A DNA stretch of 64,000 bases, taken from assembly GCA_013299115.1 (NCBI GenBank), contig JAAFKA010000006.1:62001-126000 (forward strand), in the 5' to 3' direction. A program made the position numbers and the translations under genes. Numbering within the stretch: position 1 is the first letter of the stretch; every line of letters starts with the position of its first letter. This DNA is from Cytophagales bacterium. GTDB lineage: Bacteria > Bacteroidota > Bacteroidia > Cytophagales > Thermoflexibacteraceae. Under the pieces are notes generated by a model. That model did no database searches and had not been told where the DNA came from. It was given only the letters and a program-made list of their open reading frames with translations. Below, in pieces: positions 1 to 64,000 of the stretch.

Positions 1-296
1 GGCTGTTTATCAGCGAATTTATGATGTTCAGGGCTTTGGCACTCACCAATAATTGGCTTATTTTAATTGGCGTCGTAATCTTATTGAGTTTTATTGTTTA
101 TAGTTTGTCCAAAAAGTTTATACACTTGCTTTTTGGTAAATTTGATTTCCAATGCTCCGATATTAGGCAACACGTACACCCCGCCGAAACTTTTTCGCAG
201 TTTGTGTTGCTCGGCTTGGTCATGTATGTAGGCGTTATACAACCTGACTTTTTGGTAAATTATATCAATAAAGCTATTGAAGTGTTGGGTAAGTAA
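1..296 (+). CDS. Proton-conducting membrane subunit, HyfF/NuoM-like (C-terminal part)
   Basis: The gene enters from the left edge; the reading frame is open from base 3, and the visible ATG at 21 is internal. The residues LFISEFMMF at the start match the conserved loop (F-x-SE) of the antiporter-like subunits of complex I and group 4 hydrogenases. Two hydrophobic segments follow (about residues 12-32 and 62-82 of the visible part), joined by a short loop with an HPAE motif. The family pumps protons across the inner membrane. The short C-terminal end fits the hydrogenase-4 F type better than NuoM, but only about 98 residues are visible, so the subfamily is not certain. Confidence 0.7.
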   Translation, partial: LFISEFMMFRALALTNNWLILIGVVILLSFIVYSLSKKFIHLLFGKFDFQCSDIRQHVHPAETFSQFVLLGLVMYVGVIQPDFLVNYINKAIEVLGK

Positions 297-341
297 AAAA
301 CTTATTTTGCCTTTTTGCAAATCCCTTTGTTTTGTAAAGAT

Positions 342-1232
342 TTAAGTAACAGCGGCTATCATCTTTTTCCCTATCAAAATTTTTGCTAACAAAACTGATT
401 GCACTGTGGATAAACCTAAATAGCTTACACATTGCCACCAATGACGCAGAGCAGCCCTGCGTTGGTGGGCTATGTAGTGGTGGATGGCACAAAAACGGTG
501 ATGATGACCCAAAAAAATTTTAGTTTCCTCGGCTGTTAGGTCGAGCAAAGGCAACAAAAAATCAGTGGCTCGTTGGCGTGCAGCTATTGCTTTTTGGTTG
601 TCTTTCATTGTTTGTTGAGGGTGTTCGTTAATAGTCATTGCAACTTTGGCAATGAAATACAACTTGTCGTGCCTCAAATTTTGTATGTTAAACAGCCAAT
701 CTTCAAAAATATTAAATTCAGGTGGAAACGGCACCAATTTGGGATTTGCTAACCGAACACAAACTACTGTGCCAAAGATACTACCTTTTAGCAGTAGTTG
801 GTAGTCATAAAAACCTGTGGCTAATCGGGCAGTTTCATTAAAACTAATTTTATCTTCGGATTTAAATTGGCGGTGGCACGCAAAAAAATTACAAGTTGGG
901 TATTGCTCAATAGCTACATATAAGATACTCAGATAATCGGGGTGCATGAGGTCGTCGGAGTCAAAAAATACTGCAAATTGTCCTTTTGCTTGCTGCATAC
1001 CATAATTGCGAGCTATAGACCTTTCTTCATTTTTTTTACGTAAGTACCTGATAGATTGACAGTTATAAAATTTTGTAGCCATTAATTCAGGTGTGCCGTC
1101 GGTACTGCCGTCGTCTATTACCAATAGCTCAAAGTTGCTAAAATCTTGAGCTAACACACTTTGCAAAGTAGCTTCCAAAAAATTTGCTCTGTTGTAAGTA
1201 GGAATAATAACCGAGAAAAAAGGTTGCATCAT
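342..1232 (-). CDS. Family 2 glycosyltransferase
   Basis: This 296-residue protein has a GT-A fold N-terminus typical of family GT2. FSVIIPTYNR lies at residues 6-15, the nucleotide-binding DDGS at 40-43 and the metal-binding DSDD at 91-94. Such enzymes move a sugar from a nucleotide-sugar onto a glycan or lipid acceptor at the cytoplasmic face. The C-terminal third is basic and rich in aromatic residues, which may mark membrane association. It is convergent with the gene on its left and divergent from ftsW, so it seems to be transcribed alone. The acceptor cannot be deduced. Confidence 0.88.
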   Translation of the reverse strand: MMQPFFSVIIPTYNRANFLEATLQSVLAQDFSNFELLVIDDGSTDGTPELMATKFYNCQSIRYLRKKNEERSIARNYGMQQAKGQFAVFFDSDDLMHPDYLSILYVAIEQYPTCNFFACHRQFKSEDKISFNETARLATGFYDYQLLLKGSIFGTVVCVRLANPKLVPFPPEFNIFEDWLFNIQNLRHDKLYFIAKVAMTINEHPQQTMKDNQKAIAARQRATDFLLPLLDLTAEETKIFLGHHHRFCAIHHYIAHQRRAALRHWWQCVSYLGLSTVQSVLLAKILIGKKMIAAVT

Positions 1233-1589
1233 TTTATCTTTTACCTACAAAACTAATACTTCAGTTGCAATAAACAAGGGAGAAATTATGTTATTACTTT
1301 TGCAAAGCAATTAAAATCTATATAATTTTTGCGTAATTCTGTATTTTCATTGTATTTTGCGGTTCTTTAGGATTAGATATGAAATATTATATATGAGATA
1401 TGAAATTAAATTATTTGGGTTAGCCGACAATTTTTGTGGAAACGTAGGTCTTTGATTTATCAAAGACTGTGATAAATCAACGACTGTTTAGCAAAGCATT
1501 TGATAAATCAAATGCCTACATTGTTTTTATTCCACAAAAAATTGTCGGACAACCATTATTTGATATCCAAAATTCAAAACTAAAAATTT
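1233..1589. other. Intergenic region with a palindromic element
   Basis: This is a 357-bp spacer between the divergent glycosyltransferase and ftsW genes. The first half is AT-rich and shows a TACTTTTG box (1295-1302) that resembles a Bacteroidota -7 element. The second half is occupied by the MITE-like element described separately. No open reading frame or RNA gene is apparent. Confidence 0.6.
1421..1555. repeat. MITE-like palindromic element, copy 1
   Basis: The ends (1424-1440 and 1531-1548) are near-perfect inverted repeats of 17-18 bp beginning CCGACAATTTTTGTGGA, differing by one base in a T run. Inside are two shorter palindromes built on TTTGATTTATCAAA and CATTTGATAAATCAAATG. The reverse complement of this element is closely matched at 28938-29042. 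It lies directly upstream of ftsW. It encodes nothing. Confidence 0.75.
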
Positions 1590-2756
1590 ATGGAAGCTAT
1601 TGCAAAAAAACCGCAAAGACGTTGGTTAGAAGGTGACCCTATCATCTGGACTGTCGTTTTTGCCTTGTCTTTAATCAGTATTTTGGTGGTTTACAGTGCC
1701 TCTGGCACGTTGGCTTTCCGCAAATTAGGTAGAGATACAGAGTATTATTTGTTCAAGCACGCCGTTTTGCTTTTTGCAGGTTTGGCAGCTATGTGGCTTT
1801 GCCACAAGGTTGATTATATCTACTTTTCGAGGCTTTCGAGATTTGGCTTATTAATCTCTGTTCCTTTGCTGCTGTTTACTTGGAAATACGGCACCACCAT
1901 TCATGATGCTACTCGTTGGCTCACCATTCCTTATATCAACCATACTTTTCAGCCTTCTGATTTAGCAAAATTATCATTGATAGCCAGCGTAGCCAGTATG
2001 TTAGCAAAACGACAGGGCAGTATTCAAGAATTTCAACGAGCTGTGATGCCTATTTTGCTTTGGTGTGGCATCATTTGCGGGTTGATAGGCTTGTCGAGTT
2101 TTTCCGAAGCCTTGATATTGTTTTCTACTTGTATGTTAGTCATGTTTATAGGTCGTGTGCCATTGCAGTATTTGGGAAGTCTGGTGGTGGTGGGTGTAGT
2201 GGCTGTAAGCATAGCTTTGGTGGCAGGACAGAGGTTAGAAACTGTAAAAAGCCGTTTGCGATTTTATATGAGTGATACCGAAGTCCCTTTTCAAGCCGAA
2301 CAGTCTTATATTGCCATTGCCACAGGTGGAATTTTGGGCAAAGGACCTGGAAATTCAGACCAACGCAACTTTTTGCCTCACCCTTATTCCGATTTTATTT
2401 TTGCTATTATCGTAGAAGAATATGGCTTAATTGGAGCTTTGGTCGTCATTGGCTTGTATCTGGTCATGCTTTATCGGGGCATGGTGGTGGTTGCCAATAG
2501 TGAAAGAGCTTTTGGGGGGCTGCTGTCGGCAGGGCTAAGTTTTAGTTTGGTTATCCACGCCTTAGTCAATATGTGCGTAGCTGTAGGGCTTACGCCTATC
2601 ACAGGTCTGACCTTGCCCTTAGTGAGTATGGGTGGAAACTCTTTGCTCTTTACAGGTATTACCATTGGCATCATCATCAGTATTTCACGTGGTGAAACAG
2701 CAGGTATGAGCAACACAAAAAGAGGGACAGGACGACAAAATATGGCAAAAGGATAG
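1590..2756 (+). CDS. ftsW: Peptidoglycan glycosyltransferase FtsW (SEDS family)
   Basis: This 388-residue polytopic membrane protein of the SEDS family polymerises lipid II into glycan strands during division, together with a class B penicillin-binding protein. Motifs include RWLTI and QPSDLAK (121-127), and the large periplasmic loop near 230-270 ends in HPYSDFIFA, where D268 corresponds to the essential Asp of RodA/FtsW. About ten hydrophobic segments can be counted. The N-terminus (GDPIIW followed by VYSASGTLA) resembles Bacteroidota FtsW more than RodA. It lies outside any mur/fts cluster here, so the FtsW rather than RodA call rests on sequence alone. Confidence 0.88.
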   Translation: MEAIAKKPQRRWLEGDPIIWTVVFALSLISILVVYSASGTLAFRKLGRDTEYYLFKHAVLLFAGLAAMWLCHKVDYIYFSRLSRFGLLISVPLLLFTWKYGTTIHDATRWLTIPYINHTFQPSDLAKLSLIASVASMLAKRQGSIQEFQRAVMPILLWCGIICGLIGLSSFSEALILFSTCMLVMFIGRVPLQYLGSLVVVGVVAVSIALVAGQRLETVKSRLRFYMSDTEVPFQAEQSYIAIATGGILGKGPGNSDQRNFLPHPYSDFIFAIIVEEYGLIGALVVIGLYLVMLYRGMVVVANSERAFGGLLSAGLSFSLVIHALVNMCVAVGLTPITGLTLPLVSMGGNSLLFTGITIGIIISISRGETAGMSNTKRGTGRQNMAKG

Positions 2757-2800
2757 GTTATGAGTTATTTGCATTTGTTGCAAAATGAGTAAGAGCCTAT

Positions 2801-3730
2801 TCATCTTGCAACAAATTCAATATTTCGTTTCAGTCCTTCCAATTTAGTACGTTTGACTGCCGATTTTTGAAATAACTCCTTAAAAACATCTTCGGTCAGC
2901 TCTAACCAACCATCTTTTGTAAGTTGAGCAAGTTGGTCTGAAGGGGCAAATTGTGGTTCTTGGTGAGGTTTTGCAAATCTGTTCCATGGGCATACGTCTT
3001 GGCAAATATCACAGCCAAAAATCCAATTCTCGAACTTACCTTTGACCTCTGCGGGAATTTGCTCTTTGAGTTCTATTGTAAAATAAGAAATACACTTGCT
3101 GCCATCGACCACGTAAGGCTCTGTAATGGCATCAGTCGGGCAGGCATCTATACAACGCGTGCAAGTACCGCAATAATCTTTGATAGGGCTGTCGGCAAGC
3201 AAAGGCAAGTCGAGTATCAATTCGGCAATGAAAAAAAAACTACCTATCTCCCTGTTTATCAGGTTGCTATGTTTGCCAACCCAACCCAGCCCACTTCGTG
3301 CAGCCCATACTTTGTCCATCACAGGGGCAGAGTCGACAAAAAGCCTCCCATTGACTTCGCCTATTTCTTCCCAAATATAATCCATCAGCAGTTGCAATTT
3401 TTCCTTGATAACAAAGTGATAATCTTTCCCATAAGCATATTTGGAAATTTTAAGGTCGTCTGCCGTTGCAAATAGTTCTTTTTCAGGGTAGTAATTATAG
3501 AGCAAAGAAACCACCGATTTGGCATCAGGCACTAACAGGCGAGGGTCTAATCTTTTGTCAAAGTGGTTTGCCATATATGCCATGCTGCCATGCCTGTTGG
3601 CGTTGAGCCAATTCTCCAAACGGGGTGCTTCGTCTTCCAAAAAGGTAGCTTGCGAAACACCACAAAAATCAAAGCCAATTTCAATAGCTTTTTGCTTGAT
3701 GAGCAAGGTATGGTGGGCGGTGGGTTGCAT
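2801..3730 (-). CDS. queG: Epoxyqueuosine reductase QueG
   Basis: This iron-sulfur, cobalamin-dependent enzyme reduces epoxyqueuosine to queuosine in tRNA wobble position 34. Two [4Fe-4S] cysteine clusters are visible, [12 protein letters not shown] and [11 protein letters not shown], with a VDSAPVMDK segment upstream that carries the family's catalytic Asp. The reading frame extends to 3772, but the product aligns best from the Met at 3730 (MQPTAHH), giving 309 residues, close to the family's usual length. Its pathway partner queA lies in the same window at 47616. It is convergent with ftsW. Confidence 0.92.
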
Positions 3731-3781
3731 GAAGCAGTAAAAACTATGAGTTATTGATAAGTTAAGTTGCAATAGTGCTTA

Positions 3782-4576
3782 TCACACTTTTAACTGAACA
3801 CCGATTGCCCACAACAACAATATCAACAAACCTACCATAATTCGGTAGTAGCCAAAAATTTTAAAGCCATACTGGGTAAGGTAATTGATAAAGAAACGAA
3901 TAGCTAGCAAGGCAACAACGAAAGCTACTAAATTCCCTATGGCAAGTAGCTGTATATCACCAGGTTGTATTTGGTTGTAGGTTTTAAGCAATTTGTAGGC
4001 AGAAGCTGCAAACATGGTGGGTACTGCCAAAAAGAACGAAAATTCAGCAGCAGCCTTGCGTGTAAAGCCTTGCCATTGTCCGCCAATCATGGTGGCAGCC
4101 GACCTCGATACGCCTGGTAACATGGCTATACATTGGAAAAAACCGATAGATAAGGCTTGCAAATATGTCATGTCATTGGTGCTGTCTTGAGTCTTGTTAG
4201 CAAACCATTTATCTACAAATAACAGAATAATACCTCCAACAACCAAATTAATTGCGACAACTACTACATTTTCGAGCAAAGCATCTATCCAATCATTAAG
4301 TAAGAAACCAAATACCGCAGCAGGAATAAAGGCAACTAAGAGCTTCAGGAAGAACGAAAAGTTGGTGATGCTAAAAAATTTTTGCCTATATAAAACCACC
4401 ACTGCCAAAATAGCCCCAAATTGGATATGTACCTCAAAAAGTTTGGTAAAAGGCTGTTCGTTGATGTGCATCAGCGCAGCAACTATAATCATGTGTCCTG
4501 TGGAGGAAACAGGCAAAAATTCTGTAATGCCTTCTATAATTGCTAAAATAATGGCTTGCCAAATGGTCATGTGCAT
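3782..4576 (-). CDS. uppP: Undecaprenyl-diphosphatase UppP (BacA)
   Basis: This 264-residue membrane protein removes a phosphate from undecaprenyl pyrophosphate so that the lipid carrier can be reused for peptidoglycan and other glycans. The diagnostic motifs are [13 protein letters not shown] near residues 16-28 and [10 protein letters not shown] near the middle. About eight hydrophobic segments are present. A second Met two codons in (4570) is an equally plausible start. It sits 52 bp upstream of queG on the same strand and may be co-transcribed with it. Confidence 0.93.
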
Positions 4577-4744
4577 ATAAAGTTGTGCAAAACTAAAATT
4601 GTTTGTTTATAATCACAAATAAATAGAACAATTTATAGGTTTTACGTTTCAAAATTAGTATTATCTTTTAACTTATTTCAGCTTTAAGCACATCTATTTT
4701 TTTGGTTTGTTTCAGACCAATAAAACATAATAAATAGGAGTTCT

Positions 4745-6376
4745 TTGTGCTATTGCGTTTCTATATTGTATGACATAAAATTTTTATTTGTTTCTATACT
4801 TACAACTTCTATCTTTGCAAAGTCCTATCATCCTATACAACCAACAACCTCAGTCAAAGTGTTTTTCAATAACTCTCACCGATTTACTGCCTTGAAGGAA
4901 CTTAACTTGCCTCACCAATTACTGGTCATTGGCTTGTTTGTTACTATGTTGGCAGGTATTTTTTCCACTTTGACTAATTATATTTTAGGCTTTTCTCTAT
5001 TAATGATTCTTGTAGGCGTGGTGTTTAGTGTGTTGCAAGTTATCTTGTTGTATTTTTGCTATGTCAAGAAACAATATAGTGCCAATTTGTGGTATTTATT
5101 TGTTTTATCTGTATTTTTTTACATCATTCCTCTTTGGTTTCTGGGCGGCGGCTTGCTTTCAGGTATGCCTATTTGGTATCTTTTTTTGGTAATATTTTTT
5201 ATCAACACTTCGCCTACTGCTGTCAATGCAACTTATCTGGGATTTTTTGTTATTGTTGTTACTATTTTGATAAATATTTTAGAATATAGTTTTCCTCATT
5301 GGGTCATACCGTATAAAAATCAGGAACAGGCTTATTGGGATATGCTCACAAGTTTTTATATGTCGTTAATTGTCTGTTATCTATTTTTAATTTATGCCAA
5401 AAAAAGTTACGACAAAACGCAGGATACCATTCAGAAGGAGAAATTAAACATACAAATTAAAAATAGAGAACTTTTTAAAGCCAATTTGGAGAAAACACAC
5501 CAAACCGAAGAGTTGCTAAAAGAAAGAAATGAAATTACCAAACTAAACGAAGTTCTACAAGAAAAACAAAAAATTATAGAGCAAAAAAATGCAGACGTGT
5601 GGGCAAGTATCAGCTACGCCAGCCGAATACAAAAAGTGTTGCTACCTACCGAAGATGAAATTAGGGCAGAGTTGCCAAAAAGTTTTTTGTGGTATTTGCC
5701 AAAAAATATTGTTTCAGGAGATTTTACTTACTTCCAAAAAGTTACTATTGAGCAAAAAACTTACTTGGTAGTAGCCGTTGCCGACTGCACAGGGCATGGC
5801 GTTTCTGGTTGCTTGATGTCTATTATGGGTATCAATATTTTAAACCAAATTGTAACAGAATACCAATTAATAGAACCCAAAGATATTCTTACCGAATTAG
5901 ACAAAAAAATAAGAGCTGCACTCAAACAAGAAAATACGGATAGTTTTATGGATATGCAAGATGGCATGGACATAGCTCTCTGCATTATTGCCTACGAGGA
6001 CAATAGTCTGCGATTTGCAGGCTCAAAAAGACCTCTGTGGCAGATGCGGGCTAACAAATTGACCGAAATTGCTGCGGATAGACTTCCGATTGGTGGCTCT
6101 TTGTATGCCGAAAAAATATTTACGCAGCAAACCATTACCTTGCAAAAAAATGACCGTTATTACTTGTTTTCCGATGGCATTACTGACCAGTTGCAAGCAA
6201 AAACTCGCAGAAGGTTTAGCACCAAACATCTCCGTATTGTGCTTTCAGACATTCAAGATATGGAACTTGCCGAACAAAAACCTTTTATAGAACAAGTTTT
6301 CTTGCAATGGCAAGGCTCGCAAGTGCAGACAGACGATATTGTGATGTTTGCTTTTGAGTTTATAAATTTTTTGTAG
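4745..6376 (+). CDS. Membrane-anchored SpoIIE/PP2C-type serine phosphatase
   Basis: This 543-residue protein has an N-terminal membrane part with about six hydrophobic segments (roughly residues 58-220). A charged coiled coil follows (about 220-285), then a SpoIIE-type PP2C domain from about 300 to the end. Metal-binding motifs are visible at SGDFTYF (about 323), DCTGHGVSG (about 346), GMDIAL and FSDGITD. Such phosphatases usually dephosphorylate anti-sigma antagonists or other partner-switch proteins. No kinase or STAS partner is adjacent. The first 45 residues are atypical, so translation may start further in. Two related TPR-type phosphatases lie at 49642 and 53805. Confidence 0.85.
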   Translation: MCYCVSILYDIKFLFVSILTTSIFAKSYHPIQPTTSVKVFFNNSHRFTALKELNLPHQLLVIGLFVTMLAGIFSTLTNYILGFSLLMILVGVVFSVLQVILLYFCYVKKQYSANLWYLFVLSVFFYIIPLWFLGGGLLSGMPIWYLFLVIFFINTSPTAVNATYLGFFVIVVTILINILEYSFPHWVIPYKNQEQAYWDMLTSFYMSLIVCYLFLIYAKKSYDKTQDTIQKEKLNIQIKNRELFKANLEKTHQTEELLKERNEITKLNEVLQEKQKIIEQKNADVWASISYASRIQKVLLPTEDEIRAELPKSFLWYLPKNIVSGDFTYFQKVTIEQKTYLVVAVADCTGHGVSGCLMSIMGINILNQIVTEYQLIEPKDILTELDKKIRAALKQENTDSFMDMQDGMDIALCIIAYEDNSLRFAGSKRPLWQMRANKLTEIAADRLPIGGSLYAEKIFTQQTITLQKNDRYYLFSDGITDQLQAKTRRRFSTKHLRIVLSDIQDMELAEQKPFIEQVFLQWQGSQVQTDDIVMFAFEFINFL

Positions 6377-6474
6377 ATTTGCCTTGTAAGTAATTGATAA
6401 TCAGTATAGTTTAAATTTTTAATAAAAATAACAATTTATGTTTGTTTTGCTTATTTTTGTAAAAAAATAAGAAT

Positions 6475-7335
6475 ATGAGCAAAAAATTAATTCGTTTCGA
6501 CTGGGCAATAAAAAAAATGCTTCGCCATAAGGCTAATTTTGGCATTTTGGAAGGTTTTTTATCAGAGTTACTTCATTTCGATATTACCATTGTTGATATT
6601 TTGGAAGCTGAAAGCAATAAAGAAGATGAATACGACAAATATAATAGAGTTGATATTTTAGTAAAAAGCCAAAATGACGAACTCATGTTGATTGAGGTAC
6701 AAAATGACTCTGAAGTAGATTACTTTCAACGTATGTTGTACGGTGTTTCTAAACTAGTTACAGAGTACATTAAGGAAGGCGAAAGTTATGGCACCATCAA
6801 AAAAATTTATTCTATCAATATTGTTTATTTTGGCTTGGGTCAAGGCAAAGACTATGTGTATGAATACAAAGGTGAGTTTGTGGGTTTACACAAAAACGAT
6901 ATTTTGAAACCTAACAATTTTCAAAAGAAAAGTTACAACATAGAAAAAATAGCTGATATTTTTCCAAAATACTATTTGTTGAAAATCAATAATTTCAATG
7001 ATATTGCCAAAGATACACTGGACGAGTGGGTTTATTTTCTAAAAAATAGCGAAGTAAAAGATAATTTTAAGGCAAAGGGCTTAGACAAAGCCAAAGAAAA
7101 ATTGCGTTATGAAAATTTGACTGAGGAAGACCAAAAAATGTATAACCGTTTTCAAGAAAATCGAAGAATCGAAAAAAGTGTTACCTACACTGCCAAAATA
7201 GAAGCTCATCAAGAACGAAGCATTGAAGTTGCTAAAAATTTCATTGCATTAGGTTTAGAGGATTCAATTATAGCACAAGGAACAGGCTTGACAATCGAAC
7301 AAATTGAAGAATTGCGTAATGAAAAAAAGCAATAA
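6475..7335 (+). CDS. Rpn-family PD-(D/E)XK nuclease/transposase-like protein
   Basis: This 286-residue protein matches the PDDEXK_2 (Rpn, recombination-promoting nuclease) family. The nuclease core has D60 in RVDILVK and E74-x-Q76 in LIEVQND, replacing the usual E-x-K as is common in this family. The C-terminal 90 residues are helical and charged. Rpn proteins are DNA endonucleases that stimulate RecA-independent recombination and tend to be in variable genome positions. The codon usage is AT-richer than that of the neighbouring tsaD, which fits a laterally acquired gene. There is no partner gene beside it. Confidence 0.85.
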   Translation: MSKKLIRFDWAIKKMLRHKANFGILEGFLSELLHFDITIVDILEAESNKEDEYDKYNRVDILVKSQNDELMLIEVQNDSEVDYFQRMLYGVSKLVTEYIKEGESYGTIKKIYSINIVYFGLGQGKDYVYEYKGEFVGLHKNDILKPNNFQKKSYNIEKIADIFPKYYLLKINNFNDIAKDTLDEWVYFLKNSEVKDNFKAKGLDKAKEKLRYENLTEEDQKMYNRFQENRRIEKSVTYTAKIEAHQERSIEVAKNFIALGLEDSIIAQGTGLTIEQIEELRNEKKQ

Positions 7336-7341
7336 TTGTTT

Positions 7342-8364
7342 TCAAAACTCCATTCTCGGCAGCGGACTCACCTGTTGTGAGCAAAACTCTCCCGCCAAAT
7401 ATTTGTAGTGGGCTGCTATGGCAATCATGCCCGCATTGTCCGTACAATACTGAAAATCAGGGATATACAACTGCCAATTTAGTTTTGCTGCGGTTTCGTG
7501 CAGGGCTTTTCGCAAACCTGAGTTGGCTGCTACCCCACCAGCTATGGCTATGTGGTTGATTTTGTACTCTTTGGCTGCACGTTTAAGTTTTTTCATAAGC
7601 AACTGCACTAAGGTATGCTGCATAGATGCACAAATGTCTGCTAAATTTTCACTGACAAAGTTTGGGTTTTGCTGACTTTGGCGTTGCACAAAATACAAAA
7701 AAGACGTTTTGATACCACTAAACGAATAATTTAACCCTTCCATTGCCACTTCTCCAAACTGATAGGCTAACGGATTGCCTGTTTGGGCGTATTTATCTAT
7801 CAAGGGACCACCAGGATAAGGTAGCCCTAAAATTTTTGCAGCCTTGTCAAAAGCCTCCCCTACGGCATCATCTTGGGTTTCGCCTATAATTTCCATTTGC
7901 AAATAATCTTTTACCACCACTAATTGCGTGTGTCCGCCGCTTACTGTCAAGCACAAAAAAGGAAAAATAGGAAACGGAGGATTGATAAAATGTGCCAAAA
8001 TATGGGCTTGCATGTGGTTTACGTCTATCAGAGGAATTTGCAAGGCAGCAGCAAAGGCTTTGGCAAAGGAAGTGCCGACTAACAAAGACCCTAACAAACC
8101 AGGTCCACGCGTAAAAGCTATGGCTTGCAATTCCTCCTTGCTCACTTGGGCGGTGTGCAGAGCCTGATGCACCACAGGAATAATGTTTTGCTGATGCACA
8201 CGCGAGGCTAACTCTGGCACCACACCGCCATATTGCGTGTGTATGGCTTGGGTGGCAATAATATTATTCAGGACTTTGCCGTTTTTGATAACCGCAGCCG
8301 AAGTTTCATCGCAAGAAGACTCGATGGCAAGAATAGTAGGCAAATTGGCAGGTTTGGCAAGCAT
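7342..8364 (-). CDS. tsaD: tRNA N6-threonylcarbamoyladenosine synthase subunit TsaD
   Basis: TsaD transfers the threonylcarbamoyl group to A37 of ANN-reading tRNAs together with TsaB and TsaE. The ASKHA-fold nucleotide site is seen as LAIESSCDETSAAV near residues 12-25, and the metal-binding H117-x3-H121 is in the HMQAHILAH segment. The frame extends upstream to 8394, but the Met at 8364 (MLAKPANLP) sits just before the conserved start of the family and gives 340 residues, the normal length. It is divergent from lon. Confidence 0.95.
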   Translation of the reverse strand: MLAKPANLPTILAIESSCDETSAAVIKNGKVLNNIIATQAIHTQYGGVVPELASRVHQQNIIPVVHQALHTAQVSKEELQAIAFTRGPGLLGSLLVGTSFAKAFAAALQIPLIDVNHMQAHILAHFINPPFPIFPFLCLTVSGGHTQLVVVKDYLQMEIIGETQDDAVGEAFDKAAKILGLPYPGGPLIDKYAQTGNPLAYQFGEVAMEGLNYSFSGIKTSFLYFVQRQSQQNPNFVSENLADICASMQHTLVQLLMKKLKRAAKEYKINHIAIAGGVAANSGLRKALHETAAKLNWQLYIPDFQYCTDNAGMIAIAAHYKYLAGEFCSQQVSPLPRMEF

Positions 8365-8723
8365 GGTTAGGATTGGAATAGCATTTGTAAACAATATAGC
8401 AAAGTTATAGTTTTATAAAGCAAGTTTACATAGTATTTGTAAAAAAATTGCAAGTAAAAAAGCAAAATTTATCAAAGTCTATTGATTTTTTATATAGCTT
8501 TGTGGCTTGCGATTGAATGTAACATACAATTTTGAATGTAACACACACTTTATATGTGAAATGTTTTATGTAAGCACCAAAAGCAAAATAGTTACTGTTT
8601 TGATTGTTTTGATAAATTTGCAAACCAAAACTTATTGAAAAAACCTACAGCCTAAAGGCTATGGTACATGATACAATGCTATGACTGTCATTTTGACATC
8701 ATTTTACTTTTAGCACTGCAAAT
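8365..8723. other. Divergent tsaD-lon intergenic region
   Basis: This AT-rich 359-bp spacer must carry promoters for tsaD (minus) and lon (plus). A small perfect inverted repeat TGTCA-TTT-TGACA is centred at 8692, about 30 bp before the lon start, where a repressor could bind. A short CAGCCTAAAGGCT hairpin lies near 8648. No reading frame longer than 65 codons is convincing. Confidence 0.45.
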
Positions 8724-11192
8724 ATGGCACGAAATAATAAAAAAAAATTACGGGACGAGGAAATAGACCACGACAACTCTGAAGATTTTATTCCTATTCT
8801 TACCGCCGAAGAAGACCCTGAACAAGAAGCTGTGCGACCAGACGAGTTGCCCATTTTGCCTGTGCGTAATACGGTGCTGTTCCCTGGTGTCATCATTCCT
8901 ATTACGGTGGGAAGGCAAAAATCTATCAAATTGGTAAAAAAAGCATACAAAGGAGATAGGTTAATTGGCGTGGTAACGCAACGCAAGGCAGGTGCAGACG
9001 AGCCTAAAAAAGAGGATTTATACGAGGTGGGTACCATGGCTACCATACTCAAAATGCTTACTTTGCCCGATGGCAACACGACCATTATCATTCAGGGCAG
9101 AAGCAAATTTGTGTTGAATGAAGTAGTGAAAGATGAGCCTTATATGGTGGCAAAAGTGGCTTATCTTACGGATACACAGCCCAATGAAAAGCAAAAAGAA
9201 ACCAAAGCCTTGTTGGAGTCTTTGCGTGAGGCTGCTTTCAAAATCATTAAAATTAACCCTGATATTCCTTCGGAGGCACAAGTTGCCTTAGAAAATATAG
9301 AAAGTTCTGTTTTTTTGATTAATTTTTTGTCGTCTAACGTCAATGCAGATTTGGCAGACAAACAAGGGCTGTTGAACTTGACAGATTGGAAAGAAAGAGC
9401 TACCAAACTCTTTGAGTATATGCTCAAAGATATTCAACTCTTGGAGTTGAAACAAGAAATTCATTCTAAGGCACATTCAGACATAGACCAGCAGCAACGA
9501 GATTATTTTCTCAGGCAGCAAATCAAGGTCTTGCAAGAGGAATTGGGGCAAGATGCACCCGAACAAGACATAGAAAAACTGAAAGAAAGAGCAAAAACCA
9601 AACAATGGTCAAAGACTATTGCCGACCATTTCCAAAAAGAATTGAGCAAATTGATTAGGCTGAACTCCCAAAGTCCAGACTACCCAATAGCTTTGAATTA
9701 TTTGGAATTTATGCTCGACTTGCCTTGGGAACACTACACCGAAGACAGTTTTGATTTGGTAAAAGCAAAAGAAATTTTAGATGCAGACCACCACGGCTTG
9801 ACGAAGGTAAAAACCCGAATTTTAGAATATTTGGCTGTTTTGAAACTTCGCAAAGACATGAAAGGACCTATTTTGTGTTTGTATGGTCCTCCAGGAGTCG
9901 GCAAAACTTCTTTGGGCAAGTCTATTGCCAAATCTCTCAACCGCCAATATGTGCGGATGTCGTTGGGTGGTTTGCATGACGAATCGGAAATAAGAGGACA
10001 CCGCAAAACTTATATTGGGGCTATGCCAGGTAGAGTATTGGCAAATGTAAAAAAAGCTGCTTCCTCTAACCCTGTTTTTGTGTTAGACGAAATAGACAAA
10101 ATTGGCAACGATTTTAGGGGAGACCCCGCCTCTGCTTTGTTGGAGGTTTTAGACCCCGAACAAAACAATACTTTTGCCGACAACTACTTAGATGTAGAAT
10201 ATGACTTGTCTAAGGTCTTGTTTGTTGCCACTGCCAATGCGTTGGACACCATTCACCCCGCCCTGCGCGACAGAATGGAAATTATAGAAATAAACGGCTA
10301 TACGTTGGAGGAAAAAGTGGAGATAGTGAAAAAACATTTGCTACCCAAAGCCAAAAAAGAACATGGCTTAGGTGTAAGGGCTTTTAGCATAGACGACTCG
10401 GCTATTGCTCACGTGATAGACGGCTACACCAGAGAGTCAGGCGTAAGAAATTTAGAGCAAAAAATGGCTGCTCTCACTCGAAACATAGCCAAATCGGTGG
10501 CAATGGAGGAGGAATATCCCAAAAAGTTGAAAAAAGCAGACGTAGAAAGAATTTTGGGTATGCCTTCGTTTGACAAAGAACTTTACCAAGACAACGACTA
10601 TGCAGGCGTGGTAACAGGCTTGGCGTGGACACAAGTAGGCGGAGAAATTCTGTTTATCGAATCAAGCCTAAGCAAAGGCAGAGGTACACTCACCTTGTCG
10701 GGGCAGTTGGGAGATGTGATGAAGGAGTCGGCAACTACTGCACTTTCTTACCTCAAAGCCCATTCAGACGATTTGGGAATAGACTACCGTTTGTTTAGCC
10801 AATACGACTTGCACGTACACATACCCGCAGGGGCAGTGCCAAAAGATGGACCTTCGGCAGGAATTACCATGTTCACTTCCTTAGCTTCGGCTTATACGCA
10901 ACGCAAAGTGAAGGACAAAATAGCCATGACAGGCGAAATTACGCTGCGAGGAAAAGTATTGCCTGTGGGTGGTATCAAAGAAAAAATCTTAGCAGCCAAA
11001 AGAGCAGGCATTACGGAGATAATTCTTTGTACGCAAAACAAAAAAGACATTCAAGAAATAGATGCTCACTATGTAACAGACCTGAAATTCCATTATGTGG
11101 ACAAGGTGGCAGATGTTTTGCAAATTGCTTTGTTAGGCGAAAAAGTGAAAAATCCTGTGCTGTTTAAGGTGGAGGATATTAAGGTAAACTAA
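8724..11192 (+). CDS. lon: ATP-dependent protease Lon
   Basis: This 822-residue Lon protease has the LON substrate-binding domain (about residues 40-240), a coiled linker, the AAA+ module and the C-terminal serine protease domain. Walker [10 protein letters not shown] is at about 387-395, and FVLDEIDK gives Walker B. The catalytic dyad is S711 (PKDGPSAG) and K754 (GGIKEK), 43 residues apart as in E. coli Lon. It degrades misfolded and regulatory proteins in the cytoplasm. It has its own upstream region and no co-directional neighbour for 370 bp. Confidence 0.97.
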
Positions 11193-11561
11193 TTGTTGGT
11201 TTTGAATGTTTAAGATTGAATGTTGAACATACCATAGAGGGGGTCTGAAAAATAAAAATTTATATAACGGACTTTAACCAACGCTATTAAGCTAAGAAAT
11301 AATTGAAAAGTGCCTTTTTAGCCTTGTAAAGGTGTACCATTGGTAGCAAATGTAATATATTGCGTTTGCAAGCACCATCGGTGCGTGCCTACTCGCAAAA
11401 TGGTACGCACCGAATAAGGTCTGTGATAGACTTTGATTTTTTGGACAACCTCTCAGGAAATTTCAATATTGCTTAGGTGGCACTAGCAAATTTTGAGGTA
11501 AAAAGTAATGCAATTACTAAGTTATTATTAGTTTTCCATCTTAAAATTTTTATAAAAAAAT
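11193..11561. other. Intergenic region downstream of lon with a repeat fragment
   Basis: This is a 369-bp spacer. Bases 11269-11299 (GGACTTTAACC, then CGCTATTAAGCTAAGAAA) are a decayed copy of the border of the large palindromic element at 52588-53061. A second part (about 11360-11460) has a short inverted GCACC...GGTGCG motif and the phrase TTTTGGACAACC, which recalls the end of the MITE-like element at 1421. No gene is supported. Confidence 0.5.
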
Positions 11562-11969
11562 ATGTTTGATAACTTATTAAGCCCGTTTCCTTTTGCGCAA
11601 GCCATGACCAGCTTGTTTATAGCCATTTTGTTTTTGCAATCTGGTTTAGATAAAGCAGCTAATTTTGCTGATAACTTGTCTTGGTTGCAAACCCATTTCT
11701 CAAAAACTTTCTTACGCAACTTTGTCCAATTTTTATTAATTGTACTCACTGTTGCAGAGCTTATGGCAGGCAGTTTAGCCCTAATAGGTGCAGCTCAAAT
11801 AGCTTTCAATGGTACAAAAACTATTGCGTTATATGGAGGTCAGGTGGCTACATTGGCAGTTTTATTATTGTTTTTTGGACAACGGATAGCTAAAGATTAC
11901 GCAGGAGCAGCCAGCTTAGTACCTTATTTTGCTTTGTGCGTGGCTGCTGTGGTAATGTTGTCGTTTTAG
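11562..11969 (+). CDS. DoxX-like small membrane protein
   Basis: This 135-residue protein has four predicted membrane helices (about 13-32, 50-72, 80-100, 112-134). The arrangement and the LFLQSGLDKAANF stretch after the first helix resemble the DoxX/MauE family of small inner-membrane proteins, whose molecular role is mostly unknown and sometimes linked to redox or sulfur metabolism. It converges on the baseplate-like gene and is not part of an operon. The family call comes from pattern only. Confidence 0.6.
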   Translation: MFDNLLSPFPFAQAMTSLFIAILFLQSGLDKAANFADNLSWLQTHFSKTFLRNFVQFLLIVLTVAELMAGSLALIGAAQIAFNGTKTIALYGGQVATLAVLLLFFGQRIAKDYAGAASLVPYFALCVAAVVMLSF

Positions 11970-11997
11970 GTACAATTTTATGAGTGATAATGTATGG

Positions 11998-14900
11998 CTA
12001 CTGCACCACAAAATCATCACCCAACGACAACCTCCCCAGCGAAACAGGCTCGGCTTTGTCAAAATTGACCTCGCCCACTACTGTAATTTCGTGAGAAGGA
12101 GCAGCCACCAAAATAGACCACGCAAAAGTGCCTTGCATAGCCGTTTGATTTTGAGTAGTGGAGGGCAAAGCACTGTCTGCCAACTGATAAGTTTCGGTTG
12201 CGGTGCTTGCCACTTTGAGCATACTCACACTGCCTACAAAGTGAATATAAGGTCGCAATTTGATAAAATGCAGCAAAGCCGTATTGCTGATAACTACCTG
12301 AAATGGGTTATTTTTTTGTGAACTTTCATTCAAAAAATGGCTAATTTCCTCTTGCAACAGTTGCCAATAATAGCCTGTTTGGTAGCCTTTTTTAAACTGA
12401 ATTTGGCAAAACACCTTCACTTTTTCGTAAATTGGGTTTCGCACTTCTATTGTTGCAAAAGGCGTTGCCAAATTTTTGACAAAATCCTCAATGGTTTTTA
12501 GCTCCTCAAAACTTGCCAAAGGTGTGTGCGTAATTGCCCTTTCAGGAATGACCACTATCACCACAGACCCCGCCACTGTTTGATTAGGCTGCTGGCTATT
12601 GGTGTGTGGCAAACATTTTACTTTTTTGAGATAAGGAAATTTTTGGAACAACAAATGTTCGTAATCCCATGCGGTTACGGCTCTTTGCTTGTGTTTCAGG
12701 TGTTCGTTTACCCTTGTTTTCATATCGGTTTGGCTCTCCTCTGCCGTATAGCCAAAAGAGGGCAAAGGCTGATAGACAAATCGCAAACCTTCTATCAAGT
12801 TTTTGGGTTGCACAATGGAATAAGCCTCACAAGTGGCAGGTGGCGTGGTTTCCATGTCGGTGCTTACCCACTCCAAAACGGCTGCTTGCGTGTGAATGGC
12901 TACTGTTTTGCAAATTTTATCTAAATTTCCGTTTGCTTGCAAGCAAATCCAATGCAAAGCTGGGTTTAACAGCGTATTGCCTGTGGTCATTTGCAAAGGC
13001 AATTCCAGACTGACTACGCCACTTCGGGTTAGGGCTTGCGTGGTATCTTCCAAAATTGCCGACTCTGCAAAAGGAAACCAAGTATTTTCTTTGAGGTAAA
13101 ACCAACGCAACTGCACTGCCTCCTGCGAAAGATGTTGTACTGCTGCGGGGGCTAAATGAAACAAAAGATGCAAAGTTTCGGGTGGTTTGGCACGCCACAA
13201 CCCAAAAAGCAACTGCCCACCTGCATTGACAGCAGGTAGCAATTTGTTTTGTTGATTTTTTCCCTCTTTGTTTGGATAGACAACCTGATGCCCATCTAAA
13301 TGCAAATGAAAAAACGTGGCTTGGCTATTTGCCTGATGAGCAGCCTGCACAGGTTGGCGGTAAGCAAAATTGATAACCTCCGAAGCCTCATAAGCTAAGG
13401 AAATCGACTGCACAACAGGGGTGTAAGGTTTTTGCGGTAATTGTTGTTCTTTTTTGCCCATCACTTTTGCCGAAAGACTTTGCACCAATACATTGTCAGT
13501 CATTATTTTGGAGAGCAAAAACGGATAGGTTTCATGCCCAAAAGCATCGGCAGGCGTAGCCAATTCGAGGCGGATAAAACCTTGCTTGCTGGTGTGCGTA
13601 TAAGCCAACTGCGGTTGGTTGATGCCCTCATAATTTTCGGTAGTTGGCAATATTTTTTTGTCTATATTGGCAAAAATAGTGCGGTTGCTAAGTTTTCCAA
13701 TTCGTTGCGGTGGCAAAGTTTCACTGTGGTCAGTTCGAAACAAAGGAAGGTTTTGAGGTTGTTGGGCAGGAGGAGTTTTCCACTTGCCATTTTCCAAACA
13801 ACTGATTTTCACTGTAAAACTTGTGTTGTCGTAAGTTGTTTCATAGTCTTGGTAGTAACCCTGAAAGCCGTCAGGATTTGTAGGCAACCCAAACCATTCT
13901 ATATTGATAGTCAAGGAGTTAAGAGGTTTAAAAAAGGCTTCTTTGCTACCAATCAACCAATAAGAACCCACCGTAGGCACAGGGCTAAACGGCATAAAAG
14001 GATTGGTTGGGTTGAGTTGGCTGTAATTGTTATACAGTACCAAATCTTTCACTTCTTTTGCCTTCACACTGATTTTGATTTGCTCTATTTCCAACGGAGC
14101 AAACAAAGTATAAGGATAAATAATGCCTGTGTGCTGCATACAAAAACGAACAACAGGCAAGGTAGTAGCCAACGGAATAGGCAGCGAATTTTTTGGAAGA
14201 GTTGGCGAAAAAGTTGTTGGGGGAAGTTGGTTATGCAGCAAAGGGTCGTAGCCAATGACAGCCCCAATGCTATTGTCGAGTGCCAAATCTATATGAAAAG
14301 AGTTGGTAGCCAAATCATAACCAGCCCCTAATTTGTCTATGGTATGCCAGCCGTTTTGGGTCGTAATTTGGATAAGAAACCCATTTCTTACCAAAATAGC
14401 AAACAAGTTTTCGGGGGTTTCGTCTTGCTCAAAAGCCAATTTTTTGAGGTAAGAAATGAAACTATTTTTGCTATTTTTACTATTTTTATCGTCAAAACTA
14501 TCAGGCGTAAAGAAAAAGTCGAGGGCAATTTCTCTTTGCCCTTCTTGCAAATAAAAATTGGCAGATGCCACCGCAAAACCAACAAAGGCTGTTTGCATCG
14601 TTTGTTGGTCTTGGCTTTTGCCGTCTTGTTTTTCGCCAAAGGTAGCAAAAGTTTCTTGTGCAGTTTTGCTGTTTTCCTTGGGTGGCACAAAGGGCAAAGC
14701 TATATTTCTTTGATAAATTTGCTCAAATAAAACACCCTCATTGAAAATATTTTGATACTTTTTGTTCTCCTTATTTTCGGCATATAAAATCTGTAACTCT
14801 TTGATAATGATTTGATTAAACACCAAATCTTGTGTAGTTGCATACAAACTTTCGGGCTGCGAGGCTTCGGCAGGCGGTGCAACAAAAGCAGTACCTTCGG

Positions 14901-15816
14901 GCAAGACCAAATAAGGCTGTTCAGGATTTAGTTCCATATAAACCAACACTTTGCCCGCCTTTGCAGCTTTTGGTTTTTGTTGCAAGAGGGTTTGGTAGTA
15001 CAAATCGGTATGCTTGGCAGTAAATTGATTGGTAAACTGTTGCAATTTTTCGAATAGCTGCACAAAAGCCACATACAAGGCAACACCTGCATCATGGTTG
15101 TCGTCAGGGGAAGTAAGCAAATTGGAGAAGTTTTTATATTTTTGCTGCAAAAAACCAATCATTTCTATAAACAGTTGCGTTTGGGCGTAGGCTTTTTGGA
15201 GTAAAAACGCCAATTTTTGTTGTGTAGTCAGGGGCAAATCTGTTGAAAAAATTGTTTTTTCTACCTTGATAAATTGCGTTTCGGCTTGCCAAAATTGTAG
15301 ATTTTGCTCATCAAAAAATTGCAATTTTATTTCCAATAAATTTTCGCAAGCCTCCGCAAGTTGTTGCAAAGCAACAAAAGCTACCGCCAATCTGTTGTCT
15401 ATGGCTTGGTCTAAGGTTTGTTTGAGTAGCAAAGCCTGTGGTGGCAAGGTAGCAGTTTGCAAGGGCATTGTCCACGTGGCAAAGGCGTGGGTTAGTTGGT
15501 GTGCAGCCCCAAAAAACTCTGTTGTATAGTGCTGTAAATCAGGCAAATAGTTAGTTTTTGCTGCCCAATGCAAGGCGTGGCTCAATTTTTTTTCGGTGGC
15601 TGCCCAATCAAATTGGGCAATAGCAGCCTGTATGAGCAAGGGATTTTGGGCAAAAAAGCTCTGCCAAGTCCCATTTTTTTTGTTTTGGAGGTCGTAATAG
15701 GCTATGAGTTTGCCCATATCAGCAGCAAAACTCAATAGGTTTTCTATTTTTCTTTCGTCTATCCTAACGAAATTGTCTTGCAAGGGTTTTATCAAACGAG
15801 GGGTTTGCATACGCAA
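11998..15816 (-). CDS. Baseplate J-like protein of a contractile injection or phage-tail type
   Basis: This very large 1272-residue protein is rich in Gln and aromatic residues. Residues around 1030-1200 resemble the baseplate wedge J (gp6/Afp11-like) family. There is a charged motif (RVNEHLKHKQRAVTAWDYEH), then FPYLKKVKCLPH, a VVVIPE strand, a block around ATPFATIEVRNPIYEKVKVFCQI, and a final LRPYIHFVGSV. The first 250 residues are helical and the middle is beta-rich. In phage tails and extracellular contractile injection systems such proteins join the sheath baseplate. No sheath, tube, spike, AAA+ loader or tape-measure gene is in the window, so the protein is isolated here. It is 16 bp downstream of the sirtuin gene on the same strand. 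The call is by motif style and is only moderately sure. Confidence 0.6.
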   Translation of the reverse strand: MRMQTPRLIKPLQDNFVRIDERKIENLLSFAADMGKLIAYYDLQNKKNGTWQSFFAQNPLLIQAAIAQFDWAATEKKLSHALHWAAKTNYLPDLQHYTTEFFGAAHQLTHAFATWTMPLQTATLPPQALLLKQTLDQAIDNRLAVAFVALQQLAEACENLLEIKLQFFDEQNLQFWQAETQFIKVEKTIFSTDLPLTTQQKLAFLLQKAYAQTQLFIEMIGFLQQKYKNFSNLLTSPDDNHDAGVALYVAFVQLFEKLQQFTNQFTAKHTDLYYQTLLQQKPKAAKAGKVLVYMELNPEQPYLVLPEGTAFVAPPAEASQPESLYATTQDLVFNQIIIKELQILYAENKENKKYQNIFNEGVLFEQIYQRNIALPFVPPKENSKTAQETFATFGEKQDGKSQDQQTMQTAFVGFAVASANFYLQEGQREIALDFFFTPDSFDDKNSKNSKNSFISYLKKLAFEQDETPENLFAILVRNGFLIQITTQNGWHTIDKLGAGYDLATNSFHIDLALDNSIGAVIGYDPLLHNQLPPTTFSPTLPKNSLPIPLATTLPVVRFCMQHTGIIYPYTLFAPLEIEQIKISVKAKEVKDLVLYNNYSQLNPTNPFMPFSPVPTVGSYWLIGSKEAFFKPLNSLTINIEWFGLPTNPDGFQGYYQDYETTYDNTSFTVKISCLENGKWKTPPAQQPQNLPLFRTDHSETLPPQRIGKLSNRTIFANIDKKILPTTENYEGINQPQLAYTHTSKQGFIRLELATPADAFGHETYPFLLSKIMTDNVLVQSLSAKVMGKKEQQLPQKPYTPVVQSISLAYEASEVINFAYRQPVQAAHQANSQATFFHLHLDGHQVVYPNKEGKNQQNKLLPAVNAGGQLLFGLWRAKPPETLHLLFHLAPAAVQHLSQEAVQLRWFYLKENTWFPFAESAILEDTTQALTRSGVVSLELPLQMTTGNTLLNPALHWICLQANGNLDKICKTVAIHTQAAVLEWVSTDMETTPPATCEAYSIVQPKNLIEGLRFVYQPLPSFGYTAEESQTDMKTRVNEHLKHKQRAVTAWDYEHLLFQKFPYLKKVKCLPHTNSQQPNQTVAGSVVIVVIPERAITHTPLASFEELKTIEDFVKNLATPFATIEVRNPIYEKVKVFCQIQFKKGYQTGYYWQLLQEEISHFLNESSQKNNPFQVVISNTALLHFIKLRPYIHFVGSVSMLKVASTATETYQLADSALPSTTQNQTAMQGTFAWSILVAAPSHEITVVGEVNFDKAEPVSLGRLSLGDDFVVQ

Positions 15817-15832
15817 AAGGGGTTAGGTAATA

Positions 15833-16528
15833 TTATTTATTTTGCAGCAACCAATTACGTACTTTTACCATACCTGTTGTTGCTTTTTCTTCTATAAATG
15901 TCTGCTTTTTAGAATAACTTACTTCGGGCTTTTTGGGGTCAACTATAAATCTTGGCGTGTCAAGAGGCACATAGTCCACCAAACTTGCAGCGGGGTAAAC
16001 CACCAAGGAAGTGCCTACCACAACAAAAAAGTCTGCTGTTTCGCAAATTCTGGCTGCCTCTGCAATTAAAGGCACACTTTCGCCAAACCAAACAATATGG
16101 GGGCGAAGTTGCGACCCTTTTTCACATTTATCACCTATATTGATTTCCAAGCCTTTCATGTCATAAATCAACTTTTCATCGACAGTGCTGCGAGATTTAA
16201 ACAGTTCGCCATGCAGGTGGATAATATTCGTGGAGCCTGCCCTTTCGTGCAAATTGTCCACATTTTGGGTAATAACTACCACCTCAAAATCATCTTCGAG
16301 GGCAGCAATGACGTGGTGAGCCTCATTGGGTTTCACACTTGCAGCTTGTTTGCGGCGTTGATTATAAAACTCTAAGACTAAGGCTTTATTTTTTTGCCAG
16401 CCTTGTGGCGAGGCTACTGCCATCACGTCATTGCCTTCCCACAATCCGTTTGAATCTCTGAAAGTGGCTATGCCACTCTCCGCGCTTACGCCTGCTCCTG
16501 ATAAAACAACTACTTTTTTCTTTGTCAT
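15833..16528 (-). CDS. NAD-dependent protein deacylase, SIRT5/CobB type
   Basis: This 231-residue sirtuin removes acyl groups from lysine using NAD+. The NAD-binding motifs are GAGVSAESG (11-19), FRD (23-25) and TQNVD (87-91); the catalytic base is H106 in HLHGELF. Y55 and R58 in FYNQRR form the Tyr-x-x-Arg pair that favours succinyl and malonyl substrates in SIRT5 and CobB. The usual zinc-binding cysteine pairs are absent: only C135 remains in the region 107-140, a state seen in several Bacteroidota sirtuins. It is the upstream neighbour of the baseplate-like gene. Confidence 0.9.
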   Translation of the reverse strand: MTKKKVVVLSGAGVSAESGIATFRDSNGLWEGNDVMAVASPQGWQKNKALVLEFYNQRRKQAASVKPNEAHHVIAALEDDFEVVVITQNVDNLHERAGSTNIIHLHGELFKSRSTVDEKLIYDMKGLEINIGDKCEKGSQLRPHIVWFGESVPLIAEAARICETADFFVVVGTSLVVYPAASLVDYVPLDTPRFIVDPKKPEVSYSKKQTFIEEKATTGMVKVRNWLLQNK

Positions 16529-16621
16529 ATTGATTCCAAGAATTACAAATTTTAAATCTGCGAATGATAAACTTTATAAATCAAATGATTAGGTTTTATA
16601 TCTCGACACGCAAAAGCAAAC

Positions 16622-16662
16622 AAAAAAGATGACATCTTTTTGAACAATGCCATCTTTGTTTA
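16622..16662 (-). terminator. Hairpin terminator after the PhyH gene
   Basis: Read on the minus strand, AAGATGGCAT and ATGTCATCTT pair as an imperfect stem around an A-rich loop and are followed by a run of T. It lies 22 bp past the phyH-type stop codon, so it should end the transcript of the three lipid genes before the sirtuin gene. Confidence 0.6.
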
Positions 16663-16683
16663 TTTGTTGCTGTAACATGAAGA

Positions 16684-17505
16684 TTATTTCACTATCTTCA
16701 TAAATCTTTGGTAGAAAGGTGTAGGACTTTTTTCGTTTTTGGGAGCATATTCTCCGTTGATTATAGGCACATACATCACTCTACGGCGACTTTCTGCACC
16801 TTTGATGGAGGCTTGGGCTACTCTGTGCCATAGTCTGCCATCGTGTACGGTCAAGTCCCCTGGTTGTGAACTCAATGCAATTTCGTTGGGGTCAGGTGTA
16901 TTGTCCACAAAGTATTTTTTGCGGAAGATTAGCCCCAATAGACTTTGTTTGTGTGTGCAAGGTATCAAACGCAAACCACCTTTTTCGGGTGTGCATGTGT
17001 CGAGGTGTACGCCTACATTGAGCATAGGACCTATTTTTTTGCCTAAGAAAATATCACGTGGGGCATCGGTATGCCAGCCCATTTGGGTAAACTCACTTTT
17101 ATCTGTATTGACATAGTGATTGATTACCAAACCGTCTTTTTCGTTTTCGCCTACACGACCTCCTTCGGCTTTGAGCAAAGGAAACAACAATTCAAATCTT
17201 TTGTCGAGCAGAAATTCGTGCAAAATAGGGTGGTGTTGCGAGGCAAAAGCATAGCGTTGCACTATTTTGCTGCCATCGGCATCAAAACCGTACTTGATAG
17301 GCACGCCATTCACTTTCTCTACATTTTCGGCAACCCACTTTTCTTGTACGGCTTCCATTGCCTTAATGATTTGGCTTACTCCTTCGGGGCTAACAAAGTT
17401 TCGGAAATGAACGAAACCATATTCTTCAAAGAAACTGATTTGTTCTGGCGTTAGTTTGTCGCCCAGCGTAAATATTGGATAGTTAAACTCTCTCACTTTA
17501 TTCAA
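16684..17505 (-). CDS. Phytanoyl-CoA dioxygenase (PhyH) family protein
   Basis: This 273-residue Fe(II)/2-oxoglutarate-dependent oxygenase has the jelly-roll metal triad H145-x-D147 (GWHTDAP) and H227 (DGRLWHRV). A conserved region rich in Gly and Pro (LDTCTPEKGGLRLIPCTH) lies between them. The family hydroxylates carbons next to a carbonyl or on lipid chains. It is the last gene of a minus-strand run after a sphingolipid desaturase-like gene and a sphingomyelin-synthase-like gene, so a 2-hydroxylated fatty acyl chain or a C4-hydroxylated base of a sphingolipid is an attractive but unproven substrate. Confidence 0.85.
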   Translation of the reverse strand: MNKVREFNYPIFTLGDKLTPEQISFFEEYGFVHFRNFVSPEGVSQIIKAMEAVQEKWVAENVEKVNGVPIKYGFDADGSKIVQRYAFASQHHPILHEFLLDKRFELLFPLLKAEGGRVGENEKDGLVINHYVNTDKSEFTQMGWHTDAPRDIFLGKKIGPMLNVGVHLDTCTPEKGGLRLIPCTHKQSLLGLIFRKKYFVDNTPDPNEIALSSQPGDLTVHDGRLWHRVAQASIKGAESRRRVMYVPIINGEYAPKNEKSPTPFYQRFMKIVK

Positions 17506-17536
17506 GTAGTTTTAATAATTCGATGAAAGTTAAGTA

Positions 17537-17603
17537 TGATTTATGATATATGATATATGGTTTATGATTTATGATATATCATAAATCATATATCATAAAT
17601 CAT
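17537..17603. repeat. Long AT-rich palindrome between the desaturase and PhyH genes
   Basis: Bases 17563-17590 form a perfect 28-bp palindrome centred on ATATAT-type sequence. The flanks 17537-17552 and 17588-17603 are also mutual inverted repeats, so two alternative hairpins can form. It occupies nearly the whole 106-bp spacer between two same-strand genes. It could reduce expression of the PhyH gene or stabilise the 3' end of the desaturase message. Confidence 0.7.
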
Positions 17604-17611
17604 ATTTATTT

Positions 17612-18616
17612 CTACACTGCCACTGCTTCGCCATTCCTGATAATAGTTGTGGGGGCTGCATTTTGTCTTTCGGTTGTACTCCGTTCTATGCGTGAGTACA
17701 GCGAAATATTTTTGTCTGTAATAAACCGCCACACTAAACCTGTCCAAGAGTTGTGCGAATACAAGTTGTCGTAAAATTCGGGTGCCATTTCTTTTACTTT
17801 TGGCAGGTTATGCCAAGCCACACCGGGAAAATCGTGGTGTTCGTTATGGTAGCCAATATTCATTTGCATCAAGTTCAACCCTCCGTAGTAGCTGTATGTT
17901 TCTTGTTTGTCGTGCAAAACAAAGTGTTCTTGTATCCAACGACCTCCCAAGGGGTGCAAACTCAAAGAGAAATAGAAACTCAACAACATATACACAATAG
18001 CATAACCACCGATAAATTGATAGACTGCTGCAATAAATGCAAGTTGAGTAAGCCAATTTAAGGCTGTCCAGCCATCAAAAGGGGCTACGTCTTTTACTCT
18101 TACCACACGCATAATTTGGAGAATGGGGAAACAAGCCAACCAAATAGCTTTCATGATAGCAGAATTGCCGACTAATCTGGCTTCCCAAGGTTCGGGCATA
18201 TCTGTATCTGTTTCGTGTATGCCTTGATGGGCGTGGTGTTTGAGGTGATATTTTTGGAAAGAGATGAAAGAAGGAATAATGGCGGGCAGATTGACTATCA
18301 AGCCAAATGCTACATTCAATCCTCTGTTTTGGAACAACAAATAATGACTTGCCTCGTGAATAATAACCACCACTACGTGATTCACAAAAGCACCTACACA
18401 ATACGCTGCAAGGGCAATGACCCACCAAGGCTGGTCGTAAATGGTAAGTAAATAACCTATGCTTACTTGCACCACCACACAGAGCAACGCAATAATGGCA
18501 GTCATTGCATTACGCCCGTTGAGTTGGCGAATTTCGGGGTGTTTTTTCAAAATTTCTCTTGTCCTGCTAAAATGCGGTACAGGTTCTTTGGATTGTATAA
18601 AGGTTTGGTTTGTCAT
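17612..18616 (-). CDS. Sphingolipid delta-4-desaturase (DEGS/DES1-like) fatty acid desaturase
   Basis: This 334-residue membrane desaturase has the three histidine boxes HEASH (87-91), HLKHH (124-128) and HNEHH (257-261) that bind the di-iron centre. Several features are specific to the dihydroceramide delta-4-desaturase branch. The N-terminal stretch 17-36 (SRTREILKKHPEIRQLNGRN) looks like the Lipid_DES domain of animal DEGS1. The segments LHPLGGRWIQEHF, ETYSYYGGLNL and GYHNEHHDFPG also match that branch. DEGS enzymes introduce the 4,5-trans double bond that turns dihydroceramide into ceramide. It lies 46 bp downstream of the PAP2_C gene. The reaction here is inferred from homology; other bacterial family members could act on other lipids. 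Confidence 0.82.
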   Translation of the reverse strand: MTNQTFIQSKEPVPHFSRTREILKKHPEIRQLNGRNAMTAIIALLCVVVQVSIGYLLTIYDQPWWVIALAAYCVGAFVNHVVVVIIHEASHYLLFQNRGLNVAFGLIVNLPAIIPSFISFQKYHLKHHAHQGIHETDTDMPEPWEARLVGNSAIMKAIWLACFPILQIMRVVRVKDVAPFDGWTALNWLTQLAFIAAVYQFIGGYAIVYMLLSFYFSLSLHPLGGRWIQEHFVLHDKQETYSYYGGLNLMQMNIGYHNEHHDFPGVAWHNLPKVKEMAPEFYDNLYSHNSWTGLVWRFITDKNISLYSRIERSTTERQNAAPTTIIRNGEAVAV

Positions 18617-18662
18617 TTTTATAGCTGATTAACATTTTTTTTGCAAAGATATAAATTGCAAG

Positions 18663-19403
18663 TTAATTTTTCAATGATTTTTGTAAAAAACTAATTTCGT
18701 ATTGGTTTTCATACACTCGCAAAATTCCTGTCTGCCAATCTAAGGAAGTATGGTGTAAAAGCAAAACTATTTTGTACGAAACTAAGGTAAAAGGAATAGC
18801 TGCAAGCACATCTATAAAATAGTGTGCGTGTTGCACCAAAACCAAAGTGCCAACAGTAAGAGCTGCTAAGGCAAAAACAGGTTTCAACCAGCGTTGCGGC
18901 ACCATGAGCCAGAGGACTATCATAGTAGAAGTATGCCCAGAGAAAAACAAATCTTTGTTAATCGGATTGCCTGCATAGACAAAAATAGCCATAAAAGGGT
19001 CTGTCAAATCTACATAATGAACAGGTGCTTCCAAAGGAACTAAATAAATGCTACACATACGCAACGAGGTTACTAAGACATAAGTCTGCAAACCTATCAA
19101 AAAGTTTTTTGCGTTGGGCAACGCCAATAAAATGGCTGCTACAATGGAAACATAGCAAACAGTAAATAAAGGAGTAGAAACATCTGTTGGTGGTATCATG
19201 TTGAGTACCAAATCGTTGAGATGGTAACCTTTGCGGGCTTGAATAAATGCCAAAAAAGTAGGCACCCAAAGGCTCATGCAAGGAATAAAGAGTACCGTAC
19301 AAATAAAACTTGCAAGGTAAGAGGGTTGTTGCCAAACAGGTTTGTATTCGGCTGCCAAACGACTGAAAAAGCTATTTGAAGGAGTTGAAATTTTATTTTC
19401 CAT
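18663..19403 (-). CDS. PAP2_C (sphingomyelin-synthase-like) membrane phosphotransferase
   Basis: This 246-residue protein has about six hydrophobic segments and a lipid phosphatase/phosphotransferase triad. The residues are H157 in FFSGHTST and H194-x3-D198 in HAHYFIDVL, with the H-Y-x-x-D spacing of sphingomyelin synthases (PAP2_C). An LRMCSIYLVPLEAP loop (about 114-127) corresponds to the second conserved motif of that family. Sphingomyelin synthases move a phospho-head group from a glycerophospholipid to ceramide. It is the first gene of the minus-strand group. Whether it is a synthase or a plain lipid phosphatase cannot be told from the sequence. Confidence 0.78.
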   Translation of the reverse strand: MENKISTPSNSFFSRLAAEYKPVWQQPSYLASFICTVLFIPCMSLWVPTFLAFIQARKGYHLNDLVLNMIPPTDVSTPLFTVCYVSIVAAILLALPNAKNFLIGLQTYVLVTSLRMCSIYLVPLEAPVHYVDLTDPFMAIFVYAGNPINKDLFFSGHTSTMIVLWLMVPQRWLKPVFALAALTVGTLVLVQHAHYFIDVLAAIPFTLVSYKIVLLLHHTSLDWQTGILRVYENQYEISFLQKSLKN

Positions 19404-19519
19404 AACTGCGTTTCACAAGTATTACTACATTATGAATACAAAGTTACAAAATGTTTTCCAATCTTGTATATTAAATCTTTTTTTTAACGCAATTTTTACA
19501 AACGAGTTTATCAATGAAT

Positions 19520-19549
19520 TATTGGACACTTTTAAAGTGTCCGATAATT
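19520..19549 (-). terminator. Hairpin terminator after recO
   Basis: GGACACTTT and AAAGTGTCC pair (19524-19542), flanked by ATTATC/ATTGG-type A-T pairs, 11 bp past the recO stop codon. It separates recO from the PAP2_C gene. Confidence 0.6.
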
Positions 19550-19559
19550 GGTTTTAAAA

Positions 19560-20237
19560 TTACAATTCCTTCAAAATTTTCAGGGATTGGAGTTCGCCAA
19601 AGTTTTCTACGTGTAGGCGGTAGTAGAGGCAAAGGTATTCGGCTATTTCGCTGCGGGCAGTGCCGTTGAGCAAGATAGCAGCCCCGTATTGGCTGTTTAT
19701 TAGCTGTTGGATAGTTTCGTTGTGCGGGGCATGATAAAATTTGTAGCCGTAGGCTTGGAGTTGAGCCTGTAAATCTCTGGCATCAGAAATAGCAAAACCC
19801 AAATGTTCACTCAATTTTAAGAGTAGTTGGAGGTGAAAATTGGCATAATTCTTTGGTAGGGCATCAAAAATAGACAAACTTTCTGTTAAAAAGCCAAAAA
19901 GGTCAGCGTTGCCTGTTTCCTCTCTTAAACACTTAGCTAAAACTTCTGTTAAAAAGAAACAAATGCTGATTTTAGGTGCTGCAACGGCAAGAGTTTGGTA
20001 CGGTTGCAGTAGCCTAATTTCGGCAATGCGTTGAATAGCAGCTTTTTCGTTTTCATAGACCACCAAATCCACCTGATTCAACGGCTGATAGAGGGCAATT
20101 TTTGCTGTTTTGGTGTTTCGCACCCCATTGACTACGTAAGTCCGCAGCCCGAAAATTTCGGTGTAGATTTTGACTATAATTGAACTTTCTTTGTACCTAA
20201 TAAAGTTCAATACAATGCCTTTGGTTTTGTGTAACAA
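19560..20237 (-). CDS. recO: DNA repair protein RecO, probable TTG start
   Basis: RecO loads RecA onto SSB-coated DNA together with RecR. The protein matches the family from LHKTKGIVLNFIRYKESSIIV, with the OB-fold N-terminus and a helical C-terminal domain; the zinc cysteines of some RecO proteins are absent. The ATG-initiated frame begins at 20279, but its first 14 codons (MPEGNYPKQ...) are encoded by a dispersed palindromic repeat and have no family counterpart. A TTG at 20235-20237 falls exactly where the family's start Met should be, giving 225 residues, so TTG is preferred. Confidence 0.85.
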   Translation of the reverse strand: MLHKTKGIVLNFIRYKESSIIVKIYTEIFGLRTYVVNGVRNTKTAKIALYQPLNQVDLVVYENEKAAIQRIAEIRLLQPYQTLAVAAPKISICFFLTEVLAKCLREETGNADLFGFLTESLSIFDALPKNYANFHLQLLLKLSEHLGFAISDARDLQAQLQAYGYKFYHAPHNETIQQLINSQYGAAILLNGTARSEIAEYLCLYYRLHVENFGELQSLKILKEL

Positions 20238-20254
20238 GGATAATAAAATTAATT

Positions 20255-20391
20255 GTTTAGGATAGTTGCCTTCAGGCAACTAAATTTTTGTTTGCTATCA
20301 AGTAACTAACAGTTCTTAGAGAACTGTTAGTTTTCTAATTTCAACGTGATAAAAACATAAAATTAGTTGCCTTTAGGCAACTATCCTAAAC
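20255..20391. repeat. Palindromic element upstream of recO
   Basis: The arms 20255-20288 and 20359-20391 are inverted copies of about 33 bp, each containing its own small palindrome GTTGCCTxxAGGCAAC. Between them is a perfect hairpin (20304-20332, AACTAACAGTTCT / AGAACTGTTAGTT). It has the structure of a MITE or REP-like element. It overlaps the ATG that a gene caller would choose for recO. Confidence 0.75.
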
Positions 20392-20451
20392 TGTTATCAA
20401 AAAAAATAAATAGTTTTTTATGAATTATGTTTTTTATTGCCTAATTTTTGC

Positions 20452-20459
20452 TACTTTTG
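20452..20459 (+). promoter_or_regulatory. Bacteroidota -7 box (TACTTTTG)
   Basis: TACTTTTG fits the TAnnTTTG consensus and lies 27 bp before the start codon of the outer-membrane barrel gene. The -33 position (about 20429) is T-rich but lacks a clear TTTG. Confidence 0.45.
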
Positions 20460-20485
20460 GAAACAGATTAGAAATTTAATAGCTT

Positions 20486-21196
20486 ATGAAAAAGCAAATC
20501 GTATTTTTATTGTTGTGGTGGGGGTTGGGCTGTATGGCACACCAAGCACAGGCACAACTAAGTGCTGGTTTAGGCGGCACCTATACCCGTTATTTTAGCG
20601 GTGGCAAAGACTTTCCTATTCGCAATGCCTATACAGATGTTCCGCACATTATGGGAGCAAAAGTCAATTTGAGTGCAGGATTTTGGGAGTTCAATGCCGT
20701 TAGATTTGGCGTAGGCTATAATGTGGCTTTGCAAAATTTCAGGCAAGTTAGTAATACGACTGCCGAACTCATGCATGGCATTGATGGTTCTATTCAATCT
20801 TTTGAAATATCGGCTGATTACCAACGCTATTTTGTAGGTAGCTATAATACAGATTATGGTATATATGCATTGGGGGGACTTTCTTATATGCACAACATGA
20901 TAAATTACAATATTAAAGACCCTGTTGCCTTGGCTTACACAGGCGAAGCAAAATTTTATGACCCCAAAACAGTGCAGTTGGTAACATTTAACTTAGGATT
21001 GGGTGCAGAGGCTTACGTTTTCGACAGATTTTATTGGTTTTTGGAAGCAAATGCAGGTATTCACATGAATGCCTACATTAATGACACAACTATTAAACAG
21101 TCGAACCTTATGTATTATGCACGTGCCATGACAGGTTTTAGAGTTCCGTTTGGGGCTGCTGCCAAAAGTGCAAGACCCAAACGCAGAAGATTTTAG
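20486..21196 (+). CDS. Outer-membrane beta-barrel protein
   Basis: This 236-residue protein has a signal peptide (about 1-23, ending QAQAQ). A series of amphipathic strands follows, with alternating aromatic and Gly residues (GLGGTYTRYFSGG, FGVGYNVAL, YGIYALGGLSYMHN, FNLGLGAEAYVF). This is typical of small 8-10 stranded outer-membrane barrels in Bacteroidota. It ends in a basic RPKRRRF tail, which is unusual, since barrels normally end in an aromatic residue on the last strand; here Phe is still the last residue. It has its own terminator. The specific role is unknown. Confidence 0.75.
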   Translation: MKKQIVFLLLWWGLGCMAHQAQAQLSAGLGGTYTRYFSGGKDFPIRNAYTDVPHIMGAKVNLSAGFWEFNAVRFGVGYNVALQNFRQVSNTTAELMHGIDGSIQSFEISADYQRYFVGSYNTDYGIYALGGLSYMHNMINYNIKDPVALAYTGEAKFYDPKTVQLVTFNLGLGAEAYVFDRFYWFLEANAGIHMNAYINDTTIKQSNLMYYARAMTGFRVPFGAAAKSARPKRRRF

Positions 21197-21217
21197 TTAG
21201 TATATTTATTTTAAAAC

Positions 21218-21262
21218 AAACAATAGCTATGAATTTTAGTAATTCATAGCTATTGTTTTGTA
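21218..21262 (+). terminator. Rho-independent terminator
   Basis: Arms 21218-21235 and 21241-21258 are perfect 18-bp complements with a 5-base loop, followed by TTTTGTAATTTT. It is 22 bp past the outer-membrane barrel stop codon. Confidence 0.8.
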
Positions 21263-21339
21263 ATTTTATCAACTAAAAAGTTGTAACTACAATGAACTAT
21301 TTTATTATTGCAGCTACAACTAACCATTTTGCTACCTTT

Positions 21340-23199
21340 ATGAAAAAAATCACCATTTCTTTTGCAATCTTCTATACATTGGCTGTTTGCCTTTGGGCTT
21401 GCCAATCGAAAACAACTGAACAAGTTATGAATTTGAAAGACTCCAACCTCTTACAAGAAACGCCAACGGACAACAAAATTGTGGTCTATCAGATGATGAC
21501 TCGGCTGTTTGGCAACAAAAACTCCACCAACAAAAACTATGGTTCGTTAGCAGAAAACGGAGTCGGCAAGTTTAACGACATTAACGAAACTGCCCTAACC
21601 GAAATCAAAAAAATGGGTGTAACCCACGTTTGGTACACAGGCGTAATAGAACACGCCACCATGACGGACTACACCAAATTTGGTATTCCTCTCGATGACG
21701 TGGACGTGGTAAAAGGTAGAGCTGGCTCACCTTATGCCATTAAAGACTACTATGACGTAAACCCCGATTTGGCTGTCGATGTCAAAAATCGTATGCAAGA
21801 ATTTGAGGCTTTGGTCAAACGCACACATGACTTGGGGCTGAAGGTGGTTATTGATTTTGTACCCAATCACGTGGCTCGCAAATACCAATCTGATGCCAAA
21901 CCCGCAGGTATCAAAGATTTTGGCGAAACAGACGACAAAACAAAGGCTTTTGATGCTAACAACAACTTTTATTATATGGTAGGCAAAAAGTTTGAAGTTC
22001 CCAAAAACTACAATCCGATGGGCAACCAAACTTTGCCTACCAAAGATGGACTATTTGCCGAAATGCCCGCCAAAGCAACAGGCAACGACCAATTTACCCA
22101 CGCCCCTTCGGTTGATGATTGGTTTGAAACCGCCAAACTCAATTATGGAGTGGATTATTTGAATAATAAAACCAAATATTTTGATACGCCACCCAATACG
22201 TGGACAAAAATGTACGAAATTTTGGATTATTGGGCAGCCAAAGGCGTAGATGTTTTCCGTTGCGACATGGCAGAAATGGTGCCAGTGGAGTTTTGGGCTT
22301 GGGTCATACCAAAAATTCAGGAAAAATACCCCGCCGTATTTTTCATTGCTGAGTCTTACAATGCCTATGCCTACCGCAATTACATAGACGTTGGCAAATT
22401 CAAATACCTCTACGACAAAGTGGGCTTGTACGATACTTTACGCCACATAGTCGAAGGCAAAGGCAGCACCGACAGCATTACTCCTTGTTGGCGTTTTTTG
22501 ACAGGCTACAACGACAATATGCTCCGTTTCTTGGAAAATCACGATGAGCAACGCATAGCCTCCGACTTTTTTGCGACTGATGCCACCAAAGCTATTCCTG
22601 CTATGGTAATTACAGCTACCTTGACTTCGGGTCCTGTGATGATTTATTTCGGGCAGGAAGTAGGCGAAAGAGCAATGGACACAGAAGGTTTCGCGGGCAA
22701 AGATGGCAGAACTACCATTTTTGACTACTGGGGAGTGCCAGCCCACCAAGCGTGGATGAACGAAGGAAAATTTGATGGAGGAAAACTCACCGAAGGACAA
22801 AAAAACTTGCGTAATTTCTATGTGAAACTGCTCAACTTGACCCAAACCGCAGAGGCTATTCGCAAAGGCAGACTCTACGACCTCAACAGCATAAACCGCC
22901 AAACCCCAAACAACGGCTATGGCACCAAACAATATGCTTATTTGCGGTTTACAGACAAACAAAAACTGTTGATTGTTTGCAATTTTGATAGTCAAGAGGC
23001 AAATATGAAATTGACCATACCTGCTAATGCTTTGGCTCTTATGCAGTTGGAAAAAGATAAAACTTATACTTTGCAAGATTTGCTACTCACAGACAATAAA
23101 TTGGAAATGAAGGGTGAAGATGTAGTAGAAGGTAGTTCGGCAGGTGGTTTGACTCTCAAATTGCAACCACAAACAGGTTATATTTTTGAGATAAAATAG
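21340..23199 (+). CDS. GH13 alpha-amylase family lipoprotein
   Basis: The frame is open from 21292, but the Met at 21340 starts a clear lipoprotein signal (MKKITISFAIF... LWAC, Cys21 as the lipidated residue), so the mature enzyme is expected at the cell envelope. GH13 catalytic motifs are present: nucleophile D309 in VFRCDMAEM, general acid E338 in FIAESY, and D402 in ENHDEQR. It should hydrolyse or rearrange alpha-1,4/1,6-glucans. The C-terminal 110 residues form the usual beta-sandwich domain. No SusC/SusD pair is beside it, so it is not part of an obvious polysaccharide utilisation locus. Confidence 0.9.
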   Translation: MKKITISFAIFYTLAVCLWACQSKTTEQVMNLKDSNLLQETPTDNKIVVYQMMTRLFGNKNSTNKNYGSLAENGVGKFNDINETALTEIKKMGVTHVWYTGVIEHATMTDYTKFGIPLDDVDVVKGRAGSPYAIKDYYDVNPDLAVDVKNRMQEFEALVKRTHDLGLKVVIDFVPNHVARKYQSDAKPAGIKDFGETDDKTKAFDANNNFYYMVGKKFEVPKNYNPMGNQTLPTKDGLFAEMPAKATGNDQFTHAPSVDDWFETAKLNYGVDYLNNKTKYFDTPPNTWTKMYEILDYWAAKGVDVFRCDMAEMVPVEFWAWVIPKIQEKYPAVFFIAESYNAYAYRNYIDVGKFKYLYDKVGLYDTLRHIVEGKGSTDSITPCWRFLTGYNDNMLRFLENHDEQRIASDFFATDATKAIPAMVITATLTSGPVMIYFGQEVGERAMDTEGFAGKDGRTTIFDYWGVPAHQAWMNEGKFDGGKLTEGQKNLRNFYVKLLNLTQTAEAIRKGRLYDLNSINRQTPNNGYGTKQYAYLRFTDKQKLLIVCNFDSQEANMKLTIPANALALMQLEKDKTYTLQDLLLTDNKLEMKGEDVVEGSSAGGLTLKLQPQTGYIFEIK

Positions 23200-23217
23200 T
23201 ACAAAATTACTTTATTA

Positions 23218-23249
23218 TTCGTCATACGGCTTAATGTCGTATGACGAAC
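23218..23249 (+). terminator. Hairpin terminator after the GH13 gene
   Basis: TTCGTCATACG pairs with CGTATGACGAA around a 10-base loop, 19 bp past the stop codon. The T-run after it is short, so it may act mainly as a 3' stabiliser. Confidence 0.55.
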
Positions 23250-23293
23250 AGTTATAAAGTTAGTACAAAGATTTTGCTTTTAGTTTTGGTAGT

Positions 23294-23356
23294 TATCAAG
23301 TTTTTGTTCGAGATGACATCTTGCTAAAAGATGTCATCTCGAACAGAAACTTGATA
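23294..23356. repeat. 29-bp near-perfect inverted repeat
   Basis: Arms 23294-23322 and 23328-23356 match at 28 of 29 positions around the loop GCTAA. The inner part, GATGACATCTT, also occurs in hairpins near 16631 and 59879, so it belongs to a dispersed hairpin family or a shared terminator type. Confidence 0.75.
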
Positions 23357-23528
23357 AGCAAAATTGATTAGAAATCTTAATAAGAAAGTTGATTGAAATC
23401 AAGATAAGCTTAATTACCAGTTTTTTTTAAAATTATCAAAAAATTTACACCTCAAAACCCTTCCTATTCCTAATTCTTTTGTTTATTTTTGCAGCCCAAA
23501 ATAAAACCCACTTCTATAGCAAGATACA

Positions 23529-26500
23529 ATGAAAGATATTTGGAAACACATCAAAGAATATGCCTCTGATACAGTAGTTCAGAGAGGAAAAGCTATTTAT
23601 ACCAACAAACGGAGTATCAAATTATTGCGTCATAACCAAGATGAATTTATAGCAAAAGTAGAAAGTAGCTCTGGCTTAGAGGATTACAGAGTAGAAATTA
23701 GCATCAGACCTGACGATTTTATCAGTTCTTGCGACTGCCCTTATGACGATTTTTGCAAACACGAAGTTGCGGTTTTTTTACTTCTTGCCGAAAAATCGGG
23801 GCAGAGTGGCGAAAAAATAGACAAGAAAAATAGCGTAGTAACTTCCAGCACTGCCCGCCAATACAATGCAGATGATGTTACGATAGAGATGCCTTATCTG
23901 AATGAGTACAAAATATTGGACATGGCTCACCCCGAACACCACCGCAACGCCAAAATGATTCGCAGCAAACGCATGGCTCGTATCATCAGGACAGAAAAAC
24001 AGGAGATTATAGCCGAAGTTACCATTAAAAAAGAAAGTTTTGTAGTGAAATGTGAGCAAATGGGGGCGAAACTCAAAACCTCTTGCAACTGCCAAGAAAA
24101 TCTAAGACCTCTTTGTACACACAAGGCGGGCGTACTCCTCCAACTTTTAGATGAGGACGGCGACGAGGCTTTTGGTATGATGAAAAATTGGGACAAAGAA
24201 AAAGAGGCTTTGCTTGCCGAATATGGTTTTGCTCTCAAAGATAATTGGCAACTGAAACTCAAATTCGGTCTGGTCGGTGGCAAACCTTTTTTGACTCCCT
24301 TAGACAAAAATTTGGCAAAAATTGGTAGCCAAGATTTTTTCAAACAGCTTTCTGCCCTACAGACAGACATTCCTGTTTCTTTGCGACCTGCCGTTGCCGA
24401 CAAAAAGGTGGCTGCCTTGCAAAAAGAGGAAAAAATGGGCTATTTGGTAAGTTTTTATGCACCACCCCCAAATTCAAAATTGTTGGCGGGCATTGCCATA
24501 GACCCTGTTATTTTGGAAATAGGCAAAACAGGCAAAATAGACCAAGCCAAAAAAATAACTAACCTCTACGGCGGGCAACAAGACTACGATTATTTGCAAT
24601 ATGTGGAGGAAGACGACCAGCAAATTATCATGTTGCAAAGTAAGCTCAAAGGCGACAAGTTATTTGCAACCCTAAAAAAACAAGGAATTAAAGGCAAGTC
24701 GGGCTATTATGGCGATATGTTGCTCCACACCAATATAGACGAAGACCATTTGCCTGCTGCCCTGAACTATGTGAGTAGCCTTTACCGCCGTTTGTTCAGA
24801 TTGTTGGTGGACAAAACTGTTATCCTCAATACTTCCGACAATAATTGGGGCCTGAAATATGCGGAATACAGGGTAAGTGATGAGCAAGTTACACCTTCTT
24901 TTAAGTTGGAGGAAACAGCCGACAGGGGTGTTGTGTTTTCGTCTTCGTTCAGAGCTGGCGAAACCTTGATAGAACACAAAGACATCTTTTTGATTTTTGA
25001 ATATGCCTTAGCTACAAAAACTTGTATCTATCCTATCAAAAATCTGAAAACTTATCAGGCTATTTATTTTGGTAATACCTATCCTCGTCTGCACATCAAA
25101 GAGGCTGGTAAAGAGGCATTTATGAAAAATGCGGTGTATCCGCTAATGAAAAATTTTGCGGTGCAGTTGCCTTACAAACTAAACATACAGCCCATAACGG
25201 ACATAGAAAAGCCGTTGGCTAAACTGTTTTTGGAGGAAGACGAAAACCACCTAAAAATTACACCTCTTTTTGAATATGGCGACAAGCAAGTAAACGCAAC
25301 AGACGAAGCCGAAATTATTTTTGAGGAAAACGGCAATTTTTATAATATCAAACGCAACAGAGATTTCGAAACTGAACTCCACAACGGCATTGCCAATTCG
25401 CACACAGGCTTGATAGAAGACAATGGCGTTTTTTGGCTCAGTGGCGAAAATTTTATGAAAAACAACTGGTTTCTCGATGCTTTTGAGAGGTTTAGAGAAC
25501 AAGGTTTTGAGATTTTGGGTTTCAACAACCTCAAATCTTTCAAATACAACCAGCACCGCCCAAATATTCAGATGAAGGCAAGTTCGGGCATAGATTGGTT
25601 TGATATTAAGATAGAAATTAGTTTTGGTGAGCAGTTGGTCAGCCTAAAAGATGTACGCAAAGCCTTGCTCAACAAAGAGCATTTTGTCCGTTTGGGCGAT
25701 GGTACGATTGGTATTTTGCCCCAAGAATGGATAGACAAATACAGCACCATTTTCAAATTTGGTGAGGTGGACAAAAATGGCGTAAAACTTTCTAAAATTC
25801 ACTTCTCTATTCTCGACGAATTGGCAGCCGACATAGACAATGAAAAATTGTTGCGAGAATTGCAAGAGAAAAAGAACAAATTGCTCAAATTTGATAGCAT
25901 CAAAGCAATAGAGTTGCCTGCTAATATCAACGCCCAACTGCGTGATTATCAGCAACATGGCTACCAATGGCTAAACTTCTTAGACGAATTTGGCTGGGGA
26001 GGTTGTTTGGCAGATGACATGGGTTTGGGCAAAACTCTGCAAATGCTTACTTTCCTCAAAGGACAGATAGACAAACACCCCGACCAAACGAATTTGGTAG
26101 TTGTTCCCACTTCCTTAGTCTATAACTGGGCGAGGGAGATAGAAAAATTTGTTCCCGATATTAAGTTTTTGGTTTATTATGGCACAGGACGTAGCAAAGA
26201 TATTTTGCAAGAAATTCCAAAATACAACATTGTCATTACGTCTTACGGCATTTTGGTAAACGAAATTGAAACTTTTATCAAGCACACTTTCCGTTACATT
26301 GTACTCGACGAGGCACAGGCAATCAAAAATGTGGCTTCGCAACGCTATAAAGCCGTTAATTTGTTACAGGCTTACAACAAACTAACCATGACAGGCACAC
26401 CCGTAGAAAACAATACTTCGGAGTTGTATGCCCAAATGAACTTTGCCAATATGGGAATGTTAGGCAATTACGAATTTTTTAAGACCGAATACGGCAGCGA

Positions 26501-27323
26501 AATAGACCGTCATGGCAACCAAGAAAGGGTGCAAGAACTCAAAAAGTTGATTTATCCCTTTATTCTCCGCCGTACCAAGTCGCAAGTAGCTAAAGATTTG
26601 CCCGAAAAAACTGAAACTGTTTTGTATTGCGAAATGAACAGCCGCCAACGCAAGGTGTATGAGGCTTTTCGCAACAGATACAGAGATGAAATTATGCAAG
26701 TGGTGGCAGAAAAAGGTGTAGCAAGTGCAGGAATAGCCGTTTTGGAGGGGCTGCTCAAACTCCGCCAAATTTGCGATTCGCCTGTATTGTTGAATGAAAA
26801 AGAAAAATATGCCGAAGACTCTACCAAATTAGACGAACTGATGACGCATATCTTGGAAATTGCACCCAAACACAAAATTTTGGTCTTTTCTCAATTCTTA
26901 GGAATGTTAGATTTAGTCAAACGCCGTTTGCACAATCACCACATTCCTTATGTCTATCTCGATGGACAAACGCAAGACCGCCAAACCTTAGTGGAGAGTT
27001 TTCAGAACAACGACACCATGCGGGTTTTCCTCATGAGCCTAAAAGCTGGCGGTGTAGGGCTAAACCTAACGGCTGCGGAGTACGTATTTTTGATAGACCC
27101 ATGGTGGAATCCTGCCGTAGAACAACAGGCAATAGACCGTACTCACCGCATAGGGCAACAAAACAAGGTTTTTGCTTACAAAATGATTTGCAAAGACACC
27201 GTAGAGGAAAAAATATTGAAACTCCAAGAAAAGAAAAAACTGTTGGCAGACGACATCATCAGTACCGAAACCAATATTTTGAAAAAACTAACCAAAGACG
27301 ATATTCAGGATTTGTTTAGTTAA
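23529..27323 (+). CDS. SNF2-family DEAD/DEAH ATPase with two SWIM zinc fingers
   Basis: This 1264-residue helicase-like ATPase has two SWIM motifs near the N-terminus: C68-x-C70...C76-x-H78 (CDCPYDDFCKH) and a second C-N-C...C-T-H at about 187-198. The SNF2 motor starts near residue 800 with DDMGLGKT (about 828-835) and DEAQ (about 926). Motif V/VI elements are GVGLNLTAAE, WWNPAVEQQAIDRTHRIGQ (ending about 1209). Bacterial SWIM-SNF2 proteins are thought to remodel protein-DNA or RNA polymerase complexes, in the manner of RapA. It is followed 70 bp later by obg. Confidence 0.9.
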   Translation: MKDIWKHIKEYASDTVVQRGKAIYTNKRSIKLLRHNQDEFIAKVESSSGLEDYRVEISIRPDDFISSCDCPYDDFCKHEVAVFLLLAEKSGQSGEKIDKKNSVVTSSTARQYNADDVTIEMPYLNEYKILDMAHPEHHRNAKMIRSKRMARIIRTEKQEIIAEVTIKKESFVVKCEQMGAKLKTSCNCQENLRPLCTHKAGVLLQLLDEDGDEAFGMMKNWDKEKEALLAEYGFALKDNWQLKLKFGLVGGKPFLTPLDKNLAKIGSQDFFKQLSALQTDIPVSLRPAVADKKVAALQKEEKMGYLVSFYAPPPNSKLLAGIAIDPVILEIGKTGKIDQAKKITNLYGGQQDYDYLQYVEEDDQQIIMLQSKLKGDKLFATLKKQGIKGKSGYYGDMLLHTNIDEDHLPAALNYVSSLYRRLFRLLVDKTVILNTSDNNWGLKYAEYRVSDEQVTPSFKLEETADRGVVFSSSFRAGETLIEHKDIFLIFEYALATKTCIYPIKNLKTYQAIYFGNTYPRLHIKEAGKEAFMKNAVYPLMKNFAVQLPYKLNIQPITDIEKPLAKLFLEEDENHLKITPLFEYGDKQVNATDEAEIIFEENGNFYNIKRNRDFETELHNGIANSHTGLIEDNGVFWLSGENFMKNNWFLDAFERFREQGFEILGFNNLKSFKYNQHRPNIQMKASSGIDWFDIKIEISFGEQLVSLKDVRKALLNKEHFVRLGDGTIGILPQEWIDKYSTIFKFGEVDKNGVKLSKIHFSILDELAADIDNEKLLRELQEKKNKLLKFDSIKAIELPANINAQLRDYQQHGYQWLNFLDEFGWGGCLADDMGLGKTLQMLTFLKGQIDKHPDQTNLVVVPTSLVYNWAREIEKFVPDIKFLVYYGTGRSKDILQEIPKYNIVITSYGILVNEIETFIKHTFRYIVLDEAQAIKNVASQRYKAVNLLQAYNKLTMTGTPVENNTSELYAQMNFANMGMLGNYEFFKTEYGSEIDRHGNQERVQELKKLIYPFILRRTKSQVAKDLPEKTETVLYCEMNSRQRKVYEAFRNRYRDEIMQVVAEKGVASAGIAVLEGLLKLRQICDSPVLLNEKEKYAEDSTKLDELMTHILEIAPKHKILVFSQFLGMLDLVKRRLHNHHIPYVYLDGQTQDRQTLVESFQNNDTMRVFLMSLKAGGVGLNLTAAEYVFLIDPWWNPAVEQQAIDRTHRIGQQNKVFAYKMICKDTVEEKILKLQEKKKLLADDIISTETNILKKLTKDDIQDLFS

Positions 27324-27392
27324 GGTAAGTTGTAATTATTTAGTTATTTTTTCACTTTATCAAACACATATTCAACATTAAAAATTAATTTT

Positions 27393-28382
27393 ATGTCACC
27401 CAATTTTATAGATTATGTCAAGATATGTTGCAGGTCGGGAGCTGGTGGTGCGGGTGCTATTCATTTTAGACGAGAGAAATACGTAGAAAAAGGAGGTCCT
27501 GATGGAGGCGATGGAGGTCGTGGAGGTCACGTCATTGTACGAGGCAACCAACAACTTTGGACTTTGTTGCATTTGAAATATACCAAACACATTTTTGCCG
27601 AAAATGGGGAAAGAGGTGGCGCCGCCAACTGCACAGGTAAACAAGGAAAAGACCAAATCGTGCAGGTTCCCATTGGCACAGTAGCCCGAAATGCTGAAAC
27701 AGGTGAAAAACTATTTGAGGTCATGGAAGATGGGCAGGAATTTATCATAGCAAAAGGTGGGAGAGGAGGTTTGGGCAATATCAATTTCAAAACGCCGACT
27801 CACCAAGCCCCGCGCACCGCCCAACCAGGTGAGGCTTCAGTAGAAGATTGGTTTATTTTGGAACTCAAGGTATTGGCTGATGTAGGCTTGGTTGGCTTCC
27901 CCAATGCGGGCAAGTCGACTCTGCTTTCTGTCTTATCTGCAGCAAAACCCGAAATAGCAGATTATGCTTTTACAACCTTGGTACCTAATTTGGGTGTGGT
28001 TAGTTATCGCAATGACTTGTCTTTTATCATGGCAGATATTCCGGGTATCATAGAAGGTGCATCAGAAGGCAAAGGATTGGGTATCAGGTTTTTACGGCAC
28101 ATAGAAAGAAATTCCACTTTACTTTTTATGATAGCTGCCGACGCTGCCAATATTCAAAAAGAGTATCAAATTTTGCTCAATGAACTTCGGCAATACAACC
28201 CCGAATTGTTAGACAAACGGCGTGTATTGGCAATTACCAAAGCTGATATGCTCGATGAGGTCATGCAAAAACAAATGATTGCAGAGTTGCCCAAAGAAAT
28301 TCCTCATATTTTTATCTCTGCCATGCAACAAAAAGGCTTGCGAGAACTTAAAGATTTGTTGTGGAAAACTTTACAAGCATAA
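27393..28382 (+). CDS. obg: Ribosome-assembly GTPase Obg (CgtA)
   Basis: This 329-residue GTPase is involved in 50S subunit maturation and stress control. The glycine-rich Obg fold occupies residues 1-158 ([18 protein letters not shown] and several GGxGG turns). The G domain follows, with P-loop GFPNAGKST, switch region [16 protein letters not shown], and TKAD as the G4 motif. It lacks the optional C-terminal OCT domain, as is usual in this phylum. Confidence 0.96.
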
Positions 28383-28392
28383 AATTCATTAC

Positions 28393-28431
28393 AAAGGTGC
28401 AGCCGTTTTAGCAAGGTTGCACCTTTTTTAA
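28393..28431 (+). terminator. Rho-independent terminator after obg
   Basis: AAAGGTGCA (28393-28401) pairs with TGCACCTTT (28418-28426), followed by TTTT, 11 bp after the stop codon. Confidence 0.75.
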
Positions 28432-28451
28432 TTTAGATATTAGCCTTACTA

Positions 28452-28546
28452 TTTTGTCATTCTGAGCATAGCTGGTGCAACAACTTGCAAGAATGTGATG
28501 CTGATTCTTGCGAGTTGTCGCACCAGCTATGCTCAGAATGACAAAA
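28452..28546. repeat. Large inverted repeat with TTTTGTCATTCTGAGC ends
   Basis: Arms 28452-28494 and 28504-28546 (43 bp) match at 41 positions with a 9-base loop. The sequence TTGTCATTCTGAGC / GCTCAGAATGACAA is a motif I recall from interspersed palindromes in many Bacteroidota genomes. It could form a very stable hairpin in either transcript. Confidence 0.8.
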
Positions 28547-28799
28547 CATATTCCCAAAAAAACAACACTTTTTTGGCTAAGAAAAAAAATATATTATTCA
28601 AAATACAACTTATAAGAATACTATATTCCTAAAAAGAATTTACCTCTATTGAAAAGCCCTATTTTTTGCCTAAAAGCTATCTCAAATTTTAGATTCTTCA
28701 AATGAACGTACTTTTTTTTACTCAAAAAAATGTAATTGCTTGATTATCAGCTAAATGAAAAAAAGAACAAAAAAAATTTATAAAAAAAGTTACTATTTT

Positions 28800-28830
28800 T
28801 TTGCAAATTAAAAAAAATACTTTACCTTTG
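28800..28830 (+). promoter_or_regulatory. Consensus Bacteroidota promoter
   Basis: TTTG (28800-28803) and TACCTTTG (28823-28830) are separated by exactly 19 bp, a full match to the Bacteroidota -33/-7 consensus (TTTG-N19-TAnnTTTG). Transcription would begin near 28836. No protein-coding gene lies downstream on this strand within 1.7 kb. Confidence 0.75.
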
Positions 28831-28835
28831 TATCG

Positions 28836-28935
28836 TATTCATAGTGAAAGGGAGAGTAATACTCTTTGGGGCGGAAACTTCCGTCGCAAAGACCATTAAG
28901 CAGGCTACTATCGTTGATAGTAGCCTGCTTTTTTT
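28836..28935 (+). ncRNA. Candidate small RNA of about 100 nt
   Basis: The transcript predicted from the adjoining promoter would be about 100 nt and end in a classic terminator: a 15-bp perfect stem (28898-28912 with 28916-28930) and seven T. The body can fold as TCTTTG...CAAAGA enclosing the hairpin GCGGA-AACT-TCCGT; an alternative stem AGAG...CTCT competes with it. There is no open reading frame of useful size. GGGAGAGTA near the 5' end and GCAAAGACC near the 3' end faintly recall yybP-ykoY-type aptamers, but the rest is too short. No downstream gene is controlled, so a trans-acting RNA is more likely. Confidence 0.55.
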
Positions 28936-28937
28936 AA

Positions 28938-29042
28938 TGATTGTCTGACAATTTTTGTAGAATGGACACAATGTAGGCGTATGATTTATCAAATGCTCTG
29001 CCCCAAAAGGGGCTTTGATAAATCAAAGCTCTACGTTTCCAT
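28938..29042. repeat. MITE-like palindromic element, copy 2
   Basis: From TTGTCTGACAATTTTTGT to CTACGTTTCCAT this stretch matches the reverse complement of the element at 1421-1555, including the phrases AATGTAGGC, ATTTATCAAATGCT and TTTGATAAATCAAAG. The centre is shorter and has a CCCCAAAAGGGG palindrome instead, and the far terminal repeat is missing. Confidence 0.75.
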
Positions 29043-29196
29043 AGTTATTAAACTTTGATGCTTTGGAAAGATATGAATTTTTAGTAAAAAACCATCCTTA
29101 TATTTTTCAAGATTTGCTTTCAAACGCAGATTTAACTTTTTGCGCACCCTCTTTTGCTGTTGAAAACAATCATTCGCCTAAAGGCAAATATACAGT

Positions 29197-30534
29197 TTAC
29201 ACCCCTACATAATTAAAAGGCGTAATTTGTCGCAATTCGGCTTTGATAGGCTCCGCCACTTGCAAAGTTTCTATAAAAGCCTGCAAAGTTTCTTCGGTTA
29301 GGGCTTCGCCTGTCCGGGTAAGTTTTTTCAGGGTTTCGTAAGGTTGGGGGTAGCCTTCTCGTCTTAAAATGGTCTGAATAGCCTCTGCCACCACTGCCCA
29401 ATTTGCTGCCAAATCTTGTTGCAACCTTTTTTCATTCAGTTCCAACTTGTTCAGTCCTTTCAATAGAGATTTGAAGGCTATTAAAGTATGCGACAAAGGC
29501 ACGCCAATATTTCTAAGCACAGTGGAGTCTGTCAAATCACGTTGCAACCTCGAAATGGGAAGTTTTTGCGAAAAATGTGTAAGCAAGGCATTGGCGATGC
29601 CCAAATTGCCCTCTGCATTTTCAAAATCTATGGGATTGACCTTATGGGGCATGGCAGAAGACCCAATTTCGTTTGCCTTGATTTTTTGTTTGAAGTAACC
29701 CAACGAAACATAAGCCCACACATCTCTACAAAAATCTATCAAGACTGTATTGGTACGAGCCAAATTATCGAAAAATGCTGCCAAATGGTCGTAATTTTCT
29801 ATTTGTGTAGTGTAAGCCGACCTATACAAGCCTAAATTTTCATTGACAAACGAATTGCCAAATTGCTGCCAATCTATTTGCGGATAAGCTACTTGGTGGG
29901 CATTAAAGTTGCCTGTTGCCCCGCCAAATTTGGCTGCATAAGGTATGGTAGCAAAATATTGCCATTGCTGTTGCAAACGATAGACAAAAACTTTGAGTTC
30001 TTTGCCCATGCGCGTAGGCGAGGCAGGTTGCCCATGTGTGTAGGCAAGCATAGGCACAGTTTCCCAAAGCACCGCCAAATCGTCTAATTTGGTTAGCAAT
30101 TCTTGGAACAAAGGAGCTATTTCTTGCTCAAAAGCCTCTTTCAAGGACAGAGGAATTGCCGTATTGTTTACGTCTTGCGAAGTAAGCCCAAAATGAATGA
30201 ACTCCGTATAAGCCGTTAAGCCTAACTGCTCGAATTGGTTTTTGAGGAAATACTCCACAGCTTTTACGTCGTGGTTGGTCGTTTTCTCTATTTCTTTGAC
30301 ATCTTCGGCTTGTGTTGCCGAAAAGTTGCGATAAATCTTTCGCAATTTATCTGCCGTTTTGTCGTCTATGGCGTGGGCAAGTTGAGGCAAGGGGATTTTG
30401 CAGAGTGCAATAAAATACTCCACCTCCACTAAAAGACGGTAACGAATCAAGCTAAATTCTGAAAAAAAGTTAGCTAAAGGGGCAGTTTGTCTGCGATACC
30501 TGCCATCGACAGGTGAGATTGCAAATAATTCCAT
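29197..30534 (-). CDS. purB: Adenylosuccinate lyase PurB
   Basis: This 445-residue member of the fumarase/aspartase superfamily acts twice in purine synthesis: it splits SAICAR to AICAR and adenylosuccinate to AMP, releasing fumarate. The signature SSAMPHKVNPIDFENAEGN lies at about residues 290-308, and the N-terminal HGQPASPTRMGKE and the TNHDVKAVEYF segment are also typical of PurB. The length fits the E. coli-type subfamily. It stands alone between the small RNA region and the defence island. Confidence 0.95.
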   Translation of the reverse strand: MELFAISPVDGRYRRQTAPLANFFSEFSLIRYRLLVEVEYFIALCKIPLPQLAHAIDDKTADKLRKIYRNFSATQAEDVKEIEKTTNHDVKAVEYFLKNQFEQLGLTAYTEFIHFGLTSQDVNNTAIPLSLKEAFEQEIAPLFQELLTKLDDLAVLWETVPMLAYTHGQPASPTRMGKELKVFVYRLQQQWQYFATIPYAAKFGGATGNFNAHQVAYPQIDWQQFGNSFVNENLGLYRSAYTTQIENYDHLAAFFDNLARTNTVLIDFCRDVWAYVSLGYFKQKIKANEIGSSAMPHKVNPIDFENAEGNLGIANALLTHFSQKLPISRLQRDLTDSTVLRNIGVPLSHTLIAFKSLLKGLNKLELNEKRLQQDLAANWAVVAEAIQTILRREGYPQPYETLKKLTRTGEALTEETLQAFIETLQVAEPIKAELRQITPFNYVGV

Positions 30535-30631
30535 GTCGCAAACTTACAATAATTTTGGATTGGAAAAGCAAAAAGGTTAAAAATTCAGCTGTTGCTATGT
30601 GGTTGATAAAGGCTTTTATGCAGAAAACCTA

Positions 30632-30690
30632 ACCAAGTTTTAAGTTATTTTTGAGGAATTGAAACTAAAAACTAAAATAACTTGCTACAT
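30632..30690. repeat. Duplicated junction sequence upstream of the AAA ATPase
   Basis: Bases 30633-30662 (CCAAGTTTTAAGTT... GAGGAATTG) repeat 31965-31995 with two or three differences, that is, the end of the truncated TOPRIM gene. Bases 30667-30687 repeat 32376-32396 (AAAAACTAAAATAA-x-TTGCTA), the sequence just before the E1 gene, with one difference. The two parts are adjacent here but separated by the 32015 gene in the other place. Confidence 0.7.
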
Positions 30691-30716
30691 TTACAGGTAA
30701 ATTTCCACCAAATAAA

Positions 30717-31868
30717 ATGATACAAAGCCTTACCATTCAAAATTATAAATCTGTGCAAGACCTAAACATAGAGTTAGGACAATTTAACGTATTTATTGGC
30801 GAAAATGGTTGTGGAAAAACAAATATTTTGGAAGGAATTGCGATTGGAAGTGCTGCGATAAGCAATAAATTAGATGATGAATTTTTAGCAGCAAGAGGCG
30901 TAAGAGTTACCGAAAAAGAGTTAATGAAGTCGGCTTTTGAGATGAATGAAAATAATATTTTTGTAAATATTTTGAATGAAAATAAGCAAGGTTTTGAGAT
31001 TATTATTTATGATACACCACAAAATATAAACCCATTTGGAGTTCTTTATTTAGCAGATATAATAATCAAAGATAAAGAAAAAATATTAACACAAATAGAA
31101 ACTAATTTAAAAGAACAAAATAACAGTTCAAGATTTTTCAAAAATGCTCATATTGAGTATGTCAATGAAGAAGAAAATTATAGACAAGAATTTAACAAAT
31201 CTACCAACCTACAAAATTTCTTAACTTACGCACCAGAAAACTATTTTCTTCGCCGTTTTGAAGAAGAAATCCAAATAAAACCTTTGGGCATACGTGGCGA
31301 AGGACTTTTTAAGCACATCAAAGATTTATACAAACACAAGCCCGAAACTTTGGCAAAAATTCAAGAAAAACTAAGCCTGATTTCTTGGTTTGAGGGTTTT
31401 GAAATTCCAACTGATTTAATGTTTTCAGAAAGACGTATCAACATAAAAGACCGTTATCTTGCCCCAGAATTGCAGTTTTTTGACCAACGAAGTTCCAATG
31501 AAGGTTTTTTATACTTGCTATTTTATTTCACTTTGTTTATTAGCGAATTTACACCTAAATTTTTTGCTATTGACAATATTGACAATGCTTTAAACCCTAA
31601 ATTATGTAGCAAGTTAATAGAAGTTTTATCGGGAATTGTAAAAGAAAATCAAAAACAAGTGATTTTGACTACACATAATCCCGCCATTCTCGATGGGTTG
31701 GATTTAACAGACGATACACAAAGGCTGTTTGTCATCTATCGCAATACAGATGGACACACAAAAGCAAAAAGAGTAATGCCACAAAAAACGGTACAAGGCG
31801 TTGAGCCTGTTCGGTTGTCGGAGGCTTTTCTGCGTGGTTATATTGGAGGTTTACCAAAAAACTTTTAG
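30717..31868 (+). CDS. AAA ATPase of the OLD/AbiL-like group
   Basis: This 383-residue SMC-like ATPase has Walker A GENGCGKTN at about residues 28-36, an insert with coiled coil in the middle, Walker B-like AIDNIDNALNPKL and the H-loop TTHNPAILDG. Such ATPases pair with a TOPRIM nuclease in antiphage systems. Fifteen bases downstream lies the N-terminal part of exactly such a partner, broken after 44 residues, so the system is probably inactive. Walker B has Asn-Ile in place of the usual Glu-Pro, another sign of a variant or decaying protein. Confidence 0.8.
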   Translation: MIQSLTIQNYKSVQDLNIELGQFNVFIGENGCGKTNILEGIAIGSAAISNKLDDEFLAARGVRVTEKELMKSAFEMNENNIFVNILNENKQGFEIIIYDTPQNINPFGVLYLADIIIKDKEKILTQIETNLKEQNNSSRFFKNAHIEYVNEEENYRQEFNKSTNLQNFLTYAPENYFLRRFEEEIQIKPLGIRGEGLFKHIKDLYKHKPETLAKIQEKLSLISWFEGFEIPTDLMFSERRINIKDRYLAPELQFFDQRSSNEGFLYLLFYFTLFISEFTPKFFAIDNIDNALNPKLCSKLIEVLSGIVKENQKQVILTTHNPAILDGLDLTDDTQRLFVIYRNTDGHTKAKRVMPQKTVQGVEPVRLSEAFLRGYIGGLPKNF

Positions 31869-31883
31869 CCAAAACGACACAAA

Positions 31884-32018
31884 ATGGAAATAGGAATTGT
31901 CAGCGAAGGTTATACAGACCAAATTGTTATCGAAAATATTTTGCAAGAATACACAACGGCACATCCAAGTTTTAAGTTGTTTTTTGAGGAATTGGAAAGA
32001 GAAATAAAAACTCTATGA
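31884..32018 (+). pseudogene. Truncated TOPRIM-like partner (N-terminal remnant, 44 codons)
   Basis: The short frame begins MEIGIVSEGYTDQIVIENIL, the typical first strand and acidic Glu of DUF4276/TOPRIM proteins that work with AAA ATPases. A full-length protein would be about 200 residues; this one stops at 32018 after EREIKTL. The stop overlaps the start of the next gene (ATGA at 32015). Its 3' end is repeated at 30633, which suggests a recombination event truncated it. Confidence 0.7.
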
Positions 32019-32389
32019 AACTATCAAAAAACGAACTTAAAGAACAAATTTTTTCGCAACTACTTGTTTATCAAGCTTTTTGGAGTTATGATGTGCATAC
32101 ATTATCGGATATTACAGATAATATATTGATAGAAAAAACTTTGTTGTATGGAGATGTAGAAGAAATTTTATTGCTATTTAGAGTTTTTACCATACAAGAA
32201 ATTAGGGAAGTTTGGCGAAATTCCGTTATTCCTGATGAAAGATTTTATCCACGAAATTATTATTTGGCAAAGATTTTTTTAATATCAAAAACCCCACAAG
32301 GTATATCAAGCCTTTACAAAAAAAACTTAGTCGTTATGAAAAACTTAACAGCATTTGATTTCAAATTGTGGAACAAAAAACTAAAATAA
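32015..32389 (+). CDS. Small protein resembling DUF6922
   Basis: This 124-residue protein carries FWSYDVHTLSDITDNILIEKTLLYGDVEEILLLF, a pattern like the DUF6922 family (FWDxDxxxLDxxxxxxxIIxRVLxYGDLxDxxxL). DUF6922 proteins are often upstream of AbiEii-type nucleotidyltransferases in Bacteroidota and may be antitoxin-like. No such toxin follows here; the next gene is the E1 enzyme. The overlap with the TOPRIM remnant means the two would be translationally coupled. Confidence 0.55.
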   Translation: MKLSKNELKEQIFSQLLVYQAFWSYDVHTLSDITDNILIEKTLLYGDVEEILLLFRVFTIQEIREVWRNSVIPDERFYPRNYYLAKIFLISKTPQGISSLYKKNLVVMKNLTAFDFKLWNKKLK

Positions 32390-32437
32390 ATTGCTAATTT
32401 TGCAACTTATATCAGATACCAACACACACATACATAT

Positions 32438-34855
32438 ATGCACACACACACCGCACAAGCTACCAAAAACACAAAATTTTCGGCAGCAACTGTATTACAA
32501 GATTACAAACTTGCCCTCGAAAGCCGACACGCAAGTTTGATTGGCAGGAAAGAAGTTTTTGCAGGAAAAGCTAAGTTCGGCATCTTTGGCGATGGCAAAG
32601 AACTTGCCCAGCTTGCGATGGCAAAAGTTTTCCAAAACGGAGATTTTAGGGCTGGTTATTATCGTGACCAAACTTTTATGTTTGCCATAGAAGGGCTGAA
32701 TTTTGAGCAATATTTTGCCCAACTGTATTCGCACCCAGACGTGGAAGCAGACCCCAGCAGTGCAGGTCGTTGCATGAATGCACACTTTTCTACCCGAATG
32801 TTAGACGAAAATGGGCAATGGAAAAACCTGATGGAAATGAAAAATTCGGCTGCCGATATTTCGCCCACCGCAGGACAAATGCCCAAATTGGTGGGACTGG
32901 CACAAGCCTCAAAAATGTATCGCAATAATCCAGAACTCAAAAAATTTACTAATTTTTCGAACAACGGAAATGAAATTGCTTTTGGAACTATTGGCAATGC
33001 TTCGACTTCGGAAGGACTTTTTTATGAGGCAATTAACGCAGCAGGTGTTTTGCAAGTGCCTTTGTTGATGTCGGTCTGGGACGATGAATTTGGTATTTCC
33101 GTTGGCAAAGAACACCACACCACCAAACACAGTATTTCCAAAGTGTTGGCAGGTTTTCAACGCAACGATAATGAAGAAGGCTATGAGATTCTGGTTGTCA
33201 AAGGCTGGGATTACGAGGCTTTGTGCGAAACTTACGAAAAAGCTGCAAAAATTTGTAGAGAACAACACGTGCCTGTTTTGGTTCACGTGATAGAACTCAC
33301 GCAACCACAAGGACACTCCACTTCGGGCAGTCACGAAAGGTATAAATCAAAAGAAAGATTGGTTTGGGAAGCAGAATTTGACTGTACCAAACAGTTCAAA
33401 AATTGGATAATTGCCAATGATTTTGCAACTGCCGAACAGTTGGAAAATATAGAGGAAGATGCAAAAAAAGCAGTCAATAATGCCAAAAACAGGGCTTGGA
33501 AAGCATTTGCAGCCTCTATACAAACAGATTTGCAGACTGCGGTTACAATTTTGGAAAATCTAATTCCACAAACTAAATCGGAGATTGCAACACAAATTAC
33601 TGCAATCAAAGAGGAATTGCAAAAAGCTGTAAATCCTGCCAATGCAGAGGCTATGAAGGCAATAAAACACGTCTTGCGTTTGTTGCGTTTTGAGCCTGAA
33701 CATTTGAAAAAACCTTTGCAAGATTGGGTAAAGACAGTAGGGGAGGAGTACCAAAATAAATTTAGTTCACATTTACATAGCCAATGTGAAAATGCAGCTA
33801 CCAAAGTGGCAGAGGTAAAGGCAGTTTACAACGAAAATTGCGTAACAGTTGATGGTCGTGAGGTGTTGCAAGCATTTTTTGATTTGACCTTTGCCAACAA
33901 TCCTTTGGTAGTAGCTTTTGGCGAAGATGTTGGGCAAATTGGCGATGTTAATCAAGGTTTTGCGGGTTTGCAAGCTAAATATGGTGATTTGCGAATTTCG
34001 GACACAGGCATACGTGAGGCTACGATAATGGGACAAGGCATTGGTTTAGCTATGCGTGGTTTGCGACCTATTGCCGAAATTCAATATTTAGATTATTTGT
34101 TATATGGTATTCAAATTTTGAGTGATGATGTCGCCACTTTGCAATACCGCACACGCGGGGGACAAAAATGTCCGTTAATTGTCCGTACTCGTGGGCATCG
34201 GTTGGAAGGAATTTGGCATTCGGGTTCTCCTATTGGTATGATTATTAACGCCTTGCGTGGTATGCACGTATTGGTGCCAAGAAATATGACGCAAGCAGCA
34301 GGTTTTTATAACACCTTATTGCAAGGAGATGAACCAGCCTTAGTGATTGAATGTTTGAATGGTTACCGTTTGAAAGAAAAAATCCCTGCAAATCTCGGCG
34401 AATTTACTGTTCCGCTGGGCAAAGTAGAGGTTTTGCGTGCAGGAACTGATGTTACAGTCGTAACCTACGGCTCAATGTGCAGAATTGTGATGGAAGCAGC
34501 CCAGCAATTAGCCGAAGTTGGTATCAGTTGCGAGGTAATAGATGCACAAAGTTTGTTGCCTTTTGACCTTGCTCACGATATTGTAAAATCTATTCAGAAA
34601 ACTAATCGGGTGGTGTTTGCAGATGAAGATGTGTCGGGTGGTGCAACTGCCTACATGATGGCAAAAGTGATAGACGAACAAAATGCTTACCATTATTTGG
34701 ATAGCAAACCTGTTTGCATTGCTGCCCAAGACCACCGCCCCGCCTACGGTTCTGATGGTGATTATTACTCAAAACCAAATCACGAAACTGTTTTTGATAA
34801 GGTCTATGAACTGATGAATGAGGTAAATCCAAAGGGTTTTCCGAGTTTGTATTAA
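32438..34855 (+). CDS. 2-oxoacid dehydrogenase E1, fused alpha and beta subunits
   Basis: This 805-residue thiamine-diphosphate enzyme joins the alpha (about 1-390) and beta (about 445-805) subunits of a branched-chain-type E1, a fusion common in Bacteroidota. The alpha half has FGTIGNASTSEG and WDDEFGIS where canonical E1 alpha proteins have GDG and N-N, so the TPP motif is divergent. The beta half is canonical (GEDVG, RTRGG, YGSM, DAQSLLPFD). It should oxidatively decarboxylate branched-chain 2-oxoacids with E2 and E3 partners encoded elsewhere. The last 25 codons (from HETVFDKVYELMNEVNPKG) are the source of the tail copies at 36895, 38931 and 45558. Confidence 0.9.
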   Translation: MHTHTAQATKNTKFSAATVLQDYKLALESRHASLIGRKEVFAGKAKFGIFGDGKELAQLAMAKVFQNGDFRAGYYRDQTFMFAIEGLNFEQYFAQLYSHPDVEADPSSAGRCMNAHFSTRMLDENGQWKNLMEMKNSAADISPTAGQMPKLVGLAQASKMYRNNPELKKFTNFSNNGNEIAFGTIGNASTSEGLFYEAINAAGVLQVPLLMSVWDDEFGISVGKEHHTTKHSISKVLAGFQRNDNEEGYEILVVKGWDYEALCETYEKAAKICREQHVPVLVHVIELTQPQGHSTSGSHERYKSKERLVWEAEFDCTKQFKNWIIANDFATAEQLENIEEDAKKAVNNAKNRAWKAFAASIQTDLQTAVTILENLIPQTKSEIATQITAIKEELQKAVNPANAEAMKAIKHVLRLLRFEPEHLKKPLQDWVKTVGEEYQNKFSSHLHSQCENAATKVAEVKAVYNENCVTVDGREVLQAFFDLTFANNPLVVAFGEDVGQIGDVNQGFAGLQAKYGDLRISDTGIREATIMGQGIGLAMRGLRPIAEIQYLDYLLYGIQILSDDVATLQYRTRGGQKCPLIVRTRGHRLEGIWHSGSPIGMIINALRGMHVLVPRNMTQAAGFYNTLLQGDEPALVIECLNGYRLKEKIPANLGEFTVPLGKVEVLRAGTDVTVVTYGSMCRIVMEAAQQLAEVGISCEVIDAQSLLPFDLAHDIVKSIQKTNRVVFADEDVSGGATAYMMAKVIDEQNAYHYLDSKPVCIAAQDHRPAYGSDGDYYSKPNHETVFDKVYELMNEVNPKGFPSLY

Positions 34856-34861
34856 AAGAAA

Positions 34862-34905
34862 AAACCTTATAAGGTCTTAAAGACCTTATAAGGTTTGAAA
34901 GGTTT
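34862..34905 (+). terminator. Terminator after the E1 gene
   Basis: Arms 34862-34878 and 34880-34896 (AAACCTTATAAGGTCTT and its complement) form a 17-bp palindrome ending near a GGTTTTTG run, 7 bp past the stop. Each arm is itself a palindrome around CCTTATAAGG. It differs from the terminators after tail copies B and C, which resemble each other. Confidence 0.65.
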
Positions 34906-34973
34906 TTGTAAATCTTCAATAATTTTTATACTTTTGAGTAACTAAATAAAATATTTACTTCTTTTAGAAAGTT

Positions 34974-36017
34974 ATGATAAAACAACTTATTGTTAAAAAC
35001 TTATTTAATCAACCAAATCAGCATTATGATTTAGTTTTTTATGACGACCTCAATATTTTAACAGGTAGAAATGGCACAGGTAAAACTACGTTAATCAAAC
35101 TATTATGGTATGCTGTTAGTGGTCATTTTGATATTTTGGTACGTGAAATAACATTTAGCTACCTGAAAATTGTTACAGATAAATGTGAGATAGAAATAGA
35201 TGCATCTGGTAATCCAACTTATCATTTTTCTATCAAATATTTTGATACAGCATTAGCTCAAAAATATAACAAAGATTTTAAGAATTTTAAATTATTGCCC
35301 ATCATAGACGAGGAGCATAGCACCTTGTTTTTTCCAACTTTTCGCAGAATAGAAGGAGGTTTTACCATTGTTCCCAAAGTGGGCGAAATGGTAGAAAACA
35401 ACGAAATTTATGAGGCTTTTAATGATTTATCTAATCGTCTTTCAAGAACAGCAATGGGCTTAGTTAATCATAAATTTATAGCTTATGTTTCTACAAATGA
35501 TATAAACAGACGTTTGAACGAAGAAATAGCTTATCATTCTACGGAGAAGGATAAAATTAACCAACAAAAAACATTAAAAATAGAGGAATTGGCGAAGGCA
35601 GGAAATAGTGAAGCTATATTGCAAATAATAGAACAATCCAATAAAGAATTAGAAAATTTAGAGGCAAAATTCAATGTATTGCACGAGTTAGTAAATAAAC
35701 ATATTCAAAAAAGAATATTATTAACTGATAAGTTAGTTATTGGCGTTGGCAATTCAACACCAATCCCAAGTCAAAGACTTTCGGCAGGAGAAAAGCAATT
35801 ATTTTCATTTCTCTGTTATAATATTTTTGCAAAAAATAGCAGCATTTTTATTGACGAGCCAGAAATTAGTTTGCACCCAGATTGGCAACGTCATCTGCTA
35901 CCTTTGTTGTTGAAACAATCAGCAACTAATCAATTTTTTATTACTACACACTCCGATTTGATAGCTGCACCCTACGCACATAGGGAAATAGAATTGAGCA
36001 AAGATAAAGGTAACTAA
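34974..36017 (+). CDS. PARIS-type AAA ATPase (AriA-like)
   Basis: This 347-residue ABC/SMC-like ATPase has Walker A GRNGTGKTT (31-39), signature LSAGEKQLF (about 266), Walker B SIFIDEPEISLHPDWQ (about 292) and H-loop TTHSD (about 322), with a coiled coil at about 185-245. It is followed 27 bp later by a DUF4435 gene. The same arrangement (AAA15-like ATPase plus DUF4435) forms PARIS, a phage defence that senses anti-restriction proteins and then releases the toxic AriB. The assignment rests on the pair; other AAA/TOPRIM systems look similar. Confidence 0.8.
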   Translation: MIKQLIVKNLFNQPNQHYDLVFYDDLNILTGRNGTGKTTLIKLLWYAVSGHFDILVREITFSYLKIVTDKCEIEIDASGNPTYHFSIKYFDTALAQKYNKDFKNFKLLPIIDEEHSTLFFPTFRRIEGGFTIVPKVGEMVENNEIYEAFNDLSNRLSRTAMGLVNHKFIAYVSTNDINRRLNEEIAYHSTEKDKINQQKTLKIEELAKAGNSEAILQIIEQSNKELENLEAKFNVLHELVNKHIQKRILLTDKLVIGVGNSTPIPSQRLSAGEKQLFSFLCYNIFAKNSSIFIDEPEISLHPDWQRHLLPLLLKQSATNQFFITTHSDLIAAPYAHREIELSKDKGN

Positions 36018-36044
36018 CACCCTAAAAAAGAAAAACAAGGGCTT

Positions 36045-36896
36045 ATGGAAATGCAAGAACTGACCGAAGATGAAATTTTACGGAGGCTAAGAAAAACTAA
36101 TATTCCTACGATTGTGGTGGAAGGTAAAGACGATACTTTACTGTTGACTTGGATTTTGGCTACATCGAATGGTGGTACTGAAAATATACTTTTATGTGGA
36201 AGCTGTAAATTGTTAGAAAATATTTACAAAGAAGTGAGTAATAATCCTGCCATTTATCCTTCCGTAAAACTATTTATGGCAGACCAAGATATGTATATTT
36301 TTACAGGCATACCCACTGAGTTTGAAGGGATTTTTCACACAAAAGGATATAGCATTGAAAATGATTTGTATGCAGATGCAGAAAATTTCATAGATAATTT
36401 AATTATTTTCCCTGATATTTTAGAGAAAAAGAAAAAAATTGTGCAAAGTGTAACGAATTGGTTTGCTTTTGAAGTGGAAAATTACTTGCATAAACTACCA
36501 TTAGGAGAAAGAATTGACACTAAATTTAAAGAGTGCAAATTGCTGAATGAAAGAGATTTTTCTCAAAGTACCTTAGATTTTACACCTGTTTTTTTACAAA
36601 AACGAAATTTTGTTACGCCAAGTGCTACAATAGCTGATGATTTATTGCAAAACTATGCCTTAAAATTGCGAGGTCATACACTTTTTGAGATTATTTCTCT
36701 ATTGCTGAAACTACGAAAAATATACGATAAAAAAGTAGATAGAATAGAAAAAGGCAAACCAGAAAAAGTGGAAATAAATAATCCAACCTTTCAACCTGAG
36801 CAAGTTTTAAATTTGTGTTTTGCTGCTGCAATAGAAAATGATAAGGGCTACGTTCGGAGAATTGTCGCAAAAATAAAAGAAGTTTTAGAGGCTTAA
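36045..36896 (+). CDS. DUF4435 TOPRIM-like effector (AriB-like)
   Basis: This 283-residue protein has a TOPRIM-type acidic pattern: E26 in IVVEGKDD and D80-x-D82 in FMADQDMY, followed by YSIENDLY, a DUF4435 hallmark. In PARIS the DUF4435 protein AriB is a tRNA-cleaving toxin held by AriA. The stop codon TAA at 36894-36896 overlaps the first bases of tail copy B, so the gene reaches the very edge of its cassette. Confidence 0.78.
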   Translation: MEMQELTEDEILRRLRKTNIPTIVVEGKDDTLLLTWILATSNGGTENILLCGSCKLLENIYKEVSNNPAIYPSVKLFMADQDMYIFTGIPTEFEGIFHTKGYSIENDLYADAENFIDNLIIFPDILEKKKKIVQSVTNWFAFEVENYLHKLPLGERIDTKFKECKLLNERDFSQSTLDFTPVFLQKRNFVTPSATIADDLLQNYALKLRGHTLFEIISLLLKLRKIYDKKVDRIEKGKPEKVEINNPTFQPEQVLNLCFAAAIENDKGYVRRIVAKIKEVLEA

Positions 36897-36971
36897 TCAC
36901 GAAACTGTTTTGGATAAGGTTTATGAACTGATGAATGAGGTAAATCCAAAGGGGTTTCCGAGTTTGTATTA
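36895..36971 (+). repeat. E1-gene tail copy B
   Basis: The stretch reproduces the last 25 codons of the fused E1 gene (source 34778-34854) with a few substitutions, including TTTTTG to TTTTGG and AAGGGTTTTCC to AAGGGGTTTCC. Translated, it still reads HETVLDKVYELMNEVNPKG and FPSLY, then TAG. There is no start codon or upstream E1 sequence, so it is a remnant that marks a cassette boundary. Confidence 0.92.
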
Positions 36972-36984
36972 GGTTAAAAACAAC

Positions 36985-37045
36985 CATTGGCAGTGGCTTG
37001 GGCAGCCTCGTTGAAAACCCTGCCGATAATTATTTTGTTTTGAAA
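36985..37045 (+). terminator. Terminator-like hairpin after tail copy B
   Basis: GGCAG (36989) and CTGCC (37020) bracket a longer stem-loop, followed by ATTATTTTGTTTTG. The second half (GAAAACCCTGCCGATA then TTTTGTTTTGAAACTT-like sequence) recurs after copy C, so the E1 tail and its terminator were duplicated together. Confidence 0.6.
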
Positions 37046-37126
37046 CTTGATGTTATAGTGATTTACATTTTTTAAATATTTAAAATTTATTAAAACTACA
37101 AAATAAATATATTAAATGATATTTTT

Positions 37127-37170
37127 ACTATCAATATTGATAGTTTCTTATTATTTATTTTGTAAGTTTG
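37127..37170 (+). promoter_or_regulatory. Operator-like palindrome and -7 box before the DUF488 gene
   Basis: ACTATCAATATTGATAGT (37127-37144) is a perfect 18-bp palindrome. It ends at the expected -33 position relative to TAAGTTTG (37163-37170), a match to the Bacteroidota -7 box. Transcription would start close to the ATG at 37175, giving a very short or absent leader. A repressor bound to the palindrome would block the promoter. Confidence 0.5.
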
Positions 37171-37174
37171 TGGT

Positions 37175-38071
37175 ATGATGTATTATAGAAGAAAAATATT
37201 ATTGCTACTTTTAGAAACTTTTGGTGGCGAATTAGACAAAATTCAACTACAAAAATTGTTGTTCTTGTTTTGTCGTGCAGAACAAGTTACAAAAGTATAT
37301 GATTTTATACCATATAAGTTTGGTTGTTATTCTTATCAGGCTGTTTGGGATTTACAAACTTTGCAGAAATATGGAATGGTTGAGGAAAAAGAAAAAAGCT
37401 GGGCTTTGAAAAATTATGATGCTGCTGTTTTTGCAACAGTTACGCCTGTGGATAAATCTACAATTAAAAATATAAAAAGAGAATATGCCACTTATTCAGC
37501 AGAGGCTTTAATGAAATTAACCTATGTAAACTATCCCTATTATGCAATTCATAGTACAGTGGCAAGAAAATTATTGAGTGATACGGAATTAGAAAAAGTG
37601 CAAAAACAAAAACCTAAGAAAGAAAATATCACACTTTTTACGATTGGTTATGAAGGTCTTAGTATTGAAAAATATTTTAATAGCTTGATAATCAATGATA
37701 TAAAAGTTTTGTGTGATGTGCGTAGAAATGCTTTAAGTCAAAAAATAGGTTTCTCTAAATCAACTTTACGCAACGTTTGTGAAGCTGTTGGTATTCATTA
37801 TATACATATTCCTGAGTTAGGCATTGCAAGTGAAAAAAGGCAAAGTCTAATAACGCAAAAGGATTATGATTTGCTTTTTCAAGAATATGAATGTACGCAA
37901 CTGGTACACCAAACAGAATATGTGCAACAAGTTTTTGATTTATTGCTAACTCACAAAAGAATAGCTTTAACTTGTTTTGAGGCTTCTTTTTGCCAATGCC
38001 ATAGAAGTAAGGTTGCTAATGCTGTTACAAAACTCAATGATTGGAAATACGAACTAAAACACCTCTCATAA
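37175..38071 (+). CDS. DUF488 protein with a Panacea/winged-helix-like N-terminus
   Basis: This 298-residue two-part protein has a first domain (about 1-95) with the pattern LDKIQLQKLLFLF, YKFGCYSYQ and GMVEE, like the SocA/Panacea (DUF4065) or a winged-helix fold. The second part (about 150-298) is DUF488: FTIGYEGLSIEKYF, LCDVRRNALSQKIGFS, LGIASEKRQ and a Cys cluster C-x6-C-x-CHRS near the end. DUF488 is of unknown function; the conserved Cys and His suggest metal or nucleotide chemistry. It starts 4 bp before the next gene's ATG, so the two form an operon. ATGs at 37175 and 37178 are both possible starts. Confidence 0.72.
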   Translation: MMYYRRKILLLLLETFGGELDKIQLQKLLFLFCRAEQVTKVYDFIPYKFGCYSYQAVWDLQTLQKYGMVEEKEKSWALKNYDAAVFATVTPVDKSTIKNIKREYATYSAEALMKLTYVNYPYYAIHSTVARKLLSDTELEKVQKQKPKKENITLFTIGYEGLSIEKYFNSLIINDIKVLCDVRRNALSQKIGFSKSTLRNVCEAVGIHYIHIPELGIASEKRQSLITQKDYDLLFQEYECTQLVHQTEYVQQVFDLLLTHKRIALTCFEASFCQCHRSKVANAVTKLNDWKYELKHLS

Positions 38072-38074
38072 AAT

Positions 38075-38896
38075 ATGCCTAAAATTAAAGTCTTAATTAC
38101 GGTCAAAACTTACCCAACTATTTCGTCAAAATATGATGAATTGGTTTGCACTGCTGGTTTTACAGAAAATGGCACTTGGATACGGATTTATCCTATTGCT
38201 TTTAGGAAAAATTCGTATAACGAACAGTATAAAAAATATGACTGGGTTGAAATAGATTTAGATAAAAATACATCTGATTTTAGACCAGAAAGTTATAGAC
38301 CTCACTCTCACGAAAGTGATATAAAGATAGTAGGGCATTTAGAAACTGACAATGACTGGGAGGTTCGTAAGAAAACTGTATTGAAAAATGTGCATAAAGA
38401 TTTAACCCAACTGATTGCAGATGCACATAACAAACAAATTTGTACCTCTTTGGCTGTTTTTAAACCTACGGAGGTTTTAGATTTTATCATAGAACCAACA
38501 GAAAGGGAATGGGATAAGAATAAATTAGCAACATTAGAGGCAGAAAGAACACAACTAAATTTATTTAAGCAGCCTGAAAATCCATTTGAAGTTGTAAAAA
38601 AATTACCTTATAAATTTTCATACACTTTTAAAGACATTAATGGCAGACCAAGTACCTTAATGATAGAGGATTGGGAAATAGGACAATTATATTGGAATTG
38701 TTTGCAACGAGCAGACGGCAATGAACAAATAGCTTGTGAGAAAGTAAGACAAAAGTATTTTAATGACTTTGTAAAAACCAAAGATTTATATTTTTTCTTG
38801 GGAACTACACAAATACACCATTATGTATCACGTAATCCATTTATCATCATTGGCTTGTTCTATCCAACAAAACCTAAAATTGAAAGTTTATTTTAG
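38075..38896 (+). CDS. Conserved partner protein of the DUF488 gene, function unknown
   Basis: This 273-residue protein starts KVLITVKTYPTISSKYDELVCTAG and continues with WIRIYPIAFRK, and ends with DLYFFLGTTQ and NPFIIIGLFYP. I recall this kind of protein next to DUF488 genes in other genomes, but I know no function. It contains no obvious catalytic motif or membrane segment. The first 50 residues look like a small beta-barrel. Only three bases separate it from the DUF488 gene. Together they make a complete cassette between tail copies B and C. Confidence 0.65.
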   Translation: MPKIKVLITVKTYPTISSKYDELVCTAGFTENGTWIRIYPIAFRKNSYNEQYKKYDWVEIDLDKNTSDFRPESYRPHSHESDIKIVGHLETDNDWEVRKKTVLKNVHKDLTQLIADAHNKQICTSLAVFKPTEVLDFIIEPTEREWDKNKLATLEAERTQLNLFKQPENPFEVVKKLPYKFSYTFKDINGRPSTLMIEDWEIGQLYWNCLQRADGNEQIACEKVRQKYFNDFVKTKDLYFFLGTTQIHHYVSRNPFIIIGLFYPTKPKIESLF

Positions 38897-38930
38897 TTTT
38901 TTGAAAATACACAACTGTACAACAAAAGCC

Positions 38931-38980
38931 TATGAATTGATGAATGAGGTAAATCCTGTGGGTTTTCCGAGTTTGTATTA
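38931..38980 (+). repeat. E1-gene tail copy C
   Basis: Fifty bases match the E1 3' end at 34805-34854 except for C to T in GAATTG and CTGTGGG for CAAAGGG. The translated tail is YELMNEVNPVGFPSLY followed by TAA. It lies 34 bp after the stop of the DUF488 partner. Confidence 0.9.
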
Positions 38981-38993
38981 AACTAAAAATAAC

Positions 38994-39030
38994 TTCGGCA
39001 GTGGTGGAAAACCCTGCCGATAGTTGTTTT
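38994..39030. terminator. Bidirectional terminator after tail copy C
   Basis: TCGGCAG (38995) pairs with CTGCCGA around GTGGTGGAAAAC, followed by TAGTTGTTTTGTTTT. It separates the DUF488 cassette from the oppositely oriented fic gene, and is related to the hairpin after copy B. Confidence 0.65.
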
Positions 39031-39038
39031 GTTTTAAC

Positions 39039-39593
39039 TTACTCATCATCTTCTTTCTTATATCCTTCATAATAATAAGATTGTTCGATGCCTTTAAAAA
39101 TAATTTCTCGGTTGTTTATCTCATTGCTTAGGTTGGCAGCAAGCAATGTGCGTAATTCCAAATCATTGATAGGACTTCTTTCCATAGCTTGTAAATAAAG
39201 TTCTTTGCCCACAAATTGCCAATTTACGACTTTTTTTAGCCTTTTTTTCAAAATCATATCCAACCAAATACGCATTGTTCTGCCATTACCTTCCATAAAA
39301 GGGTGGGCAATATTCATTTCTACATATTTGGCTATAATTTCTTCAAAACTATTTTCGGGCATTTGTTCTATTTTTACCAAAATCTCCTTTAAATACAAAG
39401 CATTAGCAAATCTAAAACCACCTTTTGAAATATTTTTTGTGCGTAGTTGCCCTGCAAAATCATACAAACCTCCAAAAAGATATTGATGAATTTGTTGCAA
39501 ACCTTTTGTAGTACCAATTTCTATATTATCAATAGCTTTCGTTTCAAACAGACGATAGGCATTTTCTAAACTTTGTTTGTCAATATTTTTCAT
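39039..39593 (-). CDS. Class III Fic protein with C-terminal inhibitory motif
   Basis: This 184-residue Fic protein transfers AMP or a related nucleotide to a target hydroxyl. The active-site loop [10 protein letters not shown] is complete (97-106) and a flap region lies near residues 55-65. S172-YYY-E176-G177 near the C-terminus fits the (S/T)xxxE(G/N) inhibitory helix, so this is a self-inhibited class III Fic like the small Neisseria NmFic. Targets of such proteins include DNA gyrase and topoisomerase IV. Its start overlaps the stop of a 27-codon frame (ATGA). It points against the neighbouring genes. Confidence 0.88.
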
Positions 39594-39673
39594 AGTTGTT
39601 TATTATAATAGAATTTTGCTAACCCAAAAGCAAGAGCAATTTCGCCTTCCTTCCACTCTTTTTTCTTTGCCAT
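39590..39673 (-). CDS. 27-residue peptide overlapping the fic start
   Basis: The frame reads [20 protein letters not shown] and then FYYNKQL, and its TGA overlaps the ATG of fic by the ATGA arrangement. Its basic start and [10 protein letters not shown] helix suggest a real peptide or a remnant of a larger protein. It has no (S/T)xxxE(G/N) motif, so it is not a VbhA-type Fic antitoxin, which would be superfluous for a class III Fic. It may serve only to couple translation. Confidence 0.4.
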
Positions 39674-39768
39674 AATTTTAATCTTCGTAATTGCTTTTCA
39701 TTTATGCAAATATACGATTTTTTGTATATTTACGAAATATTAAAAGCATTGCAAAATTGTATCATTTT

Positions 39769-40557
39769 ATGCAAAAAACTAACGAAAATAACTTATTGCT
39801 TATTCCTAATCACACCTTACAAATAGCTGATGAACAGTTAGAAATAACGGAATTGTTGCTAATGGAAATAGCAAATGAAACGGAAGACGTACATCCAGAA
39901 TTTTTTGATTTGCTATTACATTTAGCTTACATAAAAGTATTAGAAAGTAATTCGTTTACAGACTGGGAAAAGAAAGTCAAGAAAGCTAACAAAGCAAATC
40001 CGTTAGGTGATGAAACTTTGATAAGTAGCAGTATGGAGTTTTGGGAATATGACAATGAAACAGAGTTTTTACAATTTCTTTGGCAATATCCTATCCCAAA
40101 ATCTATTAGTGCCGAATATGAAAAACAAAATTGCGAACAAATATTAGTGGCTAATATCAAAAAAACAGATGATTTGTTGATAACTACTGCATTACAACCT
40201 TTGGGTGTTGTGCTATTGATTATGTTCAAAGAATATTTTAATTTTGAGAGTTGGGCAGAGAAAATAAAAAGTCAATTAGTTGCAAACAATGCTGAATACC
40301 TTGTGATAAAAGATATACTCAACCATACAAGTTTTCAGAACTTAGATAAGGCTTTGAAAGTTGCTTGGAATTTGCCGATGAATGAAACAGTTTTTGAAAT
40401 CATTAACCAACAAAAACCTAATGAGGTAGAAAAAGAGCAAATTGTAGGAAAAAGAATATCTGAATTATCCATTTCTTTTCTTGTTTTTGATGAGGAAGAC
40501 AGAGTTAGAATCGTTGAATGGATAGATATAGAAATAGCAAAATTGGAGAAAGAGTAA
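39769..40557 (+). CDS. Repeat protein of unknown function, paralogue 1
   Basis: The frame is open from 39691, but the Met at 39769 begins MQKTNENNLLLIPNHTLQIA, which is homologous to the start of the next gene, so 262 residues are preferred. Two blocks of the form W-x(2-4)-P-x(2)-S/T (LWQYPIPKSIS at about 104 and WNLPMNETV at about 199) follow charged helical stretches, like the repeats of the paralogue. I recognise no known family. No signal peptide or membrane segment is present. It lies upstream of two co-oriented genes in cassette 3. Confidence 0.6.
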   Translation: MQKTNENNLLLIPNHTLQIADEQLEITELLLMEIANETEDVHPEFFDLLLHLAYIKVLESNSFTDWEKKVKKANKANPLGDETLISSSMEFWEYDNETEFLQFLWQYPIPKSISAEYEKQNCEQILVANIKKTDDLLITTALQPLGVVLLIMFKEYFNFESWAEKIKSQLVANNAEYLVIKDILNHTSFQNLDKALKVAWNLPMNETVFEIINQQKPNEVEKEQIVGKRISELSISFLVFDEEDRVRIVEWIDIEIAKLEKE

Positions 40558-40682
40558 TTTTATTTTGTATAGCACCAGTATGCAGTGCCTATACACAAAA
40601 CGAAATTTTTACTGCCAATATAAAGTTATTAAAGGGACAACAGTAAGTTTTTTGATGACGTACATTTACCACATATAAAAAT

Positions 40683-41708
40683 ATGCAAAACCCAAACGAA
40701 AATAATTTACCAATTATTCAACAAAATAATTTGCAAGTAGTTGATAATCAATTAACTATTACGGGTTTTCTGTTGGCGGAAAGTGAGGAGATAGCAATAA
40801 AAAAATTAGATACTTCAAAAATAGTTATATCAAAAGATAAAATTAAGTTAACAATAGATGAAAGCGAAAGACTTTTAAATAAACTGTATGAATTATCGGA
40901 AGTAGTTAAGTCATTAGAAGTTTTAACAATAGATGATTTTATTGCATATTTTATAAAAAAATTAAGAACTCCAGACATAGACGGGATTTGTGTTTTGGAA
41001 AGTGCACTTGAAAACTATAACATTACAATGGATGAGTATTGGTTAGAGTTATGGGCAAACAAATTGCCTCCAAGCCTTGACAAAATTACAGCAAAAAAAA
41101 TAGATAAAATAGAAATAGTTGTAGGTAGTTACAAAATAGGCAAAGGTTTAGTATTGAAAGGGTATAATCAATTTGGAGAATGGCAAAAAGAATTAGCAGA
41201 AAAATTAAAAGATAATAAAGATGATATATGTAAAGTTTGCGAATATGAAAATTTTGAGGATTTTGCAAATGAAATTTGGAATAGTGAACTCCCTTCATCA
41301 GTAGATGCAGAACGTAGAAATTTATCAGAAATTGCAACTTTGCAATTACAGAAAAAAAGTAAAATTAAATTTGTATTACCAACAGAAAATTTATTTCAAC
41401 AAACAAATGAGAAAAAAAGTTTTTTAGAGTTTACCGCCGAACAGCAATATGCTTTATTAAGCCAAGCATTTAAAATAGGGAAAGCAGCTTTAAATTTAGG
41501 AGTTGTTACTTTTAAGGATTTTTCAAGCACTATCAAAGAAAACTTAGGTAATGATTTTATTTTACTTGTTGTAGATAGTAGAGAAGATAAATCTTTTGAA
41601 AACTATTTGAAAGAAGTTTGGGAAACTAAATTGCCAAGAAGCCTTGATACACAAAGACGAAGTTTAGCAGAAATTGCAACAGAAAAAATAATAAACCAAG
41701 CCAAATAA
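40683..41708 (+). CDS. Repeat protein of unknown function, paralogue 2
   Basis: This 341-residue paralogue of the previous gene shares the N-terminal tag NNLxxIxxxxLQxxDxQLxIT. The body has three helical repeats, each ending W-x3-LP-x-S-x-D: at about 124 (LWANKLPPSLD), 199 (IWNSELPSSVD) and 313 (VWETKLPRSLD). The last two are followed by RRNLSEIA and RRSLAEIA. The pattern before each (F-x-DF-x(6)-L) resembles small domains seen in large polyvalent mobile-element proteins, but that is a weak resemblance. It ends 2 bp before the J-domain gene, so they form an operon. Confidence 0.6.
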   Translation: MQNPNENNLPIIQQNNLQVVDNQLTITGFLLAESEEIAIKKLDTSKIVISKDKIKLTIDESERLLNKLYELSEVVKSLEVLTIDDFIAYFIKKLRTPDIDGICVLESALENYNITMDEYWLELWANKLPPSLDKITAKKIDKIEIVVGSYKIGKGLVLKGYNQFGEWQKELAEKLKDNKDDICKVCEYENFEDFANEIWNSELPSSVDAERRNLSEIATLQLQKKSKIKFVLPTENLFQQTNEKKSFLEFTAEQQYALLSQAFKIGKAALNLGVVTFKDFSSTIKENLGNDFILLVVDSREDKSFENYLKEVWETKLPRSLDTQRRSLAEIATEKIINQAK

Positions 41709-41710
41709 CT

Positions 41711-42667
41711 ATGCAAAACCTTTCTACACTACTCAAACGGTTAGAAATTCTTAGACAAACTATTGCTTTGCAAGACCAAGACGATATAAGCTATCAAGTT
41801 GAAAAATTTGAAAAGGTTTTTGTGGGCGAAAATTTTGGTGCTGATACAGAAAAATTGCAAAATTTGGCAACTTTGCTAACTGCAAAAAAATATAGTGAGG
41901 CTTTGCAAGTTATCAATGAAGTGTTAGAAAAATTGCAAGGAATGACGATTTGGGAAGACCCCGAAATTGCAGTTTTGCAAGCAGAAATCAAGGTTTTACA
42001 AGTGGCAATCAACCAATTACAAGACGAAAAAGCAGATATAGAAAAACAAATTCAAGAGTTTTCACGCCTACATACTGTATATTTAGGTGAAATTATTTTG
42101 CAAATTTTGGAGATAAAACGCAAAATTGCAGCCCAAGAAGCAAAAGAAAATCCTAAAAACGAAGAAAAACAACAGAAATACGAGGATACGCACAAGCAAT
42201 ATGAAAAATATAAGCAAGGTTATGAACAACAGAAAAAGAAAAATATAGCAGACCTTTCAGAGGTTTTAAAAGATGAATTAAAGCAACTGTATCGCAAGGC
42301 TTCCAAATTGTGCCACCCCGATATTGTAGCCACAGAAAACAAGGAAAAAGCCACGCAACTTTTCCAAGAATTGCAAGAGGCTTACCAAAATAATGATGTG
42401 AAAAAAGTAAAAGAAATTGCAGATTATTTGGAAACAGGCAAGCCTTTTTCGGCTAATAGCAGCACCATTTCCGAAAAAACCAAACTCAAAGCCGAACTCA
42501 ACAGATTAGAAAATATTAAAGAACAATTAACCAATACTTTGCAAGACCTTAAAAACTCTGATAGTTACCAAAAAATCATAGTCATTACAGATTTCCACAC
42601 TCATTTTGAGGAGCAAAAGCAAAAATTAGCGAAGTATTTAAAGGAATTGCAAGAGCAGAAAACTTAA
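41711..42667 (+). CDS. Coiled-coil protein with a J-domain
   Basis: This 318-residue protein is dominated by coiled coil (about 85-180 and 245-318, many Gln, Lys and Glu). Between them (about 187-240) is a J-domain-like unit, LKQLYRKASKLCHPDI with the HPD motif at about 201-203, then LFQELQEAYQNND. The HPD motif stimulates Hsp70 ATPases. It is the last gene of a three-gene operon with the two repeat proteins and ends at a hairpin terminator. An Hsp70 partner is not encoded here. A role in delivering the repeat proteins or their target to DnaK is a guess. Confidence 0.68.
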   Translation: MQNLSTLLKRLEILRQTIALQDQDDISYQVEKFEKVFVGENFGADTEKLQNLATLLTAKKYSEALQVINEVLEKLQGMTIWEDPEIAVLQAEIKVLQVAINQLQDEKADIEKQIQEFSRLHTVYLGEIILQILEIKRKIAAQEAKENPKNEEKQQKYEDTHKQYEKYKQGYEQQKKKNIADLSEVLKDELKQLYRKASKLCHPDIVATENKEKATQLFQELQEAYQNNDVKKVKEIADYLETGKPFSANSSTISEKTKLKAELNRLENIKEQLTNTLQDLKNSDSYQKIIVITDFHTHFEEQKQKLAKYLKELQEQKT

Positions 42668-42670
42668 AGC

Positions 42671-42700
42671 CATAAGGTTTTTAAAACCTTATGACTTTTT
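42671..42700 (+). terminator. Hairpin terminator after the J-domain gene
   Basis: CATAAGGTTTT and AAAACCTTATG are adjacent inverted copies (42671-42693), followed by ACTTTTT, 3 bp after the stop codon. Confidence 0.7.
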
Positions 42701-42754
42701 GGTTAATTTTAACACAAAAAACTCCTATCTTTGTGCAATAACCAACAAAGCCTT

Positions 42755-43378
42755 ATGAAATTTAGCGAATTTAAGAATAACTCGGAATTACTAACATATT
42801 TTGGTTTAAAAGTAGAGAAATCTAAATTTATTGATTATGAAAGCATATCTCCGATTGCTATTCCAAAGCATTTAGCGGAAGACCTTGAATTTGTGCTTTC
42901 TAATCGTGGAGATACAGATATGGAATTTTATGCTTGTGAAGCTTTAATTTTTCCAATTCTGAAAGAGGCATGGAAACGAAATCCCAAAGCAAAACTGTTT
43001 AGTCACCCTCGTATTATCTACGAAGATTTAATTTTAGTTCCTGATTATGTCGTAACGCCAAAAGATAAAACAGGGATAGATACTTTTCAAAAACCACTTT
43101 TAATAACGGTTGAGGCAAAACACGATGATTATGATTTAGGCTGGATTGATGCTTATAAACAACTTATTGTTGCACGTTTCTTGAACGAAAATCAAGATAT
43201 TCCCATTTATGCTATCGTAAGTATTGGCAAAGGCTGGGAATTTGGCAAATTAGATGGCAAAATTATTTACAAACACCCATTAGGTATTGGTTTAGATAAC
43301 CCAAATAAGTTATTAGGAGTTTTAGATTTTATTTTTGCAGACTGTGTAAAAACTGCCGAAAAGTTTAATATGTATTAA
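42755..43378 (+). CDS. PD-(D/E)XK nuclease-like protein
   Basis: The frame opens at 42731, but the Met at 42755 (MKFSEFKNN) is the more natural start, giving 207 residues. The nuclease-like core is E62, D97 (LVPDYVV), E120-x-K122 (ITVEAKHDD) and Q136 (YKQLIVA), which resembles restriction-type and Cas4-like folds. It is a stand-alone gene with terminators on both sides and a TATCTTTG -7 box at 42726. It may be a solitary defence nuclease; no methylase or ATPase partner is linked except Septu 70 bp downstream. Confidence 0.7.
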   Translation: MKFSEFKNNSELLTYFGLKVEKSKFIDYESISPIAIPKHLAEDLEFVLSNRGDTDMEFYACEALIFPILKEAWKRNPKAKLFSHPRIIYEDLILVPDYVVTPKDKTGIDTFQKPLLITVEAKHDDYDLGWIDAYKQLIVARFLNENQDIPIYAIVSIGKGWEFGKLDGKIIYKHPLGIGLDNPNKLLGVLDFIFADCVKTAEKFNMY

Positions 43379-43380
43379 GA

Positions 43381-43422
43381 AAAACTTTCCAAAAGTTTTT
43401 TAACTTTTGGAAAGTTTTTTTA
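43381..43422 (+). terminator. Rho-independent terminator
   Basis: Arms AAAACTTTCCAAAAGTT (43381) and AACTTTTGGAAAGTTTT (43402-43418) are perfect complements, followed by a T run, directly after the stop of the nuclease-like gene. Confidence 0.8.
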
Positions 43423-43446
43423 CATTATTTTCAAAAGCACAACTGA

Positions 43447-44961
43447 ATGAAAGCCACCAAATTACATATCGAATATTTTAGAGGTTTTGAGGAACTTGAT
43501 ATAAATTTATCAGAGAGCAATGTTACACTGTTTATTGGTGTCAATGGGGCAGGTAAAACAAGTGTGTTGGATTTGATAGCGTATTGTTTATGCAGTGCTT
43601 TTAGTAGGTTTCTTGATTTTGAACACAATGAACAAGAATATAAACATCACAAATATCAAACAGAAAACCATAAAGAAACAGCTATTCATTCAAATATAAA
43701 ATTTCCTTTGTTTGCTATTCGCAAAAAATTAGATTTTAGTTTACAAGGACTTATAACAGACCAGCTATTACAACAAGACAAAAAAGAACAAGATATAAAC
43801 AGAAATTTCATAAATAGAACTAATATAGCAGATAAACATACAGCCAATACTATTGCAGTTAAACTATTTTCAAGTTGGTATTTTGGCTATCATTTTGGCA
43901 TCTCTTTGGTATTAAGTAATTATCATATAGAAGAAGTTAATGCACAAATAGCATTTGGTAACACTTTAATAGAAAACCCCAAAAGTAGTTTTCCCATTTT
44001 TGTTTATTATTGCGAAAACAAACCTAAAAGTAATAATGTAGAAACTCCTAAAAACCCAAATTATAAATTTTCTCAATTATTAGCTTACGATAATATTTTT
44101 ACGAATACCACTACCATTTTTGACGATTTTATAGCTTGGTTTCGTGCCGAAGACGATTTTGAAAAAAATGAAAAAATCAAAACTAAAAACTTAGACTATG
44201 AAAGCCGTAATCTCAAAAGTATTCGCAAAGTTGTCAATGGCTTTTTGAGTGAGTTGTCTGCGGAGAAATTTGAAAACTTGCGTATAGAAACAAAAAGACT
44301 TTCTGATAACATTAGTTTTGAAAAATCTACGATTTCCCACCAAGTAGTGATAGATAAAAATGGTGTAGAATTTCAATTATCCGAACTTTCATCAGGCGAA
44401 AAAATGCTTTTAATGCTGGTGATTGATATTGCAAGACGTTTGATTTTGGCAAATCCAATAGCCGAAGATGTTTTATTGGGCGAGGGAATTATCTTAATAG
44501 ACGAAATAGATTTGCATTTACACCCAACTTGGCAGCGACAAGTTATTCCCGCACTCACAAAAACATTTCCAAACTTACAATTTATCATCAGTACACACAG
44601 TCCTTTTGTGGTGCAGTCTGTAAAAATGTCGGAGGTTGTGATTTTGGATAACGGTAAAGTTCGTCTGGGCGGCAGTCCGCAATTTAAAACAGAGAAAGAA
44701 ATAGACACAGAAAGTAGTTATATGTCTATTGTGAGAGATATTTTTGGCATTCATTCGTTTTTTAGTGCCGAAACAGAACTTTTATTAAATGAATTTAGGG
44801 AATTTCGCAGCCAAATTATGCAAAGTGAACCATACAACAAAGTCAGATTTAGCGAATTGGTACATATTTTAGTTAGCAAAGGCACTGAAATAGAAGCCAT
44901 TGTAAACAGAGAAATAGCCCAAATAGAAAGATTGACAAAGCAAAATTTGGAATTGGTATGA
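43447..44961 (+). CDS. ptuA: Septu ATPase PtuA
   Basis: This 504-residue ATPase has Walker A GVNGAGKT (31-38), a long middle insertion (about 80-300), the signature LSSGEKMLL, Walker B GIILIDEIDLHLHPTWQRQ and H-loop STHSPFVVQS. The next gene, overlapping by ATGA, is an HNH nuclease of the PtuB type, so the two make a Septu antiphage system. PtuA forms a complex with PtuB and, on losing ATP inhibition during infection, licenses DNA cutting. The gene order and lengths match type I Septu without a retron. Confidence 0.88.
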   Translation: MKATKLHIEYFRGFEELDINLSESNVTLFIGVNGAGKTSVLDLIAYCLCSAFSRFLDFEHNEQEYKHHKYQTENHKETAIHSNIKFPLFAIRKKLDFSLQGLITDQLLQQDKKEQDINRNFINRTNIADKHTANTIAVKLFSSWYFGYHFGISLVLSNYHIEEVNAQIAFGNTLIENPKSSFPIFVYYCENKPKSNNVETPKNPNYKFSQLLAYDNIFTNTTTIFDDFIAWFRAEDDFEKNEKIKTKNLDYESRNLKSIRKVVNGFLSELSAEKFENLRIETKRLSDNISFEKSTISHQVVIDKNGVEFQLSELSSGEKMLLMLVIDIARRLILANPIAEDVLLGEGIILIDEIDLHLHPTWQRQVIPALTKTFPNLQFIISTHSPFVVQSVKMSEVVILDNGKVRLGGSPQFKTEKEIDTESSYMSIVRDIFGIHSFFSAETELLLNEFREFRSQIMQSEPYNKVRFSELVHILVSKGTEIEAIVNREIAQIERLTKQNLELV

Positions 44962-45554
44962 GAAAATTTGAAAGAAAAGCAGCCCCCGAATGTTTGCGAG
45001 TAAATGCAAAAAAATATGGTAAAAGGTGGAAAATACGTCATTCAAAAGGGAAAAATTGGAATTGGTACGAATACCAAAATCAACAAAATGAGGTTGTTAT
45101 TTTAGACACCTTGTATCCTTTAACACAAAATCATTGTGCTTTTTGTGATATTCAAAAAGTAATCAAAGGGCAAATCAGACCAACTATTGAGCATTTCTAT
45201 CCAAAGGAAAAATATCATTTCTTAGCTTATCGTTGGAATAATTTATTCTTGTGTTGTGATAGTTGTCAAAGTTATAAATTAGCCAAGTTTAGCAGAAAAT
45301 TGCTAAAACCTGATAGTTTAGCTTACGATTTTGACAAATATTTTATGTTTGATTTTGAAACAGGAGAAATTAAGCCTAATGAAAGTCAATCTTTACACAC
45401 GCAAGCAAGAGCAGCAGAAACCATAAAAATTTATGGGCTAAATAAAGACAGCAGACCACAAGCAAGGTTGAATGAATTGGAATATTATATCATTACTCCT
45501 TTTCCTACTCTTGTTGATTTTTCATATAGAGATTTTATAGAAAGGGCAATGTGA
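44958..45554 (+). CDS. ptuB: Septu HNH nuclease PtuB
   Basis: This 198-residue HNH nuclease has zinc pairs C60-x2-C63 (HCAFCD) and C100-x2-C103 (CCDSCQ), the catalytic E78-H79 in TIEHFYPK, and the Asn pair in WNNLFLCC. It is the DNA-cutting subunit of Septu. Translation is coupled to ptuA (ATGA). The stop is 3 bp before tail copy D, so the Septu pair lies at the outer edge of cassette 3. Confidence 0.87.
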   Translation: MRKFERKAAPECLRVNAKKYGKRWKIRHSKGKNWNWYEYQNQQNEVVILDTLYPLTQNHCAFCDIQKVIKGQIRPTIEHFYPKEKYHFLAYRWNNLFLCCDSCQSYKLAKFSRKLLKPDSLAYDFDKYFMFDFETGEIKPNESQSLHTQARAAETIKIYGLNKDSRPQARLNELEYYIITPFPTLVDFSYRDFIERAM

Positions 45555-45557
45555 TTT

Positions 45558-45606
45558 TATGAATTGATGAATGAGATAAATCCAAAGGGTTTTCCGAGTT
45601 TGTATT
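45558..45606 (+). repeat. E1-gene tail copy D
   Basis: Forty-nine bases match the E1 3' end (34805-34853) with C to T in GAATTG and GAGGTAAAT to GAGATAAAT. The stop codon is lost (TAT followed by TCC), so the remnant frame runs on into the minisatellite. It closes the island; the next gene (GHL10) is an ordinary chromosomal gene on the other strand. Confidence 0.9.
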
Positions 45607-45632
45607 CCTTTGTCCATATCTTTGTACTCCCT

Positions 45633-45761
45633 GTTTTCATTGTTGTCGTTTTCATTGTTGTTGTTTTCATTGTTGTCGTTTTCATTGTTGTCGTTTTCAT
45701 TGTTGTCGTTTTCATTGTTGTCGTTTTCATTGTTGTCGTTTTCATTGTTGTCGTTTTCATT
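45633..45761. repeat. 15-bp minisatellite, about 8.6 units
   Basis: The unit GTTTTCATTGTTGTC is repeated eight times head to tail with one variant base (GTT in unit 2), plus a partial ninth. It lies between tail copy D and the stop of the GHL10 gene. It would read VFIVV or similar hydrophobic repeats on the plus strand and MKTTT on the minus strand, but no start or domain supports a protein. Unit number is likely to vary between strains. Confidence 0.92.
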
Positions 45762-45776
45762 TTGCTGGTTGGCATA

Positions 45777-47429
45777 TTACTCTGCTATTTTCTTCGCCAC
45801 CTCAGCAAACGTGATTAAAAAATCTGCCCAACTGCCGCCGTCTTGGTACTGAATTGTAACTTTTTCGGAAGCAAGACTTTCATTGTGCAGTCGGTCTGCT
45901 GCCGTAATGAGGTAAGTATAAGTGCCATTGGGCAAATTTTTGTCTATAAAAAAGTTGTCTTTTGCCCTGTGAATGGCTACAATTTTTTGCGGGTTGTCAA
46001 TCGTAAGCACCTCGTTTGCCTCAAACCTGTAAATCACATAATAGGCAGGGGGCAAAACCAATGAATTTTTTTTGCTTGTTGTAGTATTCAAACTTTGTAT
46101 ATTTATTTTTTTTGCAATCAACTGATTATCAGGGCTTTGCCAATGTAACAAGACCCCTTGTTTTGCCTGAAAAGCCTGTAAATTTTTTGGTGGTTGTGGC
46201 GGACTGCTTGCTTTCCAATCCATTGTAGGCACTAAGGCGGGGTAAGGATACAAAACTTGTCGCAAACTGTCCTGAAATTTCTCCGTATTGGTCGTAAGGT
46301 ATTTGGAACTGAAAAAAGCACTGCCTTGCAAGTTTTTTTGTTGGCGGTTAAACCGAATTTGGTCGCAAATTTCGCCTTTGCTTGTCCATCGGCTGTCCTC
46401 TTTGCCGTTGAGTTTATAGACTGCATGACCTATGTAGAGATGTTTGCCTGCTGCGTTGGCAGTCCACCAAGTCGTTAGGGTTTTGTAAGGCACTTTTTCA
46501 GATTGAATACTGAAATAATTTTGCGGGGCTATGTAGTCTATCCAACCTTTTTCTAACCACAATTTGGTGTCGGCAAACAAATGGTCGTAAGAAGTCAAGC
46601 CCCCTGTGGTGGCAGAACCTTTGGGGTCTTGGCTTTGGTTTCGCCAAACAGGAAAAGGACTCACGCCAAATTTTACGTAAGCCTTATTTTCTTGTATGAC
46701 TTTGTATATTTTTTCTATCAACAAGTTGATATTATTTCGCCTCCAATCTGCTTTGTTGGCAAAACCTTTGCCGTATTTTTCAAAACTTTTTTGGTCGTTA
46801 AACTCTTGATTAGCAAGTGGATAAGGATAGAAATAATCGTCTAAATGCACGCCATCAATGTCGTACCTTCGCACCACGTCTGCTATAATTTCGGCTATGT
46901 ATTCACGCACTTCGGGAATGGCGGGGTCAAACAGTTTGGTTTTGCCGTAGTCTATAAACCACTCTGGTTTTTTGAAAACAAGGTGCTGAGGATGCAGATT
47001 TTGCAACTTGCTCGTATCTGCCACTGCTCGGTAGGGATTAAACCACGCATGAAATTCCATACCTCTTTTGTGAGTTTCGTCCACCATAAAAGCCAAAGGG
47101 TCGTAATAAGGTTTGGGCAACTGCCCTTGTTTGCCTGTGAGCCACTCCGACCAAAATTCATGCGGACTATAATAAAAAGCATCTGCCGAAGGTCTTATCT
47201 GCACTATCAGGGCATTGAGGTTAGCGGCTGCGTGTTGGTCTGCAAGTCGTTGAAATTCAAGTTGTTGAGCCTCTACTGTTTGGCGATTGGAAGTCGGGAA
47301 ATCCAGATTCATTACCCCAGCCACCCATACACCTCTAAATTCTCTTTTGGGAATTTCTTGGGCAAAAGTTACCGAATATTGGAGGTAGCAAAGAAAAAAT
47401 AGAATTAATTTTTTATAATTGTTGAGCAT
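45777..47429 (-). CDS. GHL10 (DUF187) family glycoside-hydrolase-like protein
   Basis: This protein has a signal peptide and is likely exported (start at 47429, MLNNYKKLILFFLCY... FAQ), giving 550 residues; the frame continues upstream to 47546 without support. The N-terminal part is a GHL10 TIM barrel: EFRGVWVAGVMNLDFP, ALIVQIRPSADAFY, HAWFNPYR and DGVHLDDYFYPYP. A fibronectin-type domain (about 430-550) follows. GHL10 proteins are found at the envelope and act on glycans of the cell wall or of the medium. It is not part of the defence island, since its stop lies beyond the minisatellite. Confidence 0.85.
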   Translation of the reverse strand: MLNNYKKLILFFLCYLQYSVTFAQEIPKREFRGVWVAGVMNLDFPTSNRQTVEAQQLEFQRLADQHAAANLNALIVQIRPSADAFYYSPHEFWSEWLTGKQGQLPKPYYDPLAFMVDETHKRGMEFHAWFNPYRAVADTSKLQNLHPQHLVFKKPEWFIDYGKTKLFDPAIPEVREYIAEIIADVVRRYDIDGVHLDDYFYPYPLANQEFNDQKSFEKYGKGFANKADWRRNNINLLIEKIYKVIQENKAYVKFGVSPFPVWRNQSQDPKGSATTGGLTSYDHLFADTKLWLEKGWIDYIAPQNYFSIQSEKVPYKTLTTWWTANAAGKHLYIGHAVYKLNGKEDSRWTSKGEICDQIRFNRQQKNLQGSAFFSSKYLTTNTEKFQDSLRQVLYPYPALVPTMDWKASSPPQPPKNLQAFQAKQGVLLHWQSPDNQLIAKKINIQSLNTTTSKKNSLVLPPAYYVIYRFEANEVLTIDNPQKIVAIHRAKDNFFIDKNLPNGTYTYLITAADRLHNESLASEKVTIQYQDGGSWADFLITFAEVAKKIAE

Positions 47430-47615
47430 GAGCAAGAAATATGAAATAATAGTTATGAAATTACTTACATTACGCCAATAAATAGAAAGGCAGTAATTGC
47501 CATTACTATTAATAAAAATTATCATGCTTTTGTTTATCACTAACAAAAATAAATAAAAGCAAGAAAAAAATCAAAAAAAGTTTGTAACTTTGCAAGTTGT
47601 TTGCCAAAATTGTAT

Positions 47616-48668
47616 ATGAAACTATCCTCGTTTAAATTTGACCTGCCCGATGATGCCATAGCCCTTCACCCTGTTCCAAACAGAGATGAGTCGAGGCTGA
47701 TGGTTATTCACCGCAAAACCAAACAAATAGAACATCGTTTGTTCAAAGATATTCTCGAATATTTTGACGATGGTGATGTATTTGTGATTAATAACACCAA
47801 AGTTTTTCCTGCAAGGCTCTACGGCAAGAAGGAGAAAACAGGGGCGCAGATAGAGGTCTTTTTATTGAGAGAACTCAATCCTTCGGCTCACCTGTGGGAC
47901 GTGCTGGTCGACCCTGCACGCAAGATAAGAGTAGGTAACAAACTCTACTTTGGCGATGGTGATTTGGTGGCGGAGGTCATAGACAATACGACTTCCAGAG
48001 GACGTACTATTCGTTTTCTTTTCGATGGCAGTGATGAGGATTTTTACCGCACTATCAATGCCTTGGGCGAAACGCCAATTCCTGTGGAGATAAAGCAACG
48101 CCGCGCAGCCGTACCCGAAGACAGAGAGAGGTTTCAAACCATTTTTGCCGAACACGTGGGGGCAGTAGCAGCACCCACCGCAGGGTTGCACTTTACTCAG
48201 CACTTAGTCCGCCGTTTGGAGATTAAAGGAATCAATATCAAGCCCATTACACTGCACGTAGGTTTAGGCACTTTCAGAGATATAGACGTGGAGGACTTGA
48301 CCAAACACAAGATGGACTCCGAAAACTATATGATTAGCGAAGACACTACGCTTGCTGTAAACACAGCCTTAGACGAAAGACGCAGAGTTTGTGCCGTTGG
48401 TACAACTGCCATGCGTGCCTTAGAGTCTTCTGTATCGGCAGGGGGCAGACTAAAACCAATAGAAGGCTGGACAGACAAGTTTATTTTTCCGCCTTACGAT
48501 TACAGAATTTGCAACAGCTTAGTTACCAATTTTCACAAACCGATGTCGAGCTTGCTGATGATGACTTGTGCCTTTGGTGGTTTCGACTTGGTGATGCAAG
48601 CCTATAACTTGGCAGTAAAAGAAAGATACCGTTTCTTTACTTATGGCGATGCGATGTTGATTTTATAA
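47616..48668 (+). CDS. queA: S-adenosylmethionine:tRNA ribosyltransferase-isomerase QueA
   Basis: QueA moves the ribosyl part of S-adenosylmethionine onto preQ1 in tRNA to make epoxyqueuosine, which QueG (2801) then reduces. Motifs include [50 protein letters not shown] and [10 protein letters not shown]. The frame opens at 47601, but MKLSSF at 47616 is the normal start, giving 350 residues. A TAACTTTG -7 box (47585-47592) lies 24 bp before it. It is divergent from the GHL10 gene. Confidence 0.95.
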
Positions 48669-48683
48669 GAACTAATTAATTCA

Positions 48684-48706
48684 TCCGACATCTCAAAGGT
48701 GTCGGA
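48684..48706. terminator. Hairpin terminator between queA and uspA
   Basis: TCCGACA and TGTCGGA pair around TCTCAAAGG between two convergent genes, so it may serve both strands; T/A runs are weak. Confidence 0.5.
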
Positions 48707-48751
48707 TAAGTACATTCAATTACTTACCTAATTTTTTAGTTTTTTTATTAT

Positions 48752-49546
48752 CTAAACTCCCTCATAAACAATCAAAATGGGTACTTCTGCCACAAAAGCC
48801 ATTTGTTGTGTAAAACTTGTGCGGAATATTTTTTCAAAAAAGTTGCGTTTTCGAGCCACCATTACCAGTAAATCATTATCACTGTGTTGTGCCAGATAAT
48901 ATAGCAGTCCTTCACTTACCGAGTCTGCTACTACAGTTTGGAGAGAAGCAGAAACTTCCTCACCTAACCATTGACGAACTTTGAGCAGTTGCAATTTATC
49001 TACCTCAGTACTTTCTATTTCCTCGCGCATACGTACGGTAAGTATTTGCAAGGATGATTGAAATTGGATAAGCAACTTCCTAAGCCCATTGAAAGTAGTA
49101 AAATGATAATTATTGCGTGTATCTATGGCTAAGGAAACTGCTTGCAAGGTATTGAATTTAGCTTTTTGTGGCACTACCAATACAGGAGTTTGCACTGTGT
49201 CTAATACATTTAACGTGTTGCTACCAATGAAAATTTGCTCTAACATACTTTTGCCTTTCATACCCATAACCACATATTGGTAAGACTGTGAAGTAAGCAA
49301 ATCTTTCAAAACTGTCAAAAAATCTCCTTCCATTGCTTGTAAGACCACTACTACCTCAGCATAATCTTCCGCAAAAGCCTCTTGTAGCAGTTGCATTTTT
49401 TTGTAAATAGCCTCTTTTGCGGTTGTTTCTTCATAAATATGCAAAATAGTAAGCTGTACTTTCATTCTATCTGCAAAAGCAAAGGCATATTGCAAAGCAT
49501 TGAAAGCATTTGAGGAAAAATCAGTAGGAATAAGAATAGATTGCAT
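48752..49546 (-). CDS. Tandem universal stress protein (UspA family)
   Basis: This 264-residue protein has two Usp domains. The first begins MQSILIPTDFSSNAFNALQYA and has a G-x2-G-x9-G-type ATP loop in GMKGKSMLEQIFIGSNTLNVLDTVQTPVLVVP; the second ends FTQQMAFVAEVPILIVYEG. Such tandem Usp proteins bind ATP or act as stress adaptors in the cytoplasm. It stands between queA and a PP2C phosphatase gene on the minus strand. Confidence 0.88.
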   Translation of the reverse strand: MQSILIPTDFSSNAFNALQYAFAFADRMKVQLTILHIYEETTAKEAIYKKMQLLQEAFAEDYAEVVVVLQAMEGDFLTVLKDLLTSQSYQYVVMGMKGKSMLEQIFIGSNTLNVLDTVQTPVLVVPQKAKFNTLQAVSLAIDTRNNYHFTTFNGLRKLLIQFQSSLQILTVRMREEIESTEVDKLQLLKVRQWLGEEVSASLQTVVADSVSEGLLYYLAQHSDNDLLVMVARKRNFFEKIFRTSFTQQMAFVAEVPILIVYEGV

Positions 49547-49641
49547 GAAAAAATAGTTTTAAAGCTAACAAACATAGTATTTTTTTCTTATATTCCAATA
49601 GAGTTTTATTATTCGCAGATTCAACTTTGTAAGTAGCTTAT

Positions 49642-51870
49642 TTATTCCTCTATTTTTATCCCAATCAAACAAACATCATCCGTTTGTTTGTAGTTGCCTT
49701 TCCATTCTGTAAAAATAGTGTCAAAAAGCTGTTTTTGTTCTGCCATTGCTGTATTGGCGTGTGCTACAAAGGTCTTTTTCAGTTTGCCGACCATAAATTT
49801 TCTGTTGTCTGCCCCACCAAATTGGTCTTGAAAACCATCAGAACAGAGGTACAATACACAAGGCGTATTGACAAAGTGCAGAGTTTGTTCAGTTACAGTG
49901 TGTCCCAAAACTTGGGTGGCTTCGGCAAGTAGATTAGGCGTAATTTGCAATTTATTAACCTCTTTTTCTTTGTTGAGTAGGATAGATTGTTTGGTAAAAA
50001 TAACCTGTGAGTTTTGTGTATTTTGCGACTTTTCACTTTTGCGTTTATACAAATTGGTAGCCCCGCCAATAGGCATTTTGTCGGCTTGCAAAACCAATAA
50101 TTCAGGATTTGTTTCTAAGTGATGTACCAAATAGGTAGGATTCATTGCCCCCGCCACGCCAATTCTTACTGTTTGGTTTTGCTTATTTTTGTGAATAGCC
50201 ACAATGGAAATATCCATGCCATCGTTTTGCGAAGTTTCGTCTTGGTGTAGGGCAGCTTGTATGCCTTTGGTCAGGTGATTAAGAATCTGGTCGGGTCTGT
50301 GAATTTCTTGGTCGTGAATTATCTGATTCAGCAAAGAGTCACCAATCATAGACATAAAAGCCCCTGGTACGCCATGCCCTGTGCAGTCAGCTACGGCTAT
50401 GAGCAAGGTCTGTGTTTGCTCTGGCATCACACCTTCAAAAATAGTTGAAACTGTGGAGGAGTAGGGTAGGGTAGAGGCTGTTATGTTTTTTTCGGCAAAC
50501 CAATAAAAATCTCCACTAACGACATCTCTCGGCTTAAACAAAATAAAACTTTCAGGAAAATAATTTTTCAATTCTTGTTCGGGCAACAGCAAGGCAGACT
50601 GAATCCGTTTGGCATATTCTATGCTGTTTTGAATGGCATCATTTTTTTTCCTAATTTCGTCTAAAACTCCTGTAAGTTGTTCGTTTTTGCTCTGAATTTC
50701 CTCTTGTTGCTCTACTAATTGGCGGTGATTTTTCCTACGAACACGTATGTTGCGAAATCCCAACACAAGAAATGCAAGGACAACGACCATAGCAGCAGCT
50801 ACTACGTAGGTAAGATAAGTACGCAATTTTTCCTCACTTTTGAGCAAGGCAATGGCTATATTTTGCTGTTCTTGTTCATATTTAGATTGCAAATCGAGGG
50901 ATTTTCGAGTTCTTTCTTGGCTGAATACGCTGTCTTCGTATAGCATAAACAGTTCTTGGTAGTCAAAGGCTTTTTTTACCTCTTTTTTGCCTTCGTAGGC
51001 TACAAAAAGATTTTTGTAAGCATTTTTCATATACTCAATATTGCCCGATTTTTGGGCAGTAGCCAATGCCTCATTTGCCAACGGAATGGCTATATCATAA
51101 CTCTTATTTTTAAGTTCTATCTGTGCCAACAGATTAAACATATTGGCAACGCCTCTCAAATCATTGGTTTCTTTGAAAAGATTTTTGGCTTGGGAAGCTG
51201 TGGTTTGTGCCTCAGTTAGTTTGCCTTGCAAAAACAAAATATTGGCAACATGACCCAAAGAACTTGCGATATTGCTTTTTTCTTTGATATGTCGCCTAAT
51301 TTCTAAGGCTTTTTGGTGCATTTCCAATGCTTTATCCAACTCTTTTTGATTGGCATAGACTTGAGCAAGGGTGTAGTAGCAATAGCCCAACCCTCGATTG
51401 TCTTGGATTTCTTGAAAAGTATTTACGCCTTTTTTGATATACTCAATAGCCATGGCATAGTTGCCTTGCCTGTTGCTGATGTCGCCAACACTCTGAAAAC
51501 CATACCCTAATTGTTCGAGGCTGTTCAGTTGTTCGGCGTATTTGATAGCCTCAAAAAAATACGACAAGGCTTTGGTATAATCTCCTCTGTTGCGACTTAA
51601 AACCCCTAAATTGGAGTTTATTTTAGAGTAATAGGCTACAAATTTATTTTTTTGGGCTTGTTCCAATGCCAAATTGCCATAGATTTGAGCCGAGTCTATA
51701 TTGGAGTTGCGATAAGCCCAGCACAATTCGGTCAAGATTTTTACTCTGTTGGTATCATTGGCAGCAGCAGCTATACGCACCAAACTATCTATCTTGCTTT
51801 TTTGGGCAAAAGCAAAGGTAGGTAAGAAGAAGGTAGCCAGAATAGCCAGAAAAAAAATAAACCGTTGCAA
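49642..51870 (-). CDS. TPR sensor with membrane anchor and SpoIIE/PP2C phosphatase domain (1)
   Basis: This 742-residue protein is predicted to be exported N-terminally: signal peptide 1-22 (FAFAQ), then about seven TPR units (30-325) in the periplasm, one transmembrane helix (about 345-368) and a coiled coil (about 375-415). A cytoplasmic SpoIIE phosphatase domain (about 425-742) ends the protein, with SGDFYWF, DCTGHGVPGAFMS, NDGMDIS and SDGFQDQFGG. It should turn a periplasmic protein-binding event into dephosphorylation of an unknown cytoplasmic target. A close relative is at 53805. Confidence 0.9.
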   Translation of the reverse strand: MQRFIFFLAILATFFLPTFAFAQKSKIDSLVRIAAAANDTNRVKILTELCWAYRNSNIDSAQIYGNLALEQAQKNKFVAYYSKINSNLGVLSRNRGDYTKALSYFFEAIKYAEQLNSLEQLGYGFQSVGDISNRQGNYAMAIEYIKKGVNTFQEIQDNRGLGYCYYTLAQVYANQKELDKALEMHQKALEIRRHIKEKSNIASSLGHVANILFLQGKLTEAQTTASQAKNLFKETNDLRGVANMFNLLAQIELKNKSYDIAIPLANEALATAQKSGNIEYMKNAYKNLFVAYEGKKEVKKAFDYQELFMLYEDSVFSQERTRKSLDLQSKYEQEQQNIAIALLKSEEKLRTYLTYVVAAAMVVVLAFLVLGFRNIRVRRKNHRQLVEQQEEIQSKNEQLTGVLDEIRKKNDAIQNSIEYAKRIQSALLLPEQELKNYFPESFILFKPRDVVSGDFYWFAEKNITASTLPYSSTVSTIFEGVMPEQTQTLLIAVADCTGHGVPGAFMSMIGDSLLNQIIHDQEIHRPDQILNHLTKGIQAALHQDETSQNDGMDISIVAIHKNKQNQTVRIGVAGAMNPTYLVHHLETNPELLVLQADKMPIGGATNLYKRKSEKSQNTQNSQVIFTKQSILLNKEKEVNKLQITPNLLAEATQVLGHTVTEQTLHFVNTPCVLYLCSDGFQDQFGGADNRKFMVGKLKKTFVAHANTAMAEQKQLFDTIFTEWKGNYKQTDDVCLIGIKIEE

Positions 51871-52220
51871 CGAGATAAAATATGATGTATGAAACTAATT
51901 TGTAGCATAGACTTTAGTCTGTGCTGTTTATTGTTTTGCTACTATTTTAAAAAACAGACTAAAGTCTGGTATACAAATTATACATAAACTCTACCAACTA
52001 CAAAGCAAAGTTAAAGGTATTTTTTTATCAAGCAAGCGAAGTAATATTTCTTTGATAAATGTTTAGACTATGTTTTGAATAACTAACAAAAACTCTATTT
52101 TTGCGACAACAAATAATTTGTGCTACCAAAGCTCTATTAGAACTAACATTTTTCAAAAAATGTTAGTTCTGTGCATTGTTTTGGTAGCAACACCGCAAAT
52201 TTATAGCTAATTTATACACA
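51871..52220. other. Intergenic region between the PP2C gene and gldC
   Basis: This 350-bp divergent spacer contains two hairpins: AGACTTTAGTCTGT (51909) with its complement ACAGACTAAAGTCT (51954), related to the ends of the large element at 52588; and GAACTAACATTTTTC (about 52139) with GAAAAATGTTAGTTC-type complement. Promoters for both genes must lie here, but no clear consensus was found. Confidence 0.5.
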
Positions 52221-52565
52221 ATGCGACAATCACAAATCCGTTTTCACGTTGAATTAGACGATGAAAACCTGCCCGATAAAATCTTTTGGGACGCAACAGA
52301 CGTACAAGCCGAAGGACGAATGGAAACTAAGGCTATCAATGTTTCGGTTTGGGACAACAAAACGAAAGAAACTTTGCGGATAGACCTCTGGACAAAGGAT
52401 ATGCAAATAGACGAGATGAAAAGGTTTTTTGTCGACACCATTGGCGGTATGGCAGAAACTCTCCGCAGTGCCACCAATGACGAATTTATGGCTTCTGAAA
52501 TGGAAAATCTTTGCGAGTTGTTGGTACAGCACCTCAAAAATGAATATGAAAAACAACAAAAATAA
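52221..52565 (+). CDS. gldC: Gliding motility protein GldC
   Basis: This 114-residue protein matches GldC of Flavobacterium-type gliding bacteria: SQIRFHVELDDENLPDKIFWDATD, KAINVSVWDNKTKETLRIDLWTKDM and MKRFFVDTIGGMAETLRSAT. GldC helps stabilise the gliding apparatus and type IX secretion-linked motility in Bacteroidota; it is cytoplasmic and small. No other gld gene is nearby. The large palindromic element follows directly. Confidence 0.93.
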   Translation: MRQSQIRFHVELDDENLPDKIFWDATDVQAEGRMETKAINVSVWDNKTKETLRIDLWTKDMQIDEMKRFFVDTIGGMAETLRSATNDEFMASEMENLCELLVQHLKNEYEKQQK

Positions 52566-52587
52566 TTGAGGATAGTTGTGTAGTTAT

Positions 52588-53061
52588 CTGTAGAACGGAC
52601 TTTAGTCCGTTTCTTGCAAATGAAAAGCTAAATTTTGTTTCAAAAAATACATATTCATTTCCAAAAAATGCCAAAAACGGACTAAAGTCCAATGCTATTA
52701 AGCTAAGAAAGTATATTTACAACCTCGAAGAGGTTGAACAATAATAGCCCTACGTGCAACGTAGGGAAGTATTTGTAAACTTGCATCCAACCTCGAAGAG
52801 GTTGAACAATGACATATTGCTACACTAATGTTCAACCCCTTTGGGGTTGTGGAGTAGCTTTGCACCTTTTCCCCTACGTTGCACGTAGGGCTATTATTGT
52901 TTAACCCACAATGGAATTGCTCTTCGAGGTTGTAAGTTGTTTCTTAGCTTAATAGCATTGGACTTTAGTCCGTTTCTTGCAAATGAAAAGCTAAATTTTG
53001 TTTCAAAAAATACATATTCATTTCCAAAAATGCCAAAAACGGACTAAAGTCCGTTCTACAG
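52588..53061. repeat. Large nested palindromic element
   Basis: The ends (52588-52609 and 53040-53061) are perfect 22-bp inverted repeats beginning CTGTAGAACGG. Inside, two 93-94-bp direct copies (52597-52690 and 52960-53052) flank a second inverted structure (52679-52971) whose arms contain TGCTATTAAGCTAAGAAA. Inner arms have CCTCGAAGAGG and CCCTACGTTGCACGTAGGG motifs. It encodes nothing and fills the spacer between gldC and the gamma-carbonic-anhydrase gene. Decayed border copies occur at 11269 and 51909. Confidence 0.85.
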
Positions 53062-53108
53062 AAAGCAGTTTGCAATTTATGTTAAAATATTAACTAACTC
53101 CAAATAAT

Positions 53109-53627
53109 ATGGCTCTTATCAAATCTGTTCGAGGTTTTACGCCTGTGATGGGCGAAAATTGCTTTTTGGCAGACAACGCCACCGTTGTAGGCGAGGTTAC
53201 AATGGGCAATAATTGCAGCATCTGGTTCAATGCCGTTTTGCGTGGCGATGTCAATTCCATAACCATTGGTGATGACACCAACATTCAGGATAACGTGGTG
53301 ATTCATGGCACTTTCGAAAAGGCAAAAACCACCATTGGCAACCGAGTTTCGGTAGGGCATAGTGCTGTTATTCATGGCTGCACCTTAGAAGACGAATGTT
53401 TGATAGGCATAGGGGCAATTATTCTGGACGGGGCAGTGGTGCAAACTGGGGCTATGGTGGCTGCGGGGGCTGTGGTTTTAGAGGGGACAATCGTAGAAAG
53501 TGGCTACCTCTATGCAGGTACTCCAGCCAAAAAAATAAAACCCGTAGAAGGCAAAATTAGCGAAATGATTAAAAGAATTTCGGGAAATTATGCCAAATAT
53601 GCTTCGTGGTTTAAAGAAGAAAAGTAG
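53109..53627 (+). CDS. Gamma-class carbonic anhydrase-like hexapeptide protein
   Basis: This 172-residue left-handed beta-helix protein (YrdA/PaaY-like) is built of hexapeptide turns. The three zinc ligands of gamma carbonic anhydrases are present: H66, H84 and H89 (NVVIHG, VGHSAVIHG). It could hydrate CO2 in the cytoplasm, or be one of the metal-binding acyltransferase-like relatives without activity. The preceding 500 bp are the palindromic element, so its promoter must lie at or within the right border. Confidence 0.85.
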   Translation: MALIKSVRGFTPVMGENCFLADNATVVGEVTMGNNCSIWFNAVLRGDVNSITIGDDTNIQDNVVIHGTFEKAKTTIGNRVSVGHSAVIHGCTLEDECLIGIGAIILDGAVVQTGAMVAAGAVVLEGTIVESGYLYAGTPAKKIKPVEGKISEMIKRISGNYAKYASWFKEEK

Positions 53628-53670
53628 TTTTCTATTAGTCAGGACAACCGCATTAAAAAATCCTAATGTA

Positions 53671-53795
53671 TTAGAGGTTATTACGATAATTTTTGTATAG
53701 AAAAATAACTTCTTGATTTTCAACTAATTGACCCTGCAGTTGGAGGCAATCCCCGCAAAGGGTACGGTACAAATCGTAATAACCTCTATTATCAA
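53671..53795. repeat. Inverted repeat between two convergent genes
   Basis: AGAGGTTATTACGAT (about 53672) and ATCGTAATAACCTCT (about 53777) are perfect 15-16-bp inverted copies separated by about 90 bp. They enclose a GGCAATCCCCGCAAAGG-type segment. It occupies most of the space between the hexapeptide gene and the PP2C gene. Could be a terminator pair or another small mobile element. Confidence 0.6.
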
Positions 53796-53804
53796 ACTTT
53801 ACAA

Positions 53805-56018
53805 CTATCCAACTTTTACTCCCACCATCGTTATATCATCTGTTTGACTTTCCTTTGCCTTTGCAATCCACTGTTCTATGGTGTTTTGGAATATTTTTTC
53901 TTGTGTAGCTAAGGGTTGAGCATGGTTTTGCAACAGCAATTCACGCAAGGCTTTGGTCGTAAATTTTTTGTTTCTTTCGCCACCAAATTGGTCTTGGTAG
54001 CCGTCTGAAAACAAATAAAACGTAGTTGGTTGCGTGAGGTCTATTGTTTTCAACGTATAAACTGCTTCTTCGCCCATTTGCACGCCGCCAATCGGAATTT
54101 TATCTCCTTTGAGTTCTACCAATTCATTGTTTTGAATATAAATCATAGGATTCATAGCCCCTGCAAAATAGGCTTTTTGGTTAGGTTTGTCTATTGCAAG
54201 CACCGCAATATCCATTCCGTCAAAAGTTTGCGTTTCTTTTTGTTTCAGGGCGTAGGTAACTTCTTTTTGCAGTTTTGCTAAGATTTTTTCAGGCGAATTG
54301 ATATTTTTTTGAATCACAATTTCTTGCAATAATTGTGTGCCAATCATACTCATAAAAGCCCCAGGCACGCCATGTCCTGTGCAGTCTGCCACAATCAAAG
54401 TCGTGAGATTTTGCAAAGGAGAAGTTGGGTTTTCGCCTTCATACAACCAATAAAAATCTCCTGAAACCACATTGCGAGGTTTGTAGAGAATGAAAAAATT
54501 ATCTGCACCGAAGGTTTTTTGAAAACGGTTGGCAAAGGGCAGAATAGCTTGCTGTATCCGTTGGGCATAGGCTATGCTGTCCGTAATTTCTTTGTGTTGG
54601 TGTTCCAATTCATTTTTTTGCGTATTTGCCAATTCCAAAATAGCATTGATTTCCTCGTTTTGTTGCCTCAATTCCTCATTATACTGCTCAATTTGCTCTT
54701 GTTGTGCTTGTAGTTGGCGGTTTGCCTTCAAACTTTGTTCTTTGCTCCGATACAAAACAATAGCAAGCCCCACACATAAAATAACCCCAATTATTGCCCC
54801 AATAATAATTCCATATTGTTGTTTGATAGTTTTTTCACTCAATTCTTGGTCTTTTTTTAATACCAAATTCTCGGCATCTTTTCTTTCCACGTCATACATT
54901 GTCCGCATTTTGAGGATTTGGTCTTTTTTCTCTTTGGAGTCTATGCTATCACGCAATTCGGTAGCTTTTTTATGGTAAGCCAATGCACTTTTAAAATTGC
55001 CTTTGGCAGAGTCAATAGCAGACAAAATATCATAACAGTCTATAACAGAGTTCATTTCATTGTTTTGACCCGATAATTTTAGCCCTTGCCTAATATATTT
55101 TTCTGCCTTTTCTATCTGCCCAATATTTACCAAACAATTTGCCAACTTAGTGTAATCCATGGCAGCATCAACCGTTGAGCCACTTTGTCCATACACACGC
55201 ATAGACAATTCAAAATAAGGAATTGCTTTTTTATATTCTCGCATATTTAAGTAGGCATCACCAATGTTATGAATAGGATAAGTCATGCCTACCGAATCTT
55301 TGTCTTTTTCGTGATAAGCCATAGCTTCTCTGTTTATTTCTATTGCTTTTTCATATTGTTTCATGCCCAAATAAGCCGTAGCTAAATTGTTTAGCGACAG
55401 GGCAATACCTGCATTATCTCCTTTCTGTTTATAGTAAGCTAAACTTTTCTCTTTGTTGATAATAGCTTGTTCATAATCTTGCTCGTGGTAATAGACCTGT
55501 CCTATTAGGTCATAAGCACGTGCTAAGGTTTCTATGTCTTGGTCTATTTTGGGTAGCTTGAAAATTTTTAGGGCATATTGCAAAGCATTGGCAACATCAC
55601 CCATGACTCTGTAAATATAGCTAATGTAATAATAACACGAAGCCCTGTCTATTTCGGTATTGCTAACCTTCTCGTAGGTTTTTAAGGCTTTTTGGTACTG
55701 TTTAATGGCTACCAAATGTTCTCCACGCACATTATAGAGGTAAAAAGCAAACCGTTGTTGGCATTTGCCCTCCCAACGATATAATTGGTGTTGTTGGGCA
55801 ATGTTTTCGCCTTGTTGGAGGTAAGTTCTAAACTTTGTCGTATCATTTCGCATATACAAGTTTGCTACTTTGATGAGCAGCGAAACTTTGGTGCTATCTG
55901 CTGATTGAGGTAATAAAGCCAATAAACTATCTGCCTTTGCTTGGTTTTGGGCAAAAACCAAACTGTTTTGCGAAAAGCAAAAAAGTAGGGAGAACAAAAA
56001 AATGATAGTTTTTTTCAT
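53805..56018 (-). CDS. TPR sensor with membrane anchor and SpoIIE/PP2C phosphatase domain (2)
   Basis: The Met at 56018 (MKKTIIFLFSLLF... LVFAQ) begins a normal signal peptide, so the 11 residues before it are not used; this gives 737 residues. Layout equals the protein at 49642: periplasmic TPR units (about 35-330), a transmembrane helix (QQYGIIIGAIIGVILCVGLA), a coiled coil and a SpoIIE phosphatase with SGDFYWLYE, DCTGHGVPGAFMS, FDGMDIA and SDGYQDQFGG. The two genes are paralogues separated by gldC and the hexapeptide gene, so duplicated sensors with different periplasmic ligands are likely. Confidence 0.9.
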   Translation of the reverse strand: MKKTIIFLFSLLFCFSQNSLVFAQNQAKADSLLALLPQSADSTKVSLLIKVANLYMRNDTTKFRTYLQQGENIAQQHQLYRWEGKCQQRFAFYLYNVRGEHLVAIKQYQKALKTYEKVSNTEIDRASCYYYISYIYRVMGDVANALQYALKIFKLPKIDQDIETLARAYDLIGQVYYHEQDYEQAIINKEKSLAYYKQKGDNAGIALSLNNLATAYLGMKQYEKAIEINREAMAYHEKDKDSVGMTYPIHNIGDAYLNMREYKKAIPYFELSMRVYGQSGSTVDAAMDYTKLANCLVNIGQIEKAEKYIRQGLKLSGQNNEMNSVIDCYDILSAIDSAKGNFKSALAYHKKATELRDSIDSKEKKDQILKMRTMYDVERKDAENLVLKKDQELSEKTIKQQYGIIIGAIIGVILCVGLAIVLYRSKEQSLKANRQLQAQQEQIEQYNEELRQQNEEINAILELANTQKNELEHQHKEITDSIAYAQRIQQAILPFANRFQKTFGADNFFILYKPRNVVSGDFYWLYEGENPTSPLQNLTTLIVADCTGHGVPGAFMSMIGTQLLQEIVIQKNINSPEKILAKLQKEVTYALKQKETQTFDGMDIAVLAIDKPNQKAYFAGAMNPMIYIQNNELVELKGDKIPIGGVQMGEEAVYTLKTIDLTQPTTFYLFSDGYQDQFGGERNKKFTTKALRELLLQNHAQPLATQEKIFQNTIEQWIAKAKESQTDDITMVGVKVG

Positions 56019-56062
56019 AAACACACAATAGAAGGTAACGTAGAACAGCAACTAACATAAAA

Positions 56063-58069
56063 TTAACAAAGTTCTCTCAAAAAATCCCACGCTGCAAGCC
56101 AAGTTGTGTTATCAACTAATTGCAACAGGCTAATAAAATCTTTTTCTATCTCAAAAACTACTTCGTAAGGTGCTAAAACTGCATTGAAAAGCAGTGCTAC
56201 TTCGGTCTTTTTCATCAGTTTGTAGTGTTTTTGATTGGCAAAACAGGTTTTTATGTGTTCTCTCAAAACAGTGTTATATTTGGCATCGTGCAAATCCAAG
56301 CTACCTTTTGGATTTAGTTCTTTCACAAAAAGTTGTTTTGTAGTGCTAATTAGTTTTTTAATTTTGACTTGTTCAAAAGTCAAATTTTCTATCATTTTAT
56401 TTTCTGCCAATTTTGCTCTCAAAACTTCACCTTGTTGGGCATATTCTTTGGCAATAGCAGTTCGCAATTCTTCTGTTGTGATGTTTTTTTGATAGGTAAT
56501 AGCTAACCATTTTTGAAGCAAAGTAGCCAAACGAAAATGGTCGGTTAAGAGGGTACTTTCAATGGTGCAAGCAGTCCAACTATAGGTTTTGAGGTGAATT
56601 GGCGAATTGGCAAGAGAAACTGTTAGGTCTGCAATTTGTGCATCATTCCAAAAATCTCTGTCTATAATCAAATATGATTTTTCCCACAAAGTTTTTTCGT
56701 TTTTAATCTGTTCAAAAACAGTTTTGTACTGTATTATTTCTTTCCAAATCGTATCTACGCCTTGTAAAACCCAAAAAACATATTGCAATTTATTTTGTGG
56801 CAAAACAGCTTTCTGCAATAAAGTATAAATGTATTGGGCATCATCTTCGCCCTCTACAAAAATAATTTTATCTGCTTCTATGGCACTAATAAAATCCAAG
56901 CCATTTCGTGGATTGATTGCATTGATAATTTTATTGGTTTGTAGCGGATAAATTCCTTTGAAAGTTTGTTTGGTATTTAGTGGTTTGATTATTTTTTCTA
57001 AATTGGTTGTTTGCAAAGGTTGGTAATGATTTATAGCCTTGTTTTCCAAATGAAAAAGCTGCGAAGGGTGTGCCTCTCTTATCAAGGCTTCATTGTGGGT
57101 AGTCATTAGCACTTGATTAGTAGCACTAAATTTGCTAATCACTTCCAATAATCTGCGTTGAATATCTCGGTGAATGTGGCTGTCTGGCTCGTCTAACAAA
57201 ATCAAACTCATATCACATTGCCCATCATTTTGATATAGACCTAACAAAATTTCTACAATTTGGAGTGTGCCACTGCCTAACAAAGCTATATCTTTCTCGG
57301 TTGCATCTTGTTGGTTTGTGAAGGTAAAAATAACTCGTTTGTCTTTTTGTATATCACTAACTGTTTGGAGAACAAGCTGTTGTTGATTAGCATACAAAAC
57401 ATAATTCAAATTACTCAAATATTCATAAAACAAAGAGGAATTGAAATTACGATACAACAAATACAACCTGTTTCGCAAAGCCTTGACTGCTTCCCTTCTC
57501 AAAATATTGTCCTTAATCACAGGAACAGTCATAAAATCCTCAACAAGTTGTATGGCTGCAACAGGCGAAGCATAATGAATATTGAGGGGTTGTGGAAGCT
57601 TTTTAAAAAATTTGTTAAACTTTTTGAAATCAAATTGCTGAAAATCAATCAAAGTAATATCGTAAGTGTAATTTAAACTTTTGATTTGGAAACCTATTGT
57701 GATGTGATTGTCTTCGTGTTCCAATTCGGCAACTAATTGAATTGGGATTTGCTTGTCTTTTTTGTAATAAATATCCTCAAAATTTGAACTTCTCACACTA
57801 TTGAGTTGGTCAGATGGGAAATAACGGATTTGTGTACTTCCTAACACATAATCATCTTTGTCATAGGATGTTGCATTTTCCTCATTAATATTAGTTTTGG
57901 CGCGTTGCAACAACTTAGCAAAACACTCATGCCACAAAGCCACAGCCTCTAAAACAGTAGTCTTGCCTGAATTATTGACACCTGTAAAAATATTAATATC
58001 AGCATTGAATTGGATAGTAACGTGCTGAAAAGATTTAAAATGATGAATTTCAAATTTTTTGATGTGCAT
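56063..58069 (-). CDS. OLD-family ATPase with C-terminal TOPRIM nuclease domain
   Basis: This 668-residue protein fuses an ABC/SMC-like ATPase and a TOPRIM domain. Walker A is GVNNSGKTT (30-38), the signature region LLGSGTLQIVEI, Walker B LILLDEPDSHIHRDIQ and H-loop TTHNEALIRE. The TOPRIM start IIFVEGEDDAQYIYTLL lies at about residue 400. OLD nucleases act in phage exclusion and DNA repair. It combines in one chain the two activities that are separate in the PARIS-like pair at 34974. It ends just upstream of a PP2C gene on the same strand (45 bp), so it may be co-transcribed with it. Confidence 0.83.
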   Translation of the reverse strand: MHIKKFEIHHFKSFQHVTIQFNADINIFTGVNNSGKTTVLEAVALWHECFAKLLQRAKTNINEENATSYDKDDYVLGSTQIRYFPSDQLNSVRSSNFEDIYYKKDKQIPIQLVAELEHEDNHITIGFQIKSLNYTYDITLIDFQQFDFKKFNKFFKKLPQPLNIHYASPVAAIQLVEDFMTVPVIKDNILRREAVKALRNRLYLLYRNFNSSLFYEYLSNLNYVLYANQQQLVLQTVSDIQKDKRVIFTFTNQQDATEKDIALLGSGTLQIVEILLGLYQNDGQCDMSLILLDEPDSHIHRDIQRRLLEVISKFSATNQVLMTTHNEALIREAHPSQLFHLENKAINHYQPLQTTNLEKIIKPLNTKQTFKGIYPLQTNKIINAINPRNGLDFISAIEADKIIFVEGEDDAQYIYTLLQKAVLPQNKLQYVFWVLQGVDTIWKEIIQYKTVFEQIKNEKTLWEKSYLIIDRDFWNDAQIADLTVSLANSPIHLKTYSWTACTIESTLLTDHFRLATLLQKWLAITYQKNITTEELRTAIAKEYAQQGEVLRAKLAENKMIENLTFEQVKIKKLISTTKQLFVKELNPKGSLDLHDAKYNTVLREHIKTCFANQKHYKLMKKTEVALLFNAVLAPYEVVFEIEKDFISLLQLVDNTTWLAAWDFLRELC

Positions 58070-58221
58070 AAAACAAGAAAAATTGAGGCAATAAGAAGAT
58101 TAAGTACAGCAAGATAAATAGAAAAAAATTGAAAAAAAATAAATTTGATAAGTTTCAGAATTTGGTTTGTATTTATTGTATTCGTGCCACTTTTTAAGGT
58201 TGTGGCACGAATAACTTTTTT

Positions 58222-59088
58222 CTAACTGTTCCCTGCTGCTATTTCCTTTTTATGCTTTGTTTCTGCCAACCAGACTACATAGACCCCAATCAGCACAAAA
58301 GGAATACTCAACAACTGCCCCATGTTGAGTGCCATACCTTTCTCAAAGTCCACTTGCTCTACTTTCAAAAACTCATAGAAAAACCGCAACGTAAAGAGAA
58401 TAATGAGAAAAGAACCAAAAATTCTGCCTTGTGGTGTTTTTTCTCTTGTGCGGTTATACAGCCAAAAGACAAATAAAAACAAAAGCAAGCAAGAAATAGA
58501 CTCGTAAAGTTGCGAAGGGTGGCGAGGCACGTCGGCTATGCTTGGCTCACCATTTACAAACAAGAAAGCCCAAGGCAAGTCGGTAGGCGTACCTACAATT
58601 TCAGAGTTCATCAAGTTACCAAAACGAATAAAACAGCCTCCCAAAGCTACTGTAATCACTATTCGGTCTAAAACATACAAGAAAGTTTGCCCTGCTCGGC
58701 GTGCCTGTTTCTTAAACTCAAAAGGAAACAAGCTAATCGTATAGTTGGAATACAACCAAATGCCTGTGAGAATACCCACCGTTGTGCCATGACTTGCTAA
58801 ACCTCCTTTCCAAGGTTGAAAAATCTCTAAGGGGTGTGCCAAGAAATGTTCGGGTTGGTAAAAAAAGCAATGCCCTAACCTTGCACCCAAGACCGTAGAA
58901 ACGACCATATAAAACAGCATATAGTCCAAATCCTCCATTGGTTTTTTCTCCCATTCATAGATTTTTTGCATAATATACTGCCCAATCACAAAACCCAAAG
59001 CAAACAGCACCCCATACCAACGAATGGTAATGGGTCCGATAGAAAATATATCAGGCGTGGCTGTCCAAGTGATAAAAAGTAATGACAT
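58222..59088 (-). CDS. lgt: Prolipoprotein diacylglyceryl transferase Lgt
   Basis: Lgt transfers diacylglycerol from phosphatidylglycerol to the lipobox Cys of prolipoproteins, such as the GH13 lipoprotein here. The 288-residue protein has about seven membrane segments, RWYGVLFALGF at the start, GGLASHG, and the Lgt signature RFGNLMNSEIVG near the middle. HPSQLYES follows. Its start lies 9 bp after the stop of the cytochrome gene, so the two may share a transcript. Confidence 0.95.
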   Translation of the reverse strand: MSLLFITWTATPDIFSIGPITIRWYGVLFALGFVIGQYIMQKIYEWEKKPMEDLDYMLFYMVVSTVLGARLGHCFFYQPEHFLAHPLEIFQPWKGGLASHGTTVGILTGIWLYSNYTISLFPFEFKKQARRAGQTFLYVLDRIVITVALGGCFIRFGNLMNSEIVGTPTDLPWAFLFVNGEPSIADVPRHPSQLYESISCLLLFLFVFWLYNRTREKTPQGRIFGSFLIILFTLRFFYEFLKVEQVDFEKGMALNMGQLLSIPFVLIGVYVVWLAETKHKKEIAAGNS

Positions 59089-59097
59089 AAATAATTG

Positions 59098-59739
59098 TTA
59101 GTTTTTTAATGTTTTGGCGTAAGCAGCTACGGCTGTTATTTCCTCTGCACTCAATACTTTTTTGTAAGGTGCCATTGCATTTTTGCCATTGGTGATGATA
59201 TTTTTAACTTCCTCGTCTGTCAAGGTGCTGGTACTGAGGTTTTTAGCTCCTGCCAAACCTAATTTACCATCTTGCCCATGGCATACCGCACAATAACTTG
59301 TAAAAATAGCTTTGCCATGTTCTTGCAAACTATAATTTGCCTCTGTCGGATTGGCAACTGCCACCACTACCTCTTGTTTGGGTACGTTGCGTTTTGCCAT
59401 TTCTGCCAAACCATAAGCCAAAATGATTAAAACCAAAGACAAGGCTGCCAAAACTTTGTTTTCTTTCTTAAAACCAACCACCGCCAATGGAATAGAGCCA
59501 AAAACAGCTACCAATTTTATCCAAGTGTATTGGCTGATGGCATCGGGTTTTTGAACTATCAAAAACAAACCTGTGGCTAAGAAACCAAAGCTGATAATCA
59601 TTTCAGGAACTTTGGTTATTTTTTTGACCTTTGCCAATAAGTCTTTTTGATTAGCCAATAACAAAACTGTTTTGACTAAATAAAGCAATAAAAATAGCAC
59701 GACCACCAATTTGTGGGTGTGCAAAATACCAGTGTACAT
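59098..59739 (-). CDS. SirB-like membrane protein fused to a cytochrome c domain
   Basis: This 213-residue protein has four hydrophobic segments (about 9-29, 48-63, 72-90, 97-115) like SirB. After a linker comes a periplasmic class I cytochrome c with heme motif C150-A-V-C153-H154 and axial M189 (NAMAPY). It should be a membrane-anchored electron carrier. The first gene of a short pair with lgt. Confidence 0.85.
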   Translation of the reverse strand: MYTGILHTHKLVVVLFLLLYLVKTVLLLANQKDLLAKVKKITKVPEMIISFGFLATGLFLIVQKPDAISQYTWIKLVAVFGSIPLAVVGFKKENKVLAALSLVLIILAYGLAEMAKRNVPKQEVVVAVANPTEANYSLQEHGKAIFTSYCAVCHGQDGKLGLAGAKNLSTSTLTDEEVKNIITNGKNAMAPYKKVLSAEEITAVAAYAKTLKN

Positions 59740-59832
59740 TTTTATTTTTGAATTGAAAAAGGATGAAACTTTAAATCATACAATACTTTACGCTAAAACA
59801 AAGGTATAAAATTGCTATACTCTTTGCAATAA

Positions 59833-59930
59833 ATCTATTAGAGTTTATGAATAATTTTTTGTTAAGAGGCTTGGCAAAAGATGTCATTTTTCAAAAAATG
59901 ACATCTTTGGGTAATTATTCATAAACTCTA
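59833..59930. repeat. Nested hairpin between the cytochrome and caspase genes
   Basis: The outer arms ATTAGAGTTTATGAATAATT (59833) and AATTATTCATAAACTCTA-type (59911) enclose an inner hairpin AAAGATGTCATTTTTC / GAAAAATGACATCTTT-type (59876-59906). The inner part shares GATGTCAT with hairpins at 16631 and 23311. Both flanking genes are on the minus strand, so it may terminate the upstream caspase transcript. Confidence 0.65.
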
Positions 59931-59986
59931 TTACAAAAAGAAATAGTTTTATAAGTTGAGAGGTTTGTAATTTACTTGCTCTTAAT

Positions 59987-61987
59987 TTATTTTGCAATAA
60001 ACAAAAAATCACTGCCAGGGTCATTTTCGCCAAACTCACCTTTGCAGGGTTCTGGTTTTAGGTTTTCTATGTAAGAAATGACCTCTGAAATAGTCAAAAT
60101 ACCATCTTTGCCACCATAAGACCGAAAAGCCTCCAAAATAGATTTGGCAAAAGGAGAATGTTTGCCTGGTGCGCCATCTGGCACGTATTCTTTGCCCCCC
60201 GAAGTGATGTATTTGCGAGTTTTGTAACGCAATTTGCGACTGATAAACTCTGCTTTCGATACCCCTTCGGCATCGAAACTTCCTCGCCGTTTAACTATGG
60301 GGTCTATGGTGCCACCAAAACAAACATCGAGCATCACCAAAATGTGTTTGCACTTGATATTGTCCACGTATTGGCGAAAAACAGATTGGGGAATGTAAGA
60401 CAAACGAGCATCATCATCTTTTTTGCTGTCTTTGCTCACGATATAACCTTCGCCCAAACTTTCGTCAAAATGTCCATGTCCTGCCACAAAAATAAAAAGC
60501 TGGTCGTTGGGTTGGAAGTTTTTGGCGGTGGCATAAGACTTTATTTTGTTTATAAATTCACGTTGCGTTGGGTTTTTCAACAGTTCCGTTTGAAAGCCGT
60601 AGGTGCTGCGGAGTTCCTCGTCTATTGCCTCTGCATCTCTTATGGGATTATAGAGTTCTTCCCACTCAGCATAGTCGTCTGTACCTATGATGAGGGCATA
60701 GTTTGTGCCTATAATTTCGTTTAACACTTCGTTTTCCTGTGCTTTGGTCGTTGGCACTTCGTTGGCAGCTTTGGCAGTTTCTTGCGATTTTCTTTCGATG
60801 ATAAAAGATTTTTCGGCTTTGTTTCCTTTTAAGTCAAAAGCCACTACGTTGATAGTATTTTTGCCCAAATTCAATTTTACACTTGCGTCAAAATCTCCTG
60901 TGGCGTTGTTCAGATTGCACAAAGAACCATTGAGCAGCACCCTTTCTACTCCACTTTCGTCTTTTGCCCTGCCTATGACGGTTACAGTTTCGTCTAACTT
61001 GACAACTTCCAACCCTCTCATATTTTGAATAGGCGAAATAATGCTAATTTCAGGGGGATTGTTATCTGTTTTTAGTCCCATTCGGTTTTGCACCCAAATC
61101 AGGTTTTCTTTGGCTGTGCGGTAGTCGGGGTCTAAGGTCAGGGCTTTTTGGAAATCATTGGCTGCTTCCTCAAATTTGTTGAGGCGGAGAAAGGCTTGTC
61201 CTCTTTGGTTGTAGCCCCATTTGCTGCCATTGATTTGTATAGCTTTGGTGAGGTCTTCTATGGCTTCGGCATAGTTGCCACGCATATATTTTGCCCAGCC
61301 CCTGTGCGTATAAGCAGGTTGAGATTTGGGGTTGAGTTCCAAACATTGCGAATAATAGCGAATGGCAGTTTCATAATCTCCCTCGTCGGCAGCTTGCAAA
61401 CCTATGTCGAAATAATCTTTGGCGTTGAGGGTAGTTTTTGAGGTCGAAGGCAAAGTATTTCGCAACTCTTGCACCTTTTCCTGCATCCGTTTGTAGTTGT
61501 TGATAGCCGTTTGGTAGGTGTTGTCTATCTGCACAGCCTTCTCATAATAAGAAAGTGCTTGCTCCCAATTTTCGGTTTTTTCCATCACTACGCCTATGCT
61601 GTTGATAATCATTTTGTCATTGGGCGTAAGGGCAAGGGCTTTTTCGTAGTCTTGCAAAGCACTGTTGTAGTTGCCCGACTTTACCCTTATCATACCCCGC
61701 AACCTATACGCCTCCGCATCAGAGTCATTGATACCAATGGCTTTGTTGAGGTCGAGCAAAGCATTGGGGAAGTTGCTGGTTTTAAAATAACACCAAGCCC
61801 TGTTATAATAAGCCGAATAATATTTGGTATCTAATTCTATTGCCTTGCTATACAAAGCAATAGCTTGCGAATAGTTTTCTCCTTCGGCTGCATTGTAGCC
61901 CAAAGCATAAAACTCCTCCGCTGTATCTTGCCCCCAGCAGCAAAAATTGGTGCAAAAGAATAGCAAAAACAAAAAAAGTCTGTTCAT
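59987..61987 (-). CDS. TPR protein with C-terminal caspase (C14) domain
   Basis: This 666-residue protein has a signal peptide (1-19), two blocks of TPR repeats (about 25-180 and 195-320), a beta-sandwich (about 325-400, DESGVERVLLNG) and a caspase-like peptidase (about 425-666). The catalytic His is in FVAGHGHFD (about 505) and the Cys in LDVCFGG (about 555). The GTDDYAEWEELYNPIRDAEAI motif is typical of bacterial caspases. The domain is predicted to lie outside the cytoplasm. Bacterial caspase proteins may trigger regulated cell death or process envelope proteins; the substrate here is unknown. Confidence 0.88.
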   Translation of the reverse strand: MNRLFLFLLFFCTNFCCWGQDTAEEFYALGYNAAEGENYSQAIALYSKAIELDTKYYSAYYNRAWCYFKTSNFPNALLDLNKAIGINDSDAEAYRLRGMIRVKSGNYNSALQDYEKALALTPNDKMIINSIGVVMEKTENWEQALSYYEKAVQIDNTYQTAINNYKRMQEKVQELRNTLPSTSKTTLNAKDYFDIGLQAADEGDYETAIRYYSQCLELNPKSQPAYTHRGWAKYMRGNYAEAIEDLTKAIQINGSKWGYNQRGQAFLRLNKFEEAANDFQKALTLDPDYRTAKENLIWVQNRMGLKTDNNPPEISIISPIQNMRGLEVVKLDETVTVIGRAKDESGVERVLLNGSLCNLNNATGDFDASVKLNLGKNTINVVAFDLKGNKAEKSFIIERKSQETAKAANEVPTTKAQENEVLNEIIGTNYALIIGTDDYAEWEELYNPIRDAEAIDEELRSTYGFQTELLKNPTQREFINKIKSYATAKNFQPNDQLFIFVAGHGHFDESLGEGYIVSKDSKKDDDARLSYIPQSVFRQYVDNIKCKHILVMLDVCFGGTIDPIVKRRGSFDAEGVSKAEFISRKLRYKTRKYITSGGKEYVPDGAPGKHSPFAKSILEAFRSYGGKDGILTISEVISYIENLKPEPCKGEFGENDPGSDFLFIAK

Positions 61988-62323
61988 GTTTTAATTCTGA
62001 GTAGTATGGATTAGTTGTGTTAAGTTTATTGTTATTTTATTCGATTTATCCTGCACCGCAAAAGTGTCAGATAATTAGGTTTAATTACTTACTTTAAATC
62101 TTACTAGTTTACTAATTGAAAACTCACTAAATTACTACTTGCAACTTTATAGCATTTTTGCCTAAAAGTAATGATTTTTCTTATAAAAATTTTGATAATT
62201 CGAATAATTGTGTGAAAATAGGCAATAAAAATTACTTACCAAAAATAAATTCGGTAAGTAATTGTTAATCAATAGTTTAAACCTAATAGGTTTAGAATAA
62301 TTATTATACTACATTTCCAAAAA
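61988..62323. other. Divergent intergenic region before the GSCFA gene
   Basis: This is a 336-bp AT-rich spacer. AATTACTTACC (62230-62240) and GGTAAGTAATT (62253-62263) form a perfect 11-bp hairpin, and TAAACCTAATAGGTTTA (about 62277) another. Neither resembles a known promoter; they may be operator or transcript-end signals. No coding sequence is seen. Confidence 0.45.
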
Positions 62324-63343
62324 ATGATGCCCATCAAACTACAAACTCCTGTCGAATGTAGCCCTTCGCCACACAAAATTGATTGGCAAAGTCCGCTGTT
62401 ATTAGTTGGTTCTTGCTTTAGCGATGAAATAGGCAAGTTATTGGATGTCAATCATTTTAAGACCTTAATCAATCCTTTTGGTGTTATTTTTAATCCACTT
62501 ACTTTAGTCGATTTATTGCAAACTTGTATCCACAAACAAGTATTGCCTGCTACTACTTTTGACTATCGTGCCGACTTACATTTTAATTATTGGCTACATT
62601 CATCTTTTTCCAATCCATCTGCAACAGCTTTGCAACAGCAAATTGCTTTGCAACAACAGAAAATAAGAGAATATTTTTTGGAGACCCATACAACAAATAG
62701 TCGTTTTTTGCTTTTAACCATGGGGACAGCTTGGGTTTATGAACTTCAAAATCCACGCCTTTTGGTTGCAAATTGTCATAAAATGCCTGCCAACAGATTC
62801 CAAAAGAGGCTGTTGAGTGTAGCAGAAATAGTTGATAGTATCAAAAAATTATATACTTTTTTACCCATAGACACCCAACTGGTGCTAACAGTAAGCCCTA
62901 TACGCCACCTAAAAGATACTTTGCCTCTCAATGCAGTAAGCAAAGCTACGCTACGGTTGGCTTGCCATGAGCTGTGCCAAACATTGGATAGGGTGCAGTA
63001 TTTTCCTTCGTATGAATTGATAACAGACGAGTTGCGAGATTACCGTTTCTATGAGGCTGATATGTTGCACCCCACCAAACAAACTGTTCAGTTTATCTTT
63101 GATAAGTTTTGTTCCTGCTTTTTAAGCCCAGCTCACCAGCAAATTTTGGCACAGTGGCAAAAGATTAATACCCGTTTGCAACACCGACCTTTGCACCCCA
63201 ATACAACTAACTATCGTGAGTTTTTGCAAAATTTATTAACAGATTTAGAAAAAATGACTGAAATAAATTTGCAAAAAGAAATAGAGCAAGTACGTTTAGC
63301 TTTAAGTTGTGTAGCAACCATCAAGGAAACTTCGGAAACTTAG
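62324..63343 (+). CDS. GSCFA-domain protein
   Basis: This 339-residue protein begins with the family hallmark GSCFS at 29-33 (Ser30, Cys31), in place of the GSCFA that names the family, and continues [24 protein letters not shown] and [28 protein letters not shown] proteins have an SGNH-hydrolase-like fold and are common in Bacteroidota; the substrate is not known. Its last 23 bp overlap the 3' end of menB on the other strand. Confidence 0.85.
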
Positions 63344-64000
63344 AAAAATCTGGTTTGCGTTTTTCCAAAAATGCTTTTTTGCCTTCTATTGCTTCTTCTG
63401 ACAAGTAATAAAGCAAAGTGGCGTTGCCAGCCAACTCCTGAATACCTGCTTGTCCGTCGAGTTCGGCATTGAAAGCACATTTGAGCATACGCAATGCCAA
63501 CGGAGATTTTTCGAGTATCTTTTTGCACCATTCTATTGTGGTTGCCTCCAACTGCTCTACGGGTACAACTTTGTTTACCAAGCCCATTTGCAAAGCATCT
63601 TGGGCATCATAGACATCGCAGAGAAACCAGATTTCTCTTGCTTTCTTTTGCCCCACCACACGAGCCAAATAAGAAGCACCAAAACCACCATCGAAACTAC
63701 CTACTTTGGGTCCTGTTTGCCCAAATTTTGCGTTGTCGGCTGCTATGCTAAGGTCGCATATCACGTGCAGCACATGACCTCCGCCAATAGCCCAACCTGC
63801 CACCATTGCAACAACAGGTTTAGGAATAGAACGGATAAGTTTTTGCAAATCCAATACATTCAAACGAGGTACGCCGTCTTTGCCTACATAACCTCCTTTA
63901 CCTCGCACACTTTGGTCGCCACCACTGCAAAAAGCCTCGTGTCCTTCGCCTGTCAAAACGACTACACCAATTCTGTCGTCATAACGGCAGTGGGTCATGG
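63321..64000 (-). CDS. menB: 1,4-dihydroxy-2-naphthoyl-CoA synthase MenB (5' end outside the window)
   Basis: MenB closes the second ring of menaquinone: it turns o-succinylbenzoyl-CoA into DHNA-CoA. The visible part lacks the N-terminus (gene start lies beyond the right edge) and includes the crotonase core: [68 protein letters not shown] and the final [10 protein letters not shown]. Menaquinone is the main quinone of Bacteroidota. The Met at 63998 is internal to the family alignment, so the true start is further out. Confidence 0.95.

Follow-up and report, generated by a model that had tools for sequence, protein, structure and literature searches.

A DEGS-type desaturase, a PhyH dioxygenase and an SMS-type PAP2_C protein in a Cytophagales genome: a possible gene set for tailoring sulfonolipids

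The locus lies in a 64,000-nucleotide window of a Cytophagales draft genome (contig JAAFKA010000006.1, assembly GCA_013299115.1). Three genes follow one another on the minus strand, each recovered from the window's open reading frames and Pfam matches at the position given beforehand in a preliminary description: a PAP2_C protein of 246 aa (18663–19403), a DEGS-type membrane desaturase of 334 aa (17612–18616) and a PhyH-family Fe(II)/2-oxoglutarate dioxygenase of 273 aa (16684–17505). The word ‘cluster’ used there is apt in that the genes occur together, but their spacing is partly loose, with gaps of 46 bp between the PAP2_C and desaturase genes and 106 bp between the desaturase and PhyH genes. 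An AT-rich inverted repeat (17531–17608; 38-nt arms, 87% complementary) takes up most of the latter gap. The minus-strand neighbours fall outside the lipid set and encode RecO upstream (19560–20279; PF11967 and PF02565) and a Sir2 family protein downstream (15833–16528; PF02146). Composition gave no sign of a foreign origin for the desaturase, whose GC content (0.425) lies within that of the measured neighbours (0.40–0.43), the exception being the PAP2_C gene (0.379). Promoter pattern scans, which included a Bacteroidota pattern, were uninformative.

The three family assignments held, each with Pfam scores over the cut-offs and, for the PAP2_C protein, with profile and fold comparisons besides. 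This protein is of the helical SMS/SMSr membrane type and matches PF14360 at 30.8 bits (cut-off 27); its proposed triad, H157, H194 and D198, was confirmed and does not vary among the 12 PAP2_C proteins recovered from 59 related genomes, a set that includes this one. The profile of these 12 proteins returned human SMSr (8ijq) as its top PDB chain (E 6.6e-5). An AlphaFold model (pLDDT 86.7) matched SMSr with a Z-score of 16.0 over 195 residues, LpxE with 13.2, inositol phosphorylceramide (IPC) synthase with 13.0, LPP1 with 10.8 and 5jki with 10.6. The predicted fold is that of SMS-type proteins rather than of plain PAP2 phosphatases, a likeness that by itself shows no function.

The desaturase scores 101.7 bits against PF00487 (FA_desaturase, cut-off 29.7) and 38.7 against PF08557 (Lipid_DES, cut-off 23), and combines the Lipid_DES N-terminus with three histidine boxes (H87-x3-H91, H124-x2-H127-H128 and H257-x2-H260-H261) that are invariant among 25 hand-chosen, aligned members. 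It touches NCBIfam desaturase and hydroxylase models at scores far below their cut-offs, and PDB sequence searches with the protein or its profile gave no relevant chain. The family is not rare in the phylum, being present in 40 of 395 sampled genomes. The phylogeny that had been proposed against DEGS1 was obtained for bacterial sequences only. In this quick tree, built from the last 345 residues after three duplicates were dropped and taking 14 of 80 named loci, 59 rows of the family separated from four other bacterial desaturase rows (SH-aLRT 95), with outgroup branches that reached the maximum length of 10, two of the six outgroup loci yielding no row and no eukaryotic DEGS included. The window's desaturase stood unplaced on a long branch (1.09 changes per column) with at most 53% identity to any row, and no placement among acyl-lipid desaturases was obtained. 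The label ‘SulA_only’ on G434, G420, G422, G425 and G437 in the tree was assumed rather than derived from the SPT model, and no conclusion rests on it. A virus-encoded desaturase, sought as a eukaryote-like outgroup, was not found.

The dioxygenase matches PF05721 at 57.5 bits (cut-off 22). Its start is uncertain between TTG at 17505 and GTG at 17496 (270 aa); relatives begin MREFNYP or MKDFKYP. H145, D147 and H227, which we take to be the iron-binding H-x-D ... H motif, are invariant in 15 of 15 aligned PhyH proteins. Phytanoyl-CoA dioxygenase (2a1x, E 3.6e-6) was the top PDB chain for the profile, and a fold search returned many 2-oxoglutarate oxygenases at similar scores, with no clue to the substrate.

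Searches of the draft genome (5.50 Mb, 74 contigs, 99.99% complete) with TIGR01825, the Bacteroidota SPT model and PDB comparison found no serine palmitoyltransferase (SPT). Four loci match TIGR01825: one is Kbl-like, one BioF-like, one a weak partial match judged by eye to be a PLP enzyme of the Cys/Met-metabolism type, and one SulA/CapB-like. The Bacteroidota SPT model asks for 640 bits; the genome's top match, the Kbl-like gene, reaches 334.6 and the SulA-like protein 281.5. The best PDB chains for the latter are Alistipes finegoldii SulA (7u7h, E 1.9e-177) and a cysteate-C-fatty acyltransferase (28eh, E 4.4e-170), against E 1.4e-67 for the SPT chains 3a2b and 8guh. Aligned to 7u7h, it carries Lys at the 281 position, where SPT 8guh has Ala, a difference between SulA and SPT given in the accessible text of PMC9304779. 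Lys was present in 23 of 23 SulA-like proteins and Ala in 30 of 30 SPT-like proteins, this one residue separating the two groups in all 53 proteins checked. By sequence, the genome's nearest relative of SPT is a predicted cysteate acyltransferase of the SulA/CapB type, which catalyses the opening step in making sulfonolipids (capnoids), the sulfur-containing counterparts of ceramides.

These results bear directly on the preliminary description, which had predicted unsaturated ceramides with a phosphate-linked head group and had set the lack of an SPT gene as the contrary result. Since no SPT was found, no de novo dihydroceramide is expected, and ceramide synthesis was rejected for this genome. 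The predicted phospho-head group fares no better: in sulfonolipids, a sulfonate stands in place of the sphingolipid head-group hydroxyl (PMC3463246, accessible text), which leaves no site for a 1-O-phospho head group of the ceramide type.

The proposal that the three genes belong together is supported by their co-occurrence across the 59 relatives. PhyH was present in 9 of 9 desaturase-positive genomes and 5 of 50 others (Fisher p 1.6e-7), and PAP2_C in 8 of 9 and 4 of 50 (p 1.9e-6), both values uncorrected for relatedness. SulA was far commoner in the same set (55 of 59); in G190 alone was there a second match at E 1e-60. A second set of 80 genomes, five of them shared with the first, contained PhyH in 13, all SulA-positive. 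Among its desaturase-positive members, PhyH occurred in 6 of 6 genomes with SulA and without SPT, in 2 of 8 same-class genomes and 0 of 8 others where SulA and SPT occur together, and in 0 of 17 with SPT only; desaturase-negative members had it in 5 of 41 cases. Across both sets, SulA was present in all 23 PhyH-positive genomes found, and SPT was absent from 12 of the 14 tested.

A sphingoid-starting enzyme in desaturase-positive genomes was dropped as evidence. SPT-like or SulA-like genes were found in 40 of 40 desaturase-positive genomes of the phylum sample and also in 77 of 80 desaturase-negative genomes picked from it at even steps, the exceptions being G006, G298 and the 77%-complete G346; being almost universal, such a gene is by its presence alone uninformative on the substrate of the desaturase. 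Moreover, SPT-like genes occur in the absence of SulA in 17 desaturase-positive genomes, and the desaturase family therefore has no general tie to sulfonolipids. Within the class, SPT exceeded the model cut-off in 8 of 15 desaturase-positive genomes, against 4 of 29 desaturase-negative genomes of the same order or class.

Gene neighbourhoods were read at 27 PhyH loci, the window and 26 others. A short-chain reductase (SDR) adjoins PhyH at 20 of the other loci and is missing from the window; PAP2_C lies within about 2 kb in the window and at 11 others. At four loci, a CDP-alcohol phosphotransferase with GtrA occurs, never together with PAP2_C, a replacement that hints at head-group transfer. 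The desaturase adjoins PhyH at only two loci, and in G420 the desaturase, PhyH and SDR genes are consecutive. There is little conserved neighbourhood around the desaturase itself: no PhyH lay on the flanking stretch read in the other 39 desaturase-positive genomes of the phylum sample, and none of PAP2_C, PhyH, SulA or SPT lay within the flanks, some of them short, of the best 80 named loci from a longer match list, two of which have a distant SDR. Weak PAP2 matches of a different family (E 2e-5 and 7e-5) lie some 3–4 kb from the desaturase at two loci of those 39 genomes, L059 and L061.

With no SPT found and a sulfonolipid-starting SulA-type gene present, the cluster may well finish sulfonolipids (N-acyl capnines) rather than ceramides, giving delta-4-unsaturated, hydroxylated products; we put the probability of this reading at about 0.45. 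That the organism makes sulfonolipids, and what each enzyme takes and releases, we infer from the gene content. The capnoid base of N-acylcapnine would most likely gain a 4,5 double bond from the desaturase, at the equivalent of the position desaturated in dihydroceramide, and PhyH would most likely add a hydroxyl either to the base or to the acyl chain, RIF-1 with its 2-hydroxy acyl chain being an example of the latter. PAP2_C would most likely move a phospho-alcohol from a glycerophospholipid to the hydroxyl of some lipid acceptor, which cannot be C1 of capnine since this carries the sulfonate. The failure to find SPT, the diagnostic Lys of the SulA-like protein and the co-occurrence in both genome sets count for the sulfonolipid reading. 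Against it count the lack of an obvious acceptor for a phospho-head-group transferase, the much wider spread of SulA than of the desaturase among relatives (55 versus 9 of 59), the greater frequency of SPT in same-class desaturase-positive genomes together with the lack of PhyH in 6 of 8 that have both SulA and SPT, and the rarity of desaturase–PhyH adjacency. A bolder version, in which Bacteroidota finish sulfonolipids with these eukaryote-type ceramide enzymes and PAP2_C adds a phospho head group to a sulfonolipid hydroxyl to give double-head-group sulfonolipids, of which we found no report, appears distinctly unlikely.

De novo ceramides of the sphingosine type that bear a phospho head group and are products of SMS-like, DEGS-like and PhyH enzymes would suit the family assignments, and in the 17 SulA-less genomes the desaturase could well act on dihydroceramide; here, where no SPT was found, as in the desaturase- and PhyH-bearing genomes G146, G249, G371, G387, G150 and G391, that explanation is improbable and largely refuted. 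Having DEGS-type and SMS-type enzymes where no SPT was found could also reflect modification of sphingolipids taken up from eukaryotes or neighbouring bacteria. Several families include genomes with PhyH in which SPT was not found, a recurrence that fits an endogenous lipid better than uptake, and we think uptake very doubtful.

Somewhat unlikely, in our estimation, is a separate lipid pathway of SDR, PhyH and either PAP2_C or the CDP-alcohol phosphotransferase, perhaps using a lipid whose primary hydroxyl is free (for example, a serine-containing lipoamino acid); the desaturase would have joined this locus accidentally or because its own substrate is related. The composition of the PhyH loci favours it (SDR at 20, PAP2_C at 12, the phosphotransferase at 4 and the desaturase at 2 of 27), as do G395, G072, G049 and G166, which have PhyH and PAP2_C and no desaturase. 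However, the presence of PhyH in every desaturase-positive relative and the gene row of G420 argue against pure chance, and SulA accompanies PhyH throughout, though it is common anyway. Lastly, the substrate of the desaturase might be a fatty acid instead of an amide lipid base, or the enzyme might be a hydroxylase: regiochemistry shifts readily among membrane desaturases, and this one is divergent. It has retained the Lipid_DES N-terminus and the residues invariant across the family, and it falls far short of the NCBIfam cut-offs; we rate this prospect as poor.

Were the DEGS-type desaturase and PhyH to tailor sulfonolipids, a simple knock-out would be enough to test the genes behind the unsaturated and hydroxylated forms. 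Sulfonolipids have effects in animals and in the organisms most closely related to them: RIF-1 of Algoriphagus machipongonensis triggers rosette development (PMC3463246, accessible text) and sulfobacin A is described as pro-inflammatory in the accessible text of PMC10191378. A bacterial DEGS-type gene is not in itself evidence of ceramides unless SPT and SulA have been told apart. No bacterial DEGS-type desaturase, SMS-type PAP2_C or genes for unsaturated sulfonolipids were recognised among the matches listed in open-licence literature, which leaves out most subscription papers, and the accessible text of PMC11334938, PMC12927429 and PMC7237790 contains no desaturase gene.

With the SulA/CapB pathway of A. 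finegoldii, Chryseobacterium gleum and Capnocytophaga, this genome has in common a single SulA-type enzyme, which carries the diagnostic Lys. In the accessible portions of PMC11211663, PMC10191378 and PMC9304779, the pathway ends at N-acylated capnine, genes are assigned only up to the reduction of 3-ketocapnine, and none of the steps given involves a bacterial desaturase, PhyH or PAP2_C. RIF-1 is a sulfonolipid with a 2-hydroxy acyl chain and a 5-hydroxy base, tailoring of a sort that a PhyH enzyme could do; the accessible text of PMC3463246 names no tailoring genes for it. The PAP2_C protein shares its triad and helical core with SMSr (8ijq) and the IPC synthases (9vj4 and 9ivc). SMSr is the best match by both sequence profile and structure, at 17% identity and with the Z-scores of LpxE and IPC synthase close behind; it has an N-terminal SAM domain, for which the 246 aa leave no room. 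Flavocristamide A probably carries a 4,5-double bond. The window's desaturase, with its predicted delta-4 activity, differs from the dihydroceramide delta-4-desaturase DEGS1/DES1 in being bacterial and in belonging to a genome in which no SPT was found, and has in common with it the Lipid_DES domain, over cut-off, and the three histidine boxes.

The PAP2_C (18663-19403), DEGS-type desaturase (17612-18616) and PhyH (16684-17505) genes all lie on the minus strand, flanked by recO and a sir2 gene, and each passes its Pfam curated cut-off, bearing out the single-strand trio at 16684-19403 of the preliminary description. The PAP2_C catalytic residues it named (H157, H194, D198) are correct and conserved in 12/12 PAP2_C proteins, and the desaturase histidine boxes it noted are all three present and invariant across 25 aligned members that we selected. 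In PhyH, H145, D147 and H227, presumably the iron ligands, are invariant in 15/15 aligned proteins; the best PDB chain for its profile is phytanoyl-CoA dioxygenase 2a1x (E 3.6e-6), ectoine hydroxylase ranks second, and a fold search returned numerous 2-oxoglutarate oxygenases with similar scores. An AT-rich inverted repeat with 38-nt arms (17531-17608) separates the desaturase and PhyH genes, and a 1272-aa protein encoded downstream of sir2 (11998-15816, minus strand) has no Pfam match at E 0.01.

Searching the organism's own genome (74 contigs, 99.99% complete) with the TIGR01825 profile gave four loci, among which serine palmitoyltransferase (SPT), the ceramide starter, was not found. The protein on contig C9 is much closer to the sulfonolipid (capnoid) starter, cysteate acyltransferase (SulA 7u7h, E 1.9e-177; cysteate-C-fatty acyltransferase 28eh, 4.4e-170), than to SPT (1.4e-67) and, aligned to SulA 7u7h and SPT 8guh, carries the diagnostic lysine of SulA, which is alanine in SPT (PMC9304779). 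The other loci are Kbl-like (676.5 bits with TIGR01822, cut-off 493), BioF-like (best model TIGR00858, 321 bits, below the cut-off of 426) and a weak partial match to a protein judged by eye to be a PLP enzyme of Cys/Met metabolism. Judged by sequence, the genome has the sulfonolipid starter and not the ceramide starter, so the earlier prediction that the trio makes unsaturated ceramides with a phospho-head group is most likely wrong for this organism.

Among 59 genomes, comprising this one and relatives, the desaturase search gave 14 matches, nine at E < 1e-90 and five weak ones to other desaturases. PhyH occurs in 9/9 and PAP2_C in 8/9 of these nine desaturase genomes, compared with 5/50 and 4/50 of the remainder, and every one of the 12 genomes with PAP2_C also carries PhyH (Fisher p ignoring relatedness: desaturase and PhyH, 1.6e-7; desaturase and PAP2_C, 1.9e-6; PAP2_C and PhyH, 8e-11). 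One congener (G395) has PAP2_C and PhyH without the desaturase, and 11 family members from other genera, three of them <90% complete, have none of the three genes. A second set of 80 genomes, five common to the first, contained PhyH in 13. Among those with the desaturase, it is in all six that have SulA but lack SPT, in 2/8 same-class genomes with both starters, in 0/8 others with both and in 0/17 with SPT only; among those without the desaturase it is in 5/41. SulA accompanies PhyH in 13/13 genomes of the second set and 14/14 of the first (23 different genomes together), and SPT is absent from 12 of the 14 PhyH-positive genomes tested, being present in G033 and G091. Four genomes (G146, G249, G425, G437) carry 2-3 PhyH copies each, one in a locus with a short-chain reductase (SDR) and PAP2_C and the rest elsewhere.

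In the 27 of 28 PhyH loci read (a G437 copy on contig C13 was left out), an SDR adjoins PhyH in 20, PAP2_C lies beside it in 12, and a CDP-alcohol phosphotransferase and GtrA protein replace PAP2_C in four (L296-L299), counts that are not independent, as L189/L190 and L296-L298 are near relatives. PAP2_C and the phosphotransferase never occur together, and the other 11 loci have neither. The desaturase is at PhyH twice, in the window and in L199, where desaturase, PhyH and SDR are consecutive. SDR-PhyH loci (L296:8316-11404, L297, L298, L299, L184-L190, L291-L294), continuing with PAP2_C or with CDP-alcohol phosphotransferase-GtrA, recur in several families. Among NCBIfam models the SDR, which is not present in the window, fits mycolate reductase best, though below cut-off; it could be a ketone reductase of 3-ketocapnine type. 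In five loci (L188:9142-10281, L189:9092-10213, L190:8892-10013, L292:10488-11600, L293:8208-9311) PhyH and PAP2_C are separated by a small Omp85-type gene (367-379 aa), assigned by Pfam in three of them and by similarity in two.

The label 'sphingomyelin-synthase-like' holds for the family and fold of PAP2_C. Human sphingomyelin synthase-related protein (SMSr) 8ijq is the best PDB chain for a 12-protein profile (E 6.6e-5; bacterial PAP2 phosphatase 5jki ranks behind it, E 0.42). A PAP2_C structure predicted at pLDDT 86.7 also has 8ijq as its top match (Z 16.0 and rmsd 3.2 over 195 residues), followed by LpxE (Z 13.2), inositol phosphorylceramide synthases (13.0, 12.6) and human LPP1 (10.8). 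Such profile and model matches do not reveal the head group or acceptor of PAP2_C, and an excerpt of one study reports that SMSr hydrolyses glycerophospholipids without ceramide (PMC7988496). The apparent swap of PAP2_C for another type of head-group transferase, the CDP-alcohol phosphotransferase, is the strongest hint that it catalyses phospho-alcohol transfer and not phosphate removal.

Because the genome has SulA without SPT, a capnoid substrate is the simplest fit: the desaturase would act on the capnoid base, as DEGS does on dihydroceramide, and PhyH would hydroxylate the same lipid. The known sulfonolipid RIF-1 carries hydroxyls at position 2 of its acyl chain and position 5 of its base, with the sulfonate standing in for the hydroxyl at which sphingolipids bear head groups (PMC3463246); as that position is occupied, the acceptor of PAP2_C cannot be C1 of capnine. 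We regard the trio as a candidate sulfonolipid-tailoring set, its chemistry throughout being inferred.

Across the phylum, Lipid_DES is present in 40 of 395 sampled genomes, including this one, and a named-genome scan confirmed at least 581 desaturase loci, the best 80 of which include Mucilaginibacter, Chitinophaga, Taibaiella, Olivibacter, Puia and Pseudarcicella. SPT-like genes occur in 33 of the 40 (eight exceed the NCBIfam cut-off and 25 score 477-526 bits), which limits the sulfonolipid argument for the desaturase, and SulA in 23; 16 have both, 17 only SPT-like genes and seven, including this genome, only SulA. The family may well use dihydroceramide in some hosts and sulfonolipids in others. 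In these desaturase-positive genomes the diagnostic residue is Lys in 23/23 SulA-like proteins and Ala in 30/30 SPT-like proteins, the latter from the genomes returning a locus among the 33.

For sulfonolipids, the portions consulted of two papers (PMC11211663; PMC10191378) describe genes of cysteate synthase, CFAT/SulA/CapB and 3-ketocapnine reductases, the last related to 3-ketodihydrosphingosine reductases. As far as the open-licence literature matches listed show, the candidate tailoring set is new as an enzyme assignment. A review, in the part consulted, suggests that sphingolipids and sulfonolipids may exclude each other in Bacteroidota (PMC10191378), which is at odds with the 16 desaturase-positive genomes, such as G253, G261 and G089, in which SulA-type (Lys) and SPT-type (Ala) genes coexist.
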